The notes under the pieces are model-generated. The model did no database searches and was not told the DNA's origin. It saw only the letters and a list, made by a program, of their open reading frames with translations. Shown here piece after piece: positions 1 to 64,000 of a stretch of 64,000 bases of DNA (its first letter is position 1; each line of letters starts with the position of its first letter). Made by a program: the position numbers and the translations under genes. The stretch spans positions 434,001-498,000 of the forward strand of contig NZ_JAMFMA010000001.1 of the NCBI RefSeq assembly GCF_023502425.1, in the 5' to 3' direction. The DNA comes from Flagellimonas spongiicola. GTDB lineage: Bacteria; Bacteroidota; Bacteroidia; Flavobacteriales; Flavobacteriaceae.

Positions 1-712
1 TGCGTTCACGCGCCAACAAAGGTTTCCCATCTTTAGTTGTGTTTCTTATCTGCCGCATGGCATAATAGGGTAGAAACATGTGTTCTTCTACAGTAGCTTT
101 TCGGTCCACCACAGAGCCAAAGGCCACATCAATTCCAAAACTGGCCCAGGAGTTCAATTTCAGATTTTGACGTACCAATTGCCTGAAGGTATAGCGTTGG
201 TCAAGATAACTGCCATCAAATACAATTTCATCACCAAATTGGTCCTTTAGAATAGTACCTGTAATGCTGGAACAGTTATTAAGCAGCGGGTCATATAGGT
301 AATCACGGTTTTCAGGAAGAAAATTGGTTTCAAAAAAGTTCAGTAGTTGGTTTTTTTCATCCAAAGTAAGGTCAAGGATTTGTTCTTTAACCCATCTCTT
401 TTCCAATTCGTATTCAAACAAAAACCGCTCAAAACTCCTTCGGGACAAGGAATAGATCAATCTACCTTTTACAAAATTCAAATAGAAATTGGGTCTGTTG
501 AAATCAAAGGTTCCATAATTGTAGACTACATCAATACCCAAAACAGAGTCCTGAACCCGAAACGCACTGTGCCCAAAAGCGTAATACAGTTCGTCTCCAG
601 CAGCGCAGGTCAAAAGGCTAATTTGAGATTTTTCTGAAAGTTTAGGTATTTGAGCATGGAGCTGTTTTCCAACTAAAATCAAACAAACAAGAAGAATGAA
701 TTTTTGCTTCAT
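1..712 (-). CDS. DUF4105 / Lnb-type lipoprotein N-acyltransferase, 3' end cut off by window
   Basis: Reading from the ATG at 712 gives 237 codons that run off the left edge. Residues 1-20 form a signal peptide ending in LHA before Q21. The mature part begins with a block holding the GHSAFRV motif (His48); the NCSS motif follows with Cys147. This His/Cys pair in a papain-like arrangement is typical of DUF4105, the family to which the Bacteroides lipoprotein N-acyltransferase Lnb belongs. Lnb adds the third acyl chain to outer-membrane lipoproteins in Bacteroidota, which lack Lnt. The family assignment is firm; the exact reaction of this paralog is inferred, because several DUF4105 proteins may occur per genome. 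The C-terminal part lies outside the window. It is divergent from pssA. Confidence 0.82.
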   Translation of the reverse strand, partial: MKQKFILLVCLILVGKQLHAQIPKLSEKSQISLLTCAAGDELYYAFGHSAFRVQDSVLGIDVVYNYGTFDFNRPNFYLNFVKGRLIYSLSRRSFERFLFEYELEKRWVKEQILDLTLDEKNQLLNFFETNFLPENRDYLYDPLLNNCSSITGTILKDQFGDEIVFDGSYLDQRYTFRQLVRQNLKLNSWASFGIDVAFGSVVDRKATVEEHMFLPYYAMRQIRNTTKDGKPLLARER

Positions 713-812
713 AATGATACGATCACGGCAAATATCAGAATAAATAAGACAAGGTAATCACATTAAACCAGCGAGACTGATTTTTAGCTTATTTTTACGA
801 AAACCGAAACCT

Positions 813-1553
813 ATGAGGTCTTACATTCCCAATTTTTTAACCCTATTGAACCTGTTTAGCGGTTGTATTGCTGTTGTTTTTGCTGTTATGAACCAACTTG
901 ATATGGCGGCATTATTTGTTGTATTGGGGATTGTTTTCGATTTTTTTGATGGTTTTGCCGCAAGGGTTCTGAAAGTTCAAAGTGAATTAGGTGTTCAGTT
1001 GGATTCATTGGCGGATATGGTGACCAGTGGCTTGGTGCCAGGTATTGTGTTGTTCCAATTGTTGGCAATGAGTCAAGGTTCCGCTTGGGTGGGAGGTACA
1101 GGAGTTGCTGAAAGTTCACAGTGGTGTGGGTGGAAATTCCCGCCTATAGCATTGTTGGGTTTTATTGTCACGCTTTCTTCTGCGTGCAGATTGGCTAAAT
1201 TCAATATTGATGAGAACCAAGTCACATCCTTTATAGGTCTTCCTACGCCAGCAAATGCGCTAATGGTTTTGTCCTTGCCATTGATTTTGATTTTCCATCA
1301 AAATGATTTTTTAAATGGAATTATCCTTAACCAATGGTTTTTGATAGGATTTACCTTGGTAAGTGCATACCTGCTCAATGCCAAAATTCATTTGTTTGCC
1401 CTTAAGTTCAAAAGCTGGTCATTTAATGACAATGCAATACGATATCTTTTTTTGATTGGTAGTCTTGTGTTGTTGATTACGCTTCGTTTTATGGCAATAC
1501 CAGTAATAATAGTACTTTATATATTCTTGTCTTTGCTGATGAAAAAAGAATAG
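813..1553 (+). CDS. pssA: CDP-diacylglycerol--serine O-phosphatidyltransferase
   Basis: 246 aa integral membrane enzyme that joins CDP-diacylglycerol and L-serine to phosphatidylserine, the precursor of phosphatidylethanolamine. The CDP-alcohol phosphotransferase signature D-G-x2-A-R-x8-G-x3-D-x3-D is complete: D46 G47, A50 R51, G60, D64, D68, with the preceding D43. Several hydrophobic segments follow, as expected for the family. It lies 1 base upstream of the PH-domain gene, so the two are cotranscribed. The start MRSYIPNFLT is typical of Bacteroidota PssA. There is no obvious Shine-Dalgarno sequence. Confidence 0.95.
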   Translation: MRSYIPNFLTLLNLFSGCIAVVFAVMNQLDMAALFVVLGIVFDFFDGFAARVLKVQSELGVQLDSLADMVTSGLVPGIVLFQLLAMSQGSAWVGGTGVAESSQWCGWKFPPIALLGFIVTLSSACRLAKFNIDENQVTSFIGLPTPANALMVLSLPLILIFHQNDFLNGIILNQWFLIGFTLVSAYLLNAKIHLFALKFKSWSFNDNAIRYLFLIGSLVLLITLRFMAIPVIIVLYIFLSLLMKKE

Positions 1554-1554
1554 C

Positions 1555-1971
1555 ATGACCAAACGGATAATTTACAAATCAAAAGTAGGGGCAGGGTTAT
1601 TGCTATTCGTGCTAATCGTATTCGCTCTTGGGACATATTGGTTACTGTTGGATTGGAATTGGGTTGGCGGAACGATTCATTTTGGTACGCTAATTCTGAT
1701 CCTTTATCTGTTTTATTCCATTTCCTATGAATTCAAAGAGAAGGATCTACTGATAAATTATGGCGTATTTTATCAGAAAAAAATCAAGATAACTTCAATC
1801 CAAAGTATTAAAGAAACGCGAAACCCAATTAGTTCGCCTGCAGCTTCTTTAGATCGATTGGAATTAGGTTACAAGGATGGTATAATTCTGGTTTCGCCTA
1901 AAGACAAAGCCGGATTTATAGCACATATCAAAACCGAAGTACCTGATGTCAAGGTAGAAATGAGATCCTGA
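1555..1971 (+). CDS. Bacterial PH-domain (bPH_4) membrane protein
   Basis: 138 aa. Two hydrophobic segments (about residues 13-32 and 40-57) precede a small beta-rich domain. That domain holds the block SSPAASLDRLEL followed by ILVSPKDKAGFI, which is characteristic of the bPH_4 (former DUF1200) family common in Flavobacteriaceae. The function is unknown; PH-like domains often bind lipid or protein partners at the membrane. It follows pssA by one base, so a link with phospholipid metabolism is suggested by context only. It is convergent with lptB, whose stop lies a few bases beyond. Confidence 0.8.
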   Translation: MTKRIIYKSKVGAGLLLFVLIVFALGTYWLLLDWNWVGGTIHFGTLILILYLFYSISYEFKEKDLLINYGVFYQKKIKITSIQSIKETRNPISSPAASLDRLELGYKDGIILVSPKDKAGFIAHIKTEVPDVKVEMRS

Positions 1972-1977
1972 TCAGAT

Positions 1978-2718
1978 TTAGAAATCCAATTTCTTTTTCC
2001 GAAGTTCGAAGTTTTGCCCCAGGTAAACTTTCCGTACCATTTCGTCAACTGCAAGCTCCTCGGGAACACCTGCCTTAAGAATACCACCCTCAAACATTAG
2101 ATAGGATCGTTCAGTAATTGCCAGTGTCTCTTGAACGTTGTGGTCAGTTATTAGGATGCCTATGTTTTTGTTTTTCAGTTGGGCTACGATACGTTGAATA
2201 TCCTCAACCGCAACAGGGTCAACACCGGCAAAAGGTTCATCCAACAGAATGAATTTTGGGTCAGTTGCCAAGGCCCTAGCGATTTCCGTACGTCTTCGTT
2301 CCCCACCAGAAAGTAGGTCGCCTCGGTTTTTGCGAATATGTCCCAAACCGAATTCATCAATTAAGGATTCCATTTTCATATGTTGCTCCTTTTTTGACAA
2401 TTTAGTCAGTTGGAGTACACTTAAAATGTTCTTCTCTATACTTAACTTTCGAAAAACAGAGGCCTCCTGAGCTAAGTAACCGATTCCGTGTTGGGCTCTT
2501 TTGTACATTGGAAAAGTCGTGATTTCCATGTCGTCAAGAAAAATCTTGCCACCATTGGGTTTTATCAACCCTACAATCATGTAAAAGGAAGTGGTTTTAC
2601 CTGCTCCATTGGGTCCTAAAAGCCCAACTATCTCACCTTGGTTAACTTCAAGGGAAATTCCTTTTACAACTTTTCGGCCTCTATAGGCCTTCATGATATT
2701 ATCGGCACGTAGCTTCAT
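1978..2718 (-). CDS. lptB: LPS export ABC transporter ATP-binding protein LptB
   Basis: 246 aa cytoplasmic ATPase that powers lipopolysaccharide extraction from the inner membrane by LptFG. Walker A GPNGAGKT lies at 35-42, the Q-loop at YLAQE, the signature LSGGE at 137-141, Walker B LLDEP at 159-163, and the H-loop in LITDHNV. The stretch GERRRTEIARAL is typical of LptB rather than of amino-acid transporters. It is the last gene of the minus-strand run kdsD-tatC-AhpD-like-lptB; pairing with kdsD, a Kdo synthesis gene, fits an LPS role. Confidence 0.95.
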   Translation of the reverse strand: MKLRADNIMKAYRGRKVVKGISLEVNQGEIVGLLGPNGAGKTTSFYMIVGLIKPNGGKIFLDDMEITTFPMYKRAQHGIGYLAQEASVFRKLSIEKNILSVLQLTKLSKKEQHMKMESLIDEFGLGHIRKNRGDLLSGGERRRTEIARALATDPKFILLDEPFAGVDPVAVEDIQRIVAQLKNKNIGILITDHNVQETLAITERSYLMFEGGILKAGVPEELAVDEMVRKVYLGQNFELRKKKLDF

Positions 2719-2775
2719 AAGAATTCGCCAAATCTAATCATATTCTTGTTTGGGGTCACTTACTTTGGGTTTTTT

Positions 2776-3126
2776 TTAAGCCTCATTGTCTTCTAATGCT
2801 TCCCAGTATTCATAGGCTCTTCTGAGATGGGGAATAACAATGGTGCCTCCAATCAACGTAGCAATTCCAAGTGTTTCCATTACTTCGGCCTTATTTGCTC
2901 CGGAATCTTTGGAGCTTTCCAAATGGTACTTTACACAATCATCACAGCGCATCACGGCTGAAGCCACAAGACCCAACAATTCCTTGGTTTTCACATCTAG
3001 TGCGCCTTCCATAAAGGCATTGGTGTCCAGGTTGAAAATACGTTTGATCAATTTGTTGTTCTCAGCCAATAACTTATCATTCATTTTGGCTCTGTAGGCG
3101 TTGAATTCTTCGACTTTATTTGGCAT
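2776..3126 (-). CDS. Carboxymuconolactone decarboxylase / AhpD-like protein
   Basis: 116 aa all-helical protein of the CMD/AhpD family. The redox motif C61-D-D-C64 with H68 three residues on (CxxCxxxH) matches the AhpD active site, so a thiol-dependent peroxidase or disulfide role is likely. Some annotations in this family read decarboxylase, but the CxxC argues for a redox function. Its start overlaps the end of tatC by 11 bases, so the two are translationally linked. The substrate is not evident. Confidence 0.85.
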   Translation of the reverse strand: MPNKVEEFNAYRAKMNDKLLAENNKLIKRIFNLDTNAFMEGALDVKTKELLGLVASAVMRCDDCVKYHLESSKDSGANKAEVMETLGIATLIGGTIVIPHLRRAYEYWEALEDNEA

Positions 3127-3952
3127 TTCGCTTTTCTTTTTTGGCCTCTCTCTTTACTACTATATTCGAAATATGAATACTTGCTTGATATAGCATTAGA
3201 ACTGGGATTGCAACAATAATCTGACTAGTAACATCAGGTGGAGTTATAACAGCACATAATATCAACACTACCACCAATGCTATTTTTCGGTATTTTTTTA
3301 GGATTTCAGGTGTTACTAATCCAACTTTGGTTAAAAAGAATACGACGATTGGTAATTCAAACATTATTCCGCAAGCTATAACTGAAGAACGTATTGTTGC
3401 AATAAAGGAACTGATATCAATCTCGTTCAACACTTCACTACTCACCTGATATGTGCCCAAGAAGTTTATGGACAATGGAGCAACTACATAATAACCAAAG
3501 AGGACCCCTAAAAAGAATAACGACGATGCAACTAATATAAAACCTCTTGAGTATTTCTTTTCATTGGTGTGTAACCCGGGACTAATAAAGCGCCAAAGCT
3601 CCCAAAGTACATATGGGAAAGAAACTATGAATCCTGCCCATATTGAAGTCCAAATATGTGCAGAAAACTGTCCGGCCATAGTTCTATTCTGAATGGTAAA
3701 GGGTAAAGAATCCCCACAGAATTCAGATTCTACACCAAAAAATGTAGCTATTTTACAGAAGAATTGATAGGTTGGAAAGTCCATTTTTTTAGGACCAAAG
3801 AGAACAGTGTCAAAAATAAAATCCTTCATTATAAACGCACCACACGCTACAATCACTATGGCGACAACTGAACGTATTAAATGCCAGCGTAATTCTTCTA
3901 AATGGTCCAAAAAGGACATCTCATTGGGGTTGTTGATTGCCTGTTTTGCCAT
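3116..3952 (-). CDS. tatC: Sec-independent (twin-arginine) protein translocase TatC
   Basis: 278 aa polytopic inner-membrane protein, the receptor for twin-arginine signal peptides of folded exported proteins. The N-terminus has the conserved SFLDHLEELRWHLIRS block, followed by about six hydrophobic segments including FPYVLWELWRFISPGL. Residues about 75-105 form a longer periplasmic loop with two cysteines. The start ATG shares one base with the kdsD stop (TAATG), and the gene overlaps the downstream AhpD-like gene. tatA is not in the window. Confidence 0.96.
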   Translation of the reverse strand: MAKQAINNPNEMSFLDHLEELRWHLIRSVVAIVIVACGAFIMKDFIFDTVLFGPKKMDFPTYQFFCKIATFFGVESEFCGDSLPFTIQNRTMAGQFSAHIWTSIWAGFIVSFPYVLWELWRFISPGLHTNEKKYSRGFILVASSLFFLGVLFGYYVVAPLSINFLGTYQVSSEVLNEIDISSFIATIRSSVIACGIMFELPIVVFFLTKVGLVTPEILKKYRKIALVVVLILCAVITPPDVTSQIIVAIPVLMLYQASIHISNIVVKREAKKEKRNAK

Positions 3953-4917
3953 TACAGAATACCTTCGTTAATAAGGTTATGAATGTGAACTACACCAGAA
4001 TATGTGCCATTATCAAAAGCCAGCAATTGAGAGATACCATTGTCCTGAAGCATTTTCAAGGCTTTTACAGCCAAGGTGTCCACTTCAATCGATTTTGGGT
4101 TCTTGGTCATGATATCTTTGGCGGTGAGTTCTCCAATATTATCGTATTTGCTCAGCATTCTCCGTATGTCACCATCAGTAACAACACCAACTACATCTTC
4201 ACCATCCATAACAGCGGTAACGCCCAACATTTTTTCAGATATTTCTACAATTACTTCCTTAACGCCAGAATCAACACTGACCTGGGGTTTTTGGTTGTTG
4301 AGCACAATATCGGCAACCCTGAGATAGAGTTTTTTACCCAAAGCCCCACCAGGGTGGAATTTTGCGAAATCAGCACTACTGAAGCCTCTTAATTCCAATA
4401 AGCAAATAGCAAGGGCATCGCCTAGTGCCAATTGCGCGGAAGTACTGGTGGTAGGTGCCAAATTATTTGGGCATGCTTCCTTTTCTACATGGGCATTTAA
4501 TACAAAATCCGCTTGTTTGGCCAATACGGAATCCATATTCCCGGTAATCCCTATAAGTTTATTTTTTCCCTTCTTAATTAGAGGTAACAGCGCTTTTATT
4601 TCCGCAGTGTTGCCACTTTTGGAAAGGCAAACTACCACATCATTGTTCTGAATAGTACCAAGGTCCCCATGGATTGCGTCTGCCGCGTGCATAAAAATTG
4701 CAGGTGTTCCTGTGGAATTTAATGTAGCTACGATTTTGGAAGCGATGATTGCACTTTTACCAACACCAGTAACAACGACCCTGCCCTCGCTTTTAAGGAT
4801 ATATTGAACCGCTGCTGCAAATTGTTCATCCAATTGCTCAACCAATTTTAAAATGGCCTTACTTTCTGTTTCCAAGGTTCTTTTGGCGGTGGATAGGATA
4901 GATTGGGTTTCGTCCAA
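3952..4917 (-). CDS. kdsD: Arabinose-5-phosphate isomerase (KpsF/GutQ family)
   Basis: 321 aa. It interconverts ribulose 5-phosphate and arabinose 5-phosphate, the first step to Kdo of LPS. An N-terminal SIS domain (about 35-170) has GVGKSAIIASKI and LSKSGNTAEI; two C-terminal CBS domains (about 205-320) have VVTDGDIRRML. Domain order and length match KdsD/KpsF. It is the first gene of the minus-strand operon with tatC, the AhpD-like gene and lptB, and is divergent from recQ across 178 bases that hold no other gene that I can see. Confidence 0.95.
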   Translation of the reverse strand: MDETQSILSTAKRTLETESKAILKLVEQLDEQFAAAVQYILKSEGRVVVTGVGKSAIIASKIVATLNSTGTPAIFMHAADAIHGDLGTIQNNDVVVCLSKSGNTAEIKALLPLIKKGKNKLIGITGNMDSVLAKQADFVLNAHVEKEACPNNLAPTTSTSAQLALGDALAICLLELRGFSSADFAKFHPGGALGKKLYLRVADIVLNNQKPQVSVDSGVKEVIVEISEKMLGVTAVMDGEDVVGVVTDGDIRRMLSKYDNIGELTAKDIMTKNPKSIEVDTLAVKALKMLQDNGISQLLAFDNGTYSGVVHIHNLINEGIL

Positions 4918-5095
4918 GGTAATTAACTGATTATCTAATTGTATTCCTAAAAGAATGTCTTATATTTAAGTTTACAAAACTAAACAAACTATCGCTTACT
5001 GACCATTTAGGGAAGATAGATTACTTCCGCTTTTTAAAATAAGATTATGAACTTCCTTGATATGAGGTCGTTTCATCCGAATAGAATGCAAAGAA

Positions 5096-7297
5096 ATGGG
5101 GCCTGCCAATACTGATTTATACTCCTCGCTAAAAAAATACTTTGGTTTTTCACAATTTAAGGGTCTTCAAGAAAAAGTAATCCAAAATATTCTTGATGAC
5201 AATGACACCTTTGTGATCATGCCAACTGGTGGTGGTAAATCCTTATGTTACCAACTTCCGGCCATAATGAAAGAGGGAACTTCCATTGTGGTATCGCCTT
5301 TGATTGCTTTAATGAAGAATCAAGTCGATGCAATTCGAGGGGTTTCAGAAAATCATGGCATTGCCCATGTTCTGAATTCTTCTTTGACCAAAACTGAAGT
5401 AAAGCAGGTGAAGGAAGATATTTCCAAGGGTGTTACCAAACTGCTTTATGTGGCTCCTGAATCCCTCACAAAGGAGGAAAATATAGAATTCCTACGTGGT
5501 GTTACCTTGTCTTTTGTTGCGGTTGATGAAGCGCATTGTATTTCTGAATGGGGCCATGACTTTAGACCAGAGTACCGTAACTTAAAGAATATTATCAATA
5601 GATTGGGAGAAAACATACCAATCATAGGCTTAACGGCCACTGCTACACCAAAGGTTCAAGAAGATATTATCAAAAACCTTGGGATGACGGATGCCAAAGT
5701 ATTCAAGGCTTCCTTTAACCGCCCTAATCTGTTTTATGAGGTAAGACCCAAGACGCAAAACGTGGATGCGGATATCATTCGTTTTATAAAACAAAACCAA
5801 GGAAAATCCGGAATAGTCTATTGTTTAAGCCGGAAGCGAGTTGAAGAACTCGCCCAAGTCCTGCAAGTCAATGGTGTTAGTGCAGTTCCCTACCATGCTG
5901 GATTCGATGCTAAAACACGGTCAAAATACCAGGATATGTTCTTAATGGAGGAGGTTGATGTAGTGGTTGCTACCATAGCTTTTGGTATGGGAATAGATAA
6001 ACCGGATGTCCGTTTTGTAATCCATCACGATATCCCAAAAAGTATTGAAAGTTATTATCAAGAAACAGGTAGGGCAGGCCGAGACGGTGGCGAAGGGCAT
6101 TGTTTGGCATTCTACGCCTATAAGGATGTGGAAAAGCTTGAAAAATTCATGTCTGGTAAACCTGTTGCGGAGCAGGAAATTGGAAATGCACTATTACAAG
6201 AGATTGTGGCTTATGCCGAAACTTCCATGTCTAGACGTAAATTCATCCTGCATTATTTTGGGGAAGAATTTGATGAGGTGAACGGTGATGGTGCCGATAT
6301 GGATGATAATACCCGGAATCCAAAGCCAAAAGAAGAAGCGCAAGATGATGTAGTGAAATTACTGAGCGTTGTCAGGGATACCAAGGAAAAATTCAAGACC
6401 AAAGAAATTGTAAAAGTGCTGGAGGGTAAGGTAAATGCGATGATTTCGTCGCACAAGACTGATGAGAGACCGTTTTTCGGTATTGGGAAAGACAGAAATG
6501 AAGCTCATTGGATGGCTTTGGTACGTCAAGTAATCGTTGCGGGATTATTGAAAAAGGAAATTGAACGCTACGGTATATTACAAGTTACCGACCGAGGCAA
6601 TTCTTTTTTAGACAAACCGTGTTCTTTTATGATGACAAAGGATCACGAGTATAGTGAAGCTAAGAATGATGCCATAGTAATAGCAGCTAAATCTGCGGGA
6701 GGCGCTGCTGATGAGGCATTATTAAAGCTACTGAAAGACCTTCGAAAGAAAGAAGCGGCTAAATTGGAAGTACCTCCATTTGTGGTATTTCAGGATCCTT
6801 CTTTGGAAGATATGGCCTTGAAATATCCCATTCAAATGCAAGAGTTGGTGAACATACATGGTGTGGGTGAAGGAAAGGCCAAAAAGTACGGTAAACCCTT
6901 TGTGGATTTAATCTCCCGTTATGTGGAGGAGAACGACGTGGTTCGTCCAGATGATTTGGTGGTAAAGAGTACAGGCGCCAATTCCGGACTGAAACTCTAC
7001 ATTATCCAGAATGTGGACAGAAAACTTCCGTTGGATGATATCGCCTCAGCCAAAGGTTTGGAATTGCCATCCTTGATCAAGGAAATGGAACAAATTGTCT
7101 TTAGTGGAACCAAATTGAACATTGGTTACTGGATTGACGAAATTTTGGATGAAGACCAACAAGAAGAAATCCACGATTATTTTCTAGACGCGGAAACAGA
7201 TTCCATATCCGAAGCAATCGAAGAATTTGATGGGGATTATGAGGATGAAGAGTTACGGCTCTACCGCCTCAAATTTATTAGTGAAGTGGCTAATTAG
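5096..7297 (+). CDS. recQ: ATP-dependent DNA helicase RecQ, cysteine-free RQC region
   Basis: 733 aa 3'-5' DNA helicase for recombination and fork repair. The N-terminal RecA-like domain has Walker A MPTGGGKS (42-49) and DEAH (144-147); motif VI QETGRAGRD is present. The RQC winged-helix region begins at about residue 375 with SRRKFILHYFGEEF. Here the four zinc-binding cysteines of the E. coli protein are absent: Ser379 replaces the first and an acidic stretch GDGADMDD replaces the CGxCDxC part. An HRDC-like domain starts near 560 and a helical C-terminal extension follows to the end. The 3' end overlaps the convergent CCC-motif gene by 4 bases. Confidence 0.95.
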   Translation: MGPANTDLYSSLKKYFGFSQFKGLQEKVIQNILDDNDTFVIMPTGGGKSLCYQLPAIMKEGTSIVVSPLIALMKNQVDAIRGVSENHGIAHVLNSSLTKTEVKQVKEDISKGVTKLLYVAPESLTKEENIEFLRGVTLSFVAVDEAHCISEWGHDFRPEYRNLKNIINRLGENIPIIGLTATATPKVQEDIIKNLGMTDAKVFKASFNRPNLFYEVRPKTQNVDADIIRFIKQNQGKSGIVYCLSRKRVEELAQVLQVNGVSAVPYHAGFDAKTRSKYQDMFLMEEVDVVVATIAFGMGIDKPDVRFVIHHDIPKSIESYYQETGRAGRDGGEGHCLAFYAYKDVEKLEKFMSGKPVAEQEIGNALLQEIVAYAETSMSRRKFILHYFGEEFDEVNGDGADMDDNTRNPKPKEEAQDDVVKLLSVVRDTKEKFKTKEIVKVLEGKVNAMISSHKTDERPFFGIGKDRNEAHWMALVRQVIVAGLLKKEIERYGILQVTDRGNSFLDKPCSFMMTKDHEYSEAKNDAIVIAAKSAGGAADEALLKLLKDLRKKEAAKLEVPPFVVFQDPSLEDMALKYPIQMQELVNIHGVGEGKAKKYGKPFVDLISRYVEENDVVRPDDLVVKSTGANSGLKLYIIQNVDRKLPLDDIASAKGLELPSLIKEMEQIVFSGTKLNIGYWIDEILDEDQQEEIHDYFLDAETDSISEAIEEFDGDYEDEELRLYRLKFISEVAN

Positions 7298-7602
7298 TAG
7301 CTCTCCCAGCCGCCAGAACTTATTGCGGCAATAATCAATCCAAAATAAGCAATACAAAGTATCAAATAAACAAGGGAAATGGCTAAACCAATATAAGCTA
7401 GAATTTTCCCAGTTTTAATGTTACTGTAGTCCGTGTAAGCTTCAGGATTTTGCAAATACAATTGATTGGCAGACTTGGCTTTGACCAACGCTATTATGCT
7501 GAAAATTGAACCAAATGGGCCACAACAAAATATGGTGCCAACAATGGAGATTATCCCCATTGTTAGCACTGTACTTGCACCAGGTAACGGTTGTTGACTC
7601 AT
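7294..7602 (-). CDS. CCC-motif (dispanin-like) small membrane protein, copy 1
   Basis: 102 aa with two hydrophobic hairpins. The first carries TIFCCGPFGSIFSIIAL, the second follows the linker YSNIKTGKILAYIGLA. The layout (helix with Cys-Cys and Pro-Phe-Gly, a polar loop with a residue pattern near LYLQNPEAY, then a second helix) resembles the CD225/dispanin superfamily and the Bacteroidota CCC-motif membrane proteins. The function is unknown. It is the last gene of a three-gene minus operon with a paralog 9 bases upstream and a DUF2752 gene, and is convergent with recQ. Confidence 0.75.
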   Translation of the reverse strand: MSQQPLPGASTVLTMGIISIVGTIFCCGPFGSIFSIIALVKAKSANQLYLQNPEAYTDYSNIKTGKILAYIGLAISLVYLILCIAYFGLIIAAISSGGWESY

Positions 7603-7611
7603 ATCTAAATG

Positions 7612-7935
7612 TTATTGTCCGTATTGTTCAAGTAACTGTTCTTGCATTTCTTGGATGCCTTCCATTCCTATGGTGCTGAACAAGAAAATGGTATAACCCA
7701 GGTAAAGTACATTTAAAATGATACCTATTATGGCCAAAATCTTACCAGTCTTTACGTTATTGTATCCCTCATAATTCTCTGGGCTTTCCATATATAATTT
7801 GGTAGCCTTATTGGCCAAAATCAGTGCAATTACACCAAAAATTAGACCAAGCACACCGTAACAGCAACATGTTACAATGGAAATGATTCCGAAAACAAGA
7901 ATCAATGTGGAATTTGGGAGTTTTTGTTTTTCCAT
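7612..7935 (-). CDS. CCC-motif (dispanin-like) small membrane protein, copy 2
   Basis: 107 aa paralog of the downstream gene, with the full CCC triplet in IVTCCCYGVLGLIFG at about residues 21-35, the linker NNVKTGKILAIIGI, and a short C-terminal tail rich in Glu and Gln. Cysteines next to a membrane face are S-acylated in eukaryotic dispanins; whether anything similar happens here is unknown. Gaps of 9-10 bases on both sides show one transcript with the DUF2752 gene and copy 1. Confidence 0.77.
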   Translation of the reverse strand: MEKQKLPNSTLILVFGIISIVTCCCYGVLGLIFGVIALILANKATKLYMESPENYEGYNNVKTGKILAIIGIILNVLYLGYTIFLFSTIGMEGIQEMQEQLLEQYGQ

Positions 7936-7945
7936 GATTAGGGTT

Positions 7946-8263
7946 TTAGTTGATTATAGTACTCATTTTTATTACATAACTAATAATGATCGTTCCTGCC
8001 GCGAGCAGCATTAAGATCAATTTTATTTGTGGAGCATATTTGATTTTCACGAAAAATGTTGAAATGAGGAAAATCAGGAGCAGCATAATGGGATATATCG
8101 CAGGATACATTTTAAAAGCTCCCACAAAGTCGCCTTGAAAAAGCAAATGAACCGCTCTTTGCATTCCACAGCCCGGGCAGTCAAAACCAAAAATCTTCTT
8201 GTTCATACATGGGAGCATATAATCCCTTGCGTTCAGGTGAAGTGCGAAAAGGTTTGAAAGCAT
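7946..8263 (-). CDS. DUF2752 membrane protein
   Basis: 105 aa from the ATG at 8263; a TTG six codons upstream (8281) is an alternative, and a later Met at 8218 would also keep the domain. The core motif FDCPGCGMQRA is diagnostic of DUF2752, followed by FQGDFVGAFKMYPAIYP and two hydrophobic helices. The CxxC could bind metal or be redox active. The function is unknown. It heads the operon with two CCC-motif proteins, an association that suggests a shared membrane complex. Confidence 0.82.
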   Translation of the reverse strand: MLSNLFALHLNARDYMLPCMNKKIFGFDCPGCGMQRAVHLLFQGDFVGAFKMYPAIYPIMLLLIFLISTFFVKIKYAPQIKLILMLLAAGTIIISYVIKMSTIIN

Positions 8264-8293
8264 GGTTATGGTTATGATCAAGTAAATTACTAC

Positions 8294-8301
8294 TATTTTT
8301 G
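8294..8301 (+). promoter_or_regulatory. -7 promoter box candidates upstream of the Smr gene
   Basis: TATTTTTG here matches the Bacteroidota -7 consensus TAnnTTTG and lies 36 bases upstream of the GTG start, allowing a leader of about 30 bases. A second identical box at 8325-8332 would place the start of transcription at or past the GTG, so the first is the better candidate. There is no clear -33 TTG at the ideal distance. Confidence 0.4.
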
Positions 8302-8336
8302 GTATTGCTTATAAATTTTCAAAATATTTTTGAAGG

Positions 8337-8891
8337 GTGTCAAATACAAAATTCAAGATAGGGGATAAGGTAGAAGTCTTGGATGAGAATATCACCGGCT
8401 ACGTTGACGATTTGGTAGGAGAAACGGTGATTGTAATTACGGAAGATGGATTTCCGTTAAGCTATCAAGCCGATGAACTTTTGTTGAAAAAAGAAGGTAT
8501 CAAGGTTTCCAACTATGAAGCATCTATGGTCAAAAAAGAGAAAGACCGTCCTTCAAAAAAAAGAACAAGCACCCCAAAACCAAAGCAGCGAAATGCTCCC
8601 AAAATGGAAGTTGATCTTCACGTCCATCAGCTTATTAAATCCACAAGGGGGATGAGTAAATTTGATATTGTAAACCTTCAATTGGACACAGCAAAAAGAC
8701 AATTGGAATTTGCCATCCAAAGACGAATACAGAAAATAGTGTTCATTCACGGTGTAGGGGAAGGTATCCTCAAGGAAGAACTAGGCTATTTGTTTCGAAA
8801 ATATGAAGGTATAGATTGGTATGATGCCGATTACCAAAAATATGGAATGGGAGCCACAGAAGTTTATATATGCCAAAGCGCTAATTCGTGA
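8337..8891 (+). CDS. Smr-domain protein (DUF2027/Smr)
   Basis: 184 aa starting at GTG; no ATG lies near in frame. Residues 1-60 form a small beta domain beginning FKIGDKVEVLDE, followed by a basic, lysine-rich linker. A C-terminal Smr domain has DLHVH at 93-97 and IHGVGEGIL at 138-146. The Smr fold occurs alone or at the end of MutS2 and is associated with nuclease or nucleic-acid binding activity, including ribosome rescue in stand-alone members. The stop overlaps the convergent lipoprotein gene by 11 bases. Confidence 0.87.
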   Translation: MSNTKFKIGDKVEVLDENITGYVDDLVGETVIVITEDGFPLSYQADELLLKKEGIKVSNYEASMVKKEKDRPSKKRTSTPKPKQRNAPKMEVDLHVHQLIKSTRGMSKFDIVNLQLDTAKRQLEFAIQRRIQKIVFIHGVGEGILKEELGYLFRKYEGIDWYDADYQKYGMGATEVYICQSANS

Positions 8892-9399
8892 TGGCTGTGC
8901 TCACTATGCCAAACTCATCAATGGTTAAATTGGTTATTCGTTCTCCATTTTCGGTGATAAAGGAGACCCCACTTAGTGTGATATTGTGTTCAAATTCGGT
9001 CTGATCTGCATTAGCCGTGGTCACAATGGTTACAAGACCATCTTCAGCAACAACTTCCTGGCTAACGGTGGGTGTGGCTGGAGGTACATCGGAACAGAAG
9101 TAACTTGAACTTACCCCATCCGAGAAATTTCGGTAAATCAATTGTGATTGGCTGGATATACTACTTTCTGTAATTACGGTTTCCCCAATCGAGCCATTAT
9201 TCAAAACGCCACTTTGCAACGTAAGTATTAACGCTTCGCTATTGTTGATTTTAAAAAGCAAATTTCCAGTATCCGCTTGTGGGGCATCACAAAACTGTAT
9301 GATTTCGTCATTAAAATCGATGGTTTCAATCTGAAGGTCGCCATCACTGCAAGAAACAAGAGCTAACACAAGCAAGAAAGGGAAGAAGATTTTTTTCAT
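8881..9399 (-). CDS. Flavobacterial lipoprotein of unknown function
   Basis: 172 aa. A lipoprotein signal peptide ends with LALVSC (Cys17), followed by SDGD, an acidic stretch of the kind that directs Bacteroidota lipoproteins to the outer surface. The rest is predicted beta-rich, with Cys37 and Cys102 as possible disulfide partners. I recognise no domain. It has its own promoter boxes upstream and is convergent with the Smr gene. Confidence 0.8.
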   Translation of the reverse strand: MKKIFFPFLLVLALVSCSDGDLQIETIDFNDEIIQFCDAPQADTGNLLFKINNSEALILTLQSGVLNNGSIGETVITESSISSQSQLIYRNFSDGVSSSYFCSDVPPATPTVSQEVVAEDGLVTIVTTANADQTEFEHNITLSGVSFITENGERITNLTIDEFGIVSTAITN

Positions 9400-9403
9400 G
9401 GCC

Positions 9404-9427
9404 CAAATTTAAAGTAATTCAAAATTA
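9404..9427 (-). promoter_or_regulatory. Two overlapping-range -7 boxes upstream of the lipoprotein gene
   Basis: On the minus strand, boxes of the form TAnnTTTG lie at 9427-9420 (TAATTTTG) and 9411-9404 (TAAATTTG). The first leaves a leader of about 14 bases before the ATG at 9399. The second would give a nearly leaderless message. No convincing -33 element is seen. Confidence 0.35.
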
Positions 9428-9476
9428 ATACCTGAATCAAGGAGTAGACTTTAAAAGAAATTAACTTTATTTCACC

Positions 9477-9484
9477 TATTTTTG
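9477..9484 (+). promoter_or_regulatory. -7 box upstream of the cysteine desulfurase gene
   Basis: TATTTTTG matches TAnnTTTG exactly and lies 26 bases before the ATG at 9511, predicting transcription from about 9491. The -33 region is AT-rich without a clean TTG. Confidence 0.42.
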
Positions 9485-9510
9485 ATGATTGGAAAATTGA
9501 TAGCTTAATC

Positions 9511-10659
9511 ATGCAAAAAGTGTATCTAGATAACGCGGCTACAACACAGGTTAGGGCTGAGGTTATCTCAAAAATGCAAGTGGCATTGTCGGACTTTTAT
9601 GGCAATCCATCCAGCACCCATAGTTTTGGTAGGTCAGCTAAAACTGCTGTAGAACAAGCACGCAAGACTATTGCCAAAACTCTTAATGCCCATCCATCCG
9701 AGATTATTTTTACTTCTGGAGGAACTGAAGCTGATAATATGATCCTTCGTTGCGCGGTTCGTGATTTGGAAGTGAAGACAATCATAACTTCCAAAATAGA
9801 ACATCATGCTGTATTGCATACTGCAGAGGAGTTGGAAAAAGAGTATGGAATAAACTTACTTTTTGTGGATTTGGATGCATTTGGTAATCCTGATATTGGG
9901 CACTTAAAAACGCTTTTAGCTCAAGATGCATCCAAGAAACTTGTAAGTCTTATGCATGTAAATAATGAAATAGGCAACTTGGTTGATATCAACGCTATTG
10001 GTGAATTGAGTAAGGAACATAATGCTTTGTTCCATTCAGATACGGTACAATCCGTAGGCCATTATCCTTGGGATGTACAAGCAACTTCAGTAGACTTTTT
10101 TACCGCAGCTGCTCATAAGTTCCATGGGCCCAAAGGTGTTGGTTTTGCATTTATCCGCAAGAATTCAGGCTTAAAACCCATGATTTTTGGAGGCTCCCAA
10201 GAAAGAGGGTATAGAGCAGGGACAGAACCGTTTCACAATATCGTTGGTTTAGAGGAAGCTTTTGTGCAGTCCTATGACAACTTGGAGGAAGAAATGGCAT
10301 ATGTAAAAGGGTTGAAGCAGTATTTTATTGAAAAAATCCAAGAAGCAATTCCCGGAGTACAGTTCAATGGGCATTCAGGTGACCTTGAAAAAAGCACTTA
10401 TACATTGGCCAATGTGCGATTGCCAATTGATAAGCAAAAGGCATTGATGCTTTTGTTTCACTTGGATATCAAAGGAATTGCTTGTTCAAAAGGAAGCGCT
10501 TGTCAATCTGGAAGTGCAATGGGTTCGCATGTGCTTACTCAAATCCTTCCGACTGAAGAACTTGAAAAACCCTCACTGCGTTTTTCTTTTTCCAAATACA
10601 ACACTAAAGAAGAGTTGGATTACGCAATTGCAGTTCTAAAAGAGTTTTCCGAGAGTTAG
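9511..10659 (+). CDS. Cysteine desulfurase (NifS/IscS class I)
   Basis: 382 aa PLP enzyme that removes sulfur from L-cysteine for Fe-S cluster or thio-modification. The start MQKVYLDNAATT is typical. The PLP lysine is K203 in AAHKFHGPKG. The catalytic loop near 325-331 has CSKGSAC, placing the persulfide Cys at 331 with a second Cys at 325. Length fits the IscS/NifS group; a SufS assignment is unlikely given the longer loop. No scaffold gene is adjacent, so the physiological acceptor is not known. The 3' end overlaps a convergent gene by 4 bases. Confidence 0.92.
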   Translation: MQKVYLDNAATTQVRAEVISKMQVALSDFYGNPSSTHSFGRSAKTAVEQARKTIAKTLNAHPSEIIFTSGGTEADNMILRCAVRDLEVKTIITSKIEHHAVLHTAEELEKEYGINLLFVDLDAFGNPDIGHLKTLLAQDASKKLVSLMHVNNEIGNLVDINAIGELSKEHNALFHSDTVQSVGHYPWDVQATSVDFFTAAAHKFHGPKGVGFAFIRKNSGLKPMIFGGSQERGYRAGTEPFHNIVGLEEAFVQSYDNLEEEMAYVKGLKQYFIEKIQEAIPGVQFNGHSGDLEKSTYTLANVRLPIDKQKALMLLFHLDIKGIACSKGSACQSGSAMGSHVLTQILPTEELEKPSLRFSFSKYNTKEELDYAIAVLKEFSES

Positions 10660-11309
10660 GATTTGTTTTTGCGCTGTTTTTTTTCCTTGTCATAAGGAAA
10701 TTTACGGGAAGCCAATTTCATCATTTTGTCAATAAGTTCGGTGGTATTCTTACCGGTCTTTTTGGTAATTGCCTTTTCATATTTCCAGAGCAATTTTCCA
10801 GAATCACCATCACTGACTTTTACGCCGATTCTACCGTAATTGGCATCCCCGCTAAAGTAATCCAACAAATTAAAATCGGTTGGAACACCCTTGGAGAGTA
10901 AAATGTTAAGGTTCAGATTTCCACTAATTATGCCATCAACCTCTAAAATTTTACAAAGTTCGTTTATGGTATGGATATCTAAATTGTCGTAAGTGATTCC
11001 ATTTTGGGCCAAAATTGCATTGGTGTCTTCAATATTTTGGAAATCCACATTGAACTTTTTACGCTTTTTCCTTTTGGAGAAATAGGTTTCCAAAGCATTT
11101 TGAACGGCGTAACCTTCCTTTTTGGCCAATTCCTTTAGTTCATTGCGATCTACATGGCGCTTTAGATCCAAATTGGCAATAAACGGTATGATTGCAAGAA
11201 CTTCGTGGTGTTCACTTAATTCGTCAAACCTTCGATTTTCATATATGTTCTTTTGGCCGAACGCTGAACTTAACATCACGAAAGCCAAAAGAAAAAGTAA
11301 TTTTTTCAT
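10656..11309 (-). CDS. Exported protein of unknown function, CsgG/TolB-N-like
   Basis: 217 aa with a signal peptide ending SSAFGQ (about residue 19). The mature part has VLAIIPFIANLDLKR, then an alternating helix-strand pattern with GITYDNLDIHTINELCKILEVDGIISG spread over the middle, and ends in a very basic tail. The pattern of a phrase like LAIIPF followed later by a strand with the words VDGIISG resembles outer-membrane assembly factors with a CsgG/TolB-N-type fold. That reading is by eye only. It is 9 bases downstream of the TonB receptor gene, so it probably shares its transcript. Confidence 0.65.
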   Translation of the reverse strand: MKKLLFLLAFVMLSSAFGQKNIYENRRFDELSEHHEVLAIIPFIANLDLKRHVDRNELKELAKKEGYAVQNALETYFSKRKKRKKFNVDFQNIEDTNAILAQNGITYDNLDIHTINELCKILEVDGIISGNLNLNILLSKGVPTDFNLLDYFSGDANYGRIGVKVSDGDSGKLLWKYEKAITKKTGKNTTELIDKMMKLASRKFPYDKEKKQRKNKS

Positions 11310-11318
11310 CAGTGTATT

Positions 11319-13790
11319 TTAAAAACGCAAGCCAAATTTCAAATTTAGAATGCGACCGGTAAGAAAATTTGGGACGGCGAATTGTCGTTGTGTGTCCACA
11401 TCCCTTACCCATGTATTCGTAATGGAATTCTGATTGTTGAACATATTGAAAATTTCAAAACCAACATTGAACTCCTTGAACCTATGCAGCCAATGCCCTT
11501 CGGGGAACTGACTTTTTCTATCGGCAAAAATATAGGAAATTCCCATATCCGCACGTTTATAATCTCTTAATCTATTCTGAAAATCATAGGGATCTACGTA
11601 ATTGGGTGACCCTCCTGGTACTCCTGTATTATAAATTAGGTTGAGGTAGAGTTTTAGGTTAGGAATGGTAGGAATATAGTCTTGGAACAATACACCAAAT
11701 TTCAAACGCTGGTCGGTAGGTCGGGATAGGTAACCGCGTTGGTTGGAGTTTTCTTTGGTCTCCAAATAGCCAAGGCTTACCCAGGATTGCGCCCCTGGCA
11801 CAAAAGCTCCTGTAAGTCGAAAATCAAAGCCGTAGGCGTAAGCTGTTGCATCGTTGTTCGCAGCATAACGAACTCGGACATCCTCAATAGTATATGTATT
11901 TATTTGGGACATATCCTTGTAATACGCTTCGCCAATTAGGGTAAAGGGCCGGTTCCATAAGTTGAAACTGTATTCGCTGCCTAACACATAATGGACGGAT
12001 TTTTGGGCTTTAACTTCTGGGTTGATAGCACCGGTATTGTCCCGTAATTCCCTGTAGAATGGGGGCTGTTGATAACTTCCAATAGCCGCTCTAAATACTA
12101 TATCTTTTTCCCAGTAAGGTTTGATGGAAAATTGTGCTCGCGGACTTAGAATGCTTTGTTTACTTCGTTCAAAACCAACAGCATTAGCGGACCATAGTTG
12201 CGTTCTTATACCAAGGTTATAATACACATCATGTTTGCCTAATTTGGTTTGTTTGGCAAATTGAACATGACCAGAAAAGCGATGGGTTTTTACAAAGTTG
12301 GTGGCTTGGACTTGGTCATAAGCCACTAGGTCTCCAGTGAATGGTTCTTCCGGTTGATTATTTTGAAAAGCTGGTTGAAATGGACGAATGAAAAATCCAG
12401 CGGAATCAATAAATTCCGATTCTCGGAGCTGGTCTCGAATATCCTCAAAGGTATACTTGACTCCCCAATTAATAGTAGAACCGTTATTCTTGTGAATGCC
12501 CCCATGGCTAATGGCGAAAAGTAACGCATCCAACTGGTTTCTGGCTCTATTGTATTGTGATCCTACACCTCTTGAATTGGTTGCCTCACCAAAAGATTCG
12601 TTGTTTAAATTGCTGTCCACCTCGCCTAACTCGTAAGCTGCAATGATATCTGAAAACTCTTCCTCTTGTGTATGGTAAATAGAGGTGGTCAAGTTCAATT
12701 TGGTTTTTTCACTAACCAGAAAATCACCTTTTAATGCAGCTATACCACTTTCATAACTACTCTTTTCTTTCCCTTGATAAAAAATAACCAGAGCCCGTGG
12801 ATCATTCAAGGTGCCAAAATTAGTTTGCCGGGATTGAGGTTCATTATTGTAATCATTGACTGCGTAGGTACCCAAAAACCCAAGCCGAAATTTATCTGAA
12901 AATTGGAAGCTCATGTAATTTTGAACATCGACGAATACAGGGTTGTAATTGCCTTCTGTCTGTTGACTATTCACCAAAAGACCATTATTACGATATCTAA
13001 TACCTGAAATTGCACTGAATCTTTTGTTTTTGGAGGCGGATTCTATTGTAGTTGAAGCGCCTAATAAATCTGCATTAAGTTTAAGCCCAAATGCTGTTGG
13101 AATCTTATAGGTAATATCTAGAACAGAAGACAGTTTATCTCCATATTTAGCTTGAAACCCGCCAGAGGAAAAATCCAAGGACGAAATCATGTCACTATTG
13201 ATAAAGCTCAAACCTTCTTGCTGCGCAGAACGAACCAAGAATGGACGATAGACTTCAATGCCATTGACATAGACCAGGTTTTCATCAAAGTTGCCGCCTC
13301 GGACATTGTATTGCGTACTCAGCTCGTTGTTAAAAGAAACACCGGGAAGAAGCTTCAGTACGTTCTCCACACCTGAATTGGCGCCCGGTATTTTTCTAGC
13401 AATTACTGGGTCGATTGTAGTAATGCCTTCTAGTTTTTTAGAGCCAGTTGGTGTTACTTCAACACCTGCAATTTGGGTGAGGTTTGTTTTCATCACCGGA
13501 TTAAACTCAAAAGTCTCATTGGTGGTCAATATGAGATCTTCTAATATAATAGCTTCATGGCCCAAATGTGTAAAACTTAGTTCTACTTTGGTTTCAGCGA
13601 TAATTACAAGAAGGTAATTTCCATTGGAATCAGTTACTCCACCGGTATCATTTGCGGTAATATTAACATTGGGGAGTGGTTGGCTGTTTTCATCCAGAAC
13701 ACGCCCGAAGACCGTTGCGGTTTGGCTGTAAACACCCGTGGTCCAGATAAGAACCAAGAAAAAAAAGACTTTTTTGCTATAGGATGGCAC
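11319..13790 (-). CDS. TonB-dependent receptor with carboxypeptidase-like regulatory domain
   Basis: 823 aa outer-membrane protein. Signal peptide about 1-22; an N-terminal carboxypeptidase-regulatory-like beta-sandwich (about 25-105, VFGRVLDENSQPLPNV); a plug domain (about 110-225) with VLKLLPGVSF, YNVRGGNFDENLVYVNG and the SGGFQAKYGD block; then a long beta-barrel ending in a C-terminal aromatic residue (GLRF). Such receptors move large ligands with TonB energy; the ligand cannot be read from sequence, and no SusD partner is adjacent. The start codon is GTG and shares one base with the TAG stop of the M23 gene, so the two are coupled. Confidence 0.93.
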   Translation of the reverse strand: MPSYSKKVFFFLVLIWTTGVYSQTATVFGRVLDENSQPLPNVNITANDTGGVTDSNGNYLLVIIAETKVELSFTHLGHEAIILEDLILTTNETFEFNPVMKTNLTQIAGVEVTPTGSKKLEGITTIDPVIARKIPGANSGVENVLKLLPGVSFNNELSTQYNVRGGNFDENLVYVNGIEVYRPFLVRSAQQEGLSFINSDMISSLDFSSGGFQAKYGDKLSSVLDITYKIPTAFGLKLNADLLGASTTIESASKNKRFSAISGIRYRNNGLLVNSQQTEGNYNPVFVDVQNYMSFQFSDKFRLGFLGTYAVNDYNNEPQSRQTNFGTLNDPRALVIFYQGKEKSSYESGIAALKGDFLVSEKTKLNLTTSIYHTQEEEFSDIIAAYELGEVDSNLNNESFGEATNSRGVGSQYNRARNQLDALLFAISHGGIHKNNGSTINWGVKYTFEDIRDQLRESEFIDSAGFFIRPFQPAFQNNQPEEPFTGDLVAYDQVQATNFVKTHRFSGHVQFAKQTKLGKHDVYYNLGIRTQLWSANAVGFERSKQSILSPRAQFSIKPYWEKDIVFRAAIGSYQQPPFYRELRDNTGAINPEVKAQKSVHYVLGSEYSFNLWNRPFTLIGEAYYKDMSQINTYTIEDVRVRYAANNDATAYAYGFDFRLTGAFVPGAQSWVSLGYLETKENSNQRGYLSRPTDQRLKFGVLFQDYIPTIPNLKLYLNLIYNTGVPGGSPNYVDPYDFQNRLRDYKRADMGISYIFADRKSQFPEGHWLHRFKEFNVGFEIFNMFNNQNSITNTWVRDVDTQRQFAVPNFLTGRILNLKFGLRF

Positions 13791-15481
13791 TATTTTCTAA
13801 AAAACGTACTTCGGAAAGTACTGGAATTACCTACATTATCAGTAACGGTAAGCTCAAGATCACATTGTGTTAGATCTAGAATCTTATCATCGAAATTATA
13901 GGTAAGGGTGCGCGTTTTGGGCTCGTATTCCATCAGAATCCACTCGCCATTAAGTGTGGCGCTGTAGGAATTGATTCCGCTAAGATCATCTGAAATTCTT
14001 AAGCTTAGATAATTGTAATTGCTAAGCCATTGCTTTTCTTTAAAATTTCGGGCCTTTATCTCTGGAGCTATAGTATCCTTGGCAAGCGTATAGATTCCAA
14101 GGGACCTGGTACGTGTGGTAAAAGAACCATCTCTTTTGAATGTTTTTGTGTATCGAGGTTCCAGTTTATCATCCAATCGGGCAATAAAAAGCTGTTGTTT
14201 ATCGGCTTCAGCATATTTTGAAGCGTCAAAGCTGATGGTGAAATTCCGGTGTGCGGCTACTCTATTGTTATGAATGGTTACTGTATCGGTTCCTTTCTTT
14301 AGGTCGATGTAAAAATCGCGATAAAACGTGTTCGCCGGGAAATACACCTTAGCAGCGCCCAAATCGAAATTATTAGGTTTATCCGCAATAATATAGTCGT
14401 TTGTTTTATCGGCAATTCTTTCAACAATTGGTTGCTCTCTTTTGCCATCCACGGGGATGACTACCTTGATCTGATTCTGTTCGATATCGGATATTAAAAG
14501 TTCAATCGTATAGGACAAACCTTCTTTAATCTCAATTTTACCATTGTTTTTGAGGTTTTTATAGATGCCTAAACGGTTATGTGGTTCCTTAAAACACTTT
14601 TGGATACGTTGGCGAAATCGGCCAAAATGGGCATAATCAATCAAAGTATTGATGTACCGAGTCTCACCAAAAGAAAACGACTCAAAATCATATTCGGAAT
14701 AAACTGTACCGTTGACAGTTTGTTTAACGGAAAACACACCGTTTTTATTCGCTGCCAAGTCCTGACGGTCAAACCCATGAAACCCAAAGCCAATAGTGCC
14801 AATTGCAGTAACTTTATCCGCCATAAAAGTCCCATCAGCCTGTTTGGTAAAGTTCAATTGTATTTTTCTTCCACTTTTATTGACGACTGCATCTTCGGAA
14901 ATGGGATAACCATATAGCCCCAACATAGTTGGGTTGGTAGCATCACGCACCTCATAGCCATAGAGTAGGGGGTTCGTTGGTTTCTCCGAAACACTACTTC
15001 GAATTTCAAAATGCAAATGTGGGCCTGAGGAGCCGCCGGTATTGCCTGAAAACGCAATTACCGAGCCTTTGGAGACTTTAAGTTCCCCATAATCTGGAAA
15101 TACTTCAACCTCGTAGGATCTCTTGCTATATTGGATTTTTTTGATGTATGCCTCTATTTCCGGACTGAACTTTTGTAAATGGGCATACACTGATGTATAG
15201 CCATTTGGATGCGCAACATAAATGGCTTTCCCGTAACCCCATAAGGAAATTTTGATTCGAGTTACCGTACCGTCCGCTATCGAATATACCGGCAAACCCT
15301 GCCTGCGTTGTGTTTTAATATCTATTCCCGAATGAAAATGGTTAGATCTTAATTCGCCGAAGGTGCCAGCTAAGACCAAGGGGATATCCAAAGGAGATTG
15401 AAAAGCATCTTGGGGATATTTTTCCTGAGCTGATACTAAAAAGGAGAGGAAAAACAAGATTCCGGGTAAATATAAACGCAT
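13790..15481 (-). CDS. M23 family metallopeptidase (exported)
   Basis: 563 aa. Signal peptide ends near SAQ (residue 19). The LytM/M23 catalytic domain is early (about 40-165), with H50-x3-D54 in HFHSGIDIKT and H155-L-H157 in SSGPHLHFEI, so the zinc site is intact. About 400 further residues look like beta domains, including a part with AKVYFPANTFY and a late Ig-like part (DDLSGINSY). It probably cleaves peptidoglycan cross-bridges in the periplasm. It is first of a minus-strand operon with the TonB receptor and a small exported protein. Confidence 0.9.
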   Translation of the reverse strand: MRLYLPGILFFLSFLVSAQEKYPQDAFQSPLDIPLVLAGTFGELRSNHFHSGIDIKTQRRQGLPVYSIADGTVTRIKISLWGYGKAIYVAHPNGYTSVYAHLQKFSPEIEAYIKKIQYSKRSYEVEVFPDYGELKVSKGSVIAFSGNTGGSSGPHLHFEIRSSVSEKPTNPLLYGYEVRDATNPTMLGLYGYPISEDAVVNKSGRKIQLNFTKQADGTFMADKVTAIGTIGFGFHGFDRQDLAANKNGVFSVKQTVNGTVYSEYDFESFSFGETRYINTLIDYAHFGRFRQRIQKCFKEPHNRLGIYKNLKNNGKIEIKEGLSYTIELLISDIEQNQIKVVIPVDGKREQPIVERIADKTNDYIIADKPNNFDLGAAKVYFPANTFYRDFYIDLKKGTDTVTIHNNRVAAHRNFTISFDASKYAEADKQQLFIARLDDKLEPRYTKTFKRDGSFTTRTRSLGIYTLAKDTIAPEIKARNFKEKQWLSNYNYLSLRISDDLSGINSYSATLNGEWILMEYEPKTRTLTYNFDDKILDLTQCDLELTVTDNVGNSSTFRSTFFRK

Positions 15482-15495
15482 AAGGAAATTTATAA

Positions 15496-15511
15496 TTACA
15501 TACGAATGTAA
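15496..15511. repeat. Short inverted repeat upstream of the M23 gene
   Basis: TTACAT, 4 bases, ATGTAA. This 6-base-arm palindrome lies 15 bases upstream of the M23 gene start in the divergent region and could be a regulator site. Chance occurrence is possible in AT-rich DNA. Confidence 0.25.
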
Positions 15512-15591
15512 CCAATGTTTTGATTTAGAAAAAGGTTTCCTTTACTAAAGCGGGTTCGCGGAGCATTCCATCAAGATAAAGAGGAAAACTA

Positions 15592-15622
15592 TTGTGCGGT
15601 TAACAGAGGTTGGTTAACTTTG
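15592..15622 (+). promoter_or_regulatory. Bacteroidota-type promoter for the coiled-coil/zapA operon
   Basis: TTG at 15592-15594 and TAACTTTG at 15615-15622, separated by 20 bases, match the flavobacterial -33/-7 pattern almost ideally. Transcription would start near 15629, 18 bases before the ATG at 15647. Confidence 0.62.
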
Positions 15623-15646
15623 TGTGATACGCATTGATGTTTGCAT

Positions 15647-15937
15647 ATGGGCGAGCTTGTTGAAATTGTTGATTCTTTGGAAAACAAGGTGAGCAAATTG
15701 TTGCACAAAATGGAATTGTTGCACAAAGCTAATACCAAGTTGAAAGAAGAATTGGAATTTGCAAAAGAGGAAAACAAGGTTCAACTAAGCACCATAAATG
15801 AATGGGAGGAGAAATATAACTCCCTAAAAATGGCAAATACAATGCTGGGTAGTAACACTAATAAAACAGAAGCCAAGCTCAAAATAAACACATTGATCCG
15901 TGAATTGGATGTTTGTATCGCCAAACTAGCGGATTAA
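15647..15937 (+). CDS. Small coiled-coil protein upstream of ZapA (ZapB-like candidate)
   Basis: 96 aa from the ATG at 15647; a TTG two codons earlier is also open, but the ATG is preferred. The whole protein is heptad-rich (VDSLENKVSKLLHKM, then repeated Lys/Glu helix), ending with INTLIRELDVCIAKL. It is 14 bases upstream of zapA with its own good promoter. Relatives in Flavobacteriaceae are often named phenylalanyl-tRNA synthetase by error; no synthetase domain is present. By gene pairing and coiled-coil form, a role in Z-ring organisation together with ZapA is an inference. Confidence 0.75.
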   Translation: MGELVEIVDSLENKVSKLLHKMELLHKANTKLKEELEFAKEENKVQLSTINEWEEKYNSLKMANTMLGSNTNKTEAKLKINTLIRELDVCIAKLAD

Positions 15938-15951
15938 GATGCATAGAATAT

Positions 15952-16245
15952 ATGGAGGAGAAGCTCAAAATAAAGCTTTCCATTGCAGATAGGGTATATC
16001 CTTTGACCATAGACCCCAAACAAGAAGAGGGGTTACGTAAAGCGGCCAAAAACATAGAAAATTTGGCTAAGAAGTTTGAGCAAAACTATGCAGTGCGTGA
16101 CAAGCAAGATGTTCTTGCAATGTGTGCCTTACAGTTTGCCTCCAAGATTGAGCAAGGTGGAATAGATAGTTCGGAAAACACCAAAGCGGCATATGAACGC
16201 TTAAAAGCTTTGGACGATTTGGTACATTCCAAACTTGGAGAATAA
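15952..16245 (+). CDS. zapA: Cell division protein ZapA
   Basis: 97 aa from the ATG at 15952; the open frame extends 13 codons upstream, but those residues do not match the family and overlap the preceding gene. The N-terminal beta part LKIKLSIADRVYPLTI and a C-terminal helix are typical of ZapA, which binds and bundles FtsZ at mid-cell. Position just after a coiled-coil gene and just before the 6S RNA candidate mirrors the zapA-ssrS linkage known in Gammaproteobacteria. Confidence 0.88.
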   Translation: MEEKLKIKLSIADRVYPLTIDPKQEEGLRKAAKNIENLAKKFEQNYAVRDKQDVLAMCALQFASKIEQGGIDSSENTKAAYERLKALDDLVHSKLGE

Positions 16246-16272
16246 GTTCTTTTAAATAAAATATTTGTTACT

Positions 16273-16442
16273 GCCCACATTGGTAATTATTTTTTGACAA
16301 ACTCAACACTATTATATTTGAAAAGGGTGAGTTTAGGTTGTAAAAGCAGGCCCTACCTGTATAGGGATCCTTGATCAACTTGTTAGCCCTAAACCTGTAA
16401 TTTGGAGTTTGTACAAAACTTCGGCTAATGTGGGCTTTTTTT
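16273..16442 (+). ncRNA. ssrS: 6S RNA candidate (6S-Flavo type)
   Basis: The 216-base gap between zapA and rny holds three nested long-range stems. The outer stem pairs 16273-16281 with 16427-16435 (9 perfect pairs, extendable to 12 with G-U). The middle stem pairs 16297-16304 with 16405-16412 (8 perfect). The inner stem pairs 16331-16337 with 16388-16394 (7 perfect). A U-run follows at 16436-16442. A rod with a large internal loop and about 170 bases in length is the hallmark of 6S RNA, which binds the housekeeping RNA polymerase. Location after zapA agrees. The exact 5' end is not visible. A structured leader of rny is the alternative. Confidence 0.75.
16293..16320 (+). promoter_or_regulatory. 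Promoter-like element inside the 6S RNA candidate
   Basis: TTTG at 16293-16296 and TATATTTG at 16313-16320 match the -33 and -7 consensus with 16 bases between them. The -7 box falls in the 5' side of the internal loop between the middle and inner stems of the 6S candidate. It may be a real promoter giving a shorter RNA or rny transcript, or it may be the promoter mimic that the RNA offers to polymerase. Confidence 0.5.
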
Positions 16443-16461
16443 ATAACCAAACATAAGCAAC

Positions 16462-18033
16462 ATGGATAGCACTATATTATTGGTTGTGGCGGGGGTAGTA
16501 GGATTGATCATTGGATTCGCAATTGCCAAAATGATGGAGAAAGGAAAAGCCGCTAAGACCATTTCTGGAGCAAAGAAGGAGGCTTCCGATATTGTCAAAG
16601 AAGCAAAAAAAGAAGGTGAAAACATAAAAAAGGATAAAATCTTCCAGGCCAAGGAAAAATTTCTGGAACTAAAGGCCGAACATGAAAAGGTCATCATAAA
16701 TAAGGATAAGAAAATTGCCGAAGCTGAAAAACGAACCCGAGATAAGGAATCACAAATCAGCAATGAACTTACCAAAAACAAAAAACTAAACGATAAACTT
16801 GAAACTAGAATCAAGGAAGTTTCCTATAAAAGTGAGATTCTAGAAAAGAAGCAATCGGAGGTAGAAAAACTTCATAAAAGTCAGGTTCAGCAGCTGGAAG
16901 TAATTTCTGGACTATCCGCTGAAGATGCGAAAAGTCAACTGTTGGAGTCGTTGAAAGAGACAGCCAAGACGGATGCAATGGCTTATCTTCAGAGTACCCT
17001 TGAGGAAGCGAAGCTTACTGCCCAGCAAGAAGCACGAAAAATAGTCATCAATACCATTCAACGCATTGGTACGGAAGAAGCAGTTGAAAACTGTGTTTCC
17101 GTTTTCAATTTGGAATCTGATGATGTTAAAGGACGAATCATTGGTAGGGAAGGACGTAATATCCGTGCCATAGAAGCAGCTACTGGTGTCGAGATTATTG
17201 TAGATGATACGCCAGAAGCCATTATCCTTTCTTGTTTTGATTCCGTGCGTAGGGAAGTAGCACGATTGTCGTTACATCGCTTGGTAACGGACGGAAGAAT
17301 CCATCCTGCACGTATTGAGGAAATCGTTAAAAAGACGGAAAAACAAATCAACGAGGAAATTGCGGAAATCGGTAAACGTACGGTCATTGATTTGGGGATT
17401 CATGGTTTACACCCAGAGTTGATAAAGGCAGTAGGTAGAATGAAATACCGTTCCTCATATGGCCAGAACTTGTTACAACACTCAAGAGAGGTTGCAAAAC
17501 TTTGTGGGGTAATGGCTGCAGAATTGGGACTAAACCCAAAAATTGCCAAAAGAGCAGGTTTATTGCATGACATAGGCAAGGTGCCAAATACCGAGGTTGA
17601 GGTTGAAACCCCACACGCGATTCTTGGTATGCAATGGGCCCAAAAGTATGGCGAAAAGAAAGAGGTGTGCAATGCCATTGGTGCCCACCATGATGAAATA
17701 GAAATGACCACCTTGATTTCTCCAATTGTACAGGTTTGTGATGCTATTAGTGGTGCGCGACCTGGGGCAAGAAGACAAGTATTGGATTCCTACATCCAAC
17801 GTTTGAAAGATTTGGAGGATATTGCGTTTGGTTTCAATGGCGTTCAAAAGGCGTATGCCATTCAAGCAGGAAGAGAGCTTCGGGTAATTGTTGAGAGCGA
17901 AAAAGTAAGCGATGACAAAGCCGCGGAGTTATCTTTTGAGATTTCCCAAAAGATTCAAACAGATATGACCTATCCGGGTCAGGTAAAAGTTACGGTAATT
18001 CGGGAAACGCGTTCAGTTAATGTGGCCAAGTAA
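16462..18033 (+). CDS. rny: Ribonuclease Y
   Basis: 523 aa membrane-anchored endoribonuclease that starts decay of many mRNAs. An N-terminal transmembrane helix (about 5-23), a long charged coiled coil (about 30-190), a KH RNA-binding domain (about 210-275, [15 protein letters not shown]) and an HD domain with HDIGK near 369-373 and AHHDE near 408-412 are all present in the usual order and length. The 6S RNA candidate occupies the upstream gap. Confidence 0.96.
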
Positions 18034-18108
18034 TTCTGCAGGCTGACTTTTATCATAATTTTCCCGCATAGATAGGGCTAATTTCATGGTAGTTTTAAAT
18101 CAAATATC

Positions 18109-18528
18109 ATGAAAAAGCGAGTTCCTGTTTCCGAGATAATGTCCAGAGATTTGGTCACTTTGACCACAGCAGATGATTTGGTCTATGCTGAAGAATTGTT
18201 CAAGAAAAATCGCATCCGACATATTCCAGTGGTTGCTACGGATAAAATTGTTGGAATGTTGAGTTATACCGATTTACTTCGTATAAGCTTTGCAGATGCC
18301 GTGGATGAGCATGAAGAATCTGTAGATACAATGGTCTACAATATGTTCACAATTTCACAAGTAATGGCCCGTGACGTTGTTAGCGTTACCTCCCAAACAA
18401 CAATTAAAGAAGTGGCGCAATTTTTGGCATCGAAAGACTTTCACGCCCTACCTGTAGTTGATAATGGGAAATTGGTGGGTATTGTAACCACCACTGATTT
18501 AATCAACTACCTACTGGATTTGTATTGA
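18109..18528 (+). CDS. Tandem CBS-domain protein
   Basis: 139 aa made of two CBS motifs: residues about 8-65 (VSEIMSRDLVTLTTADDLVY) and about 80-138 (VMARDVVSVTSQTTIKE, ending VGIVTTTDLINYLL). Such stand-alone pairs bind adenine nucleotides and report on energy state or regulate partners. The partner is unknown. It lies 75 bases after rny and is convergent with the DUF349 gene. Confidence 0.88.
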   Translation: MKKRVPVSEIMSRDLVTLTTADDLVYAEELFKKNRIRHIPVVATDKIVGMLSYTDLLRISFADAVDEHEESVDTMVYNMFTISQVMARDVVSVTSQTTIKEVAQFLASKDFHALPVVDNGKLVGIVTTTDLINYLLDLY

Positions 18529-18549
18529 ATTCCTTAAGAGTTCTGAGGC

Positions 18550-20613
18550 CTATTCCTCTTCCCCGGAAGATTCGGAATTGGTCTCTTCCGCCTCTTTGTT
18601 CCTATTGTTTTTGAGGATGTTCAATTTTTTCAGCTTGGCTTGCCATGTCTCTAAAGACTCTTTATGCTGGTTGATGTTTTTGATAACATCCTTCACCAAC
18701 GGATTATCTTCGGAAGCATTTGAGAAGAATTGCAAATTATTTTCCAATTGCCTTATCTCTGCCTTGCTCTCGTCAATTTTCCTGCGAATAAATGTGCGTT
18801 CGTTGTTGATCGCACGTTCATCATCGGCTTTGGCCAATTCTTGCATTTTATCGCCATAACGCAATAGCTCTGATTCTTGTTTGCTTACGCCAAGCTTTCT
18901 GAACAGGGCATCAACAATTTTGTTGAATTTACCATTAATATGCTTTTTATTGTATGGAATTCTCCCGTAACCTTTCCATTCATTGATGAATCCCTTTAAG
19001 GTCTCAAGGTCTTTTTCATTTTCACCAGTTAGTTGGAACGCCTTTAAGCGATCTAAGCAAGCACTCTTCTTTTCAAAATTCTCGTATTCTGCCTTTTGGG
19101 ATTCATTTTTTTGCGCATGTAATCTGTTGAAATAATGATTGCAAGCGTCTTTGAATTCATTCCATATTTTATCGGAGTATTTCCTAGGTACATGGCCAAT
19201 TTTCTTCCATTCACTTTGAATGCGTTTCATTTCTGGGGTGGCCATTTCGCGATCGTCACTGTCTTTTAATGCCAATGCCAAACCAAGTAAGGCGCGTTTT
19301 TTCTCCAGATTTTCCAGTTGTTCTTTCTTTTGACTTTTATAGAACGCATTTTTGTTTCTATTAAATGTCCTTACAACTTCCTTAAACGCACTCCAAGTTT
19401 GTTCATTCACTTTTTGTGGAACCTTTCCTGCTTTGAAAAAGTCTTCCCTAAGTGCTTCTATTTCCTTTATCTGTTGCTGTAAAGCTCTGTGGTTGTTAGT
19501 CACATTATTGGCAATTTTACCAATCTCCGCTATTATTTCCTGTTTCTTTTCAAGGTTTTTCTCATAAACCTTGTCCATTTCCTGAAAATGCTCCTGTCTG
19601 CGCTGATGCATGGCTTTGGTTGCGTTGCTAAAACGTTCCCAGACTTCTTCGCGTTGCTCTTTGGCGACAGGACCAATATCTTCCTTCCAGATTTTATGTA
19701 ACGTCTGTAATTCTCTGAAGGCCTTACCAAGGTCAGGCTCATTAACAAGCCCTTCAGCGCGTTCCACTAATTTTAATTTTTCTTCAAGGTTGTGCTTGAA
19801 ATCAAGATCTCGAAGCTCTCGATTTAAATGCAGGAAATCGTAAAAAATCTCCATATGATGATGGTACGTACGCCATACATCATTGTAATTATTACGAGGA
19901 ACCGGACCTGCATTACGCCAGTTTTCCTGTAATTCCTTGAAGTTTTTATACGTGGTATTGATGTCTTCTTCAACATTTACCAACCCTTTCAATTCCTCAA
20001 TGATCTCCAATCTGCGTTGCAGGTTGTTTTTGAGAGATTGTTCAAGTTGCTTGTAATACTGATCACGTTTTTCGCGATATTCAGAGAAGACTTCGTTAAA
20101 TTGTCTTTTAGCCACAGAATTGTATCTAAAGTCAATCGCATTTCCTCCGTGGGAGACAAACTCTTCTTTCTTATGCTCAATGAATTCCTGGAACTTCTGG
20201 TCAAATTCGTATTTAATGGAGCTTACATGTTTGCCAATGGCTTGAACTTTCTCGTTCTTCACCAAACGTTGTAGCTCACCCACCAAATTTTCCATGGACA
20301 TGGAATGGTAGTCCAAAAAGGGGATATGATGACGTTTTTCGTTATCCACATCTTCAGCATCTTCCGCATTGGATTCGTCGATTTCCTCAATAGCTTCTTC
20401 AGCTTCTTCGGATTTGGGTACGGCTGCATCCTTCGTTTCCGCAGGTGCTTCTGCCTTCTCCGTTTCTTTTTCTTCCTTTATTTCCTGTACGGGCTCCTCC
20501 GTTGTGTTGGTTTCAGAATTGGGGGATTCTTCTAAATTTGTCTTTTCACTTTCCGTTTGTTGCCCAGTACCACCACCTTCAGTCTCCTGAAGTTTTTGCT
20601 CGTTATCCTGCAT
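18550..20613 (-). CDS. DUF349 repeat protein
   Basis: 687 aa. Residues 1-95 are disordered and very rich in Glu. The remainder is highly helical and holds about five DUF349 repeats, each with a form like EWKKIGHVPRKY, LQENWRNAGPVPR, IWKEDIGPVAKEQ and EWKGYGRIPYNKK, followed by a charged helix with aromatic residues. DUF349 proteins are widespread in Bacteroidota and of unknown role; the repeats suggest a long scaffold. The C-terminal tail is acidic. It appears to be a single-gene unit, with a -7 box 70 bases upstream. Confidence 0.85.
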   Translation of the reverse strand: MQDNEQKLQETEGGGTGQQTESEKTNLEESPNSETNTTEEPVQEIKEEKETEKAEAPAETKDAAVPKSEEAEEAIEEIDESNAEDAEDVDNEKRHHIPFLDYHSMSMENLVGELQRLVKNEKVQAIGKHVSSIKYEFDQKFQEFIEHKKEEFVSHGGNAIDFRYNSVAKRQFNEVFSEYREKRDQYYKQLEQSLKNNLQRRLEIIEELKGLVNVEEDINTTYKNFKELQENWRNAGPVPRNNYNDVWRTYHHHMEIFYDFLHLNRELRDLDFKHNLEEKLKLVERAEGLVNEPDLGKAFRELQTLHKIWKEDIGPVAKEQREEVWERFSNATKAMHQRRQEHFQEMDKVYEKNLEKKQEIIAEIGKIANNVTNNHRALQQQIKEIEALREDFFKAGKVPQKVNEQTWSAFKEVVRTFNRNKNAFYKSQKKEQLENLEKKRALLGLALALKDSDDREMATPEMKRIQSEWKKIGHVPRKYSDKIWNEFKDACNHYFNRLHAQKNESQKAEYENFEKKSACLDRLKAFQLTGENEKDLETLKGFINEWKGYGRIPYNKKHINGKFNKIVDALFRKLGVSKQESELLRYGDKMQELAKADDERAINNERTFIRRKIDESKAEIRQLENNLQFFSNASEDNPLVKDVIKNINQHKESLETWQAKLKKLNILKNNRNKEAEETNSESSGEEE

Positions 20614-20681
20614 TAGTAGTTTCTTTACCTTTTTGGATTGATGATAATTATAGCCAAGTTAACAACTAAATTACCTAATAA

Positions 20682-20689
20682 CAAAAGTA
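20682..20689 (-). promoter_or_regulatory. -7 box upstream of the DUF349 gene
   Basis: On the minus strand, TACTTTTG matches TAnnTTTG and predicts transcription from about 20675, leaving a leader of roughly 60 bases before the ATG at 20613. No -33 TTG is seen at the expected distance. Confidence 0.38.
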
Positions 20690-20754
20690 GTGATTCTTCT
20701 TTTGGGCAGGTTTTGCGGTATTTTTTAAGGAATTGACGGATTTTGGATTAGAAA

Positions 20755-21507
20755 CTAAGGCGTATTCCATATTTCCCAAGCTTTTTCCGCTTGATATTCC
20801 AACATTTTCTGACCATTGATTATTGTTGCTCCATTTAGCGCTCCAAGTTCTAGAAAGGTGGTTTTGGAAGGGTTATAGATTAGGTCAAAAAGTAAATGTT
20901 TTGAAGTGAGATATTCGTAGGGCAGATCAGGCTTGTCTTTTACCTTGGGATAAGTTCCCAAAGGTGTGCAGTTTACAATTACTGTAAATTCTGTTATTAA
21001 TTCCTGGCTAAGCTCCTTGTAGGTTAATTGACCAGGCTTTGAAGATCTGGAAACCAATACATTTTCGATGTTCAACTGTTCCAATGCGTAGGATACCGCT
21101 TTGGACGCACCTCCTGTTCCTAGAATCAGTGCTTTGTTATGCGTTGGTTTCAGTGCGGGTTCCAATGATTTCTGAAATCCGTAATAGTCCGTATTAAAAC
21201 CAATAAGTCCATGCTCAGTAAATCTGATGGTATTTACTGCTCCAATTGATTTAGCGGTATCATCAAGATCCTGGAGGTAGGGCATGACCAACTCCTTGTA
21301 GGGTATAGTAACATTCATTCCCGATAGGCGGTTGTCCGAAATCAATGCTTTAAACTCGGTAATATTTGGAATATCAAAATTTTCATAGCTATGATCATCC
21401 AGTCCCAATGACTCGAATTTTTTGGTAAAATAGCCCTTGGAAAAGGAATAGCTAATGTTTTTACCGAGTAGCCCGAATCTTTTTTCTTTCTTTTCTGTTT
21501 TTCCCAT
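20755..21507 (-). CDS. aroE: Shikimate dehydrogenase
   Basis: 250 aa NADP-dependent enzyme that reduces 3-dehydroshikimate to shikimate in aromatic amino-acid synthesis. Substrate motifs SYSFSKGYF (20-27) and NVTIPYKE with catalytic Lys71, Asp107 in GFNTDYYGF, and the dinucleotide-binding LGTGGASKAV are all present. The chosen ATG makes the gene overlap the upstream DUF368 gene by 47 bases; no later Met precedes the conserved core. It is last in the run TPR-DUF368-DUF368-aroE. Confidence 0.93.
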   Translation of the reverse strand: MGKTEKKEKRFGLLGKNISYSFSKGYFTKKFESLGLDDHSYENFDIPNITEFKALISDNRLSGMNVTIPYKELVMPYLQDLDDTAKSIGAVNTIRFTEHGLIGFNTDYYGFQKSLEPALKPTHNKALILGTGGASKAVSYALEQLNIENVLVSRSSKPGQLTYKELSQELITEFTVIVNCTPLGTYPKVKDKPDLPYEYLTSKHLLFDLIYNPSKTTFLELGALNGATIINGQKMLEYQAEKAWEIWNTP

Positions 21508-22498
21508 ACCAATCCAAAACCAATAATACCAAAACGCCGAGAATAATAAAAACCACTGCCCAATAAGTGTCTATATTGGATAAGCTTGGTAAATAGCGTT
21601 CGTAATTCAAAACAATTTTGTCACCATTACTGTCCAGCAAAGTATTTCCTGCACTGTCCAATTTGTACATGGTTCTTTTCCATGGCCATAAAACACCTAG
21701 GGAGCCGGTAATAAAACCAAGAATCACTGCTGTTGAAATATTCTTGTAATGTTTAAGGACATAGCTCAATAAATGTGAAAAAGTGACCAAACCTGTAGCT
21801 GAACCTAAAGTAAAAACCCCAAGAATCTTCAGTGTTTGCAATCTCTTGGGATTTTCCATAAAACCGAAATCCCCAACCAGCAATTCTGACATGGTATCGT
21901 ACAAAGCATTCACAGAATCCACCAATAGCAAAACATAATTACCAAGTAAAATTAGAATAAAGGAACCTGACAACCCTGGAAGGGTCATCCCTGAGACGCT
22001 GATAATACCGCAGAAAAAGATAAATATCAGATTATCGTTTTCTGTAGCTGGACTTAAAAAGCTAATGGAAATACCCACAACCAGCCCAACAAAACCAAAA
22101 AGGATGTTGCGTTGATTCCAATGATGAAAATCTTTACCGATGTAGTAAATGGAGCCCAATATCATTCCAAAAAAACCAGCCCACACGTAGAGCTCTTTTT
22201 GGGCCAAAAAATAATCCAATACCCTAGAAACACTGAAATAGCTGAAAAGCATTCCTGCAATAAGCAATACCAAAAACTGTCCGTTGGTATATTGGTAGAA
22301 ACTTTTAAACCGACCATTTATGAGCAGTTTAAATGCCTTTCCATTAATCTTTTGTAAGGAATAAATGAATTCTTCATAAAAGCCACCAACAAAGGCAACA
22401 ATTCCTCCCGATACACCTGGCACCTTGTTTGCGGCACCCATGCATAAGCCTTTTATGACCAAAAAGAAATTGTCAAGAAATGTTCTTGGCTGATGCAT
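21461..22498 (-). CDS. DUF368 polytopic membrane protein (PopT family), second copy
   Basis: 345 aa with about 8-9 hydrophobic segments. The duplicated signature GAANKVPGVSGGIVAF near the N-terminus and GMTLPGLSGSFILILLGNY in the middle mark DUF368. Members of this family (PopT) recycle undecaprenyl phosphate across the cytoplasmic membrane for cell wall and envelope polymers. It is 18 bases downstream of a paralog and overlaps aroE. That both copies carry lipid in the same sense is inferred from the family only. Confidence 0.85.
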   Translation of the reverse strand: MHQPRTFLDNFFLVIKGLCMGAANKVPGVSGGIVAFVGGFYEEFIYSLQKINGKAFKLLINGRFKSFYQYTNGQFLVLLIAGMLFSYFSVSRVLDYFLAQKELYVWAGFFGMILGSIYYIGKDFHHWNQRNILFGFVGLVVGISISFLSPATENDNLIFIFFCGIISVSGMTLPGLSGSFILILLGNYVLLLVDSVNALYDTMSELLVGDFGFMENPKRLQTLKILGVFTLGSATGLVTFSHLLSYVLKHYKNISTAVILGFITGSLGVLWPWKRTMYKLDSAGNTLLDSNGDKIVLNYERYLPSLSNIDTYWAVVFIILGVLVLLVLDWYGKNRKERKKIRATR

Positions 22499-22516
22499 GC
22501 TTCTATGATGTTAATC

Positions 22517-23434
22517 CTATTTTTTGGAGGCCGTTCTTTCGAGGATAAAAATAATGGAAAAACCAACAATGGCGAGTATAACTGCGGCGAGCAATTGATT
22601 GTCACCTTCAAATGCTGAAGGCCAAACGTTTATGTCCTTAACCACAACGGTTTTGTCACCATAGGTCCTTGTTTCCAATACCTTTTTCCAAGGCCACACT
22701 TGATTTATGGAGCCTATTATCAGTCCGGTAAGAACAGCAAAAGTTTGAAATTTGTACTTGTTCAACAACCATTTCAAAACCTTGGAAAAACTCAAAAGTC
22801 CAATTACTGCCCCAGAAACGAAAATCAATATCTTTTTGATATCCAAATCTGCAATGGCTGTACTCAATGTGCTATATGCGCCAAGAAGTATAAGGATAAA
22901 CGTACCTGATATACCAGGTAAAATCATTGCGCAAATGGCAATTGCTGCACAGATGAAAAAGTAAAGCTGATTGTCCGAAGCTTCTGAGCTTGGTAAGGTG
23001 GTGAGAAAGTAACCTAGGCCTATGCCCAAAATCAAAAATAATACGGAAGAAAGATTCCATTTTGGTATTTGTTTGCCCATATACCAAATACTGGCTATGA
23101 TCAATCCGAGGAAAAACGACCAAATAAGTATTGGATGGTTCTCAAGAAGGTATTTTGCCAATTTCATGAAGGTCACATAGCTGACCAAAACACCAGCGCC
23201 AAGAGCAAGCACAAAGTTCCCATTTGCTTTGGTCCAGAAATCCTTCAGTTTACCTTGTAAAAGGAGTTTAAGAAGCGCCAAATTTATGTTTCCAATGGTC
23301 CCAACAAGTTCCTCATAAATTCCTGAAACTAAAGCAATGGTGCCACCTGATACACCAGGAACAGCATCAGCTGCACCCATGGCCATACCTTTAAGGCCAA
23401 TCAACACATAATCGACTAATTTGCGTGCTTTCAT
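22517..23434 (-). CDS. DUF368 polytopic membrane protein (PopT family), first copy
   Basis: 305 aa. Signature blocks GAADAVPGVSGGTIALVSG (about 22-40) and ICAMILPGISGTFILILLGAY in the middle show DUF368. It is the more canonical of two tandem copies: Asp replaces Asn before AVPGVSGG, as in most family members, and it lacks the long insertion of the second copy. Its role is probably undecaprenyl phosphate translocation. The gap to the TPR gene upstream is 27 bases, so one operon is likely. Confidence 0.87.
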   Translation of the reverse strand: MKARKLVDYVLIGLKGMAMGAADAVPGVSGGTIALVSGIYEELVGTIGNINLALLKLLLQGKLKDFWTKANGNFVLALGAGVLVSYVTFMKLAKYLLENHPILIWSFFLGLIIASIWYMGKQIPKWNLSSVLFLILGIGLGYFLTTLPSSEASDNQLYFFICAAIAICAMILPGISGTFILILLGAYSTLSTAIADLDIKKILIFVSGAVIGLLSFSKVLKWLLNKYKFQTFAVLTGLIIGSINQVWPWKKVLETRTYGDKTVVVKDINVWPSAFEGDNQLLAAVILAIVGFSIIFILERTASKK

Positions 23435-23461
23435 AATACTCTGAACTGGACTAACGCCTTG

Positions 23462-24862
23462 TTATGTAGATGTTTTTTTTATTTCGGAAACGAAATTTCG
23501 CAACCAAACCATTTTTTGGAATTCTGGAAATTCTTTTTGAAACATGGCGAGTTTATCGATATCCAAGTGCATGGCTTGTGCCAGTTTTTCCTTTGCATTT
23601 AAGAGTTCTCCATTTTTTAGATAAGCTCCGGCAAGTTTATAGGCCATTTCTGCATGTTCAGGGTAAAACTCCATGCCTTGCACCAGGACTTGAATTGTGG
23701 ATGCAAAGTCGTTCAGTTTTAGAAGAACGTCTGCCCAATTCATCCAAGTATCCAATTCGTAATTACCTAAATCCACGGCTTGTTTATAGGAGAAATCCGC
23801 TTCATCAAAATTTTTGAGCGCTAAATAGATTTTAGCACTTCGTTTCCAGTAAATGGGGTTTTCACCGTCTATGTTTATAGCCTTGTTGATGTAATACAAT
23901 GCCTTTTCATAGTTCTGTAACTTATAATGGAAATCCGTAATGGCCAGCCACCCTTTATCCAATAGCGGGTCTTCATGTACCGTGTTGTAATAATAATATT
24001 TGGCCAAGTCGTTATTCCCTAGTTTTTCATGACACCTTCCTATTCGGAGATAGGCATGTGATGTCGGGTCCTCAATGGAGATTGTGGTTTCGTAATTTTC
24101 AATGGCCTCATTATAGCGACCCAATTTCTCCAAGACCTTTGCCTTTTCAAAATAGGCTCCAATAAAAGAATCATCGGAAATAATCGCAAAGTCAAATGAT
24201 GCAAGGGCTTCTGTATACATCTTTTTACTGTAGTATATTTTACCCAATTGATGCCAAGCAACCTCACAATACGGATTGCGCTCCAAATATTCATTCAAGA
24301 AATGGATAGCCCCATCAAAATCCTCCAAGAATTCAAAACAGTAGACTACGTTGTATAGTGATGCATAATCTGAATTATCAAATTCCACACACTTCATGAA
24401 GCTTCGCTTAGCTTTTTCGTAATCATCCATAAAAAGATACTCCATACCCAACAAGGAATGAATGTCTAAACTATTGTCTGCTAGATTCAATGCTTCCAAT
24501 AACAGGTTTACGGCCTCTTGATGATTGTCTTGTTTGGATTGTATATTGGCCCGTTGGATGTATATTTCCTCGTTATGGCTATCGATATTTTGAAGTTCAT
24601 CCAGTAACTGTTCAGCAACTTCATATTTATCCTCAAAAACCAATACCTCCACATGAAGGAGTTTTAATTCTGAAGAGTTGGGATGCTGTTCCAATCCTAT
24701 TTGGATGGCCTTTTTTCCCAAGGAGATTTTGCCGTTGTTCAAGTAATGGTGAATGATTTCCTCGAAGTCCTCCGCGTCAAAAAAATACACATCATCCGTT
24801 TTGAGCATGGACTCAAATTTGCTGATGGATTTATCCGGAAATTCGTTAGAATCTAACGCCAT
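23462..24862 (-). CDS. Tetratricopeptide repeat protein
   Basis: 466 aa without signal peptide, so cytoplasmic. It holds about ten TPR units with the usual pattern of small residues at positions 8 and 20 (for example AWHQLGKIYYSKKMYTEA, AYLRIGRCHEKLGNNDLA, YWKRSAKIYLALKNFDEA). TPR solenoids are scaffolds; the partner is unknown. Its position before the two DUF368 genes and aroE is conserved-looking but has no established meaning. Confidence 0.87.
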   Translation of the reverse strand: MALDSNEFPDKSISKFESMLKTDDVYFFDAEDFEEIIHHYLNNGKISLGKKAIQIGLEQHPNSSELKLLHVEVLVFEDKYEVAEQLLDELQNIDSHNEEIYIQRANIQSKQDNHQEAVNLLLEALNLADNSLDIHSLLGMEYLFMDDYEKAKRSFMKCVEFDNSDYASLYNVVYCFEFLEDFDGAIHFLNEYLERNPYCEVAWHQLGKIYYSKKMYTEALASFDFAIISDDSFIGAYFEKAKVLEKLGRYNEAIENYETTISIEDPTSHAYLRIGRCHEKLGNNDLAKYYYYNTVHEDPLLDKGWLAITDFHYKLQNYEKALYYINKAINIDGENPIYWKRSAKIYLALKNFDEADFSYKQAVDLGNYELDTWMNWADVLLKLNDFASTIQVLVQGMEFYPEHAEMAYKLAGAYLKNGELLNAKEKLAQAMHLDIDKLAMFQKEFPEFQKMVWLRNFVSEIKKTST

Positions 24863-24948
24863 AGTAAGGTGTTTGGTTTAACTATGGACTTAAAATTAGC
24901 CGTTTGCGACTATCAAAAAGTCCGATTTTGGGGTATGTTATCAACAAA

Positions 24949-26142
24949 TTAGTTAACAGCAGTAGGCTTAAATGCATTTAAAATACTGATGATTTGATCA
25001 CAACCTTGTCGGATTTCCTGTTCTGAAATCGTTAATGGAGGAGAGATGCGAACCGCTCTGGGTTCAAACAACAACCAAAATAGTATCAATCTTTTTTGGG
25101 CTGCCGTAAGCACTAAATAATCAGCAATTTCTTTTTTTTCTAATAGCAAGGCAAGCATTAAACCTTTGCCCCTTATTTCTTTAATCAAAGGATGTACCAA
25201 ACACGCCCGAATGAGTTTTTCTTTCTCAAGTGTCTGTGTAATGATTTGGCTTTCAGTAATTTCCTTTAAGGTTGCCAAGCTGGCAGCAGCAATGACAGGA
25301 TTACCTCCAAAGGTGGTGATATGCCCTAATTTTGGATGTTCCTGAAGTGTTTTCATAATCGCCTGAGAGGATACAAATGCGCCAACTGGCAATCCTGCTG
25401 CCATTCCTTTACCGATAACCAAAATATCAGGGGTAATGCCGTAGTGCTCAAAGGCAAATAATTTACCAGTTCTACCAAAGCCTGGTTGTATTTCATCCAA
25501 TATCAACAGGGCGCCAACGTCATCACATCGTTTTCTAACCTCAGTAAGATATCCATCAGTTGGTAGTATGAATCCTGCACCGCCTTGTATGGTTTCCAAA
25601 ACTACGGCAGCAGTTTTCTCTGTAATACCATTCAATTGGTCTTTTGCATTGAATTGAACAAAAGCAACATCTGGTATCAAAGGTCTAAATGCGCTTTTAC
25701 GTTCTTCATAGCCCATTAGACTAAGGCTACCCATGGTGTTTCCGTGATACGCATTTTTAGCGGAAATTACTTGAGAACGACCCGTGTAGCGCCTTGCCAG
25801 TTTAATAGCTCCCTCGATAGCTTCTGTACCCGAGTTGACCAAATAAGTGCAATTCAAGTGGTCTGGTAAAAGACGCGCCAGAAGTTTGGTATATTCCACA
25901 GCTGGACCTTGCACATACTCACCGTAAACCATTACATGCATGTACTTTTCAACTTGCGCTTTAATGGCCTGGGTTACTTTTGGATGACCATGACCTAAAC
26001 TACAGGCAGATACTCCAGCCACAAAATCCAAATGCGCATTACCATCAATGTCATAGATATAGCTCCCCTTTGCATGCGACACTTCCAAGCCCAATGGATG
26101 TGGTGTGGTCTGTGCTTGATATTTGAGAAAATCTTCTTTCAA
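24949..26142 (-). CDS. Class III aminotransferase (acetylornithine/ornithine type)
   Basis: 397 aa PLP enzyme. Motifs in order: VNSGTEAIEGAIKLAR (102-117), AYHGNTMGSLS (131-141), ILDEIQPGFGRTG with Asp216, and the PLP lysine K245 in VIGKGMAAGLPVG. This is the fold of acetylornithine, ornithine and gamma-aminobutyrate aminotransferases; no arginine-pathway gene is adjacent, so substrate is open. It lies 34 bases downstream of ostA and 86 bases upstream of the TPR gene. Confidence 0.9.
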   Translation of the reverse strand: MKEDFLKYQAQTTPHPLGLEVSHAKGSYIYDIDGNAHLDFVAGVSACSLGHGHPKVTQAIKAQVEKYMHVMVYGEYVQGPAVEYTKLLARLLPDHLNCTYLVNSGTEAIEGAIKLARRYTGRSQVISAKNAYHGNTMGSLSLMGYEERKSAFRPLIPDVAFVQFNAKDQLNGITEKTAAVVLETIQGGAGFILPTDGYLTEVRKRCDDVGALLILDEIQPGFGRTGKLFAFEHYGITPDILVIGKGMAAGLPVGAFVSSQAIMKTLQEHPKLGHITTFGGNPVIAAASLATLKEITESQIITQTLEKEKLIRACLVHPLIKEIRGKGLMLALLLEKKEIADYLVLTAAQKRLILFWLLFEPRAVRISPPLTISEQEIRQGCDQIISILNAFKPTAVN

Positions 26143-26176
26143 ATCGTTTGCAGTGGATTAATCTGTAACTGGTAAA

Positions 26177-27874
26177 TCAATTTCCTGATTTAGGTACGGT
26201 AGTCGGTTCTGGTTTCAGTCCGCTAGAGTTTGGCTTTTGAGAATTATCGATAGGTAAATTGCCACTTCGTTCCTGTTCTTCCGTGTCAATGTCCACAGGG
26301 TTGTCAATACCTCGTATCTTGACCAATTCAATTGTATTATCATCCTCATCAAAAATGTCCTCCTTGGACAGAATACGTTCTTCTCCACGCCAGACAAAGC
26401 CCTTTAATTTTCTACTTTCAACAGGGAAATCGGCCTCTGGAAATATATCCCCATCTGGATTTACAAAAAATGTAATGTCATCGATATCACTGTTCTCCAT
26501 GATCAACCGAATCTTGCTACAAATGGTCTTATTGATTCCAACCAGCTCATCGTCATCATTGTACATGTAGTAAATTACTTCTGTGTTTTTGATCAAATCA
26601 ATGATTTTCAACTCATTCTCAATGAATTTTCCAAAGAGGTCCTTTCCCTTGGCTTGATTATATCCTTTTTGACCAATGGTGTCTTTTGAAATAATAAATG
26701 CATTATCCAAAACTTTTAACGAATCCAACTTTTCCGTCTCCAAGTCTGAGATCAAATGAATGCTATCGCCTGTTATCTGGTTGTCCAAGTTCCATAGGAT
26801 GGGATTGGTGATCAATTGGGTGATTCCTGTTTTCTCCTCGGAATGAATGGAATCACATTTACCGCTTAAATCCGTTTTGTAGAATTTGGCGTTTCTAAAT
26901 GCCCTTAAAATCCGGTCCTCCTCTGGCCCTGTAATCATTAAGGTGTCCCCATGAATAAAGAGCGAATCTTGTTGCACTAAGTTTATGGCAACTGCTCGTT
27001 TGGTGGCGAAAACAGAATCCTTTTCCTTGAATACTTCAGCATAATGTGCCCTGATGACCCCATTGTTGATCGTATCCGTCACTGTGATATTGTTTGTGGC
27101 CGAGGCGAAGGACGTGGCCTTATCGAAATAAACACTGTCCCCTTCAATAATCCGATTACTGTAATCGATTCGTGTATTTTTTACCCCATAGCCTTGCTCA
27201 ATTGTTGTATCATAAAAGCCTCTTTCACAGTATATTTTATATTCTTCACCTGTTATTGTAGAGGGGCCATACATATAAGCATTCTTGGATAATCTATAAT
27301 AATCCAGCTGCTCAGAGTCAATTATGTACTCGGGATTGTCAATATGGACGTTTTCTCGGAATTGTACTTTTTTCAATTCCATGAAGTAGTTACCTATTTT
27401 ACTGGTGAGTACATTGGCGGAATCAATCACTTTTCCTCCAGAGCGGTAATAAGAGAGTTGGTTTTCCCTGTCAAAATAGAGCGTATCGGTAGTCAGGGTC
27501 ATTTTGCCATCGGTAAGATCTACGTTTTCCCATGCCTTGGCCAATTTGGTATTTCCATCGTAATCCATTTTACCACTGTTCATTTCAATGGAATCTCCCT
27601 GTTGCAGGCGGATATTTCCGATTGCTTTCAACCGATTTTCTTGGGTATAAAAAATGGCGATATCACACCATAAATCTGCACCTTGATGTTCAAACTGAAC
27701 TTGCCTTTCATCATCCTTGCTAAATATGGATGCACCTGGAAATTGTTCCTGATCCTGCGTGAAATTGGCTCCGTAAACAATATTGATTTGTCTTCCTTCA
27801 CCTGGTTCGGTTTCTTCCTGTGCCAACATGGGGATGGCCAACAAACACAATACTAAAACTAGAAATGGTTTCAA
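26177..27874 (-). CDS. OstA-like LPS transport protein
   Basis: 565 aa exported protein starting at TTG; a signal peptide ends at MLAQ (residue 19), and starting later would remove it. The N-terminal half is made of repeated OstA/LptA beta-jellyroll units, such as RLQQGDSIEMNSGKMDYDG and YFDKATSFASATNNITVTD, consistent with the periplasmic bridge that carries LPS. The tail after about residue 500 is rich in Pro, Ser and acidic residues and may be disordered. No C-terminal barrel of LptD is present. The Bacteroidota form is usually named OstA-like protein. Confidence 0.87.
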   Translation of the reverse strand: MKPFLVLVLCLLAIPMLAQEETEPGEGRQINIVYGANFTQDQEQFPGASIFSKDDERQVQFEHQGADLWCDIAIFYTQENRLKAIGNIRLQQGDSIEMNSGKMDYDGNTKLAKAWENVDLTDGKMTLTTDTLYFDRENQLSYYRSGGKVIDSANVLTSKIGNYFMELKKVQFRENVHIDNPEYIIDSEQLDYYRLSKNAYMYGPSTITGEEYKIYCERGFYDTTIEQGYGVKNTRIDYSNRIIEGDSVYFDKATSFASATNNITVTDTINNGVIRAHYAEVFKEKDSVFATKRAVAINLVQQDSLFIHGDTLMITGPEEDRILRAFRNAKFYKTDLSGKCDSIHSEEKTGITQLITNPILWNLDNQITGDSIHLISDLETEKLDSLKVLDNAFIISKDTIGQKGYNQAKGKDLFGKFIENELKIIDLIKNTEVIYYMYNDDDELVGINKTICSKIRLIMENSDIDDITFFVNPDGDIFPEADFPVESRKLKGFVWRGEERILSKEDIFDEDDNTIELVKIRGIDNPVDIDTEEQERSGNLPIDNSQKPNSSGLKPEPTTVPKSGN

Positions 27875-27891
27875 TACCCTAAAATTTTGTC

Positions 27892-27924
27892 CAAAAGTAG
27901 GACTTTTGACAAAAGTACATTCAA
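27892..27924 (-). promoter_or_regulatory. ostA promoter overlapping alternating ACTTTTG half-sites
   Basis: On the minus strand, TTG at 27924-27922 and TACTTTTG at 27899-27892 with a 22-base spacer form a promoter that starts near 27885, close to the TTG start codon at 27874. In the same place CAAAAGT, ACTTTTG and CAAAAGT occur at 27892, 27902 and 27910, making two overlapping inverted repeats with spacers of 3 bases and 1 base. This could be an operator or a spare promoter box. Confidence 0.55.
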
Positions 27925-27974
27925 GGATTTAGAAAGGTTTGGGATAATTGTATCTGTTTTGCCTTAGGTATTTA

Positions 27975-27999
27975 TCGACTGAGAAATATCCTCGGTCGA
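27975..27999. promoter_or_regulatory. 25-base inverted repeat in the divergent region
   Basis: TCGACTGAG, a 7-base spacer, CTCGGTCGA. The 9-base arms pair at 8 positions, with the ninth a G-U wobble in RNA, and four T follow at 28000-28003. It sits between the divergent ostA and 28057 genes, so it is more likely an operator or leader hairpin for the 28057 gene than a terminator, since no plus-strand gene precedes it. Confidence 0.45.
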
Positions 28000-28056
28000 T
28001 TTTAAGAGGCCCATATCTTATTAATTTGATTTCTTGTTAGTTCAAACATTGATTTT

Positions 28057-30081
28057 ATGAAAAACCGCATTTTTCTATTTGGTTTTACACTGATTCTGCT
28101 ATGTTCCTCCAGCTGCATAGATGACCAACCAGCACTTCCCGGTTTTATAAATGAGTTGCCCTTAGAGATCAGTATATTAGAGGATAGCAAGGAAAAACCA
28201 ATATATGCGGAATATGCAGAGACGAATCCGAATTCAAAGGTCAGCGTTAATCGGCAATTGATAAGGCAGGAAGATAGTACTTGGCTTTATGTCTATACGA
28301 TTAAGGCCAATGAGGAAGTAGCTATAAATTTGAAGAAGTCATGGAAGGTTAACAACGCCTTATTTGATGCTGCGGAATTTCTATTACCCGGCTTTTGGTA
28401 TAAACGCAATATGAGATCTCCTGAAAATGCACCCTCTTTTAAAACGGCTGACTTCTGGTCTTTTAGGGAAGATCGCATGAGTGCACCCCTTGCTGTAGGA
28501 TTTGACCCTAATTTAGAGCAGTGGGTAAAGTTGGAGCGCGCAGATAGCTTGTTACTGGAGTCAAAGCCTGATTCCACAGCGGGAAAAGTAATAAACAAAA
28601 CAGATATAGGAAGTCTAGGTATTGGAAGAATAGATGAAAATCAAATTCAACTAAATGCAAGTTTTCCTTTTAACGAAAGCCCTAAATCGTATCAGTCTAA
28701 GTTGACCTTAAACCCAAGTTGGAAAGCTTTTTATCCACTGAAAAAGGGAGAGACACTTACTTTGAGCTGGGTAATTAGTCATGGAAATGCAGAAAATTTC
28801 TCTGAATTGGTGAACCAGACTTGGGAAAAAGCATATGAGGCTTATAACCCAGAACCAGTTCAGCCAAGAAAATCAGATTCCGAAATCAAAGAGATTTTAG
28901 CCAATTACTTCTATGAAAGTTATGCTGAAACAAAAAACCTGAAGGGATTTGCGGGATTATGGTTCAATACCGAAACCTGCGACAACACAGGGGTATTATC
29001 CATTGGTTTTTGTGGTAAAATCTTTGCCAACGTGTACAATCTGTTGGAATATGGCCATAAAATTGATAATGAAGAACATATAGAATTGGCACGTCGTGTT
29101 TTGGACTCGTATTATAAACATGGATTTACAGCGAATGGGCTTATTCGGGAATTGGTATATGGGGCGAACAAAGAAGATGTTTACACTTTGCGCAAGCAAA
29201 GTGAAGGTCTAAAAAATCTGCTGTTCTTACTTGATTTTGACCGGCGTCAAGGCGTGAATCATCCAAAAGTGGAGCGCATTGTGGTTGATTTATTGACTGC
29301 TCTTGCGGACTTACAAGACAGCGAAGGTGGATTTCCAAGAAAATTTGATGCTCAATTCAATGTTTTAGACGAATCCAGAGGAAGTACGCAAAGCATCATT
29401 ACTCCCATGATAATGGCATCGCGATATTTTAAGAATACTGCTTTCTTGAAAGTTGCCAAGAATGCGGGACGCTACACAGAAGAAAACATCATTGATAAAG
29501 CGGATTATTTTTCTTCCACCTTGGATGCCAATTGTGAGGATAAAGAGGCCGCTGCTATCGCTGCCGTCTCTTATTATCATCTCGCTTCATCAACAACTGG
29601 TGAAGAACGAAAGCAGTATGTTAAATTGGCTACGCAAGCGGCATATTTTGGGTTGAGTTGGTATTATCTCTATGATGTTCCTTTTGCCGAGGACAGTCTT
29701 TTGGGAGAAACTGGACTTAAAACTAGAGGCTGGGGTAACGTAAGCACAGAAAACAACCATATTGATGTTTGGGCTTTCGACTTTCCACATGTTTTGGAAT
29801 GGTTGGCCAAAGAAAACAGTGAACCTCGATTTGCTAAGATGGCACAAGTCATTACTTCGTCTATTAAAGATCAGATGCTACCCTACGAAAATCATATGGT
29901 TGGTGTGGGCAAAATAGGATATATGCCTGAAATTATCCAACATACGGTTTGGGATTATGGTGCCAATGGTAAAGGCTATTTAAACTCCCATATGTCTGTA
30001 GGTTGGACAGTGGCTTCCATTTGGGAAGTTTTGACACCTGGCAGGTTCCAACAATTCATGGAGAACAATCCTGTACAATAA
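28057..30081 (+). CDS. Large helical lipoprotein of unknown function, glycosidase-toroid-like
   Basis: 674 aa. A lipoprotein signal ends near Cys20, followed by I-D-D, an acidic pair like those that send lipoproteins to the cell surface. Residues about 40-270 are beta-rich. From about 275 onward the sequence is a series of helices of the (alpha/alpha) barrel type, with aromatic-rich blocks such as KGFAGLWFNTETCDN, DLQDSEGGFPRKFDA and GWGNVSTENNHIDVWAFDFPH. I recognise no named glycoside hydrolase family. It is end-to-end convergent with a sulfatase, which suggests carbohydrate degradation. Confidence 0.7.
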   Translation: MKNRIFLFGFTLILLCSSSCIDDQPALPGFINELPLEISILEDSKEKPIYAEYAETNPNSKVSVNRQLIRQEDSTWLYVYTIKANEEVAINLKKSWKVNNALFDAAEFLLPGFWYKRNMRSPENAPSFKTADFWSFREDRMSAPLAVGFDPNLEQWVKLERADSLLLESKPDSTAGKVINKTDIGSLGIGRIDENQIQLNASFPFNESPKSYQSKLTLNPSWKAFYPLKKGETLTLSWVISHGNAENFSELVNQTWEKAYEAYNPEPVQPRKSDSEIKEILANYFYESYAETKNLKGFAGLWFNTETCDNTGVLSIGFCGKIFANVYNLLEYGHKIDNEEHIELARRVLDSYYKHGFTANGLIRELVYGANKEDVYTLRKQSEGLKNLLFLLDFDRRQGVNHPKVERIVVDLLTALADLQDSEGGFPRKFDAQFNVLDESRGSTQSIITPMIMASRYFKNTAFLKVAKNAGRYTEENIIDKADYFSSTLDANCEDKEAAAIAAVSYYHLASSTTGEERKQYVKLATQAAYFGLSWYYLYDVPFAEDSLLGETGLKTRGWGNVSTENNHIDVWAFDFPHVLEWLAKENSEPRFAKMAQVITSSIKDQMLPYENHMVGVGKIGYMPEIIQHTVWDYGANGKGYLNSHMSVGWTVASIWEVLTPGRFQQFMENNPVQ

Positions 30082-31440
30082 TCACTTTGGGTTTTCCATT
30101 TTGGCGTTGGTTTGTCTTGCGAAAGATTTTAGGTCGCTAAGCAGTTCTTGGGAAATCTCTGGATTAGCTTCAGCAACATTAAACGCTTCACTGGGGTCCA
30201 ATTGTAGATTAAAAAGCTGCATGCCCGATTCCTCGGTATACCGCAATTTCCAATCGCCCTTGCGTACCGCTTGTAATGTAGCTTCTTTGCAATAAAAAAA
30301 TGGCGCTGCCCTCGGTTCTTCATTTCCATGTAGTATCGCGGATATGTCTTTCCCATCAATTGGCCTATCCATGGGTAAGGTTGCACCAGTTGTTTTGGAA
30401 ATTGTGGCAAACAAATCCATGGTGGTGACAACATCTCTTGAGACAATCCCGGAGGGTATTTTATTGGGCCATCTTATTACTGCAGGTACCCGAAACCCTC
30501 CTTCATAGGTGGTGGACTTCGATCCTCTAAGTAATCCTGCCGTTCCAGCATGGGTTTCTTCTACGCCTCGTTGCAGCATACGTTCCGGTAAATTCTGCCA
30601 AGGACCATTGTCACTTGTGAAAACAACCATAGTTTGCTCATCAATACCTTCATCTTTTAAGGTTTTCAGTATTTGACCAATACTCCAATCCAAGGTTTCA
30701 ACAACATCACCATAAAGACCACCTTTGGATTTGCCTAAAAAAGGCGGTGCGGCACTTATTGGGAGGTGCGGCATATTATGTGCTAGATATAGAAAAAATG
30801 GTTTTTCCGTTCTGTTTTTAATGAAATCAACTGCTTTTTGGGTATAATCAACAGTTAAATTTTCCTGCATGAAACCTACTTCCACAGTTGGTTTAGTGTC
30901 TTCATACATAAAGAGTTTGTCGGCTTCAGTGAGCCACGGGCACCAAGGTAAAATCATATCATTGCTATACGGCAAACCATAAAAGGAATCAAACCCTTGT
31001 GCGGTTGGTAAGTAGGCTGCGCGATGGCCTAAATGCCATTTGCCAATTGCCATGGTAGAATACCCTTGATCTTTCAACAATTCTGCTAGAGTTATTTCAC
31101 TTGGGTCTAGTCCATTTTTGGATTCTGGACCAAAATTGAATGGGGCATTCCTAATGGGATAGCGTCCGGTTAAAAGTGCAGCCCTTGAAGGTGTGCAAAC
31201 AGATGCTGCCGCATAAAAGGAAGTAAATCGAATTCCCTCATTGGCCATTTGATCTATATGTTTTGTTATGATATTGGGGTGACCATAACAGCTTAAATCC
31301 CCATAACCCAGATCATCCACAAATACCAATACGACATTTGGTGGGTTTTCATTTTGTGCATATAGGCTGCTGGATGCGGTTAGAATAATACAAAGTAAAC
31401 ATCCGAGTGTTTTGAACGAGTTAAGGCTTATGTATTTCAT
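30082..31440 (-). CDS. Arylsulfatase (sulfatase family S1, exported)
   Basis: 452 aa. Signal peptide ends near SSLYAQ (residue 29). Metal aspartates are at 42-43 in FVDDLGYGD. The formylglycine motif C82-T-P84-S85-R86 with TGRYPIR 91-97 is complete, so the enzyme can be matured by the anaerobic or copper-dependent system. It removes sulfate from an unknown sulfated substrate. It is convergent with the large lipoprotein gene: the two stop codons abut at 30081/30082. The substrate cannot be decided from sequence. Confidence 0.92.
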   Translation of the reverse strand: MKYISLNSFKTLGCLLCIILTASSSLYAQNENPPNVVLVFVDDLGYGDLSCYGHPNIITKHIDQMANEGIRFTSFYAAASVCTPSRAALLTGRYPIRNAPFNFGPESKNGLDPSEITLAELLKDQGYSTMAIGKWHLGHRAAYLPTAQGFDSFYGLPYSNDMILPWCPWLTEADKLFMYEDTKPTVEVGFMQENLTVDYTQKAVDFIKNRTEKPFFLYLAHNMPHLPISAAPPFLGKSKGGLYGDVVETLDWSIGQILKTLKDEGIDEQTMVVFTSDNGPWQNLPERMLQRGVEETHAGTAGLLRGSKSTTYEGGFRVPAVIRWPNKIPSGIVSRDVVTTMDLFATISKTTGATLPMDRPIDGKDISAILHGNEEPRAAPFFYCKEATLQAVRKGDWKLRYTEESGMQLFNLQLDPSEAFNVAEANPEISQELLSDLKSFARQTNAKMENPK

Positions 31441-31485
31441 TTAATTGGTTTTGGCGTTTTTTAGATGTTAAAGATTATCTGCTTA

Positions 31486-31980
31486 CTAGTTCAATTTTTT
31501 TTCCAGGACATAATCGTCCATTACGTATCCATTGCCTATATCCTGTATTATGGCAGTTATAGTTTCAAAACCCATTTTTTCATAAGCCAAAATGGAATTG
31601 CTGTTATACTTGTTTACTGTTAATCTTATTTTGGAAAAACCATTAAGCTGCGCTTCATTTTCCATAAAACACATGGCTGCCTTACCTATTCCTTTACCTC
31701 TGAAATTCGCGTGTACATAAATCTTGCTTAGAAACAAATGTCCGTCTTTATAACAAAACGCAATATATCCTGCGGGTCTATCATCAAATTTCAAAAGGTG
31801 GTATTCATAACCATTGGCTAGTTGTGATTTTATGGAACTTTCAGATTGAAATTTCTCCAACATATAATTGACTTGATCTATTCCGATGATGGGTGTATAA
31901 TGATGCGTCCATATCTCTTTTGCCAATTGTGCAATCAGCTCGATATCGGAATCTTGTTTTACCGCTGTTATTTGAATCAT
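31486..31980 (-). CDS. GNAT family N-acetyltransferase
   Basis: 164 aa. The acetyl-CoA binding motif A is clear in IYVHANFRGKGIGKAAMCFM (about 91-110), followed by the beta-alpha-beta core LTVNKYNSNSILAYEKMGF. The N-terminal helix with AKEIWTHHYTPIIG is also usual in small GNAT proteins. The substrate is unknown. The downstream gene is the sulfatase; the upstream one is the lipoprotein ADP-ribosylglycohydrolase, 18 bases away, which suggests a shared transcript. Confidence 0.85.
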   Translation of the reverse strand: MIQITAVKQDSDIELIAQLAKEIWTHHYTPIIGIDQVNYMLEKFQSESSIKSQLANGYEYHLLKFDDRPAGYIAFCYKDGHLFLSKIYVHANFRGKGIGKAAMCFMENEAQLNGFSKIRLTVNKYNSNSILAYEKMGFETITAIIQDIGNGYVMDDYVLEKKLN

Positions 31981-31998
31981 TCGGTTGCTAACGTGTGT

Positions 31999-33360
31999 TT
32001 AATTTAGTTTGGTTTTTGGAATGACCCAAATGTTCTTCTCCAGGTCAACGGTGCCACCCAGTTCCTTTTCAACAATACGATCAATTATAGAAATACCTAC
32101 TGCTGACATGTTCTCAAAAGTATCCATGCCGTTATTAGGGAAGTTTTGCCTGGTACGATGAATGTTATAACGGTTGGAAAATGTTCTTCCAAATGCTGTT
32201 TCAACACCGTTTTTGCCCATCATAAAACCCAATAATCCTCCCCAAGTTGCCGTGGGATTATCCGAATCCCAACCTGTTAATGAACCTATTTTGATGGTTT
32301 CTTTTATATCTCCTTCTCCATAGAAAAGACTTACCAAACTAGCAGCAAAATTTATTCCCGCGGCAAAACAACCATTGCAATGCAAGTTTTGCCCGGTGAT
32401 TTCATAGCCATCTTTTTGTTGTATTTGGTAACGCACATAGATGGAATCCCTAGTTTGTTCCCATGGTATCCCTGAATTGTACAGGTTCTTTGTGTAGTCA
32501 TACATATGAGCTGCATACGTAGTATCCGGGAGAACTTTTCTAGCTTCTTCCGCCATCCAAAACAGTTGTGCTTTCGGATTGCTTGCTTTTTCAGTGCTAA
32601 TGGGTGCCAACGCGTGCATTACAACGTAAAAATTTGAAATATGCTGTGCGGTACCCCTCGCTGTTGTTTGAATGGGTAAATCTGCCAACTTAAGCGCAAA
32701 GGCAGGTTGTGAGGGTGCAAAAAGCCCAAAAATTTCAGTCGTCAATTGAGCGTCTATCATATCAAAATGCGCATTGTTGGTTGGATCACCTGTTAACGGA
32801 GGTAGCATTCCAGCTTGCATTAAGTCGTAAGTTCTTTGATTGGAAACCCAAAGGTAGTTTTCTTCCTCTGGTATTATGTGTTTTAACCACCCATTTCGAA
32901 TCTCTTCTGGGGTTAGTATTGTGTTCGGAGAAGCAGCCATCAGGTGCTGATACATATATTCGATATCTGTGTCATCATCTGCGCCCCAGACATCCGAACT
33001 ATCTCTAAATACAAAATCAATGGTTGGGGATATGTCACTGATTTTATCACCAGACCAAATATTGGGTAAATCGGGTTTGCCCCAGTCATCTCGGATATAA
33101 AACGCTCCGGTTTTAATCGCTCCGATATTGCCAATTTTGTCCATTTCAGTAACCAATCCTGTCCAATTGGCAATACACTGACCTAACCAAAATCCATGAA
33201 GTTTATTGGCATAATCCTCTCTAGAAATTACATAGACGTCCTCATTTGCATACTTAGAAGTGTCCGTTTGACCTTTGCAGGCGATAAACAGGAGTAGTGG
33301 AAGAAGGTAGAATTTTGAGAAATGCTTACCCCATCCTAAACAGCGTAGAGGGTTGGCCAT
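31999..33360 (-). CDS. ADP-ribosylglycohydrolase-family lipoprotein
   Basis: 453 aa from the ATG at 33360. An in-frame start 12 codons upstream lies inside the terminator at 33395-33425 and is rejected. A lipoprotein signal ends with LLFIAC (Cys28). The DraG-like helical domain has the first metal block WGADDDTDIEYMY and the second GWDSDNPTATWGGLLG, so both magnesium sites seem intact. The family removes ADP-ribose from proteins or small molecules, usually in the cytoplasm; here the signal places it outside. Its substrate is unknown. Confidence 0.85.
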   Translation of the reverse strand: MANPLRCLGWGKHFSKFYLLPLLLFIACKGQTDTSKYANEDVYVISREDYANKLHGFWLGQCIANWTGLVTEMDKIGNIGAIKTGAFYIRDDWGKPDLPNIWSGDKISDISPTIDFVFRDSSDVWGADDDTDIEYMYQHLMAASPNTILTPEEIRNGWLKHIIPEEENYLWVSNQRTYDLMQAGMLPPLTGDPTNNAHFDMIDAQLTTEIFGLFAPSQPAFALKLADLPIQTTARGTAQHISNFYVVMHALAPISTEKASNPKAQLFWMAEEARKVLPDTTYAAHMYDYTKNLYNSGIPWEQTRDSIYVRYQIQQKDGYEITGQNLHCNGCFAAGINFAASLVSLFYGEGDIKETIKIGSLTGWDSDNPTATWGGLLGFMMGKNGVETAFGRTFSNRYNIHRTRQNFPNNGMDTFENMSAVGISIIDRIVEKELGGTVDLEKNIWVIPKTKLN

Positions 33361-33394
33361 GGTTGATTTTGCTCTGAAGATACAGAATAAAAGC

Positions 33395-33425
33395 AAAAAG
33401 CGACCAAGAAAGTACCTTGATCGCT
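33395..33425 (-). terminator. Intrinsic terminator after the exported VOC gene
   Basis: On the minus strand a hairpin with 10-base arms (AGCGATCAAG and CTTGGTCGCT, one G-U) and a 7-base loop is followed by four T, GC and four more T. It ends the transcript of the VOC gene at 33454-33903. Confidence 0.7.
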
Positions 33426-33453
33426 TTAGTTTTCTAAATAGATTAATCCAGTA

Positions 33454-33903
33454 TTATTCCTCAGGTTTCGTGTAGGTTACAATGTCTATGCCTATTCCGT
33501 TTGGATCTACAATGGTAAAATGACGATCGCCCCAAGGTTCGTCCCTTAGTTCGATTGCGATTGGAATTTGCTTTCCTTTGATTTTTTGGTAAAGCACATC
33601 AACATTCGCGACTTCAATCGTTAAATACACCCCTTTGCCTGAAAATGCGGTTTGGAAAATGGGTTTCTGACTTGGGTGGTTGGGTTTTAAGAAACTTAGC
33701 TGGGCAGATTTGTCTTTGGTATGCATTAATAGGTAAAAATCATTCTCAAAACTTATCCCGAAATCCAAAACATTCGTATAAAACGATTTGGTCTCCTCTA
33801 TTTTATCCGTTATTATTCCAGCATTTAGTTTCATTTGATTCGAATTCTGAGCATTTAAGACGATCGATAGGGTCATAAATGCAATGGTTAAACATGTTTT
33901 CAT
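33454..33903 (-). CDS. Exported VOC (glyoxalase-fold) protein
   Basis: 149 aa. Residues 1-18 form a signal peptide ending VLNAQ, unusual for a VOC protein. The rest is one VOC unit pair with KLNAGIITDKIEETKSFY, YLTIEVANVDVLY and FTIVDPNGIGIDIV. The metal residues common in glyoxalase I (His, Glu) are not all evident, so it may bind a ligand rather than catalyse. It lies 67 bases downstream of the AraC gene. Confidence 0.82.
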   Translation of the reverse strand: MKTCLTIAFMTLSIVLNAQNSNQMKLNAGIITDKIEETKSFYTNVLDFGISFENDFYLLMHTKDKSAQLSFLKPNHPSQKPIFQTAFSGKGVYLTIEVANVDVLYQKIKGKQIPIAIELRDEPWGDRHFTIVDPNGIGIDIVTYTKPEE

Positions 33904-33970
33904 AAGTGTTGTTTATGGAAACAAAATTCGCATCACTTTGGAGGTTAGGATTGTAAAAAACGGACATGTT

Positions 33971-34780
33971 TCAACTAAAGGCCTTGCTAGGGGTTATGCC
34001 GTAAAATTGCTTAAAGGATTTGATGTAATGTGCCTGGTCAAAAAATCCAACGTCGTAGTAGATTTTGTTGTCATTATTCTGTGCAGAAGGACTAGCATTA
34101 AGAATGTATTGGAATCGCACAACATTACTGAAAGCTTTGGGTGTGGTACCGATATAATAATTGAAAACCCTTCTAAGTTGTCGAGCACTTAAGCCAGTGT
34201 TCAGCTCTTTTGTGGTGTCTAAAGCACCATTACGTTTGATAATTTCATTCATGGCGTTGAAAAACCGAGTATCATAATCGAGAGTTTTGCCTTTCACCAT
34301 TAAAAGCAATTTATCCTGAAGTTTTTTTATGCTATGTTCAACGCTATTGGATGCGGCCAACTCTTTACTTATCCATTCCGATAAGGTGGGCAATATGACA
34401 CTTAAATGCTGTGTCTGATTGGTGAGTGACTTCGCATTGAACCCAAACAGTAGAGGAAATGCGGCAGGAAGAAACCGCACTCCGATATAGTTAAATTCCG
34501 AACCTATGTCAAAAGCAGTGAACTTTCGGCAAAAACCCATTATAAAGTTTTCAGATGGAATCAACTGATTGAAAAAAATATCGACACAGCCGTCCGAGAC
34601 AACACGATAACTATAGTCTTGTTTTAAAGGGCTTTTAGTCCTCAATTGCCAAAAACAATGGATAAAATTGCCAAGTTGGCTATCTGGGGGATATTCTTGA
34701 TAAGAGATTTCTGGATTTCTGGCCTTAACTGAAGGTTGAATAGGGTGGAAATTGATTTTTGGAAAATCTGAAACCTTCAA
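33971..34780 (-). CDS. AraC family transcriptional regulator
   Basis: 269 aa from TTG at 34780. The N-terminal about 150 residues are the ligand part with YSYRVVSDGCVDIFFN and GVRFLPAAFPLLFG, of the DUF6597 type. The C-terminal 100 residues hold the AraC double helix-turn-helix (LSARQLRRVFNYYIGTTPKAF and DVGFFDQAHYIKSFKQFYGITPS). It is downstream of the TetR-GNAT-GNAT-VOC genes and may be cotranscribed. The ligand is unknown. Confidence 0.87.
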   Translation of the reverse strand: MKVSDFPKINFHPIQPSVKARNPEISYQEYPPDSQLGNFIHCFWQLRTKSPLKQDYSYRVVSDGCVDIFFNQLIPSENFIMGFCRKFTAFDIGSEFNYIGVRFLPAAFPLLFGFNAKSLTNQTQHLSVILPTLSEWISKELAASNSVEHSIKKLQDKLLLMVKGKTLDYDTRFFNAMNEIIKRNGALDTTKELNTGLSARQLRRVFNYYIGTTPKAFSNVVRFQYILNASPSAQNNDNKIYYDVGFFDQAHYIKSFKQFYGITPSKAFS

Positions 34781-34813
34781 AATGATTATATTTCTATTGC
34801 AGTTTGATTGGTG

Positions 34814-35233
34814 CTAAGTTAATTTATAAAAGTCATCTTCGTTTACTTTAATGGAAGTCAATTCAACCGTATGGCCATCTGGATCTTGGGTATATACAGA
34901 ATCAAAATAAGTGTGGTCTTTAACGGTATATTCCAACCCAAGTGATTCGTATTTTTTTAATGCATTTGCAAAGTTTTCTTGACTCACGTTGAAGGCAAAA
35001 TGATCAATTTTGACGTTTCTGGAAGTTGCAGGAATTTTCGGGTCATCGCTATCGGCTGGAAATAAGGCAACGCCTGCTTTTCCTGCCATCATGAAAACAG
35101 GAAACTCACCCCAAGCTTCCAGTTTGTATTTCCTAAGACCTAAAACCTTGGTATACCAATCCGCCGAAGTTTCAAGGCTTTTTACCCGTATTGCTACGTG
35201 ATCTAAAAAGTTGATTTTAAACTCATTTTTCAT
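34814..35233 (-). CDS. VOC (glyoxalase-fold) protein
   Basis: 139 aa starting at MKNEFKINFLDHVAIRVKS; the open frame extends 26 codons further upstream into the neighbouring GNAT gene, but those residues do not fit the family. Metal-type residues are visible: His12, the H of IDHFAF and the E of DGHTVELTS. VOC proteins include glyoxalases, dioxygenases and fosfomycin or bleomycin resistance proteins; which this is cannot be told. It is 11 bases after the GNAT gene. Confidence 0.85.
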   Translation of the reverse strand: MKNEFKINFLDHVAIRVKSLETSADWYTKVLGLRKYKLEAWGEFPVFMMAGKAGVALFPADSDDPKIPATSRNVKIDHFAFNVSQENFANALKKYESLGLEYTVKDHTYFDSVYTQDPDGHTVELTSIKVNEDDFYKLT

Positions 35234-35244
35234 ACTACCTGCTT

Positions 35245-35709
35245 TTAAAGTTCCTTTTTCATTATGATCTCGGTGCGATCTACAACCAACATGCCTTTTG
35301 GAGCTGGACAATCCAGGAAACCCATTTTTTGGTACATTATTACTGCAATTTCAAGCTTATGGAAACTTTGAAGGTATAAGGCCGTTCCTCCAACTGCAAT
35401 AACATAATCGAGACATTTTTGAACGAGCATTTTACCTAATCCCATACCCCTGGCTTCTTTGGTTACAACCAATTTGCAGAATTCATATTCCAATTCATTC
35501 AATCGCTTAACTGCTACAACACCCAGACAGGATTTGCCTTTGTTGGCGTAAAATACCATGCCACCTTGCTTTATGTAATTTTTAATGGGGTTTTGTACAT
35601 CTTCCAAATCTTCCTGCTGCGGCTCAATTCCCATAGTATTCAACAACCAGTCCACCCAAATTCGTTCAAAATCCGACTTGTTATTTTCTGAGTAGTTGTC
35701 TATCGTCAT
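35245..35709 (-). CDS. GNAT family N-acetyltransferase (154 aa)
   Basis: 154 aa with acetyl-CoA motif LVVTKEARGMGLGKMLVQKCLDY spread over about 80-102 and a C-terminal beta-alpha unit ALYLQSFHKLEIAVIMYQKMGF. The start codon shares one base with the stop of the upstream GNAT gene, so the two are translationally coupled. The substrate is unknown. Confidence 0.85.
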   Translation of the reverse strand: MTIDNYSENNKSDFERIWVDWLLNTMGIEPQQEDLEDVQNPIKNYIKQGGMVFYANKGKSCLGVVAVKRLNELEYEFCKLVVTKEARGMGLGKMLVQKCLDYVIAVGGTALYLQSFHKLEIAVIMYQKMGFLDCPAPKGMLVVDRTEIIMKKEL

Positions 35710-36509
35710 TAGTGGTCTTTTGATTTTTGAAAATGCATATCAAAAATGATATTGGAGCAATAAAATCCTGATTTTTCTAAAGCCTTTTTTGATGCAATAT
35801 TTTCCACAGTTGTAGAGCAAATAGGTTTCCTGCCCATACGTATCACCCGATTGGCCTGTTTTCTCATTACTTTGGTTGCAATTCCTTTTCGCTGATGATC
35901 CCGATTTACAATTATCCCTAAATCTGCGAACTGAGGTTGACTTTCACTTAGTCTGCATTCACTGGTGGCAACAAGTTCACCAGAATCTTTATAAAAATAC
36001 AATTCAGAGCGTTTGACAAGATTTTCAGTATAGCCAAAATCATCTATAAACCCGATCTGTTCTTTCAGAAAGTTCTGAATGGCCAGAATATCATTGGGTT
36101 TTGCCTGCGTCAACAACAAGGTTTCGTCTTCTTCAACTTCAATGTTGTTATGCTCAAAACAGAGCGTATTGGCTTTTATCTTGGTGGAAAGATGCAAACA
36201 TGCATTAAAGGCAAGGGTTTCCTTAGAGCTGAGGTTCGCTGAAGTTATTCGACTTTGTGCAATCAATTCTTGAATGACTTGATTCATTATTGGATTGTAT
36301 TTTGCTTCTACAAAAACCTGTGTTAAACAACGTTTTTCATTGATGCAACAATAACCAATGTCAGCTCCATTCCATTGGATCAAATAGTGTTGGGAGTTTC
36401 CAATGTATAGGATTTCCCACATGGCATCTACTGGGGCATTTATGGTTCGATAAAATTCTGCCCTGTATTGATCTATAGCTTCGGTCTTTTCCGTAGGTTC
36501 AAAAATCAT
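35709..36509 (-). CDS. GNAT family N-acetyltransferase (266 aa)
   Basis: 266 aa with an N-terminal half of degenerate GNAT fold and a C-terminal canonical one: LGIIVNRDHQRKGIATKVM (about 195-213) followed by TTVENIASKKALEKSGFY. A two-domain GNAT of this size often has one catalytic and one regulatory half. It overlaps the TetR gene by 4 bases at the start and the 154-aa GNAT gene by one base at the end, so it is in the TetR operon. Confidence 0.83.
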   Translation of the reverse strand: MIFEPTEKTEAIDQYRAEFYRTINAPVDAMWEILYIGNSQHYLIQWNGADIGYCCINEKRCLTQVFVEAKYNPIMNQVIQELIAQSRITSANLSSKETLAFNACLHLSTKIKANTLCFEHNNIEVEEDETLLLTQAKPNDILAIQNFLKEQIGFIDDFGYTENLVKRSELYFYKDSGELVATSECRLSESQPQFADLGIIVNRDHQRKGIATKVMRKQANRVIRMGRKPICSTTVENIASKKALEKSGFYCSNIIFDMHFQKSKDH

Positions 36510-37048
36510 TGATTTGAATATTTTTTTAGCACTTCCTCTTTTATCTGATCAAGAGGGAAATCATCATAAATTCCTAAATAACTTAAAGCAATGCCATCCA
36601 ATTCGGCTATGAAGAGATGACTTTTCACAAGTGCCGTTTTTGCGTCCAATTGTTGGAATATTTCCATGGTTTTCTCGAGAATGTAACTCGAACGCTCTTG
36701 AATCAGGTCGTTTAATATTTCACGCGTTTTTGGTTGAACAATGACATTCATATTGAACTGAAAGAACAGACGATCTACCTTAAGTTGTTCAAAAAACGAT
36801 TCGAGTAGGGCTGTTAGCTGTTGATTTGGAGTAGTGTTGATCTTGTCAATGGCATTTATCTCTTTAATAAGATCGGTTGTTTTGGAAAATATTTCCCTGA
36901 GCAAGCCATCTTTGGATTTGAAGTGATGGGAAATCAATCCTTTCGAGACCTTGGCATGCTCACAAACCAGGGATAAGGGCGTGTTTTCATATCCGTGTTC
37001 GGAAAACAATGTTGTGGCTATTTCTAAAAGTTGGTCTCGTTTATCCAT
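36506..37048 (-). CDS. TetR family transcriptional regulator
   Basis: 180 aa from the ATG at 37048; an earlier in-frame codon at 37069 lies in the operator region and is not preferred. The N-terminal helix-turn-helix (about 10-50) has ATTLFSEHGYENTPLSLVCEHAKVSKGLISHHF in pieces typical of TetR. The C-terminal ligand domain is not diagnostic. It heads a minus operon with two GNAT genes, a VOC gene and an AraC gene, and has a palindrome over its own transcription start, so autorepression is very likely. The inducer is unknown. Confidence 0.9.
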   Translation of the reverse strand: MDKRDQLLEIATTLFSEHGYENTPLSLVCEHAKVSKGLISHHFKSKDGLLREIFSKTTDLIKEINAIDKINTTPNQQLTALLESFFEQLKVDRLFFQFNMNVIVQPKTREILNDLIQERSSYILEKTMEIFQQLDAKTALVKSHLFIAELDGIALSYLGIYDDFPLDQIKEEVLKKYSNQ

Positions 37049-37059
37049 AAAATTGACTA

Positions 37060-37089
37060 CTGACTGCACGTGCGTTCAGTTCAAAAGTA
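37060..37089 (-). promoter_or_regulatory. TetR operator and promoter
   Basis: A -7 box TACTTTTG lies at 37089-37082 on the minus strand. The 20-base palindrome CTGA-N2-GCACGTGC-N2-TCAG at 37060-37079 (16 of 20 positions symmetric) covers the predicted transcription start near 37075 and ends 12 bases before the TetR start codon. This is the expected form and place of a TetR autorepressor site. A -33 TTG is not seen. Confidence 0.68.
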
Positions 37090-37124
37090 TGAAATTTTCC
37101 CATACCATAACTCTGCTTAAAAGA

Positions 37125-37937
37125 TTATTGCGCTAGAAGGTATTTAGACCTGATTTCAGATACATCATTGATTTTGCTCCAAGTCTTAGGTCGTTCAAAA
37201 TCTTGCCCTGACTTTAGTACCTGTGCAGTTGGATATTTTTCACGAATTGATTTCCAAGTGGTATCTTCCCAGTTCGTTTGGTTCATTTCCAGCAGTTTGA
37301 CGTTCTGAAGCGGGCCGGAAACTGCTTTGCCAATCAATGGCCACCACAGACTTTCCGTCTCTCTGTCCCATAGAATGAAGCCATCTAAACCACCCCAAAC
37401 ATCTTCATCATAATAAGTGTATCCGCTAAGCGCAAAAGTCAATTCCGTGGTACCGTATGTACGTTCATAGATTGCTCCTAAATCTGCTAAAATGCAATAA
37501 GCAGCCATAATGGGTTTCCCATCCAAAACATCATTTACAACTTCGTGACGAGTTAAATCCTCCACAGAATATGCCTTTATTTCATTAACGGATTTAGCCA
37601 ATAAAAAGCGGGTGCTGTCCGCCCAGATCAAGTTTGCTTCATCAACGGAAATGAATTCTGGTTCCAGCAAAGCAGGAAAACGTTCTCTACCGATTCCATA
37701 ATGGAATTGCTCATCTTTTAGCAGATACCCACTAATATCAAAATGCTGGTCTTCGCTTTCACCTCCATAAAGCATTTTTTTGCCTTCCCGCTCAAAGAAC
37801 TTACCATTTTCAATTGCTACAGGACGTTTCTTTTTTTCGGTTGGCGCTTCTGCCTTTTCTGTATTTGTAGTTTCGTTAGTTCGCTGTTTACACCCTGCAA
37901 GAAATACAAGTGCAGCCATAAAAATGATTCGTCTCAT
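37125..37937 (-). CDS. DUF3179 lipoprotein
   Basis: 270 aa. Lipoprotein signal ends LAGC (Cys16), then a Lys/Glu/Thr-rich linker to about residue 40. The DUF3179 signature is seen in MAAYCILADLGAIYERTYG, TFALSGYTYYDEDVWG and FILWDRETESLWWPLIGKAVSGPL. The function of this family is unknown; a conserved cysteine is kept here (ILADL context, Cys near 148). It stands on its own between the TetR and PD40 genes. Confidence 0.83.
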   Translation of the reverse strand: MRRIIFMAALVFLAGCKQRTNETTNTEKAEAPTEKKKRPVAIENGKFFEREGKKMLYGGESEDQHFDISGYLLKDEQFHYGIGRERFPALLEPEFISVDEANLIWADSTRFLLAKSVNEIKAYSVEDLTRHEVVNDVLDGKPIMAAYCILADLGAIYERTYGTTELTFALSGYTYYDEDVWGGLDGFILWDRETESLWWPLIGKAVSGPLQNVKLLEMNQTNWEDTTWKSIREKYPTAQVLKSGQDFERPKTWSKINDVSEIRSKYLLAQ

Positions 37938-38070
37938 GAGAAGAAATGTTGTGGATTGCCTTCTTTTTAGTGTTAAGGTTCAATCACTGGTTAACTTCTT
38001 AAAGATAAGTGATTCAGCGAATTGTGGAAATCAGTTTCATGCAAAACAGCAAGGTATGTTAATTAGGCAA

Positions 38071-39054
38071 CTAACTTCTGTCCAAATAAGAAAGTAGCGA
38101 ACTTAAGTCCACCTTGTAAATATTCATCAAGCCATTGTGTATTTGGTCAAGACTTTCCACCAAGGTGTCATATTCGGTGAACTTATCCTGTCCTGCTGCT
38201 ATTTCACCCAGTTTATCACTCGAAAAATAAAGCGTTTGTCCGTCCGGGGACAGAATCGGGTCGGAGTCCATGTTTCTGGAATTGATTTTGGGTCCGAGGT
38301 TAATTCCCTTTCCCCATTTACCATCTTTTTGTTTTTTGAAAATGTATAGATCATAGTGACCCAAACCGCCTTCACGTTGACTTGTTAGGTATAAATAATT
38401 ACCATCAGGACTGATTTCTGGATCTGCGTCACTTGCGGGTGTATTAAGCTCATCAACCAATTCTGGGGAAGTGTAGGTGCCATTCTCATATTTTGAAACA
38501 AAGATATCCCCGCCCTTGGAACCCGGCCTAGACCAAGAAACAAAATGAATGGTTTTATCTGCTTGAACCGTCGGATATACGATTTCGTGTTTATCATTCA
38601 CGGCACCTTTAACCAATTCAGGTTCCGACCAACCTTGGTCGTTTCGTGCAACAAACCATAGGTTTGTGGCACCCAGTTCCGGGTTAGATGTAGGCCTACT
38701 CGATGTAAAATAAAGTCCCTTTCCATCTTTGGCGTGATAAGGGTTGCCATCTCGATATTGGCCAGAAAATGGAGCTATTTTCGGCTTTGACCAGTACCCA
38801 TCTTGCCATGTGGAATATACCAAAACAGTTCGCCTAAAACCTGAAATTCCTTTTACAAAAAAAAGCTCCTTCGAATCAGGGGAGATGGAGGTTCCAAATT
38901 CAAATCCATTAGTGGAAATTGTACCTGGTTGAACAAGTTCAACTTGTAGGTTGTTTAGGATTTGTGTCAATTCTTGATTTTCCTGGGCGAATGTGGTTAC
39001 CAAGAATGTCAGGGATAAAAATGTAGCAGTGCCGATTTGTTTTAAGTTGATCAT
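38071..39054 (-). CDS. PD40 beta-propeller exported protein
   Basis: 327 aa. Signal peptide ends TTFAQ (residue 23). At least four PD40/WD40-like units are visible: FGTSISPDSKELFFV, GNPYHAKDGKGLYFTS, ADPEISPDGNYLYLTSQREGG and SDPILSPDGQTLYFSSDKLGE. Such TolB-like propellers act in the periplasm or on the surface as binding platforms. The ligand is unknown. It is probably its own transcription unit. Confidence 0.83.
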   Translation of the reverse strand: MINLKQIGTATFLSLTFLVTTFAQENQELTQILNNLQVELVQPGTISTNGFEFGTSISPDSKELFFVKGISGFRRTVLVYSTWQDGYWSKPKIAPFSGQYRDGNPYHAKDGKGLYFTSSRPTSNPELGATNLWFVARNDQGWSEPELVKGAVNDKHEIVYPTVQADKTIHFVSWSRPGSKGGDIFVSKYENGTYTSPELVDELNTPASDADPEISPDGNYLYLTSQREGGLGHYDLYIFKKQKDGKWGKGINLGPKINSRNMDSDPILSPDGQTLYFSSDKLGEIAAGQDKFTEYDTLVESLDQIHNGLMNIYKVDLSSLLSYLDRS

Positions 39055-39170
39055 AATGTTGATTTTGATTGATGTAACGATTCTAAAATAGGCACTTTAT
39101 TTTCAACTCAGTATATTCTTTAGGCGACTTAACTTTTTATTAAGGTTTCACCTGAATTCCAGGTCATTTT

Positions 39171-40256
39171 TCAATCAAAAAAATTGTTGGTTAACAGAAG
39201 TTTTTCAATTTTGGTGGTAATCCCCATTACAGGGTAGGGCCGGATATTGCCTAGGATAATAATTGTGACTTTATCATCCAGATACCGATGAATGTTGCAT
39301 ACAAAACCGTACATCGACCCACCGTGACGCACCAGTTTTCCCATTTTACTATGCTTCCTTGCATAGCCTTTGACTTTAAAGCCATAACCATAGCCGCCAT
39401 ATTTTTCTGGGTTTCCATCAAACAATAGCTCTTTACTTTTTGTGTTGAGGAGGTCTTCGTCGTACAAGGATTGGTCCCATTTTAATATATCCAACACTGT
39501 CGAATAGATATCCCCGCCGCCCATAGCATAAGCCAAGTAATTTTTTGGTGCGGGTAGCAACCCTAGATTTTCAACTTGATACCCTAATGCCCTGTCTGGA
39601 ATTATATCCATTGTACGTTGAACCCCGGATGAGTCCATTTGTAATGGATTAAAGATGAATTTTTGTAGATACTGTTTATAGCTAAGTTGCGATATGCGCT
39701 CTACAATTAATGCACAAAGCTGGTAGTTCAAGTTGGAGTATTCAAACCGACTCCCAGGAGTAAACGATAATTCAAGTTGGGAGTAGATGTCAAGTAATTC
39801 GGTACTAGTTATATCCCGATATTCCAATTGGGTAACTCGATTCAAATGGACGGGTAACCCAGATGCATTTTTCATGAGATGATGCAGCGTTAACGAGCCA
39901 ACTTTATTGCTGAGTTCGGGTAAATAGTTTTGGATAGGTGCATGCAGATCTAACAATCCTTGTTCTACACATTGTAAAACCGCTGTGGCAGTAAATGACT
40001 TAGTGGTAGAACCGATAAGAAACTTTGTATTTCCAGTGTTTTTTTCATTTTTGGTAGTAGAGGCATAACCAAAACCCCCCGCATAAATTATCTTTCCTTC
40101 CTTTGCCACTAGCACTGAACCATTGAATTTTTTGTTTTGGTAGTATTGCTGTACCAAATCTTGGATTTGAACGGCTGTCTTTTCCTTTTTTTGGGCAGGA
40201 AGGACACCACAAGATAGTATCAATAGTAATGAGGTAATCGCATTAGAAAGCTTCAT
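39171..40256 (-). CDS. Serine hydrolase, beta-lactamase class C family
   Basis: 361 aa exported enzyme (signal peptide about 1-21, ending PAQ). The catalytic serine is S83 in S83-T-T-K86, the tyrosine motif is Y173-S-N175, and the third motif is HGG in LVRHGGSMYG, so the active site is complete. The family includes esterases, D-aminopeptidases and penicillin-binding proteins. It overlaps the preceding YD-like repeat gene by 4 bases, so the two are coupled. Confidence 0.87.
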   Translation of the reverse strand: MKLSNAITSLLLILSCGVLPAQKKEKTAVQIQDLVQQYYQNKKFNGSVLVAKEGKIIYAGGFGYASTTKNEKNTGNTKFLIGSTTKSFTATAVLQCVEQGLLDLHAPIQNYLPELSNKVGSLTLHHLMKNASGLPVHLNRVTQLEYRDITSTELLDIYSQLELSFTPGSRFEYSNLNYQLCALIVERISQLSYKQYLQKFIFNPLQMDSSGVQRTMDIIPDRALGYQVENLGLLPAPKNYLAYAMGGGDIYSTVLDILKWDQSLYDEDLLNTKSKELLFDGNPEKYGGYGYGFKVKGYARKHSKMGKLVRHGGSMYGFVCNIHRYLDDKVTIIILGNIRPYPVMGITTKIEKLLLTNNFFD

Positions 40257-41506
40257 AGTTGATTATCATTTTTATCGAAATGTTGGGAAGTTCTAGCGCC
40301 ATCAACCTTATTGTAAGTGAAAATGGTATACGCCCGACCATTATCTTTTCTGTTTACCAATATTCCTGTTTCCGAATGATAGCTGATTTTAATTAATCTT
40401 CCATTTTGGCCGTACGCATAGCGCGCAGCATGGTACCCTCTTAGCGCATGAGAAAAGGCTTTACCATTGCTATCAAAGTAGCTTAAGGATTCACGTTGAT
40501 TACCGAACTTATCCCACTTGATTTGGAGTTGATGATAGCCAGCGTTAAGGTGATAGGTAGGATTATTATTAACATCGTAAAAGGCTCGTTTTTCGATGTT
40601 CCCATATTTATCGAATTCTGTTTGACTACGGAATATCCCATAATGGCTCGCTATTGTTTTCCCTGTTTCATCTTGGTGCTCTAGTTCAATTTCATAGCCA
40701 TACGCATCAAAGTGTTGCCTGCCAATGGCGACATTTGGTCCATTACCGCGTTCCAAATTGTGCTTATTGTCCAAAACATTCCATTCCAAAAAGTTACCGT
40801 GGGTGTTGGTTGTAATTCGGTCTTGTGAAGCTCCAGAGCTGTTCTCGAGCAAATTGCCATCGCTATCAATATTTTGCATTAATGCAATATGTCCCCATGG
40901 GTTAAATCGAAGTCTGAGCAGATAAAACTCAAAACTTGGTCGGATGCTAACTTGCTTCCCTGTTTCGTCTACTCTATTTTCGATGACGCTTCCGTCTCCT
41001 TGAAAATCCCACCTATACTCATATATTCCCCAACCATTGGCCACACGTTTTTTGTGTTTATCCATGAAATATAGCCGATGTCTATAACCCAAATCATTTA
41101 AACGATAGACGAATTCGGCACAATTACCAAGTACCTCTATGGCATTGCCATCCGTATTGAAAAAAGTGATGGTTTCCGTATTCGAAGTATAGTTGAATTC
41201 CATACGGTGGGATAAGGTGAACAGGTTGGCAGTGTGGTTTGGGTTTCGGGGTACATCTCCATTAAAGAAAGACACAGAAACCAATTGATGCAATTGGTTG
41301 TAGGCAAAACGATAATGATTTCGAGTCATGGCTTCTGCTTTGGATAATGCAATACTTCCCTCAATAGGAGATAATGGAGTTTCCACAAATTTCACTGTCG
41401 AGTAATAAAACACGTGGAGTTCAGAATTGATATTAGCTTGGGAATTGAAAACCAACCCCAATAACATAAGTGTTAAGAAGTTTATTTGAATGCTTGATTT
41501 CAACAT
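40253..41506 (-). CDS. Exported protein with YD-like repeats
   Basis: 417 aa. Signal peptide about 1-24. The mature protein is a series of about nine units of 35-45 residues with aromatic-glycine patterns such as FDAYGYEIELEH, FDKYGNIEKRAFYD, WDKFGNQRESLSYFD and YGQNGRLIKISYH. They resemble YD/RHS repeats, although the shell-forming RHS core is not complete. The role is unknown; it may be a beta-solenoid binding protein. It is translationally coupled to the serine hydrolase. Confidence 0.72.
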   Translation of the reverse strand: MLKSSIQINFLTLMLLGLVFNSQANINSELHVFYYSTVKFVETPLSPIEGSIALSKAEAMTRNHYRFAYNQLHQLVSVSFFNGDVPRNPNHTANLFTLSHRMEFNYTSNTETITFFNTDGNAIEVLGNCAEFVYRLNDLGYRHRLYFMDKHKKRVANGWGIYEYRWDFQGDGSVIENRVDETGKQVSIRPSFEFYLLRLRFNPWGHIALMQNIDSDGNLLENSSGASQDRITTNTHGNFLEWNVLDNKHNLERGNGPNVAIGRQHFDAYGYEIELEHQDETGKTIASHYGIFRSQTEFDKYGNIEKRAFYDVNNNPTYHLNAGYHQLQIKWDKFGNQRESLSYFDSNGKAFSHALRGYHAARYAYGQNGRLIKISYHSETGILVNRKDNGRAYTIFTYNKVDGARTSQHFDKNDNQL

Positions 41507-41629
41507 TGGTTAATGGATTTTACAGTCTTAACAAAGATGTAGGCTAGCGTAAAATCAGAATGCATCCAAACCCGTTGATTTGGTGTCAATTCAGGTATTG
41601 AAACCTATTTTAAAACTTGGTAAGTGGAG

Positions 41630-42439
41630 TTAATCTAGGATAATAATCTCAAATTGCTGGGTTAATGCTTTGGCATTTTGGTACCCCAACTGCGTTATAT
41701 CCTGTTGGGCATCTGCAAAGTTTTCCAAAGGTATATGCGCAATCAATAACAGCTTGGCGCCAATATACGTTTCAATGAGGTCCATCCGTTCCGAGGACCC
41801 TATTTGCCAATAAGGTAGAATTGCAACATCAATTTTTCTTTCCGCTAAATTTAGTTTGGAAATATTCTCAATATTGAGGTTGGAATCCCCAACATGTAAT
41901 ATTTTTTTTCCATTCAAATGTATGAGATAGGCGTAATTTTCCGCCTTGTTCCAAGGATGTGTACCAAAATGTGCCAATCGGAAGGCTTCCACTTTAATTT
42001 CGTTTAAACTGTATGCGGAGGTTTGATGGAGTTGTAAAGAATCAGTATGTACCCTATTGGATATTTCCTGAAAACCTTCAAATTTCTGTTGAAAAACCGA
42101 GAAGGTCTCTAAAGGCCCGAAAAATTCAGTTTTTGGGTTGGCCCTTAGATGGTTTCCAGTTAAAATCGGATGGAAGTGATCTCCATGCAAGTGCGTAGCT
42201 AGAATCAAATCAATCTCATTGTAGTTCGGTTTTGCATCATCCAGCAATTCCAATTCCGTTTTAGGCAATACATCTAAAAACTCAAATTCTTTGTCAAAAA
42301 CGGCATCTATCAAGATTTGTTTATCCTGACTTTTTATCCATACACCTTGATTGGCCATGTATTGAATTTGTACTTCTTGAGCTCTGGTTTGATAGAGACC
42401 TAAGCAAACAAAGATTAAAGCAAACAACTGTTTTTCCAT
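41630..42439 (-). CDS. Exported MBL-fold metallo-hydrolase
   Basis: 269 aa with a signal peptide ending TRAQ (residue 21). The zinc motif H83-L-H85-G-D87-H88 is intact, and the strands VAILPYWQIGSS and LLIAHIPLENF fit the fold of UlaG-type and related lactonases. Substrate unknown. A 172-base gap without a gene separates it from the next gene. Confidence 0.85.
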   Translation of the reverse strand: MEKQLFALIFVCLGLYQTRAQEVQIQYMANQGVWIKSQDKQILIDAVFDKEFEFLDVLPKTELELLDDAKPNYNEIDLILATHLHGDHFHPILTGNHLRANPKTEFFGPLETFSVFQQKFEGFQEISNRVHTDSLQLHQTSAYSLNEIKVEAFRLAHFGTHPWNKAENYAYLIHLNGKKILHVGDSNLNIENISKLNLAERKIDVAILPYWQIGSSERMDLIETYIGAKLLLIAHIPLENFADAQQDITQLGYQNAKALTQQFEIIILD

Positions 42440-42611
42440 AAGATGAATATATCAACGATTCTTGTCGGTTGGCATACAAATGAAATTAACAGTCTCTTTT
42501 TTGATGTAAATCCAATTTCTACCATTATCATAGTCACTTTTACGGTGTACGCAATAACTAATTGTATTTATGATTACTTCATTTTCAGCTTGATTTACAG
42601 ATCTAAATCAC

Positions 42612-43280
42612 CTAATTCAGAGTGTATATATTCTCATCTCCTTGCAGCGGTGGTGGTGGCGGTGGCGGGAGTAGACTTACATCATGATCCTCAAACAACA
42701 CATCATACTCAAAAAAACCCGCACCTTTGGTCAAATTGATGCGATAGAACTCAGAAACGATTTCTTTTAGGGTACGTGATATTGTAGTAACGGGTTGGTC
42801 ATCCGTTACGTGGAAACTTATTAAAGCCTGATTGAGTTTATGGCTATCGTAGCGATATTTATAGGGTGTTTCCATAATGGATTCAAGAACTAAGTGTAGA
42901 TCTTCGATGGGTTGCTGCGTTCGTTCTTTACCAAAACCAGAATAAATTGAATCGTTTTTGATGTAAAGATGATTACGATTGAAGTAACACGCAATTTCAC
43001 CTAGCGCTGGGCAACCCGAAATGCCAATTAAATGATATTGTGTATTCTCCCATTTGAATTGAATTCCTACAATCTTGTCCTCACAATTCAATAGATTCAT
43101 TTTCTTTAGAAGCTCCGAGTAATTGGTTATGGAATCCAAATCGATTATGTCAAAATCACTCGAGTTGCGAAGTTTTATAAATTCATGCGAGAACACTTTG
43201 TGCATTGACGCAGAGCTACTATTCTCAACGCAGGAGAAAATTAAGAACAAGCAGGTAAAACTTAAAAAGAGGGATCTCAT
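42612..43280 (-). CDS. Lipoprotein of unknown function with C-terminal polyproline
   Basis: 222 aa from the ATG at 43280; an upstream in-frame codon 11 residues earlier lies in the next gene. The lipoprotein signal ends LIFSC (Cys17). No domain is recognised. The C-terminus has seven consecutive Pro after SLL, followed by LQGDENIYTLN. Such a run needs the elongation factor EF-P to translate. It overlaps no other gene and lies 11 bases after the 197-aa membrane protein gene. Confidence 0.7.
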   Translation of the reverse strand: MRSLFLSFTCLFLIFSCVENSSSASMHKVFSHEFIKLRNSSDFDIIDLDSITNYSELLKKMNLLNCEDKIVGIQFKWENTQYHLIGISGCPALGEIACYFNRNHLYIKNDSIYSGFGKERTQQPIEDLHLVLESIMETPYKYRYDSHKLNQALISFHVTDDQPVTTISRTLKEIVSEFYRINLTKGAGFFEYDVLFEDHDVSLLPPPPPPPLQGDENIYTLN

Positions 43281-43291
43281 TTGGTCAATAT

Positions 43292-43885
43292 TTAGGGGAT
43301 TATAGAGTTCCACAAGTAAAACAATACTACGATAAACAAGCTTAGATAAGCGTAGATGGCTGAGGTATTGAACAATGCCCCTGCATTGCCCGATGCGCTA
43401 TAAACTGATTTTAGAACGTTCTGAAACTGATACCATTTCAAGTGTTTGTTCCAGCGTAATTGATTTACATAGTACACAGGTAACATGATCATTGAAATCA
43501 ATACAAAAGGAAGGAATAGAAGCCCAAATAAGGTGAATCCCAACAAGCCTATGGAAACTATTTTACTTAACATGCTTTGATAATGAATCTGCTCCCCATC
43601 GACCCGCTGTACACTTTTGGCCCTTATGTAAATTCCGCTTATTACTAAGGATAATGTTTGAGCATCCATTAACCAATTAGGAACTGTTAGGTCGTTAAAT
43701 AGCCAGGTGAGCGGTTTGTAAAGCAATTGAAAGATCGGTTGAATCAATTCCCTGTAAAAATTAAGAATTGCTTCGGGACTTAATGCCAGTGGGATATCAA
43801 AGCCCATTTGGATCAAACTCACAATGGACGAAGCAGATAACGTTATCCCAAGTATGTTCCATAATTTACCTAAGAATCCAGTCAT
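43292..43885 (-). CDS. Membrane protein of unknown function (197 aa)
   Basis: 197 aa with about four hydrophobic segments (near 10-30, 48-66, 108-135 and 175-195) and a YQSMLSKIVSIGLLGF block between them. I recognise no family. It overlaps the upstream 237-aa membrane gene by 4 bases, so the two probably work together. Confidence 0.68.
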   Translation of the reverse strand: MTGFLGKLWNILGITLSASSIVSLIQMGFDIPLALSPEAILNFYRELIQPIFQLLYKPLTWLFNDLTVPNWLMDAQTLSLVISGIYIRAKSVQRVDGEQIHYQSMLSKIVSIGLLGFTLFGLLFLPFVLISMIMLPVYYVNQLRWNKHLKWYQFQNVLKSVYSASGNAGALFNTSAIYAYLSLFIVVLFYLWNSIIP

Positions 43886-44595
43886 TTTTTTGAAGTGTTA
43901 AGATTTGGGTTGCTGTGTTTGATTTGATGTAAAATCCAAATACCAAGTCCAATTCGAACCAAGGGCTGAAGATAGCCATAGATCCATTCATAACACCAAT
44001 TTACAATTCCATTTAATGCACTTACATTCAGATAATAACGCAAAAATGAAGATAGACTCAAAATGCCAATGAAGAGCATGGCAAAACCTAACCATCTAGG
44101 CCAATTCCTTTCTTGAACAAAGGCCAATCCAAACAATAGGGTTCCTAGACCAAAACCATAAATGACCAGAAAGTACTTGCTGTCTGAAATGCCATTGGCC
44201 GCATGTATCAAGGTTGAATACATGTCTTTGGCGATTTCATTTTCTGCGTTTACATAACCTGGACGCCATATTTGATTAAGAGAATCAATAAGTAAAGCTT
44301 GTTGTGATATTTCGGTATATGCCCAAACGAATAAAAACAAAGTTCCGATACTGATGCATAAAGGGTATTTTCGAATGAACAAATACGCGATTCCAATAGC
44401 CGCAATAAAATTGAATTGGGGATGCATAAACAAAATCCAAAGTCTACTGAGGTACAATTTGTTTTCGTACAGCAAGACACTTGTTTCAAAATCAACAGCC
44501 GAAGGATGGGGTAAAAATATCAGTAAGGCCGTTGTCAAAGCGCCTAAAAAGGAGCATATAGCAGTAAACCTTAGAAAAGTGGCTGTTTTGTTCAT
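43882..44595 (-). CDS. Polytopic membrane protein of unknown function (237 aa)
   Basis: 237 aa with about seven hydrophobic segments, beginning near residue 10 and ending near 225 in a basic-Asn tail (HSNPNLNTSKK). The overall shape resembles DUF4386-type proteins, but the diagnostic residues are not certain. It starts the three-gene set of membrane proteins and lipoprotein down to 42612. Confidence 0.68.
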   Translation of the reverse strand: MNKTATFLRFTAICSFLGALTTALLIFLPHPSAVDFETSVLLYENKLYLSRLWILFMHPQFNFIAAIGIAYLFIRKYPLCISIGTLFLFVWAYTEISQQALLIDSLNQIWRPGYVNAENEIAKDMYSTLIHAANGISDSKYFLVIYGFGLGTLLFGLAFVQERNWPRWLGFAMLFIGILSLSSFLRYYLNVSALNGIVNWCYEWIYGYLQPLVRIGLGIWILHQIKHSNPNLNTSKK

Positions 44596-44674
44596 GATGT
44601 TCTGATTAGACTGATTTGATGAATTTTGTCACAAAGGTTTAGGGCCTTCCCTAGTTCTAAGTGGCATGAAGTTA

Positions 44675-44692
44675 ACGAATTATGCAATTCGT
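44675..44692. terminator. Inverted repeat after the alcohol dehydrogenase gene
   Basis: ACGAATT, 4 bases, AATTCGT, 3 bases beyond the ADH stop. The 7-base perfect arms could end the ADH transcript, but no T-run follows on the minus strand, so a rho-independent terminator is not certain. Confidence 0.3.
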
Positions 44693-44695
44693 AGA

Positions 44696-45736
44696 TTAAA
44701 ACGAATTGATTATGGTAACTCCGCTGTTTTTAAATTGATCCATTTTAGGTAACAGATCTACGGATTGATCCAAGGAAATTGTCCGTTCTATAAGTAATTC
44801 GGGTCTCAATTTCCCCGATTGTATCATTTTCAACATTTCTCCATACTTGAAAGCTTGCATACCATGGCTTCCCAAGATTTCCAATTCTTCAGCAATTACT
44901 TGATCCATAGGGATGGATGGATGTTTATCATCCCCGGTCATAAGACCTACCTGGATGTGTTTTCCCCTCTTCCTTAAGTTAGCAATTGAGTTGAAGCAGG
45001 TTTGCTGGTGGCCAAGGGCGTCAATGGAAAGATGTGCACCTCCTTTTGTAAATTCCTTGACTTCATCAACCACGTCTAATGACCTTAAGCTATTAATCGT
45101 GATAACGGCACCGAGATTTTCAGCAAGTTCCAACGCATCATCATTAATATCCACGGCAATGACTTGGGCGCCTGAAGCATGCGCTATCATAATAGCCGAT
45201 AAACCAACTCCGCCACAACCATGGACTGCTACAAATTCCCCGCCTTTTAGATTCCCTTGTTCCACAACGGCACGAAATGATGTAATAAACCGGCAGCCTA
45301 AAATACTTGCGGTTTCATCATTGATTTCATCGGGTAACTTCACCAAGTTTAAATCTGCATGATTCAAGATCATATATTCTGCGAACGAGCCCCAATGGGT
45401 AAAACCAGGTTGTGATTGGTTATCGCAAACTTGATGATTGCCGGAATGGCATTGGTAGCAACTTCCACAGCCACCCACAAAAGGTACTGTAACGCGATCA
45501 CCTACTTTGAAATTAATTACGTCCTTCCCGGTTTCCACAATTTCGCCAGCCAGTTCGTGACCGGGCACATGTGGTAATATGATATCTGGATCGTGGCCTA
45601 TCCATCCGTGCCAATCACTCAGACACATACCTGTAGCTTTTATTTTAAGCAGTACACCATGAGACATTGGCTTTGGAATAGGTACATCCATTACTTGGAT
45701 TTTTCCTTGGAAATTTTCGTATACCGCTGCTTTCAT
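44696..45736 (-). CDS. Zinc-dependent alcohol dehydrogenase
   Basis: 346 aa medium-chain dehydrogenase. The catalytic zinc ligand C38, GHE motif H60-E61, and four structural-zinc cysteines at 90, 93, 96 and 104 (CGSCYQCHSGNHQVC) are all present, as is the cofactor-binding GCGGVGLSAI. Substrate is likely a primary alcohol or aldehyde, but this cannot be fixed. It is 14 bases after the DUF5694 gene. Confidence 0.92.
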   Translation of the reverse strand: MKAAVYENFQGKIQVMDVPIPKPMSHGVLLKIKATGMCLSDWHGWIGHDPDIILPHVPGHELAGEIVETGKDVINFKVGDRVTVPFVGGCGSCYQCHSGNHQVCDNQSQPGFTHWGSFAEYMILNHADLNLVKLPDEINDETASILGCRFITSFRAVVEQGNLKGGEFVAVHGCGGVGLSAIMIAHASGAQVIAVDINDDALELAENLGAVITINSLRSLDVVDEVKEFTKGGAHLSIDALGHQQTCFNSIANLRKRGKHIQVGLMTGDDKHPSIPMDQVIAEELEILGSHGMQAFKYGEMLKMIQSGKLRPELLIERTISLDQSVDLLPKMDQFKNSGVTIINSF

Positions 45737-45750
45737 ATCAAGTTTTTGGG

Positions 45751-46602
45751 CTAATTCAAATAGTTGAAAGTGTCGACCATTTCATAATTTTCGTCCCTTT
45801 CCATAAATTCCCTCAAAAAGGCAGTGTGACTACCACCCATGAGTATAAATACTCGATCTGTTTTCTTTAGATTCAACCGATTTAGGTTGGAATAGATTCT
45901 TAAGTTTCTTTGGTAATATTTGGCCGCCTCATCTGCGCCTTCAAAGCCCTCTTCAGTGCCCGCATAGGTTAGGATATCAGCATTGGCGGTAATCAATAGG
46001 TCCAATACCTTGGGATGATTCATACGTTTTAGCTTTTCCGGTAAGGAGAGCCCGCTTTCGAAAAGGTTCAAATTTGGAATTGCGGCAAATGGGTCAGATT
46101 GAAAACGATTCAGTGTTACAGAATCTATTGCATTGTCAATTTCAAATCCAATTCCATAATTATATTGCAATTTATGGTCTATGCCCCATATTTCCTTCGT
46201 TCCAGATAGTCTACCTACTTCAAAAGCAAGGAGCTCCACTTCGTTTGGTTCTTCAAACGTGGAGGTAGAGTCCGAAAGATAGGTGGCATAGTTTTTTTGT
46301 AATGTGGGATTGTAATCCGGTACGGTCTCCACAATTAGTACCGTAGGTTTGAATCTGGCTAATTTTTTGGCTATTTGATGGATTGAATCCACATTTTTCT
46401 TATCGTATTCGTCAAATTCTATGGTCTTGGAATCTGAAGTATATCCCATATGAAAAGTGCCAAAATTTAAGACTTGGATGGCTGATGGAGCTACTTCTTC
46501 TACGATGGGCTCTTTCTTTTGTTTAGCAGCAGACTGTTTATTGTTGCAGGAACCTAGGAGTAAACTAAAAGCAATTAATGGTATGTATTTCGGTATCGGC
46601 AT
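45751..46602 (-). CDS. DUF5694 (TraB/ChaN-like) lipoprotein
   Basis: 283 aa. Lipoprotein signal ends LLGSC (Cys19), then a Lys/Glu-rich linker. The mature part has NFGTFHMGYTSDSKTIEF (about 45-62), LIVETVPDYNP and a late MGGSHTAFLREF, which match the DUF5694 family and the TraB-like clan with possible metal residues H and E. Function unknown. It is between the ABM monooxygenase and alcohol dehydrogenase genes on one transcript. Confidence 0.82.
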   Translation of the reverse strand: MPIPKYIPLIAFSLLLGSCNNKQSAAKQKKEPIVEEVAPSAIQVLNFGTFHMGYTSDSKTIEFDEYDKKNVDSIHQIAKKLARFKPTVLIVETVPDYNPTLQKNYATYLSDSTSTFEEPNEVELLAFEVGRLSGTKEIWGIDHKLQYNYGIGFEIDNAIDSVTLNRFQSDPFAAIPNLNLFESGLSLPEKLKRMNHPKVLDLLITANADILTYAGTEEGFEGADEAAKYYQRNLRIYSNLNRLNLKKTDRVFILMGGSHTAFLREFMERDENYEMVDTFNYLN

Positions 46603-46643
46603 TGGTTATTTTTAATTCAGTAAATACTATTTGTTTTTCAAAG

Positions 46644-46940
46644 CTATTTCGTGAAATCGTCAATTTCCTTAAAGATTTCAACTCCAGTTCTTCTCCCTAA
46701 ATCATGCATGGAGCTCATTTGGGTTGGTTTACTATCCTGCCAAAAATTTTCCCAATCTTGCAAACTATCCCAACGGGCAATCGTTTTTATACTATTGGCA
46801 TCTGCCTCATTTTGAAGCATAAAACTACCCCGAGCCCCCTTCACTTCTTGATGTATCTTGTTTGTGGTGGTTTTCCAGGTTTCAATGAATTGAAGTCGAT
46901 TTTCCGCTGGCACATCCCAGCTATAAATTATTCGTATCAA
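46644..46940 (-). CDS. Antibiotic biosynthesis monooxygenase (ABM) domain protein
   Basis: 98 aa starting at TTG (no ATG is near in frame). The ferredoxin-like fold shows VPAENRLQFIETWKTTTNKI, then SFMLQNEADANSIKTIARWDS and WQDSKPTQMSS, typical of small ABM/heme-degrading-like proteins. The reaction is unknown. It is the first gene of a probable minus operon with DUF5694 and alcohol dehydrogenase. Confidence 0.75.
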   Translation of the reverse strand: MIRIIYSWDVPAENRLQFIETWKTTTNKIHQEVKGARGSFMLQNEADANSIKTIARWDSLQDWENFWQDSKPTQMSSMHDLGRRTGVEIFKEIDDFTK

Positions 46941-47068
46941 ACTTTCGTTTTTTGGATTGATTTTCTATTCGTAATTGATGAAGCTATGCTGCACAAATGA
47001 TGATTGTGCTATAAAAATAGTTGCTTAGCCAATTTGGTATTTAAAATACCGAAAATTAAGGATAAAGT

Positions 47069-47968
47069 TCAGGCTTGAACTTCTATTTTTTCAATTCGTG
47101 AAGCATTTTTATTCGGTTGGATTTGAGTTCCGAGACGATCACTCAAGATTTTAACAAAAGATGCACCCAAAAACAGGATTTGTGAAGTGTAATAGACCCA
47201 GAGCATAAGTAGGGCAAGAACGCTCGCTGAACCAAAGGTTGTGGATACTTTACTATGGCCAATATAGAGTCCAATACCTACTTTCCCTAGCATAAAAAAT
47301 ACGGCTGTACCAATACCTCCTGCTACAATGGCCTTCCATGGAATAATAGCATCACCTAAAAATCTGAACATCAAACTAAAAATAATACTAAATACCACAA
47401 AGGATAACAGATGTTCATAGAGGTATGCAAGTTGAAGGCTATGATGCAGCTTGTCCGAATGTGTGATGAGAAAACTGTTGAACACGGTACTGAGCAAAAT
47501 AACAAAGAAAGCACTAATCAATACCAAAAATGCCGTCAGGTGTTTGGAAAAGTATTTCAGTATACCGCTGTTTGGCTTTGCTTTGATATTCCAAATGCTA
47601 TTAAAAGCACCGTGAATTTGACTGAACATGCCAGAGGCACTTAACACTAATGTGGTAAAACCAATAATGGTGGTAAGACCATTATTATAACTTTCATGCT
47701 GGTTCTTGATGAGGTTTTGAATTTGCATTGCCGCATCTGTGCCCAAGAGCCCTTGTAATTGGGAATGAATTTCACCAGAAACGGCTGGCTCACCAAATAT
47801 CAGTCCCAGTATTGAAGTGATGATGATAATAATGGGAAACATTGAAAAAACGGCATAATAAGCCAAGGACGCACCTTTTTGGAAGGTGTTACTTTCAAGG
47901 AAATGATCTAGGACTTCTTTTAAAAATTTTAGTGTTCTAGATATTGTCATGTTAATGATTGGCCGCAT
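47069..47968 (-). CDS. YihY/BrkB family membrane protein
   Basis: 299 aa with six hydrophobic segments. The N-terminal ASLAYYAVFSMFPIIIIIT block is diagnostic of the family (once annotated ribonuclease BN, which is wrong). Start at 47968 is kept; a Met six codons later is also possible. The role is unsettled; it may affect permeability or lipid handling. It is 59 bases downstream of purA with no shared signal. Confidence 0.87.
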   Translation of the reverse strand: MRPIINMTISRTLKFLKEVLDHFLESNTFQKGASLAYYAVFSMFPIIIIITSILGLIFGEPAVSGEIHSQLQGLLGTDAAMQIQNLIKNQHESYNNGLTTIIGFTTLVLSASGMFSQIHGAFNSIWNIKAKPNSGILKYFSKHLTAFLVLISAFFVILLSTVFNSFLITHSDKLHHSLQLAYLYEHLLSFVVFSIIFSLMFRFLGDAIIPWKAIVAGGIGTAVFFMLGKVGIGLYIGHSKVSTTFGSASVLALLMLWVYYTSQILFLGASFVKILSDRLGTQIQPNKNASRIEKIEVQA

Positions 47969-48027
47969 TCTTAATCCACAACCTAGAATAAGGTTAAAAA
48001 AGGTAATACGATTTATTCAAATTGATA

Positions 48028-49296
48028 TCAACGGTGAATGGTCTGCACACGGTCAGGTCCAACGGATACAATTTTAATCGGTACGTTTAATTCACCCTCC
48101 AGAAACGCGATATAATCATTTAATGCCGGTGGTAAGTCTCCAGCTTTTGTCAATTTGGTCAAATCCTTGGCCCAGCCCTTCATTTCCGTGTAAACCGGTG
48201 TTACGTTTTCACTTTCAATATTATAAGGCAAGTGCTGGATTTGTTCTCCGTTGTATTCGTAAGCCGTGCAGACTTTCAAAGATTTGAATCCACTTAACAC
48301 GTCCGCTTTCATCATCATCAATTCGGTCACGCCATTAACCTGAACCGCATATTTCAACGCTACTAAATCCAACCAACCACAGCGTCTTGGTCTTCCAGTG
48401 GTAGCTCCAAACTCGTTGCCAACCCGACCCATGGTCTCTCCATCTTCATCAAATAGTTCTGTGGGGAAAGGACCACTTCCAACTCTAGTGGTATAGGCTT
48501 TGAAAATTCCCAATACTCGACCAATTTTGTTTGGTGCAACACCAAGACCAGTACAAGCACCCGCTGCAGTAGTGTTTGACGAGGTAACATACGGGTAAGT
48601 TCCAAAATCAATATCCAAAAGGGAACCTTGAGCTCCTTCAGCTAAAATCTTCTTGCCTTTGGTTTGTGCCTGGAATATGTACTCTTCACTGTCAATAAAT
48701 GTAAGTTTTTTTAGCGCTTCCACTGCTTCAAAAAACTCAGCTTCCAATTCAGCCAGATCATATTGGATATCCACGTTGTAGAAACCAATCATGGCTTCAT
48801 GCTTGTTGGCTAAATTTCGATATTTCGTTTTCCAAGCATCAAATTCCAAATCGCCAATGCGCATTCCATTTCTTCCAGTTTTGTCCATGTAAGTTGGACC
48901 AATGCCCTTGAGCGTAGAACCGATTTTGGCCTTTCCCTTGGCAGTTTCGGATGCGGCATCCAGCAAACGATGTGTTGGTAAAATCAGATGTGCCTTTCTG
49001 GATATAAGTAATTTGGCAACAATATCGATATTGAACTTTTCCAGATTGTCCAGTTCCTTTTTAAAGATCACTGGGTCAATTACAACGCCATTACCCACAA
49101 TATTGATGGCATTCTCATGGAAAATCCCAGAAGGGATGGTGTGTAAAACGTGTTTAATACCATCAAATTCCAACGTGTGACCGGCGTTCGGTCCACCTTG
49201 AAATCGTGCTATGATATCGTAATCTTTGGTAAGTACATCAACAATTTTTCCTTTTCCCTCGTCTCCCCATTGGAGTCCAAGCAATAAATCTACCAT
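48028..49296 (-). CDS. purA: Adenylosuccinate synthase
   Basis: 422 aa enzyme making adenylosuccinate from IMP, aspartate and GTP, on the path to AMP. The P-loop QWGDEGKGKIVD (9-20), the IMP-binding GGPNAGHT, and STLKGIGPTYMDK, SGPFPTEL and the GRPRRCGW block are all present. It is 12 bases after the Fur gene, in the order relA-fur-purA on the minus strand. Confidence 0.97.
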   Translation of the reverse strand: MVDLLLGLQWGDEGKGKIVDVLTKDYDIIARFQGGPNAGHTLEFDGIKHVLHTIPSGIFHENAINIVGNGVVIDPVIFKKELDNLEKFNIDIVAKLLISRKAHLILPTHRLLDAASETAKGKAKIGSTLKGIGPTYMDKTGRNGMRIGDLEFDAWKTKYRNLANKHEAMIGFYNVDIQYDLAELEAEFFEAVEALKKLTFIDSEEYIFQAQTKGKKILAEGAQGSLLDIDFGTYPYVTSSNTTAAGACTGLGVAPNKIGRVLGIFKAYTTRVGSGPFPTELFDEDGETMGRVGNEFGATTGRPRRCGWLDLVALKYAVQVNGVTELMMMKADVLSGFKSLKVCTAYEYNGEQIQHLPYNIESENVTPVYTEMKGWAKDLTKLTKAGDLPPALNDYIAFLEGELNVPIKIVSVGPDRVQTIHR

Positions 49297-49308
49297 GAAA
49301 TGAGCTGG

Positions 49309-49764
49309 TTATTCAGTTAGGTTTTCTTCTTTGTTACGGGTTCCGTAAAAGTAAAGTGAGTGGTTGCTGATTTTGATGTCAAAAACCTCCTCAATGGTTT
49401 TTTTGATGGATTGGATTCGTGGGTCGCAGAATTCAACTACTTCCCCAGTATCCGTTAAGATAACATGGTCGTGCTGACGGTCAAAATAAGATTTTTCATA
49501 TTGGGCCTGGTTTTTCCCAAACTGATGTTTTCTCACCAACTTACATTCCAACAAAAGTTCGATGGTATTGTAAAGAGTGGCCCTACTTACCCTATAGTTT
49601 TTGGTTTTCATTTTGATGTAGAGTGATTCCACGTCGAAATGATCGTCACTTTCATAAATTTCCTGAAGGATAGCGTAGCGTTCAGGGGTTTTTCTATGCC
49701 CTTTTTCCTCCAAGAAAGAGGTGAACACATTCTTTACGATTTCCTGATTTTTATTGTTGCCCAT
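49309..49764 (-). CDS. Fur family transcriptional regulator
   Basis: 151 aa. The winged-helix part has [15 protein letters not shown] and [17 protein letters not shown]. The regulatory part keeps His/Asp ligands in HFDVESLY and [19 protein letters not shown] but lacks the two C-terminal CxxC pairs for structural zinc, so it resembles PerR-type or zinc-lacking Fur. Metal and target genes are unknown. A -7 box lies just upstream, separating it from relA, and purA follows closely. Confidence 0.88.
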
Positions 49765-49787
49765 AGCGTCTCACCATTGCTAAATGA

Positions 49788-49795
49788 CAAAGGTA
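49788..49795 (-). promoter_or_regulatory. -7 box upstream of the Fur gene
   Basis: On the minus strand, TACCTTTG matches TAnnTTTG and predicts transcription near 49781, 17 bases upstream of the ATG at 49764. It lies in the 42-base gap after relA, so fur-purA can be transcribed apart from relA. No -33 TTG is seen. Confidence 0.42.
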
Positions 49796-49806
49796 CATCT
49801 TAAAAT

Positions 49807-52011
49807 TTAAATTCGTGAGACTTTGTCTATTCCCTCTACCTGCTTAAGGCTATTGATCAATTTTTTAAGGATATTATTGTTCTTGACCACTAAGGTGATC
49901 TTACCTGTAAACGTCCCACCATCCGCACTAAAGTTTAGATTGCGCATGTTCACATGTAGGTTGTCTGAGATGATGTTGGTGATTTCATTTACTAACCCAA
50001 GGTTATCAATACCTGTAATTTGAATGTCCGCGGTGAATTCTTCCTGTGTGGAATCTATCCATTTGGCAGACATGATGCGGTATGCATAATTGGATTGCAA
50101 GGAAATAGCGTTAGGGCAACTTTTGGTGTGCACCTTGATACCGTCATTAACGCTCAAGAATCCAAATACGTCATCACCTGGTATAGGATTACAACATTGC
50201 GATAGTTTATAAGGCAATTTTTCTTCCTCTTTACCAAATACCAACATGTCGTATTTGGTGGTGATTTCGTCTTTGTCCACGTCCTTAGGCGTGGGATTTC
50301 TTCGGATTTTGTTCTTAAAGAAGTTCAGGAAGGCATTGTGATAGGACGACGCGAAATCCTTGATGCGCTCATTGTCGATTACGCCGATACCTACGCGGTA
50401 AAAAAGGTCTAAACTGGTCTTGAGCTTGAAGAAGGTCACCAATTTATTAACCGTGTCCTCGTTAAGTGTAATCTTTTGGGACTTGAGCTTTCGTCTTAAA
50501 ATCTCCTTGCCATCCGCAGCAATACTCTTCTTTTCTTCACTAAGGGAAGATTTGATTTTAGATCGTGCACGCGCAGTTTGGGCATAATCCAACCAGCTTT
50601 GAGTGGGTTTTGCACTCTCGGAGGTAATGATTTCGACCTGATCACCACTTTGGAGTTCAGAACCTAGAGGTACCAATTTTCCGTTAACACGTGCGCCGCG
50701 GGTTTTCATTCCTATCTCGGTATGGATATGAAAAGCAAAATCCAAAGCTGTAGCCCCTTTGGGCATGGATTTTAGATCTCCTTTTGGGGTAAAGACAAAA
50801 ATTTCCTTGGAATACAGATTAAGTTTGAATTCCTCCACAAAATCCACAGCGTTACCATTGGAGGTTTCGAGAGCTTCCTGCAGACGGTTAAGCCATTCCT
50901 CAATTCCCTGTTCCTTCTGTTCACCGTGTTTGTATTTGAAATGCGCGGCATACCCTTTTTCCGCGATTTCGTGCATTCGCTCACTTCTTATTTGCACTTC
51001 CACCCATTTGCCTTTTGGCCCCATCACGGTAATATGTAAGGCCTCATATCCTGTAGATTTGGGGGAAGTGATCCAATCCCTCAATCGTATGGGGTTAGGG
51101 GTAAAGTGATCAGTTACAATGGAATAGATTTTCCATGCGAGGAACTTTTCGTTTTTCCGATCGGATTTATAAATGATACGAATCGCAAACTTGTCATACA
51201 CCTCATCGAAAGCCACATTTTGAGCCTTCATTTTACGCCGAATGGAAAAAATGGATTTCATTCGACCTTTGATATCATAGTTCAACCCTTCCTTGTCCAA
51301 GGAATTTCTTATGATGTTTGAAAAGTCCTCGATATAGGCCAATTGGTCTTCTTCCGTGTCCTCTATCTTGGCCTGAATATCGCTGTAAACCTCCGGCTCA
51401 GTATATTTTAAACTAAGGTCTTCAAGGTGGGTTTTGATATTGTAAAGACCAATTCGGTGAGCCAATGGCGCATAAATATATAAGGTCTCCGAGGCAATCT
51501 TGACCTGTTTATGCTCCGGCATGGAATCCATGGTGAGCATATTATGGTATCGATCAGCAATCTTAATAATGATCACACGCACATCATCGTGCAGTGTAAG
51601 GAGCATTTTCCTGAAATTCTCCGCTTGCTGACTGATATCCTTGTCTTTATTTAAATGTGCTATTTTGGTAAGACCATCAACGATTCGGGCCACGGTTTCA
51701 CCAAACATGCGATCAATGTCGTCTAAGGTATAAGGTGTATCCTCCACCACATCATGGAGTAGGGCAGATGCGATTGATACAGCATCCAATCCAATTTTTG
51801 AAGCAACTATCTTGGCTACGGCGATGGGATGGAAAATATAGGCTTCTCCTGATTTTCGCCTCTGATCCTTATGGGCATCAACGGCCACGTCAAAGGCAGA
51901 GCGTATCAATTTCTTGTCCTCATTGGTCAAGGTTTGATAGCTGATGCGAAGCAATTCCTTGTACTGCTTTGCAATCTCCTTATTCTCCTTTTCAATAGCA
52001 GCCTCCGTCAT
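49807..52011 (-). CDS. Bifunctional (p)ppGpp synthetase/hydrolase (RelA/SpoT)
   Basis: 734 aa RSH protein. The HD hydrolase domain has HPIAVAKIVA and HDVVED at 86-91, both intact. The synthetase domain has MKSIFSIRRKM, DKFAIRIIY and STGYEALHITVMG. A TGS domain (IFVFTPKGDLKSMPKGATALDFAF) and a C-terminal ACT domain (ADIQITGIDNLGLVNEI) follow. The enzyme both makes and breaks the stringent alarmone. It is upstream of fur and purA, and GTP/IMP metabolism is a known ppGpp target, so the linkage is sensible. Confidence 0.96.
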   Translation of the reverse strand: MTEAAIEKENKEIAKQYKELLRISYQTLTNEDKKLIRSAFDVAVDAHKDQRRKSGEAYIFHPIAVAKIVASKIGLDAVSIASALLHDVVEDTPYTLDDIDRMFGETVARIVDGLTKIAHLNKDKDISQQAENFRKMLLTLHDDVRVIIIKIADRYHNMLTMDSMPEHKQVKIASETLYIYAPLAHRIGLYNIKTHLEDLSLKYTEPEVYSDIQAKIEDTEEDQLAYIEDFSNIIRNSLDKEGLNYDIKGRMKSIFSIRRKMKAQNVAFDEVYDKFAIRIIYKSDRKNEKFLAWKIYSIVTDHFTPNPIRLRDWITSPKSTGYEALHITVMGPKGKWVEVQIRSERMHEIAEKGYAAHFKYKHGEQKEQGIEEWLNRLQEALETSNGNAVDFVEEFKLNLYSKEIFVFTPKGDLKSMPKGATALDFAFHIHTEIGMKTRGARVNGKLVPLGSELQSGDQVEIITSESAKPTQSWLDYAQTARARSKIKSSLSEEKKSIAADGKEILRRKLKSQKITLNEDTVNKLVTFFKLKTSLDLFYRVGIGVIDNERIKDFASSYHNAFLNFFKNKIRRNPTPKDVDKDEITTKYDMLVFGKEEEKLPYKLSQCCNPIPGDDVFGFLSVNDGIKVHTKSCPNAISLQSNYAYRIMSAKWIDSTQEEFTADIQITGIDNLGLVNEITNIISDNLHVNMRNLNFSADGGTFTGKITLVVKNNNILKKLINSLKQVEGIDKVSRI

Positions 52012-52022
52012 ATTAAATTAAA

Positions 52023-52046
52023 GTTAGCATAATCTTAATAGCTAAC
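52023..52046. repeat. Inverted repeat upstream of relA/spoT
   Basis: GTTAGC, 12 bases, GCTAAC, lying between the Ste24 gene stop and the relA ATG. On the minus strand it is followed by a T-rich but broken run, so it may be a weak terminator for the Ste24 transcript or a leader element of relA. Confidence 0.3.
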
Positions 52047-52055
52047 CAACAAAAA

Positions 52056-53288
52056 TTATGCCTTTAGGTTACGGATGCGTTCAATTAGTGGTGGGTGCGA
52101 ATAATGTACGAACACGTACGCCGGATGGGGCGTGAGGTTGCTCAAATTGTTTTTGGAGAGCTTTTTCAATGAAGTGACCAAAGGTGCCGAGGCATATGTT
52201 GTTTTGGCATAATCATCTGCCTGAAACTCAAATCTCCTGGAGAGGTAATTCATGGCCAATCCAGTTACTTCAGAAATGGGACTATACAATAACGCAAAAC
52301 CTATTAATCCTGCATGAAAACTTGGAGTGGACACGCCAATGGCCAGGGAAATCTCTGGATTATTTATAAAAAGAGACAAAACATAAAGTGTAATACCAGT
52401 AAGCATCAAGGAGGTCACTAAATTGAATATAATATGCTTGCGCTTATAATGCCCCACTTCATGGGCCAATACCGCTACGATTTCTTCCTCTTCCAGATCA
52501 TTGATCAAAGTATCGAATAAGGTGATTCGTTTTTCCCGACCAAAACCTGAAAAGTAGGCATTGGCTTTGGTAGACCTTTTAGAACCATCAATTACAAAGA
52601 TATTTTGGAGTTCAAATCCAACCTTTTTCGCATAGCCTTCTATGGCATTTTTCAAACTACCATCGTCCAGTGGAGTTTGTTTATTGAACAAGGGAACTAT
52701 AAATCGACTGTAAAATAAATTGATAAATAGAATAACCACAGTGAACATGATCCAAGTGTAAAGCCAAAATTTGGGGCCTGTCCATTGATAGAATAAAATA
52801 AACAGTGTCAAAATACCGCCACCGAAAACGGTTGTTAGAATTAGACCTTTTACTTTATCCAAAAAGAACAATCCTTTGGTTGTTTTATTGAAGCCGTATT
52901 TTTCCTCAATAACAAAGGTTTGATAATAGGAAAATGGTAGTCCCGCTATGCTGCTAATGAGCATAATGATGCCAAAAAATACTAAGGTCAAACCAATGGT
53001 ATGGTCAGTAATGCCACGTGCAATATTGTCTATTAATTCAAAGCCCTCCAGCAGTAAAAAAGCGAGAGTTGCAATCAGAGAAACGCCTTCTGAAAGTGAA
53101 CCAAATCGATAGTTGGTTAATTTATATGCCTGAGATTTATTGTATTCTTGGGCATCGAAAACGTCTTGCAATTCTGGTGGCACTTGAGCGTCGAAATTTT
53201 TGGCGTTCAAATATTCCAAAATTTGGTGGATGATATATTGCACCATCAGGATTCCGATGATGACATAGAATAGATTAGTCTTTTCCAT
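52056..53288 (-). CDS. M48 (Ste24/CAAX prenyl protease 1-type) metallopeptidase
   Basis: 410 aa with several hydrophobic segments. The zinc motif HEVGH is at 276-280, with the third ligand in the later FQADDYAK block. The N-terminal half of seven helices and the C-terminal HYSHPPLIERI fit the Ste24 family. It cleaves membrane or misfolded substrates within the inner membrane. It overlaps none and lies 3 bases after the SpoU gene, so the two are cotranscribed. Confidence 0.92.
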   Translation of the reverse strand: MEKTNLFYVIIGILMVQYIIHQILEYLNAKNFDAQVPPELQDVFDAQEYNKSQAYKLTNYRFGSLSEGVSLIATLAFLLLEGFELIDNIARGITDHTIGLTLVFFGIIMLISSIAGLPFSYYQTFVIEEKYGFNKTTKGLFFLDKVKGLILTTVFGGGILTLFILFYQWTGPKFWLYTWIMFTVVILFINLFYSRFIVPLFNKQTPLDDGSLKNAIEGYAKKVGFELQNIFVIDGSKRSTKANAYFSGFGREKRITLFDTLINDLEEEEIVAVLAHEVGHYKRKHIIFNLVTSLMLTGITLYVLSLFINNPEISLAIGVSTPSFHAGLIGFALLYSPISEVTGLAMNYLSRRFEFQADDYAKTTYASAPLVTSLKKLSKNNLSNLTPHPAYVFVHYSHPPLIERIRNLKA

Positions 53289-53291
53289 AGG

Positions 53292-54095
53292 TTAGTTTCC
53301 GCGTTGCCGCTTCGCTTCAAATATAAGTATTGCCGCCGAGACCGATACATTCATCGAGTCAATTTCCCCTTCCATGGGAATGATAATGTTCTGGTGGGAT
53401 TGTTCCAGCCAAGTAGGTGTCAAACCTATGGATTCCGTGCCTACAACTATGGCTGTGGCTTCTTTATAATCACAGCTGGTATATGTTTTGGAAGCTGTTA
53501 ATGCTGCACAGTACATCTTAATGTTATGCTTTTGCAGAAATTCAATGATTTCTGTAGTGGTCCCCATTCCAATTTGATTGGTGAACACGCATCCTACACT
53601 GGAGCGTATAATGTTTGGATTGTAAAGGTCAGTACGTGGATTCGCAATTAATACCGCATCAAGGGCTGCTGCATCCGCAGTACGCAATAAAGCACCGATG
53701 TTCCCTGGTTTTTCAGGTGCTTCCGCAATCAGTATCAATGGATTTGGGTTGTTGAATGCAATCTGGTCCAAATGATGTTCCTTTGCTTTTACCAAGGCCA
53801 TAACGCCTTCCGTAGAACCTCTATAGGCAAGCTTTTCATAAACAGTTTTGGGAACTTCCGCTAGCTGTATATGCCCCTGATTTAGGTAATCTTGAATTGG
53901 GAAATCCGAAAGCAACTCGGGACAATAAAGAAGGGTGTCCAAAATGTAATCGCCCTTCTGCGCTAATTCAAGCTCCCGCTTTCCCTCCAAAACAAAGAGT
54001 CCAGTTTTCCTTCGTTCCCTTGATTTATCCTTTAGCAGCAGTACTTTTTTGATCAACGAATTCTGCGCACTTATGATTTTCTTAACAGTAGCCAC
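53292..54095 (-). CDS. TrmH/SpoU family RNA 2'-O-methyltransferase
   Basis: 267 aa starting at GTG. The N-terminal substrate-binding part has GLFVLEGKRELELAQ. The SPOUT motifs are in order: PEKPGNIGALLRTADAAA (about 131-148), VVGTESIGLTP, and IPMEGEIDSMNVSVSAAILIFE at the end. It methylates a ribose in rRNA or tRNA from SAM through a trefoil-knot fold; the target base is not known. Confidence 0.92.
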   Translation of the reverse strand: MATVKKIISAQNSLIKKVLLLKDKSRERRKTGLFVLEGKRELELAQKGDYILDTLLYCPELLSDFPIQDYLNQGHIQLAEVPKTVYEKLAYRGSTEGVMALVKAKEHHLDQIAFNNPNPLILIAEAPEKPGNIGALLRTADAAALDAVLIANPRTDLYNPNIIRSSVGCVFTNQIGMGTTTEIIEFLQKHNIKMYCAALTASKTYTSCDYKEATAIVVGTESIGLTPTWLEQSHQNIIIPMEGEIDSMNVSVSAAILIFEAKRQRGN

Positions 54096-54161
54096 GGCGT
54101 AAAAATACGTATTCTTGTAATCCTGTCACCCAAAATCCGACAGAGCTTGAAATTGACTAAA

Positions 54162-54965
54162 ATGAAACACTTATCAACCCTATTTTTGGCTATTGCCATT
54201 GTATCCTGTCAACCCAAAGCGGAGAAAAAACAGGACATTGAAACTACTGTTAAAATTGAAACCAAGGCTAAAAAGGATTATCCTGAAGCACTCAACTTAG
54301 TATTTGAGGCCCATGGTGGTTTGGATGCTTGGAAACAACAACAAACCTTGGTTTATGAACTTCCAAAAAAGGATTTTACGGAAACTCACACTACTGATTT
54401 ACATTCACGTAAAGACCGCATTGATGCTCCAGATTTTTCTATGGGCACAGATGGAGAAGGCGTTTGGTTATTGGACACTGATGAAAAATACCAAGGCGAT
54501 GCCGGTTTCTATCACAATTTGATGTTTTATTTCTATGCCATGCCTTTTGTATTGGCCGATGATGGTATTTTGTATCATACCACTGAGGATTTGGTTTATG
54601 AAGGTAAAAGTTATCCCGGAGTTGGTATCTCGTACAAATCGGGCATTGGGACCTCTTCCAAGGATGAATACTTTATTCACTTTGATCCTGAAACACATCA
54701 GATGGCGTGGTTAGGATATACGGTTACTTATCGTACGGGTGAGATATCAGAAACAGTAAAATGGATTCGTTACGACAATTGGCAGCGCATAAACGATTTG
54801 ACATTGCCAAAATCCATCACATGGCATAATTTTGAAGGTTCGACCATATTGGAAGCTAGAAGCACTGTGGAATTTGAAAACGTAGCTTTAAAGGATTCTC
54901 GAATGGCGGATGATTTTTATTCCAAACCGGAATTGGCAGAATTTGTTGAGGTAAAAACAAACTAG
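54162..54965 (+). CDS. DUF6503 lipoprotein
   Basis: 267 aa from the ATG at 54162; a TTG five codons upstream is open but is less likely. Lipoprotein signal ends AIVSC (Cys16). The mature part begins with LVFEAHGGLDAWKQQQTL and later has WLGYTVTYRTGEISETVKWIRY, typical of DUF6503, a beta-rich family resembling LolA-type lipid carriers. Function unknown. A bidirectional terminator follows the stop. Confidence 0.85.
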   Translation: MKHLSTLFLAIAIVSCQPKAEKKQDIETTVKIETKAKKDYPEALNLVFEAHGGLDAWKQQQTLVYELPKKDFTETHTTDLHSRKDRIDAPDFSMGTDGEGVWLLDTDEKYQGDAGFYHNLMFYFYAMPFVLADDGILYHTTEDLVYEGKSYPGVGISYKSGIGTSSKDEYFIHFDPETHQMAWLGYTVTYRTGEISETVKWIRYDNWQRINDLTLPKSITWHNFEGSTILEARSTVEFENVALKDSRMADDFYSKPELAEFVEVKTN

Positions 54966-54970
54966 AAGTA

Positions 54971-54999
54971 AAAAAGGCGTTCATTGAACGCCTTTTTTT
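54971..54999. terminator. Bidirectional rho-independent terminator
   Basis: AAAAA, GGCGTTC, ATT, GAACGCC, TTTTTTT: a 7-base perfect stem with a 3-base loop and T-runs in both directions. It serves the DUF6503 gene on the plus strand and the amidohydrolase gene on the minus strand, which converge here. Confidence 0.92.
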
Positions 55000-55003
55000 A
55001 GTC

Positions 55004-56296
55004 TTATTTTCCTTGATATTTGCCCATATATCGCTTCCATAATTCGGTTTGATGGGTTTCCAACGAGATGTCCCTACCATCAATAAATGCCTTGGACAAT
55101 TGATTGGTTCGCATGTCGAGTGCATCTCCTGCTGAAATAAAAAGCGTTGCACTCTTACCAACTTCCAAGGTTCCATAATCGCTATCTATACCTAGAATCT
55201 TAGCATTGTTTCCTGTTAATAGCTGAACAGCAACTTCATTATCGAGACCTTGACCTACCGCTTGCCCTGCATAAAAGGGTAGGTTTCGAGTTTGGAAATT
55301 GGAAGCATCAGCATTTTGCAATCCAACTACTAAACCGGCATCTACAAGCAATTTTGGCAATTTGTAATTGAAGTTGTAATCATCATCATCAAATCGAGGT
55401 AGACTGTGCGTGAAATTTACTAAAACAGGAATATTGTGTGCTTTAAGTTGGTCAGCAACCAAATGGGCATGATATCCTCCTACGAGTACCAAGGATTTTA
55501 TACCCTTATTGGTCAAGGACGTAATGGCATCCAATATTTCCTTTTCGCCATTAGCATACACATAAAGTTTTTTGCTGCCATCAAAAACACCTTCCATGGC
55601 TTCAAAGGGTAAATTTCGGTCGGTTGATGGACCTGCACCGTATACTTTGGCATTCTCCACGAATGACATCAGTTCCTCGATCTGTTGGTCATAATTTTTG
55701 TTTGGAATAAAACCTCTAGGCTCGCCCATCCACCATCTTCCGGTTCTAAATGTTGCGGGCCAATTTAAATGTATGCCGTCATCAGCTTTTATGGTTGCAT
55801 CTTCCCAGTTCCAAGCATCAAATTGAACAATGGATGACGTGCCGGAAATCCTGCCACCTTGTGGTGTGATTTGTCCCAAGAGCACTCCGTTAGGACGCAT
55901 ACTTTCTACTACTTTGGATTCTGCGTTATAGGCAATGATACTTCGAACATGGGGAATCAATTCCCCAATTTCATCCTGGTCATTACTTGCCCTAACAGCA
56001 TTTACTTCTACCAAACCCAGTGATTTTCCAGGGGCAATAAAACCCGGATAGATATGCTTCCCGGATGCATCGATGATTTTTCCAATGCGGGCAATTCGCA
56101 TTTTGGCATCACCAACAAAAGTGATTTTTCCCTCGTCAAACATGATCAAGGAATTTTCGATGATTTCTCCATTGCCTAAATGGGCCACTGCACCTTCAAT
56201 GGTGATAGGACCAGTTTGAACCGGTGCTGGCGTTTGTTGTGCCCAACAGAATGCAGTTAACAGTCCCAGAATTAATGTGATTCTAATTTGTTTCAT
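55004..56296 (-). CDS. Amidohydrolase-fold protein lacking the metal-binding HxH
   Basis: 430 aa from the ATG at 56296; the open frame runs 29 codons further upstream into the neighbouring gene but gives no signal peptide. The signal ends FCWAQ (residue 20). The fold of imidazolonepropionase-like amidohydrolases is visible: the N-terminal beta part ITIEGAVAHLGNGEIIENS, IIDASGKHIYPGFIAPG and the C-terminal LGIDSDYGTLEVGKSATLFIS. In the position where active members have HxH after the PGxID strand, this one reads PGFIAPGKSLG, so the first metal site is lost. It is 10 bases after the larger amidohydrolase gene. Confidence 0.85.
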   Translation of the reverse strand: MKQIRITLILGLLTAFCWAQQTPAPVQTGPITIEGAVAHLGNGEIIENSLIMFDEGKITFVGDAKMRIARIGKIIDASGKHIYPGFIAPGKSLGLVEVNAVRASNDQDEIGELIPHVRSIIAYNAESKVVESMRPNGVLLGQITPQGGRISGTSSIVQFDAWNWEDATIKADDGIHLNWPATFRTGRWWMGEPRGFIPNKNYDQQIEELMSFVENAKVYGAGPSTDRNLPFEAMEGVFDGSKKLYVYANGEKEILDAITSLTNKGIKSLVLVGGYHAHLVADQLKAHNIPVLVNFTHSLPRFDDDDYNFNYKLPKLLVDAGLVVGLQNADASNFQTRNLPFYAGQAVGQGLDNEVAVQLLTGNNAKILGIDSDYGTLEVGKSATLFISAGDALDMRTNQLSKAFIDGRDISLETHQTELWKRYMGKYQGK

Positions 56297-56306
56297 GGTT
56301 TTTTGT

Positions 56307-59246
56307 TTAGAGGGTATCACAATGGAACCGCATTTTCTTGTTTTGTTTTGGTCCTTGGGTCTTGGCCCCGGCTTCTTTTTCATTCAGCATCATATTTATC
56401 AGCTGATTCCTTTCGTTACTTACGGCTTCTTGAAGTGCCTTATCTTTCTCAAGATCAAAGTAGATCGCACCTTCAATCATGGTCATTTCAGATTTTGCAT
56501 AGACCGATAATGGATGGTTGTTCCACAAGACCAAATCTGCATCTTTTCCTGCTTCAATGCTTCCTACACGGTCATCGATGTGGAGTAAAATGGCAGGATT
56601 AAGTGTTACGGTTTTCCAAGCTTCAATTTCCGACATGCCACCGTATTTTACGGTTTTTGCCGCTTCTTGATTAAGCCTACGTGACATCTCCGCATCGTCA
56701 CTGTTGATGGCAACCGTAACCCCTTGGCTATGCATGATGGCCGCATTGTATGGTATGGCATCATTGACTTCATACTTATAAGCCCACCAGTCGCTAAAAG
56801 TAGAACCACCAACGCCATGTTTGGCCATTTTATCAGCCACCTTGTAACCTTCTAGGATATGGGTGAAGGTGTTTACCCTGAAATTGAATTGTTCTGCGAC
56901 TTTCATCAACATATTGATTTCACTTTGAACATAGGAATGGCAACTAATAAAGCGTTCACCATTCAGGATTTCTGCCATAACCTCCAGTTCTTCATCATAG
57001 CGAACACTTTGCCCATTTTTCTTTTTGGCATCGTATTCCTTGGCACGTTGGAAATAATCCACAAAAACCTGTTCAACTCCCATTCTGGTTTGTGGAAAGC
57101 GTGAGTAACTTGGCCAGTTGGACTGTTTTACATTCTCCCCCAACGCAAACTTGATGAACTTAGGGGCGTTTTGAAAGACCAGCCCCTGTGCAGATTCTCC
57201 CCACTTTAATCTTAAAATGGCAGAACGACCGCCTATCGGATTGGCGGAACCATGGAGTAATTGTATTGTGGTTACTCCTCCGGCTAGATTGCGATAGATG
57301 TCCATATCCTTAGGGTCAATGGCATCTGTCATTTTAACCTCTGCTGAGGAATTATGCCCTGCCTCATTAATGGCAAGAGCGGCAATATGCGAATGCTCAT
57401 CGATGATGCCAGCGGTAAGATGTTTGCCGGTTGCATCTACTATTTTTGCGTTTCCTGAGCTTAAATCCTTACCTATTTTAGCAATCTTTCCGCTTTTGAC
57501 CAAAACATCGGTAGCTTCTAAGATGGATTCCCCGGTCCAAACTGTGGCATTTTTAAAAAGGATGTTTTCTTGTTTGGGCAGCGCATCATAGCCATATCCA
57601 ACATTTGGATAATTGAGGGTAACCTGATGTGGCACTACCATAGTGGTATTGGTGTTTGCTTTTACTTCAAAACCTTTTGTACGCTCAAGTTTAACCTGCG
57701 ATTCGCTCCCATCAACAGAAACCAACTTCCCTTGGATAGTATCTGGATTAGCTACTAATGCTATAAAACGATGTGATTTACCCTTTTCTTGGTTAATGGT
57801 AATATTTAGCCAATTGTCTTTATAGTTGATTTTAGAATCAATGGATTCATCCCCAGATTTGACTGAAATTTTTGGTTTATTGATATCTCCGGTAATAGAA
57901 ACTTCATAGCTTCCCGTATCTGTAGCCAAGGCGTAATCTCCTCTAACATCTTTAGTGCTCATGGAAGTAATGACATTCTTTTCGCCTTGTACCCAGTTTT
58001 CATAGAGTACCGTTGTTTTGTCAAAAACATCACCGGAGGTAATCAAGAAATTTGCATGACGACCTGTTTGCAATGATCCCACCAAATTCGATTTTCCTAA
58101 AATCTTTGCTGGGGTTGTGGTAAGCGCTTCTAAGGCTTTGGTTTTGGATAGGCCATATTGGATGGCCTTTGCCAATTTTGAACCAAACTCGGCAGGTGAC
58201 TCCAATGTATGTAGCGTAAAGGAAAATTCAACAGAATTGTCCTCCAGTGCCTTTGGGTTGGATGGTGCCAGATTCCAGTGTCTCATGTCCTGCAAGGAAA
58301 CATAATGCGCTTGGTACGGGTTAGAAACATCGTATGCCTTGGGGAAATTAAGGGGCACTATCAATTGTGCGTTGGTCCTGCGAATTTCATTTATGTATTG
58401 GTATTCATCACCGCCTGCCAAGATCGCATATTGTATTCCAAATTGATCCCCGATTTTATCAGCACGCTGAACATTTCCATTTCCACCGGCGGCAAAAATC
58501 TGTGTTAATCCTTTATTGGATATCATTGCTTCAAGGGACCTGTCCTTAGTTTCCACATTTCCGTTATTATACCAATTCATGTCGTGGTATAGTTGTCGCA
58601 TTAAAGCTGTTGCCCCCATAAGTGATGTTGGGTAGGATTGTCTTTTGGCGATGCTTTTTGAAAACGAAAAGTACTGCGCAGAACGATCTTCCAAAATTCG
58701 CTTTGATGCTGTACCCTCATCGTTAAGGGCAACTAGAAGCCCCGTACCTCTGGCAATACCATCTTGAATATGGGCATTAACCACTCCAAATCCAGCTTTT
58801 CTTAATTCTTTAGCCTTCTTAGCATCGTAGGTAAATCCCGCTATAGCATTGTTTTCCGGCATTATGTGGTCATTCCAGTAAAAGCCTTCTCTACTGGCTT
58901 CGTATTCCGCAGAACGACCTTGGCCACTAGCTCTCTCAGGTTTTTTAATGCCGAAATCGGAATACACATCAATAAAAGAGGGGTAAATGAACTTTCCTTT
59001 AAGGTCTTCCACCACCGCGTTTTGGGGAATGTTTACGGAGCTACCTACTGTAACTACTTTTCCATGTTGAATAAGCAGTGTTCCGTTTTGAATTACCTGC
59101 GTTGGTGTCACATAAATAGTGGCATTTGTGAATGCCGTGTAGTTGTTGTTCTTTGTTTTGACACCATCATTTTTCGGGAAATAATCTTGTGCCCACAAAG
59201 AGGCACCACCAAACAGTAGGGCGAGTGCCAGCAGCTTTACTTTCAT
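56307..59246 (-). CDS. Large exported double amidohydrolase protein
   Basis: 979 aa. Signal peptide ends SLWAQ (residue 20). Two amidohydrolase modules are fused. The first (about 35-430) has YPSFIDVYSDFG in place of an HxH strand and looks inactive. The second (about 560-950) has GIIDEHSHIA with the HxH near 617-621, FTHILEGYKVADKMA and AINSDDAEMSRRLNQEA, and is likely metal dependent. Substrate may be a peptide-like or cyclic amide. It is operonic with the downstream 430-aa degenerate module, and terminates at the hairpin at 54971. Confidence 0.88.
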   Translation of the reverse strand: MKVKLLALALLFGGASLWAQDYFPKNDGVKTKNNNYTAFTNATIYVTPTQVIQNGTLLIQHGKVVTVGSSVNIPQNAVVEDLKGKFIYPSFIDVYSDFGIKKPERASGQGRSAEYEASREGFYWNDHIMPENNAIAGFTYDAKKAKELRKAGFGVVNAHIQDGIARGTGLLVALNDEGTASKRILEDRSAQYFSFSKSIAKRQSYPTSLMGATALMRQLYHDMNWYNNGNVETKDRSLEAMISNKGLTQIFAAGGNGNVQRADKIGDQFGIQYAILAGGDEYQYINEIRRTNAQLIVPLNFPKAYDVSNPYQAHYVSLQDMRHWNLAPSNPKALEDNSVEFSFTLHTLESPAEFGSKLAKAIQYGLSKTKALEALTTTPAKILGKSNLVGSLQTGRHANFLITSGDVFDKTTVLYENWVQGEKNVITSMSTKDVRGDYALATDTGSYEVSITGDINKPKISVKSGDESIDSKINYKDNWLNITINQEKGKSHRFIALVANPDTIQGKLVSVDGSESQVKLERTKGFEVKANTNTTMVVPHQVTLNYPNVGYGYDALPKQENILFKNATVWTGESILEATDVLVKSGKIAKIGKDLSSGNAKIVDATGKHLTAGIIDEHSHIAALAINEAGHNSSAEVKMTDAIDPKDMDIYRNLAGGVTTIQLLHGSANPIGGRSAILRLKWGESAQGLVFQNAPKFIKFALGENVKQSNWPSYSRFPQTRMGVEQVFVDYFQRAKEYDAKKKNGQSVRYDEELEVMAEILNGERFISCHSYVQSEINMLMKVAEQFNFRVNTFTHILEGYKVADKMAKHGVGGSTFSDWWAYKYEVNDAIPYNAAIMHSQGVTVAINSDDAEMSRRLNQEAAKTVKYGGMSEIEAWKTVTLNPAILLHIDDRVGSIEAGKDADLVLWNNHPLSVYAKSEMTMIEGAIYFDLEKDKALQEAVSNERNQLINMMLNEKEAGAKTQGPKQNKKMRFHCDTL

Positions 59247-59309
59247 AAGTACTTTCTTGAATTAGTAGTTTAAAGGTAAAGGAAGGTGACTTAGTTTACA
59301 AGTGATTGG

Positions 59310-60377
59310 TTAAAACCCTGACTTTTTATGATAATTGATAAGTAATCCTACAACTGAATTGTAACTCATAATACCTTCCTCTTGATTGTTGGCTTTTAAA
59401 AAGGTATTGAAAATGGATTTAAAGACAGGTTCCAATGGGTTTTCATATTGAGCCCAAAAATCAGATACTTCCCGGAAATTTCGCTTAACACCTTCATTCA
59501 TAGCTGCTAGTTGTTCCTTGAATGCATCTTCATCCATTCTCGATAAGTCGGATAAACAATAGCCTAAGGCGTGTGAATAAGCTGCATATTTAAAATAAGG
59601 GTCTTCATTGGTCGCAGTAACCAAAAAGCCAATAAAATTTGTGGCGTCTTCTGCGGAATATCCAAGTTGATGGCCAATTTCATGTCCGCTTACGGTAGGC
59701 ATCCGATAGATGGGTGTAATTCCATTAACCTGAGCCTCATTGGTAAACGGATTTAAGTAACCACCGTACCCCATATAACTCAATGGGATGCTAAACACAG
59801 AGGACTTAATGCTCTCTCCTTTATATGCTAAAAATGGATATATATTTTGTAAGCTGGAATACCCTGTTTTTGTTTTACTGAAAACTTCTTTTCTGGAATA
59901 GGGGATGGTCACCGAATTAAGTGTATCTCCGGTAATTTCTTCTTGGTATTGATTTGATTCTTGAATAAGATAAGCCGTGAATTCGATCAAGTCCGTTTTG
60001 CTGTATTCCTGTTGGATCCCCAGCTTCCAGGTTATGGGTTGTCGATAGTAATTTAATCCCCATAATAAATGAAAGGAAAAATAGACAATGGAAAGCACCA
60101 CAATAACATCCTTCAGAAATCCAAATGGTTCATGCTTAATGTAATGCCATTTTCGATAAATATATCGAAGGGCCAGAATTATTGCTACTGCGTACAAAAT
60201 ATCCCCAAAAGAAAAAGGTATCCATCCAAATAGCCATCGTAGCGTACGAGAAATATAAGGGTAGAGTCCTTCGCTATAATACCTTTCAACTAGATCGGGA
60301 TAACTGCCAACCCACTTTACTAATAGTATCTGAAGTGGTAACAACGCAGCGATTATTGTCTTAACTCTTGGTCTCAT
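59310..60377 (-). CDS. DUF3810 membrane protein with HEIGH zinc motif
   Basis: 355 aa. About three N-terminal hydrophobic segments (near 7-20, 55-75 and 90-106) are followed by a soluble part with the zinc motif H232-E-I-G-H236 and GYSAEDATNFIGF, a pattern of gluzincin-like peptidases. The family is DUF3810, common in Bacteroidota and Firmicutes. The proteolytic role is inferred from the motif; the substrate is unknown. Its upstream gap holds the terminator of the gldI operon. Confidence 0.85.
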   Translation of the reverse strand: MRPRVKTIIAALLPLQILLVKWVGSYPDLVERYYSEGLYPYISRTLRWLFGWIPFSFGDILYAVAIILALRYIYRKWHYIKHEPFGFLKDVIVVLSIVYFSFHLLWGLNYYRQPITWKLGIQQEYSKTDLIEFTAYLIQESNQYQEEITGDTLNSVTIPYSRKEVFSKTKTGYSSLQNIYPFLAYKGESIKSSVFSIPLSYMGYGGYLNPFTNEAQVNGITPIYRMPTVSGHEIGHQLGYSAEDATNFIGFLVTATNEDPYFKYAAYSHALGYCLSDLSRMDEDAFKEQLAAMNEGVKRNFREVSDFWAQYENPLEPVFKSIFNTFLKANNQEEGIMSYNSVVGLLINYHKKSGF

Positions 60378-60464
60378 GATTTCCCTAAAAGGTGCTTCTA
60401 ATCTAAATTTAAAATTTTAGATAGTACAGCCGGATATTTGTTCTTAACAAAGCTTTAGCGAATT

Positions 60465-60494
60465 AAAAAAGGGAGCATTGTAGTGCTCCCTTTT
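60465..60494 (-). terminator. Rho-independent terminator of the nrnA-gldI operon
   Basis: On the minus strand GGGAGCA, a 6-base loop, TGCTCCC is followed by six T at 60470-60465. It lies 18 bases beyond the stop of the cyclophilin/FKBP gene and ends the operon before DUF3810. Confidence 0.85.
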
Positions 60495-60511
60495 AATAAA
60501 TTTTATAATGC

Positions 60512-61618
60512 CTATTGGATTCCTGTAATTTCCAAATCGAAAACCAAATCTGCGTTTGGTGGGATTGGTCCGCCGCCTTGTGGTCCATAACCTAAATGAG
60601 GAGGAATAAACACACGTATCTTATCACCAACACTCATGGTCTGTAACCCTTCTTTGAATCCTGGGATCAATCGCGCTTCAGGGCTGTATTCCATTGGCGT
60701 AGGGAAATAGCCGCCACCTTGTTTTCTTCTTAAATCGAATTTGTTGTACTTGGTTGCCACTTCTTCATAATTACTGTCAAACAGCGTTCCATCTGCCAAC
60801 CAACCGGCATACATTACCATCACGGTTTGTCCAACTTTTGGTTTTTCGCCTTCACCTTTTTTAAGGGATAGGATTTTCAATCCGGAGGGTAATTCTTCAG
60901 CTTCTTCTTTTTGCTGGGTCAATTCAGCGGCAAAATCCGTGATCATTTTGTTGAACGCAGCTACCGCAGCTTCTTCTTCCGCAAAATAATCTGTCATAAT
61001 TTGGACAGCATCAAAGTTTTTGGCTTCCTTTCCATTTCTTACGATTTCGACTTTGTTCATTACGACTTCCTCTACTGGATTGTTCGCAGGTGCAGAGACT
61101 TCTACATTGGCTATTGAATCCACCACTTCCAAACCTTTCACAACTTCGCCAAATACGGTATGTCTACCATTTAACCATGGTGTTTCTTTGTGGGTGATAA
61201 AGAATTGACTTCCATTGGTCTTAGGACCCGAATTGGCCATGGAAAGTATTCCTTTTTTGGAATGCGCAAGTGAATCGTGGAATTCATCTTTGAATTTATA
61301 ACCAGGATTTCCGCGCCCTGTACCTTGGGGATCACCACCTTGAATCATAAAATCCTTCATGACTCTATGGAAAATCAGACCGTCATAAAATTTCTTGTTT
61401 TTTAAACTGTCAGCTACAAAAGGACTGTTCCCTTCAGCCAAGGATACAAAATTCGCGACTGTAACTGGCGTTTTTTGATATTCCAGTTTTAATATAATAT
61501 CGCCCTTGTTCGTTTGGATATCTGCAAAAAGTCCATCGCCCAAATCGGTGTAATGGCTGGATTTGCATCCTAACAACGTCAAGGTGAACGCTGTGATCAA
61601 TATTAGAGATCGTTTCAT
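60512..61618 (-). CDS. Peptidyl-prolyl isomerase, cyclophilin-FKBP fusion lipoprotein
   Basis: 368 aa. Lipoprotein signal ends TLLGC (Cys18). An N-terminal cyclophilin domain (about 35-195) has FHRVMKDFMIQGGDP, NGSQFFIT and GRHTVFGEV. After a helical linker comes an FKBP domain (about 255-368) with LIPGFKEGLQTMSVGDK and IPPHLGYGPQGGG. Both domains seem to keep their active residues. It assists folding of exported proteins. It is 4 bases after gldI, itself an FKBP-type lipoprotein, and ends in a strong terminator. Confidence 0.93.
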   Translation of the reverse strand: MKRSLILITAFTLTLLGCKSSHYTDLGDGLFADIQTNKGDIILKLEYQKTPVTVANFVSLAEGNSPFVADSLKNKKFYDGLIFHRVMKDFMIQGGDPQGTGRGNPGYKFKDEFHDSLAHSKKGILSMANSGPKTNGSQFFITHKETPWLNGRHTVFGEVVKGLEVVDSIANVEVSAPANNPVEEVVMNKVEIVRNGKEAKNFDAVQIMTDYFAEEEAAVAAFNKMITDFAAELTQQKEEAEELPSGLKILSLKKGEGEKPKVGQTVMVMYAGWLADGTLFDSNYEEVATKYNKFDLRRKQGGGYFPTPMEYSPEARLIPGFKEGLQTMSVGDKIRVFIPPHLGYGPQGGGPIPPNADLVFDLEITGIQ

Positions 61619-61622
61619 GGTA

Positions 61623-62183
61623 TTATGGTTTTAGATTTAGACTATCTTGATTAATAATTATTGTGTGCAACTCCACGGTAGATTTAATAGGGGTTCTTGG
61701 GCTGATTCTATCCCCATCTCCGTGGTATCCATAAGCTTGAAGTGATGGAAATAGAAAAGTGGCTTTTTCGTTGATTTTAAGTAGTTTAACTGCGTTCTGA
61801 AGTCCACTGAATAACTGTTCTTTGTCTACAACATAAGAGGTTGGGCCAATTTCTTCAGCAGTATAAATCGTATCATTGTCCAAGGTGACCAAATTATAGG
61901 AAAACAGAATTTGGTCATCGGTTTGTGGCAAATAAATTGCCGTATCGTTTTTACTTTCGAAATAATACCAAAAACCACTTGGACTGTTCAGGTATTGATG
62001 TGCTGTATCTTTACCTATGATGTTTTGGATAATTTGTTCTTCTTGTGCCAAAAGTACTTTGTTTCGCTCAACAGATTCCTTAAAGAAACTTCCTGAACTG
62101 ACCTTAACAGGTTTTCGAGGTTCAGGTCCTGCACAGTTGATTAAAAATAGGACCAATGCCACAATTAGAATTGATTTTTTCAT
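61623..62183 (-). CDS. gldI: Gliding motility lipoprotein GldI (FKBP-type)
   Basis: 186 aa. Lipoprotein signal ends LFLINC (Cys17), followed by AGPEPRKPVK, a hallmark of GldI. The FKBP domain is late and partial (LFSGLQNAVKLLKINEKATFLFPSLQAYGYHGDG). GldI is needed for gliding in Flavobacterium johnsoniae, probably by folding type IX secretion or gliding proteins. It overlaps nrnA by 4 bases and precedes the cyclophilin/FKBP gene by 4 bases. Confidence 0.92.
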   Translation of the reverse strand: MKKSILIVALVLFLINCAGPEPRKPVKVSSGSFFKESVERNKVLLAQEEQIIQNIIGKDTAHQYLNSPSGFWYYFESKNDTAIYLPQTDDQILFSYNLVTLDNDTIYTAEEIGPTSYVVDKEQLFSGLQNAVKLLKINEKATFLFPSLQAYGYHGDGDRISPRTPIKSTVELHTIIINQDSLNLKP

Positions 62184-63196
62184 GAATTCAACTGAGTTTT
62201 ATAGGATTCCAATACGTCATTGAATTTTTTCAAGGTATCTTCCATGCTAAGTTCACTTCGACCTCCAGCTGCATTATCATGTCCACCTCCGTTAAAATGG
62301 GTTCGAGCAAATTGATTCACTGAAAACTCGCCAATGGAGCGGAAGGAAATTTTGATGATACCTTCTTCTTTGTTTTCAATAAAAATGACAGCGAATTTGA
62401 TGCCTTCCAAGGTCAAACCGTAATTCACGAATCCTTCGGTATCCCCTTTCTTAAAACCATGTTTATCCAACTCGGCTTGACTTAAAGTTATAAAGGCAGT
62501 GCAAAGTTCAGGTAGGATAACCATATTACTGAGGGCAACCCCAAGAAGGTGTAAACGGGAGGGTGAATTGGTGTCAAACACGTTTTGATGAATCTCCATG
62601 TTTTTCGCCCCTTTGTCTATCAAATCAGCTACCACACGATGGGTTCTGCTTGAAGTTGAGCGATATTTAAAGGAACCCGTATCGGTCATGATGCCTGTAT
62701 ATATGTTGGTGGCAATTTCCGCGGTAATAGCATTCAAACCATCCAAATATTCTATAAAATTATAGACCATTTCACAGGTGGAACTCATGCTTACATCAGA
62801 ATAGGTTACACGAGCATAGTCAGATGGCTGTTGATGATGGTCAATCATTATGAAATCAGCATTACTTGCTTCTAAATGTGATTCCAACTGACCTGTTCTT
62901 GAAAGATCGTTGAAATCCAGTGTGAATATCAAGGATGCCTCCTCCAGTAATTTTTTGGACTGACTGTTTTCGCGTTCAAAATTTAAAATAGAGGCACATC
63001 CGGGCATCCATTTCAAAAATTTAGGAAAATCGTTAGGTGCGATTACGTTCGCAATGTGCCCTTGTGAATCGAGATATGCCTGCAATGCCAAACAGGAGCC
63101 TATTGCATCTCCATCTGGATTTTTGTGGGGTATGATTACGATTTTTTGGGGCTGGGAAAGAATCGACTTAACCGTCGTGATATCCTCTAAATTCAT
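62180..63196 (-). CDS. DHH family phosphoesterase, NrnA-like
   Basis: 338 aa from the ATG at 63196; the open frame extends 30 codons upstream, but these lie over the divergent promoter. The DHH domain has HKNPDGDA (24-31) and MIDHHQ (DHH at 119-121), and the DHHA1 domain ends with GGGHDNAAGG. Such proteins degrade short oligoribonucleotides and pAp or cyclic dinucleotides. It is first of the nrnA-gldI-isomerase operon. Confidence 0.92.
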   Translation of the reverse strand: MNLEDITTVKSILSQPQKIVIIPHKNPDGDAIGSCLALQAYLDSQGHIANVIAPNDFPKFLKWMPGCASILNFERENSQSKKLLEEASLIFTLDFNDLSRTGQLESHLEASNADFIMIDHHQQPSDYARVTYSDVSMSSTCEMVYNFIEYLDGLNAITAEIATNIYTGIMTDTGSFKYRSTSSRTHRVVADLIDKGAKNMEIHQNVFDTNSPSRLHLLGVALSNMVILPELCTAFITLSQAELDKHGFKKGDTEGFVNYGLTLEGIKFAVIFIENKEEGIIKISFRSIGEFSVNQFARTHFNGGGHDNAAGGRSELSMEDTLKKFNDVLESYKTQLNS

Positions 63197-63201
63197 GCGC
63201 C

Positions 63202-63209
63202 CAAAGATA
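63202..63209 (-). promoter_or_regulatory. -7 box of the nrnA-gldI operon
   Basis: On the minus strand, TATCTTTG matches TAnnTTTG and ends 5 bases before the ATG at 63196. Transcription would then begin at or next to the start codon, giving a nearly leaderless mRNA, or the actual promoter is elsewhere in the gap. Confidence 0.4.
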
Positions 63210-63243
63210 CAATAATATAATATAGAGGTAAACCAGAATACAC

Positions 63244-63251
63244 TATTTTTG
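63244..63251 (+). promoter_or_regulatory. -7 box of the PhoD-like gene
   Basis: TATTTTTG matches TAnnTTTG and predicts transcription from about 63258, 14 bases before the ATG at 63272. It is divergent from the nrnA box within a 75-base gap. Confidence 0.45.
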
Positions 63252-63271
63252 AGATAATCCAATTGTAAGAT

Positions 63272-64000
63272 ATGAAAGCACAACATCTACTTTTTTTAGC
63301 TTTTTTCACCGTTTTAAGTTGTAAGCCAACACAAGAGGCGGTGCCCGAAACCAATACATCAAAAGCACAAGATCAGGCTGTTTTTAGAGTTGCTTTTGGC
63401 TCCTGCAATAGACAAGAATTAAATAACCCGTTTTGGGATGATGTGCTGCAATTAAATCCACAGGTATGGATTTGGGGTGGGGATAATATTTATGCCGACA
63501 CCTCGGATATGGAGGTGTTAGGTGCAATGTACGAGGCGCAAAATGAAGTTGAGGGGTATGCACAATTAAGGGCCAATGTGCCAGTAATCGGAACTTGGGA
63601 TGATCATGATTATGGATTGAATGATGGGGGAGAGGAATTTGAAATGAAAGCAGAAAGTCAACAGCAGTTTTTAGATTTCATGGGGGTATCCAAGACCAGC
63701 GAAAGAAGAACTAGAAAGGGTGTGTATGCGGCTCATACCTACGAGACTAAATGGGGGATGGTCAAAGTTTTAGTGTTGGATACGCGTTATTCAAGAAGTA
63801 GATTGCAACGCGATTCGAATCCAAACAGAAGGTATATCATCAATGATTCGGATTCGGCGACCATTTTGGGGTCAGAACAATGGCAATGGTTAAATTCAGA
63901 ATTAACAGATTCTCAAGCTGATTTCAACCTTATTGTAACCAGTATTCAGTTTTTATCCGCTGAACATGGATTTGAAGCCTGGGCAAACTTTCCAAAAGAG
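63272..64000 (+). CDS. PhoD-like alkaline phosphatase lipoprotein, 3' end cut off by window
   Basis: 243 codons from the ATG at 63272 to the right edge without a stop. Lipoprotein signal ends TVLSC (Cys17). The metallophosphatase core is visible: FRVAFGSCNRQ, WIWGGDNIYAD, WDDHDYGLNDGG and LVLDTRYSRS, all typical of the PhoD family, in which the first blocks bind metals (Asp and His). It hydrolyses phosphate esters outside the cell. The C-terminal part lies outside the window. Confidence 0.88.
   Translation, partial: MKAQHLLFLAFFTVLSCKPTQEAVPETNTSKAQDQAVFRVAFGSCNRQELNNPFWDDVLQLNPQVWIWGGDNIYADTSDMEVLGAMYEAQNEVEGYAQLRANVPVIGTWDDHDYGLNDGGEEFEMKAESQQQFLDFMGVSKTSERRTRKGVYAAHTYETKWGMVKVLVLDTRYSRSRLQRDSNPNRRYIINDSDSATILGSEQWQWLNSELTDSQADFNLIVTSIQFLSAEHGFEAWANFPKE

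Follow-up and report, generated by a model that had tools for sequence, protein, structure and literature searches.

A 6S RNA gene between zapA and rny in Flagellimonas spongiicola and the putative boxA leader that precedes 6S RNA in many Bacteroidia

Judged from its sequence, the zapA-rny gap in a 64,000-nucleotide stretch of the Flagellimonas spongiicola genome, which we call the window, contains a true 6S RNA gene of the established flavobacterial type. The RNA family itself is already known, is ordinary and needs annotation only. The part that seems worth following is the conserved boxA-like leader in front of it: with a probability that we put at about 0.8, the 6S gene, which stands in the order zapB-zapA-6S-rny, carries a putative boxA leader and would at least partly be made as a longer, Nus-loaded precursor. 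The features of the locus are collected in Table 1.

Table 1. Features of the zapB-zapA-6S-rny locus, with positions counted from the first nucleotide of the window
Feature	Position	Strand	Evidence and remarks
zapB-like gene, small coiled-coil protein	15647..15937	+	Open reading frame; Pfam ZapB, E 3.3e-4, 21.5 bits, under the cut-off of 31.5
zapA	15952..16245	+	Pfam PF05164, 64.1 bits (cut-off 23.8); stop codon TAA at 16243-16245
Putative boxA-like element GTTCTTTTAAATA	16246..16258	+	Abuts the zapA stop codon; one mismatch to the gammaproteobacterial consensus GYTCTTTAANA
6S RNA gene (ssrS, 6S-Flavo)	16273..16442	+	Fold z -4.77; 162.7 bits with model R1, which was built from 50 sequences including this one; covariation; mature ends inferred from closing stem and U-run
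Closing helix H1	16273..16284 with 16424..16435	+	12 pairs, two of them G-U; 11 with a compensatory change in relatives; outside the Rfam match
Helix H2, below the central bubble	16297..16304 with 16405..16412	+	8 pairs, 96.0% of cells paired
Rfam RF01685 (6S-Flavo) match	16301..16410	+	100.8 bits, gathering score 85
Central bubble, 5' side	16305..16323	+	Unpaired in the consensus
Upper arm with helices H3-H6	16324..16390	+	Conserved inner pairings
H3	16324-16328/16386-16390	+	Conserved inner helix
H4	16335-16339/16377-16381	+	Conserved inner helix
H5	16344-16346/16370-16372	+	Conserved inner helix
H6	16351-16354/16363-16366	+	Conserved inner helix
Central bubble, 3' side	16391..16404	+	Unpaired in the consensus
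U-run	16436..16442	+	T in 137-146 of 146 copies at 16436-16441 and in 91 of 146 at 16442
rny (RNase Y)	16462..18033	+	Pfam RNase_Y_N, KH_1 and HD; PF12072, 121.5 bits

A 6S RNA candidate had been proposed here from the letters alone, with a search by the Rfam 6S-Flavo covariance model as the suggested check. That search gave a match over the gathering score (100.8 versus 85 bits), which together with the covariation and the fold z-score described below supports the original prediction. RF01685 is the sole Rfam match at gathering score within the 64-kb window; the general 6S model, RF00013, reaches 27.9 bits at the locus, under its cut-off of 46.4. Among 149 sampled genomes of the window's family, RF01685 scored above its cut-off in 135, and one match per genome was found in 146 of the 149 and in all 125 good genomes (completeness of 90% or more, contamination of 5% or less); a scan of 14 named control genomes, Bacteroides ihuae among them, gave no RF01685 match. 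The window's RNA shares sequence, inner structure and taxon with the 6S-Flavo RNA described by Weinberg et al. 2010 (PMC2864571). The RF01685 model covers 108 positions with pairs in the upper arm only, to which H1 and H2 (20 pairs), both covarying, are added here. The Bacteroides 6S, known as Bacteroidales-1 RNA (RF01693), has the same overall shape, and a homology bridge to it is provided by our model R2, which matches the Rfam-defined Bacteroidales 6S loci L174 (E 2.6e-11) and L175 (E 7.5e-10). In related organisms, 6S RNA was detected in the transcriptome of F. psychrophilum (PMC9723704), and a 6S RNA with evidence of pRNAs has been reported for Bacteroides thetaiotaomicron (PMC7366714).

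The RNA is modeled as a hairpin of about 170 nt, the 6S shape of closing stem, central bubble and upper arm. Its minimum free energy over 16273-16442 is -55.3 kcal/mol, compared with -36.6 +/- 3.9 for 200 dinucleotide shuffles, none of which did as well (z = -4.77), a fold well beyond what chance would give. The structure alignment comprised 50 of the 146 family copies sharing less than 80% identity; RNAalifold returned a consensus of 38 pairs, and dropping one stray pair left 37 pairs in six helices. Across these 50 relatives, 96.7% of the cells hold standard pairs and compensatory changes are seen at 31 of the 37 pairs; covariation scores 0.493, versus 0.234 in shuffles and at most 0.118 with the partners slid. 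The structure came from the same 50 sequences, which favours it over its slid counterparts, and each measure still exceeds all 500 shuffles. On 36 named Bacteroidia loci, aligned to the model and hence leaning towards it, the score is 0.661.

Three perfect stems had been predicted. The outer one, of nine Watson-Crick pairs (16273-16281 with 16427-16435), is present and extends to 12; the middle one, of eight perfect pairs (16297-16304 with 16405-16412), is present as well, and 97.5% and 96.0% of their cells, respectively, are paired in the 50 relatives. For the inner stem, a perfect seven-pair match exists at 16331-16337/16388-16394, presumably the one intended, but it had to be rejected as a conserved pairing, with 57.9% of cells paired versus 58.1% in shuffles over the same 50 relatives. 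The expected covariation in relatives was thus found for the outer and middle stems but not for the perfect inner stem. The U-run predicted at the end of the candidate is there (16436-16442), and H1 and the U-run form a long-range, intrinsic-terminator-like 3' end. Given that this end lies just before rny, one could suppose that a different structured RNA, or a terminator or attenuator of rny, merely resembles 6S. We find this scarcely credible, since the curated 6S-Flavo model scores above its cut-off, the covariation spans the full length, the RNA is homologous to the experimentally detected Bacteroides 6S, and 29 of 59 copies found elsewhere in the class lie away from both zapA and rny.

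6S RNA mimics an open promoter, binds the sigma-A RNA polymerase and is released once a short pRNA has been copied from the bubble. By homology, the 6S of the window should bind sigma-A RNA polymerase and template a pRNA. As in E. coli 6S, to which we draw the analogy, the pRNA is likely to be copied from the 5' side of the bubble (16305-16323), whose AAC at 16305-16307 is identical in 146 of 146 family copies.

The neighbourhood of the gene is strongly conserved. In the family, zapA lies upstream on the same strand in 145 of 146 loci, the exception (L057) being cut by a contig end, rny lies downstream of 6S in 141, and 138 have all three neighbours, ZapB, ZapA and Rny; in f2, a second family of the same taxonomic order, six of six matches show zapA-6S-rny. 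The RNase Y of the window is 95% identical to its best named match. A neighbour-blind, genome-wide search with R2 found 6S in 61 of 149 class genomes. Of the 59 class copies outside the window's family, a count that excludes four R2 matches from that family, 28 have zapA on one side and rny on the other, 2 follow zapA without rny, and 29 adjoin neither within the stretch examined. Among named loci, taken as the best 80 retrieved by RNase Y and nearly all with Bacteroidota titles, 43 had a 6S match at E <0.001, with zapA adjacent in 42 of these 43 (in L277 it does not adjoin 6S). R2 was built from zapA-rny loci and the 80 named loci were picked by rny, so that the 59 class copies give the fairer count of linkage. 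Ten named zapA-rny loci in which 6S was not evident gave no 6S match with Rfam; R2 matched weakly in four of these 10 (L279, L280, L286 and L297). Two of the named loci, L300 (titled Williamsia sp.) and L319 (Alphaproteobacteria bacterium), have an rny 58-59% identical to that of the window, which fits Bacteroidota, and look like mislabelled metagenome bins.

Farther away, RF00013 was over its cut-off in none of 296 phylum genomes, and a scan of 296 phylum genomes with RF01693 matched only 5. In four deep families of the same phylum, perhaps Chlorobi-like, although this is a guess, sub-threshold RF00013 matches (the deep set, 30 of 42 such matches) stand before rny in 30 of 30 cases and directly after a Pfam ZapA in 30 of 30. 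These 6S-like RNAs between zapA and rny (L209-L238), below the RF00013 cut-off, could extend the family.

The linkage downstream of zapA that had been likened to that of gammaproteobacterial ssrS is real. In E. coli K-12, ssrS (RF00013) directly follows zapA across a gap of 41 nt and has the same hairpin-with-bubble plan; its downstream gene is fau, as opposed to rny in the window. The order ZapB, ZapA, 6S has been described in beta- and gammaproteobacteria (PMC7641849), and an alphaproteobacterial small RNA paper has, in its available text, no bearing on the zapA-6S link (PMC2245857). The simplest history would be that zapB, zapA, 6S and rny formed one unit in the ancestor of the phylum and that 6S has moved away several times, Bacteroides being one case. 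That 6S follows zapA in Bacteroidota as well as in Proteobacteria raises the question of whether the neighbourhood is older than either phylum.

Upstream of 6S, a GTTCTTTAAAATA-like element is prominent in the 146 family regions. In the 110 nt before 6S, the pattern GTTC[ACT]T[TA], which was widened after inspection of the data, is present at 133 of 146 family loci, 39 of 59 class loci, 32 of 43 named loci and 3 of 30 deep loci, with a chance expectation, derived from the same loci, of 0.034 per region searched. It is also present in 41 of 50 diverse family representatives; the four groups were drawn separately, may share species and are not to be summed. The exact GTTCTTT lies within 140 nt upstream in 114 of 146, 36 of 59, 22 of 43 and 3 of 30, respectively. 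The untuned gammaproteobacterial boxA consensus GYTCTTTAANA is found exactly in 54 of 146 family, 3 of 59 class, 7 of 43 named and 0 of 30 deep loci, and with at most one mismatch in 113, 18, 20 and 1. Shuffles, which for the boxA and promoter-box counts keep base composition only, gave 0.0-0.05 exact occurrences and 0.15-2.1 with at most one mismatch (0.0 and 2.1 in the family). The opposite strand gave no exact occurrence in any group and, at one mismatch, 16 in the family, 2 in the class, 2 among the named and 0 among the deep loci. A longer pattern based on the element has one perfect site in the window's genome, before 6S; two other sites with three mismatches do not exceed the control.

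The element was found in none of the six f2 genomes with zapA-6S-rny, and the Chryseobacterium-type 6S copies are without a boxA-like element. At the Chryseobacterium-type loci L241-L244, L246, L247 and L269, a T-rich stretch (AGATTTTT...), which is not boxA, lies between zapA and 6S. Closer to the RNA, the TTACT at 16268-16272, just 5' of 6S, is conserved in the family almost like the RNA itself (TACTGCC is exact in 127 of 146), and perhaps marks where the 5' end is processed or where transcription starts.

The element tends to sit at the zapA stop codon. Counting elements from -25 to +60 of that codon (120 of 145 family and 25 of 30 class loci), its start falls 0-3 nt past the stop in the family and 1-8 nt in the class, and its distance to 6S is 24-26 nt and 43-74 nt, respectively (interquartile ranges). 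When the search is unlimited, the stop-to-element medians are 2 nt (family) and 3 nt (class), with extremes of -127 to 24 and -8 to 180. The anchoring at the stop rests on medians and quartiles, because in this unlimited search the distance to the stop (standard deviation 14.7 in the family, 34.3 in the class) varies at least as much as the distance to 6S (12.4 and 24.5). The element accompanies 186 of 247 zapA stops, a pooled number that may count shared species twice, versus 13 of 673 other stops.

Its usual place at the zapA stop codon would also suit a reading in which 6S has no special leader and the conserved bases belong to the zapA message as its 3' end, serving its stability or termination context and unrelated to 6S. 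Among named zapA-rny loci, 28 of the 43 with 6S have the element after the zapA stop, versus 1 of the 29 lacking a 6S match (Fisher 6.5e-8, kinship ignored). That the element belongs to zapA and not to 6S failed on these 29 loci, and the zapA-message explanation is disfavoured for this reason; against it stand, too, the 11 of 29 class 6S copies away from zapA that carry the element, and its presence at only 13 of 673 other stop codons. We regard it as very improbable. Ten of these 11 unlinked copies have the exact GTTCTTT; the remaining one, L379 (GTTCCTT), is doubtful. Promoter-like boxes upstream of boxA occur in 8 of the 11, versus 3.2 expected, a mild enrichment.

A second way to account for the element without Nus factors is to take 6S as real and the element as a DNA promoter motif, either a -33 or an alternative-sigma element, with the start close to the 5' end of 6S. 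The near-constant element-6S distance in the family (24-26 nt interquartile) and the conservation of the adjoining TTACT speak for this. In the class, however, the element lies anywhere from 11 to 104 nt from 6S but 1-8 nt (interquartile) past the zapA stop, and a -33 element 25 nt upstream would place the start within the closing stem, where covariation begins at the first pair. Moreover, none of the 30 zapA-linked class copies has an exact TAnnTTTG, the housekeeping box of the phylum (PMC9723704; PMC7366714), in the 40 nt before 6S, and the sequence of the element resembles published boxA. We therefore consider a promoter motif unlikely, if clearly less so than the zapA-message explanation, and retain the putative boxA leader as the preferred reading.

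The same TAnnTTTG box divides the class copies. It lies, in exact form, within 30 nt of the 6S start in none of the 39 boxA copies versus 11 of the 20 others (59 class copies; Fisher 6e-7, kinship ignored); counted by family, boxA is present in 19 of 28, the sigma-A box in 5 and the two together in 1 (p = 0.026). With a 40-nt limit the box appears in 12 unlinked class copies instead of 11, the additional one (L381) also being without boxA. The Bacteroidales copies L174 and L175, which are beside neither zapA nor rny, lack boxA; in both an exact TAnnTTTG ends 15 nt before the RNA. Two genomes of the class hold two 6S matches each: in G477, one (of L333 and L381) adjoins zapA and has boxA, unlike the other, and in G504 both (L376 and L383) have an abutting sigma-A box. 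As a candidate for the conserved upstream sequence in the family, a sigma-A promoter was rejected: within 45 nt, TAnnTTTG is exact in 2 of 146 loci versus 3.6 in shuffles, and within one mismatch in 24 of 146 versus 59. In the window and in L020, AATATTTG and AACATTTG, respectively, lie just 5' of 6S, one mismatch from the sigma-A box, and a weak proximal promoter at AATATTTG is possible in the window's genome.

The rRNA operons of the clade offer a comparison. GTTC[ACT]TT was present in the rRNA leader or spacer of 7 of 10 genomes, counting one 16S locus for each of the 10 of 12 genomes with a match (19 16S loci scanned overall). In family rRNA the element usually reads GTTCATT with (G/A)ACATATTG or a close variant after it; one family genome has an additional GTTCTTTACAG farther upstream of rRNA, the rRNA element of a class relative reads GTTCTTTGACATATTGG, and Chryseobacterium-type rrn carries GATCATTGACAT. 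Position 5 is thus mostly A in the family rRNA element versus T in the 6S element, and this mismatch is a real weakness of the boxA reading. A 16S search of the window's own assembly (99.98% complete) gave no match, so the comparison lacks the rrn boxA of this genome; the rRNA operons were probably left out of the assembly, collapsed or masked there. In the predicted fold of the precursor, the window's boxA lies partly within a local AU-rich hairpin, which is ill-suited to a free RNA-binding site, though the hairpin should be weak.

Our working model extends the boxA reading to many Bacteroidia, for which we think it reasonably probable that a Nus-modified polymerase makes 6S: the putative boxA at the zapA stop would load NusB-S10, protect the precursor and help ends 150 nt apart to pair into the terminator stem. 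6S would be made at least partly as a longer precursor, by transcription that comes from upstream and passes zapA. Ribosomes would leave at the zapA stop codon, and boxA in the nascent RNA would bind NusB-S10; the Nus complex might then keep Rho off the untranslated stretch, or retain the 5' region nearby until the 3' strand of H1 emerges. H1 and the U-run would terminate the transcript, and the 5' end of the precursor would be trimmed near the conserved ACT/GCC (ACU/GCC in RNA). Copies with their own sigma-A promoter abutting the RNA would dispense with boxA, and the mature RNA would act like 6S elsewhere.

BoxA is known from rRNA operons, suhB and CRISPR arrays (PMC5725501, PMC7862264, PMC12691694). 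The survey that gives GYTCTTTAANA as the gammaproteobacterial consensus left non-coding RNAs aside, by its own account (PMC5725501), and the boxA of the Legionella Lens CRISPR array reads GTTCTTTAAAA (PMC7862264). The 6S element is like these in sequence, and the rRNA and CRISPR boxA also precede an untranslated RNA; it differs in that the untranslated RNA is 6S and the site is the stop codon of the preceding gene. In E. coli, the 320 nt upstream of ssrS contain no boxA match with at most two mismatches. We found no description of boxA combined with 6S RNA in the open-access papers searched; the one paper that contains both terms is unrelated (PMC2694808).

If the model is true, boxA would govern 6S as it does rRNA and CRISPR RNA, making three classes of untranslated RNA, and the supply of 6S would be tied to the machinery of ribosomal RNA synthesis. 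The boxA leader would link the Nus antitermination system to a regulator that sequesters RNA polymerase, and would provide a testable route for how Bacteroidota make 6S.
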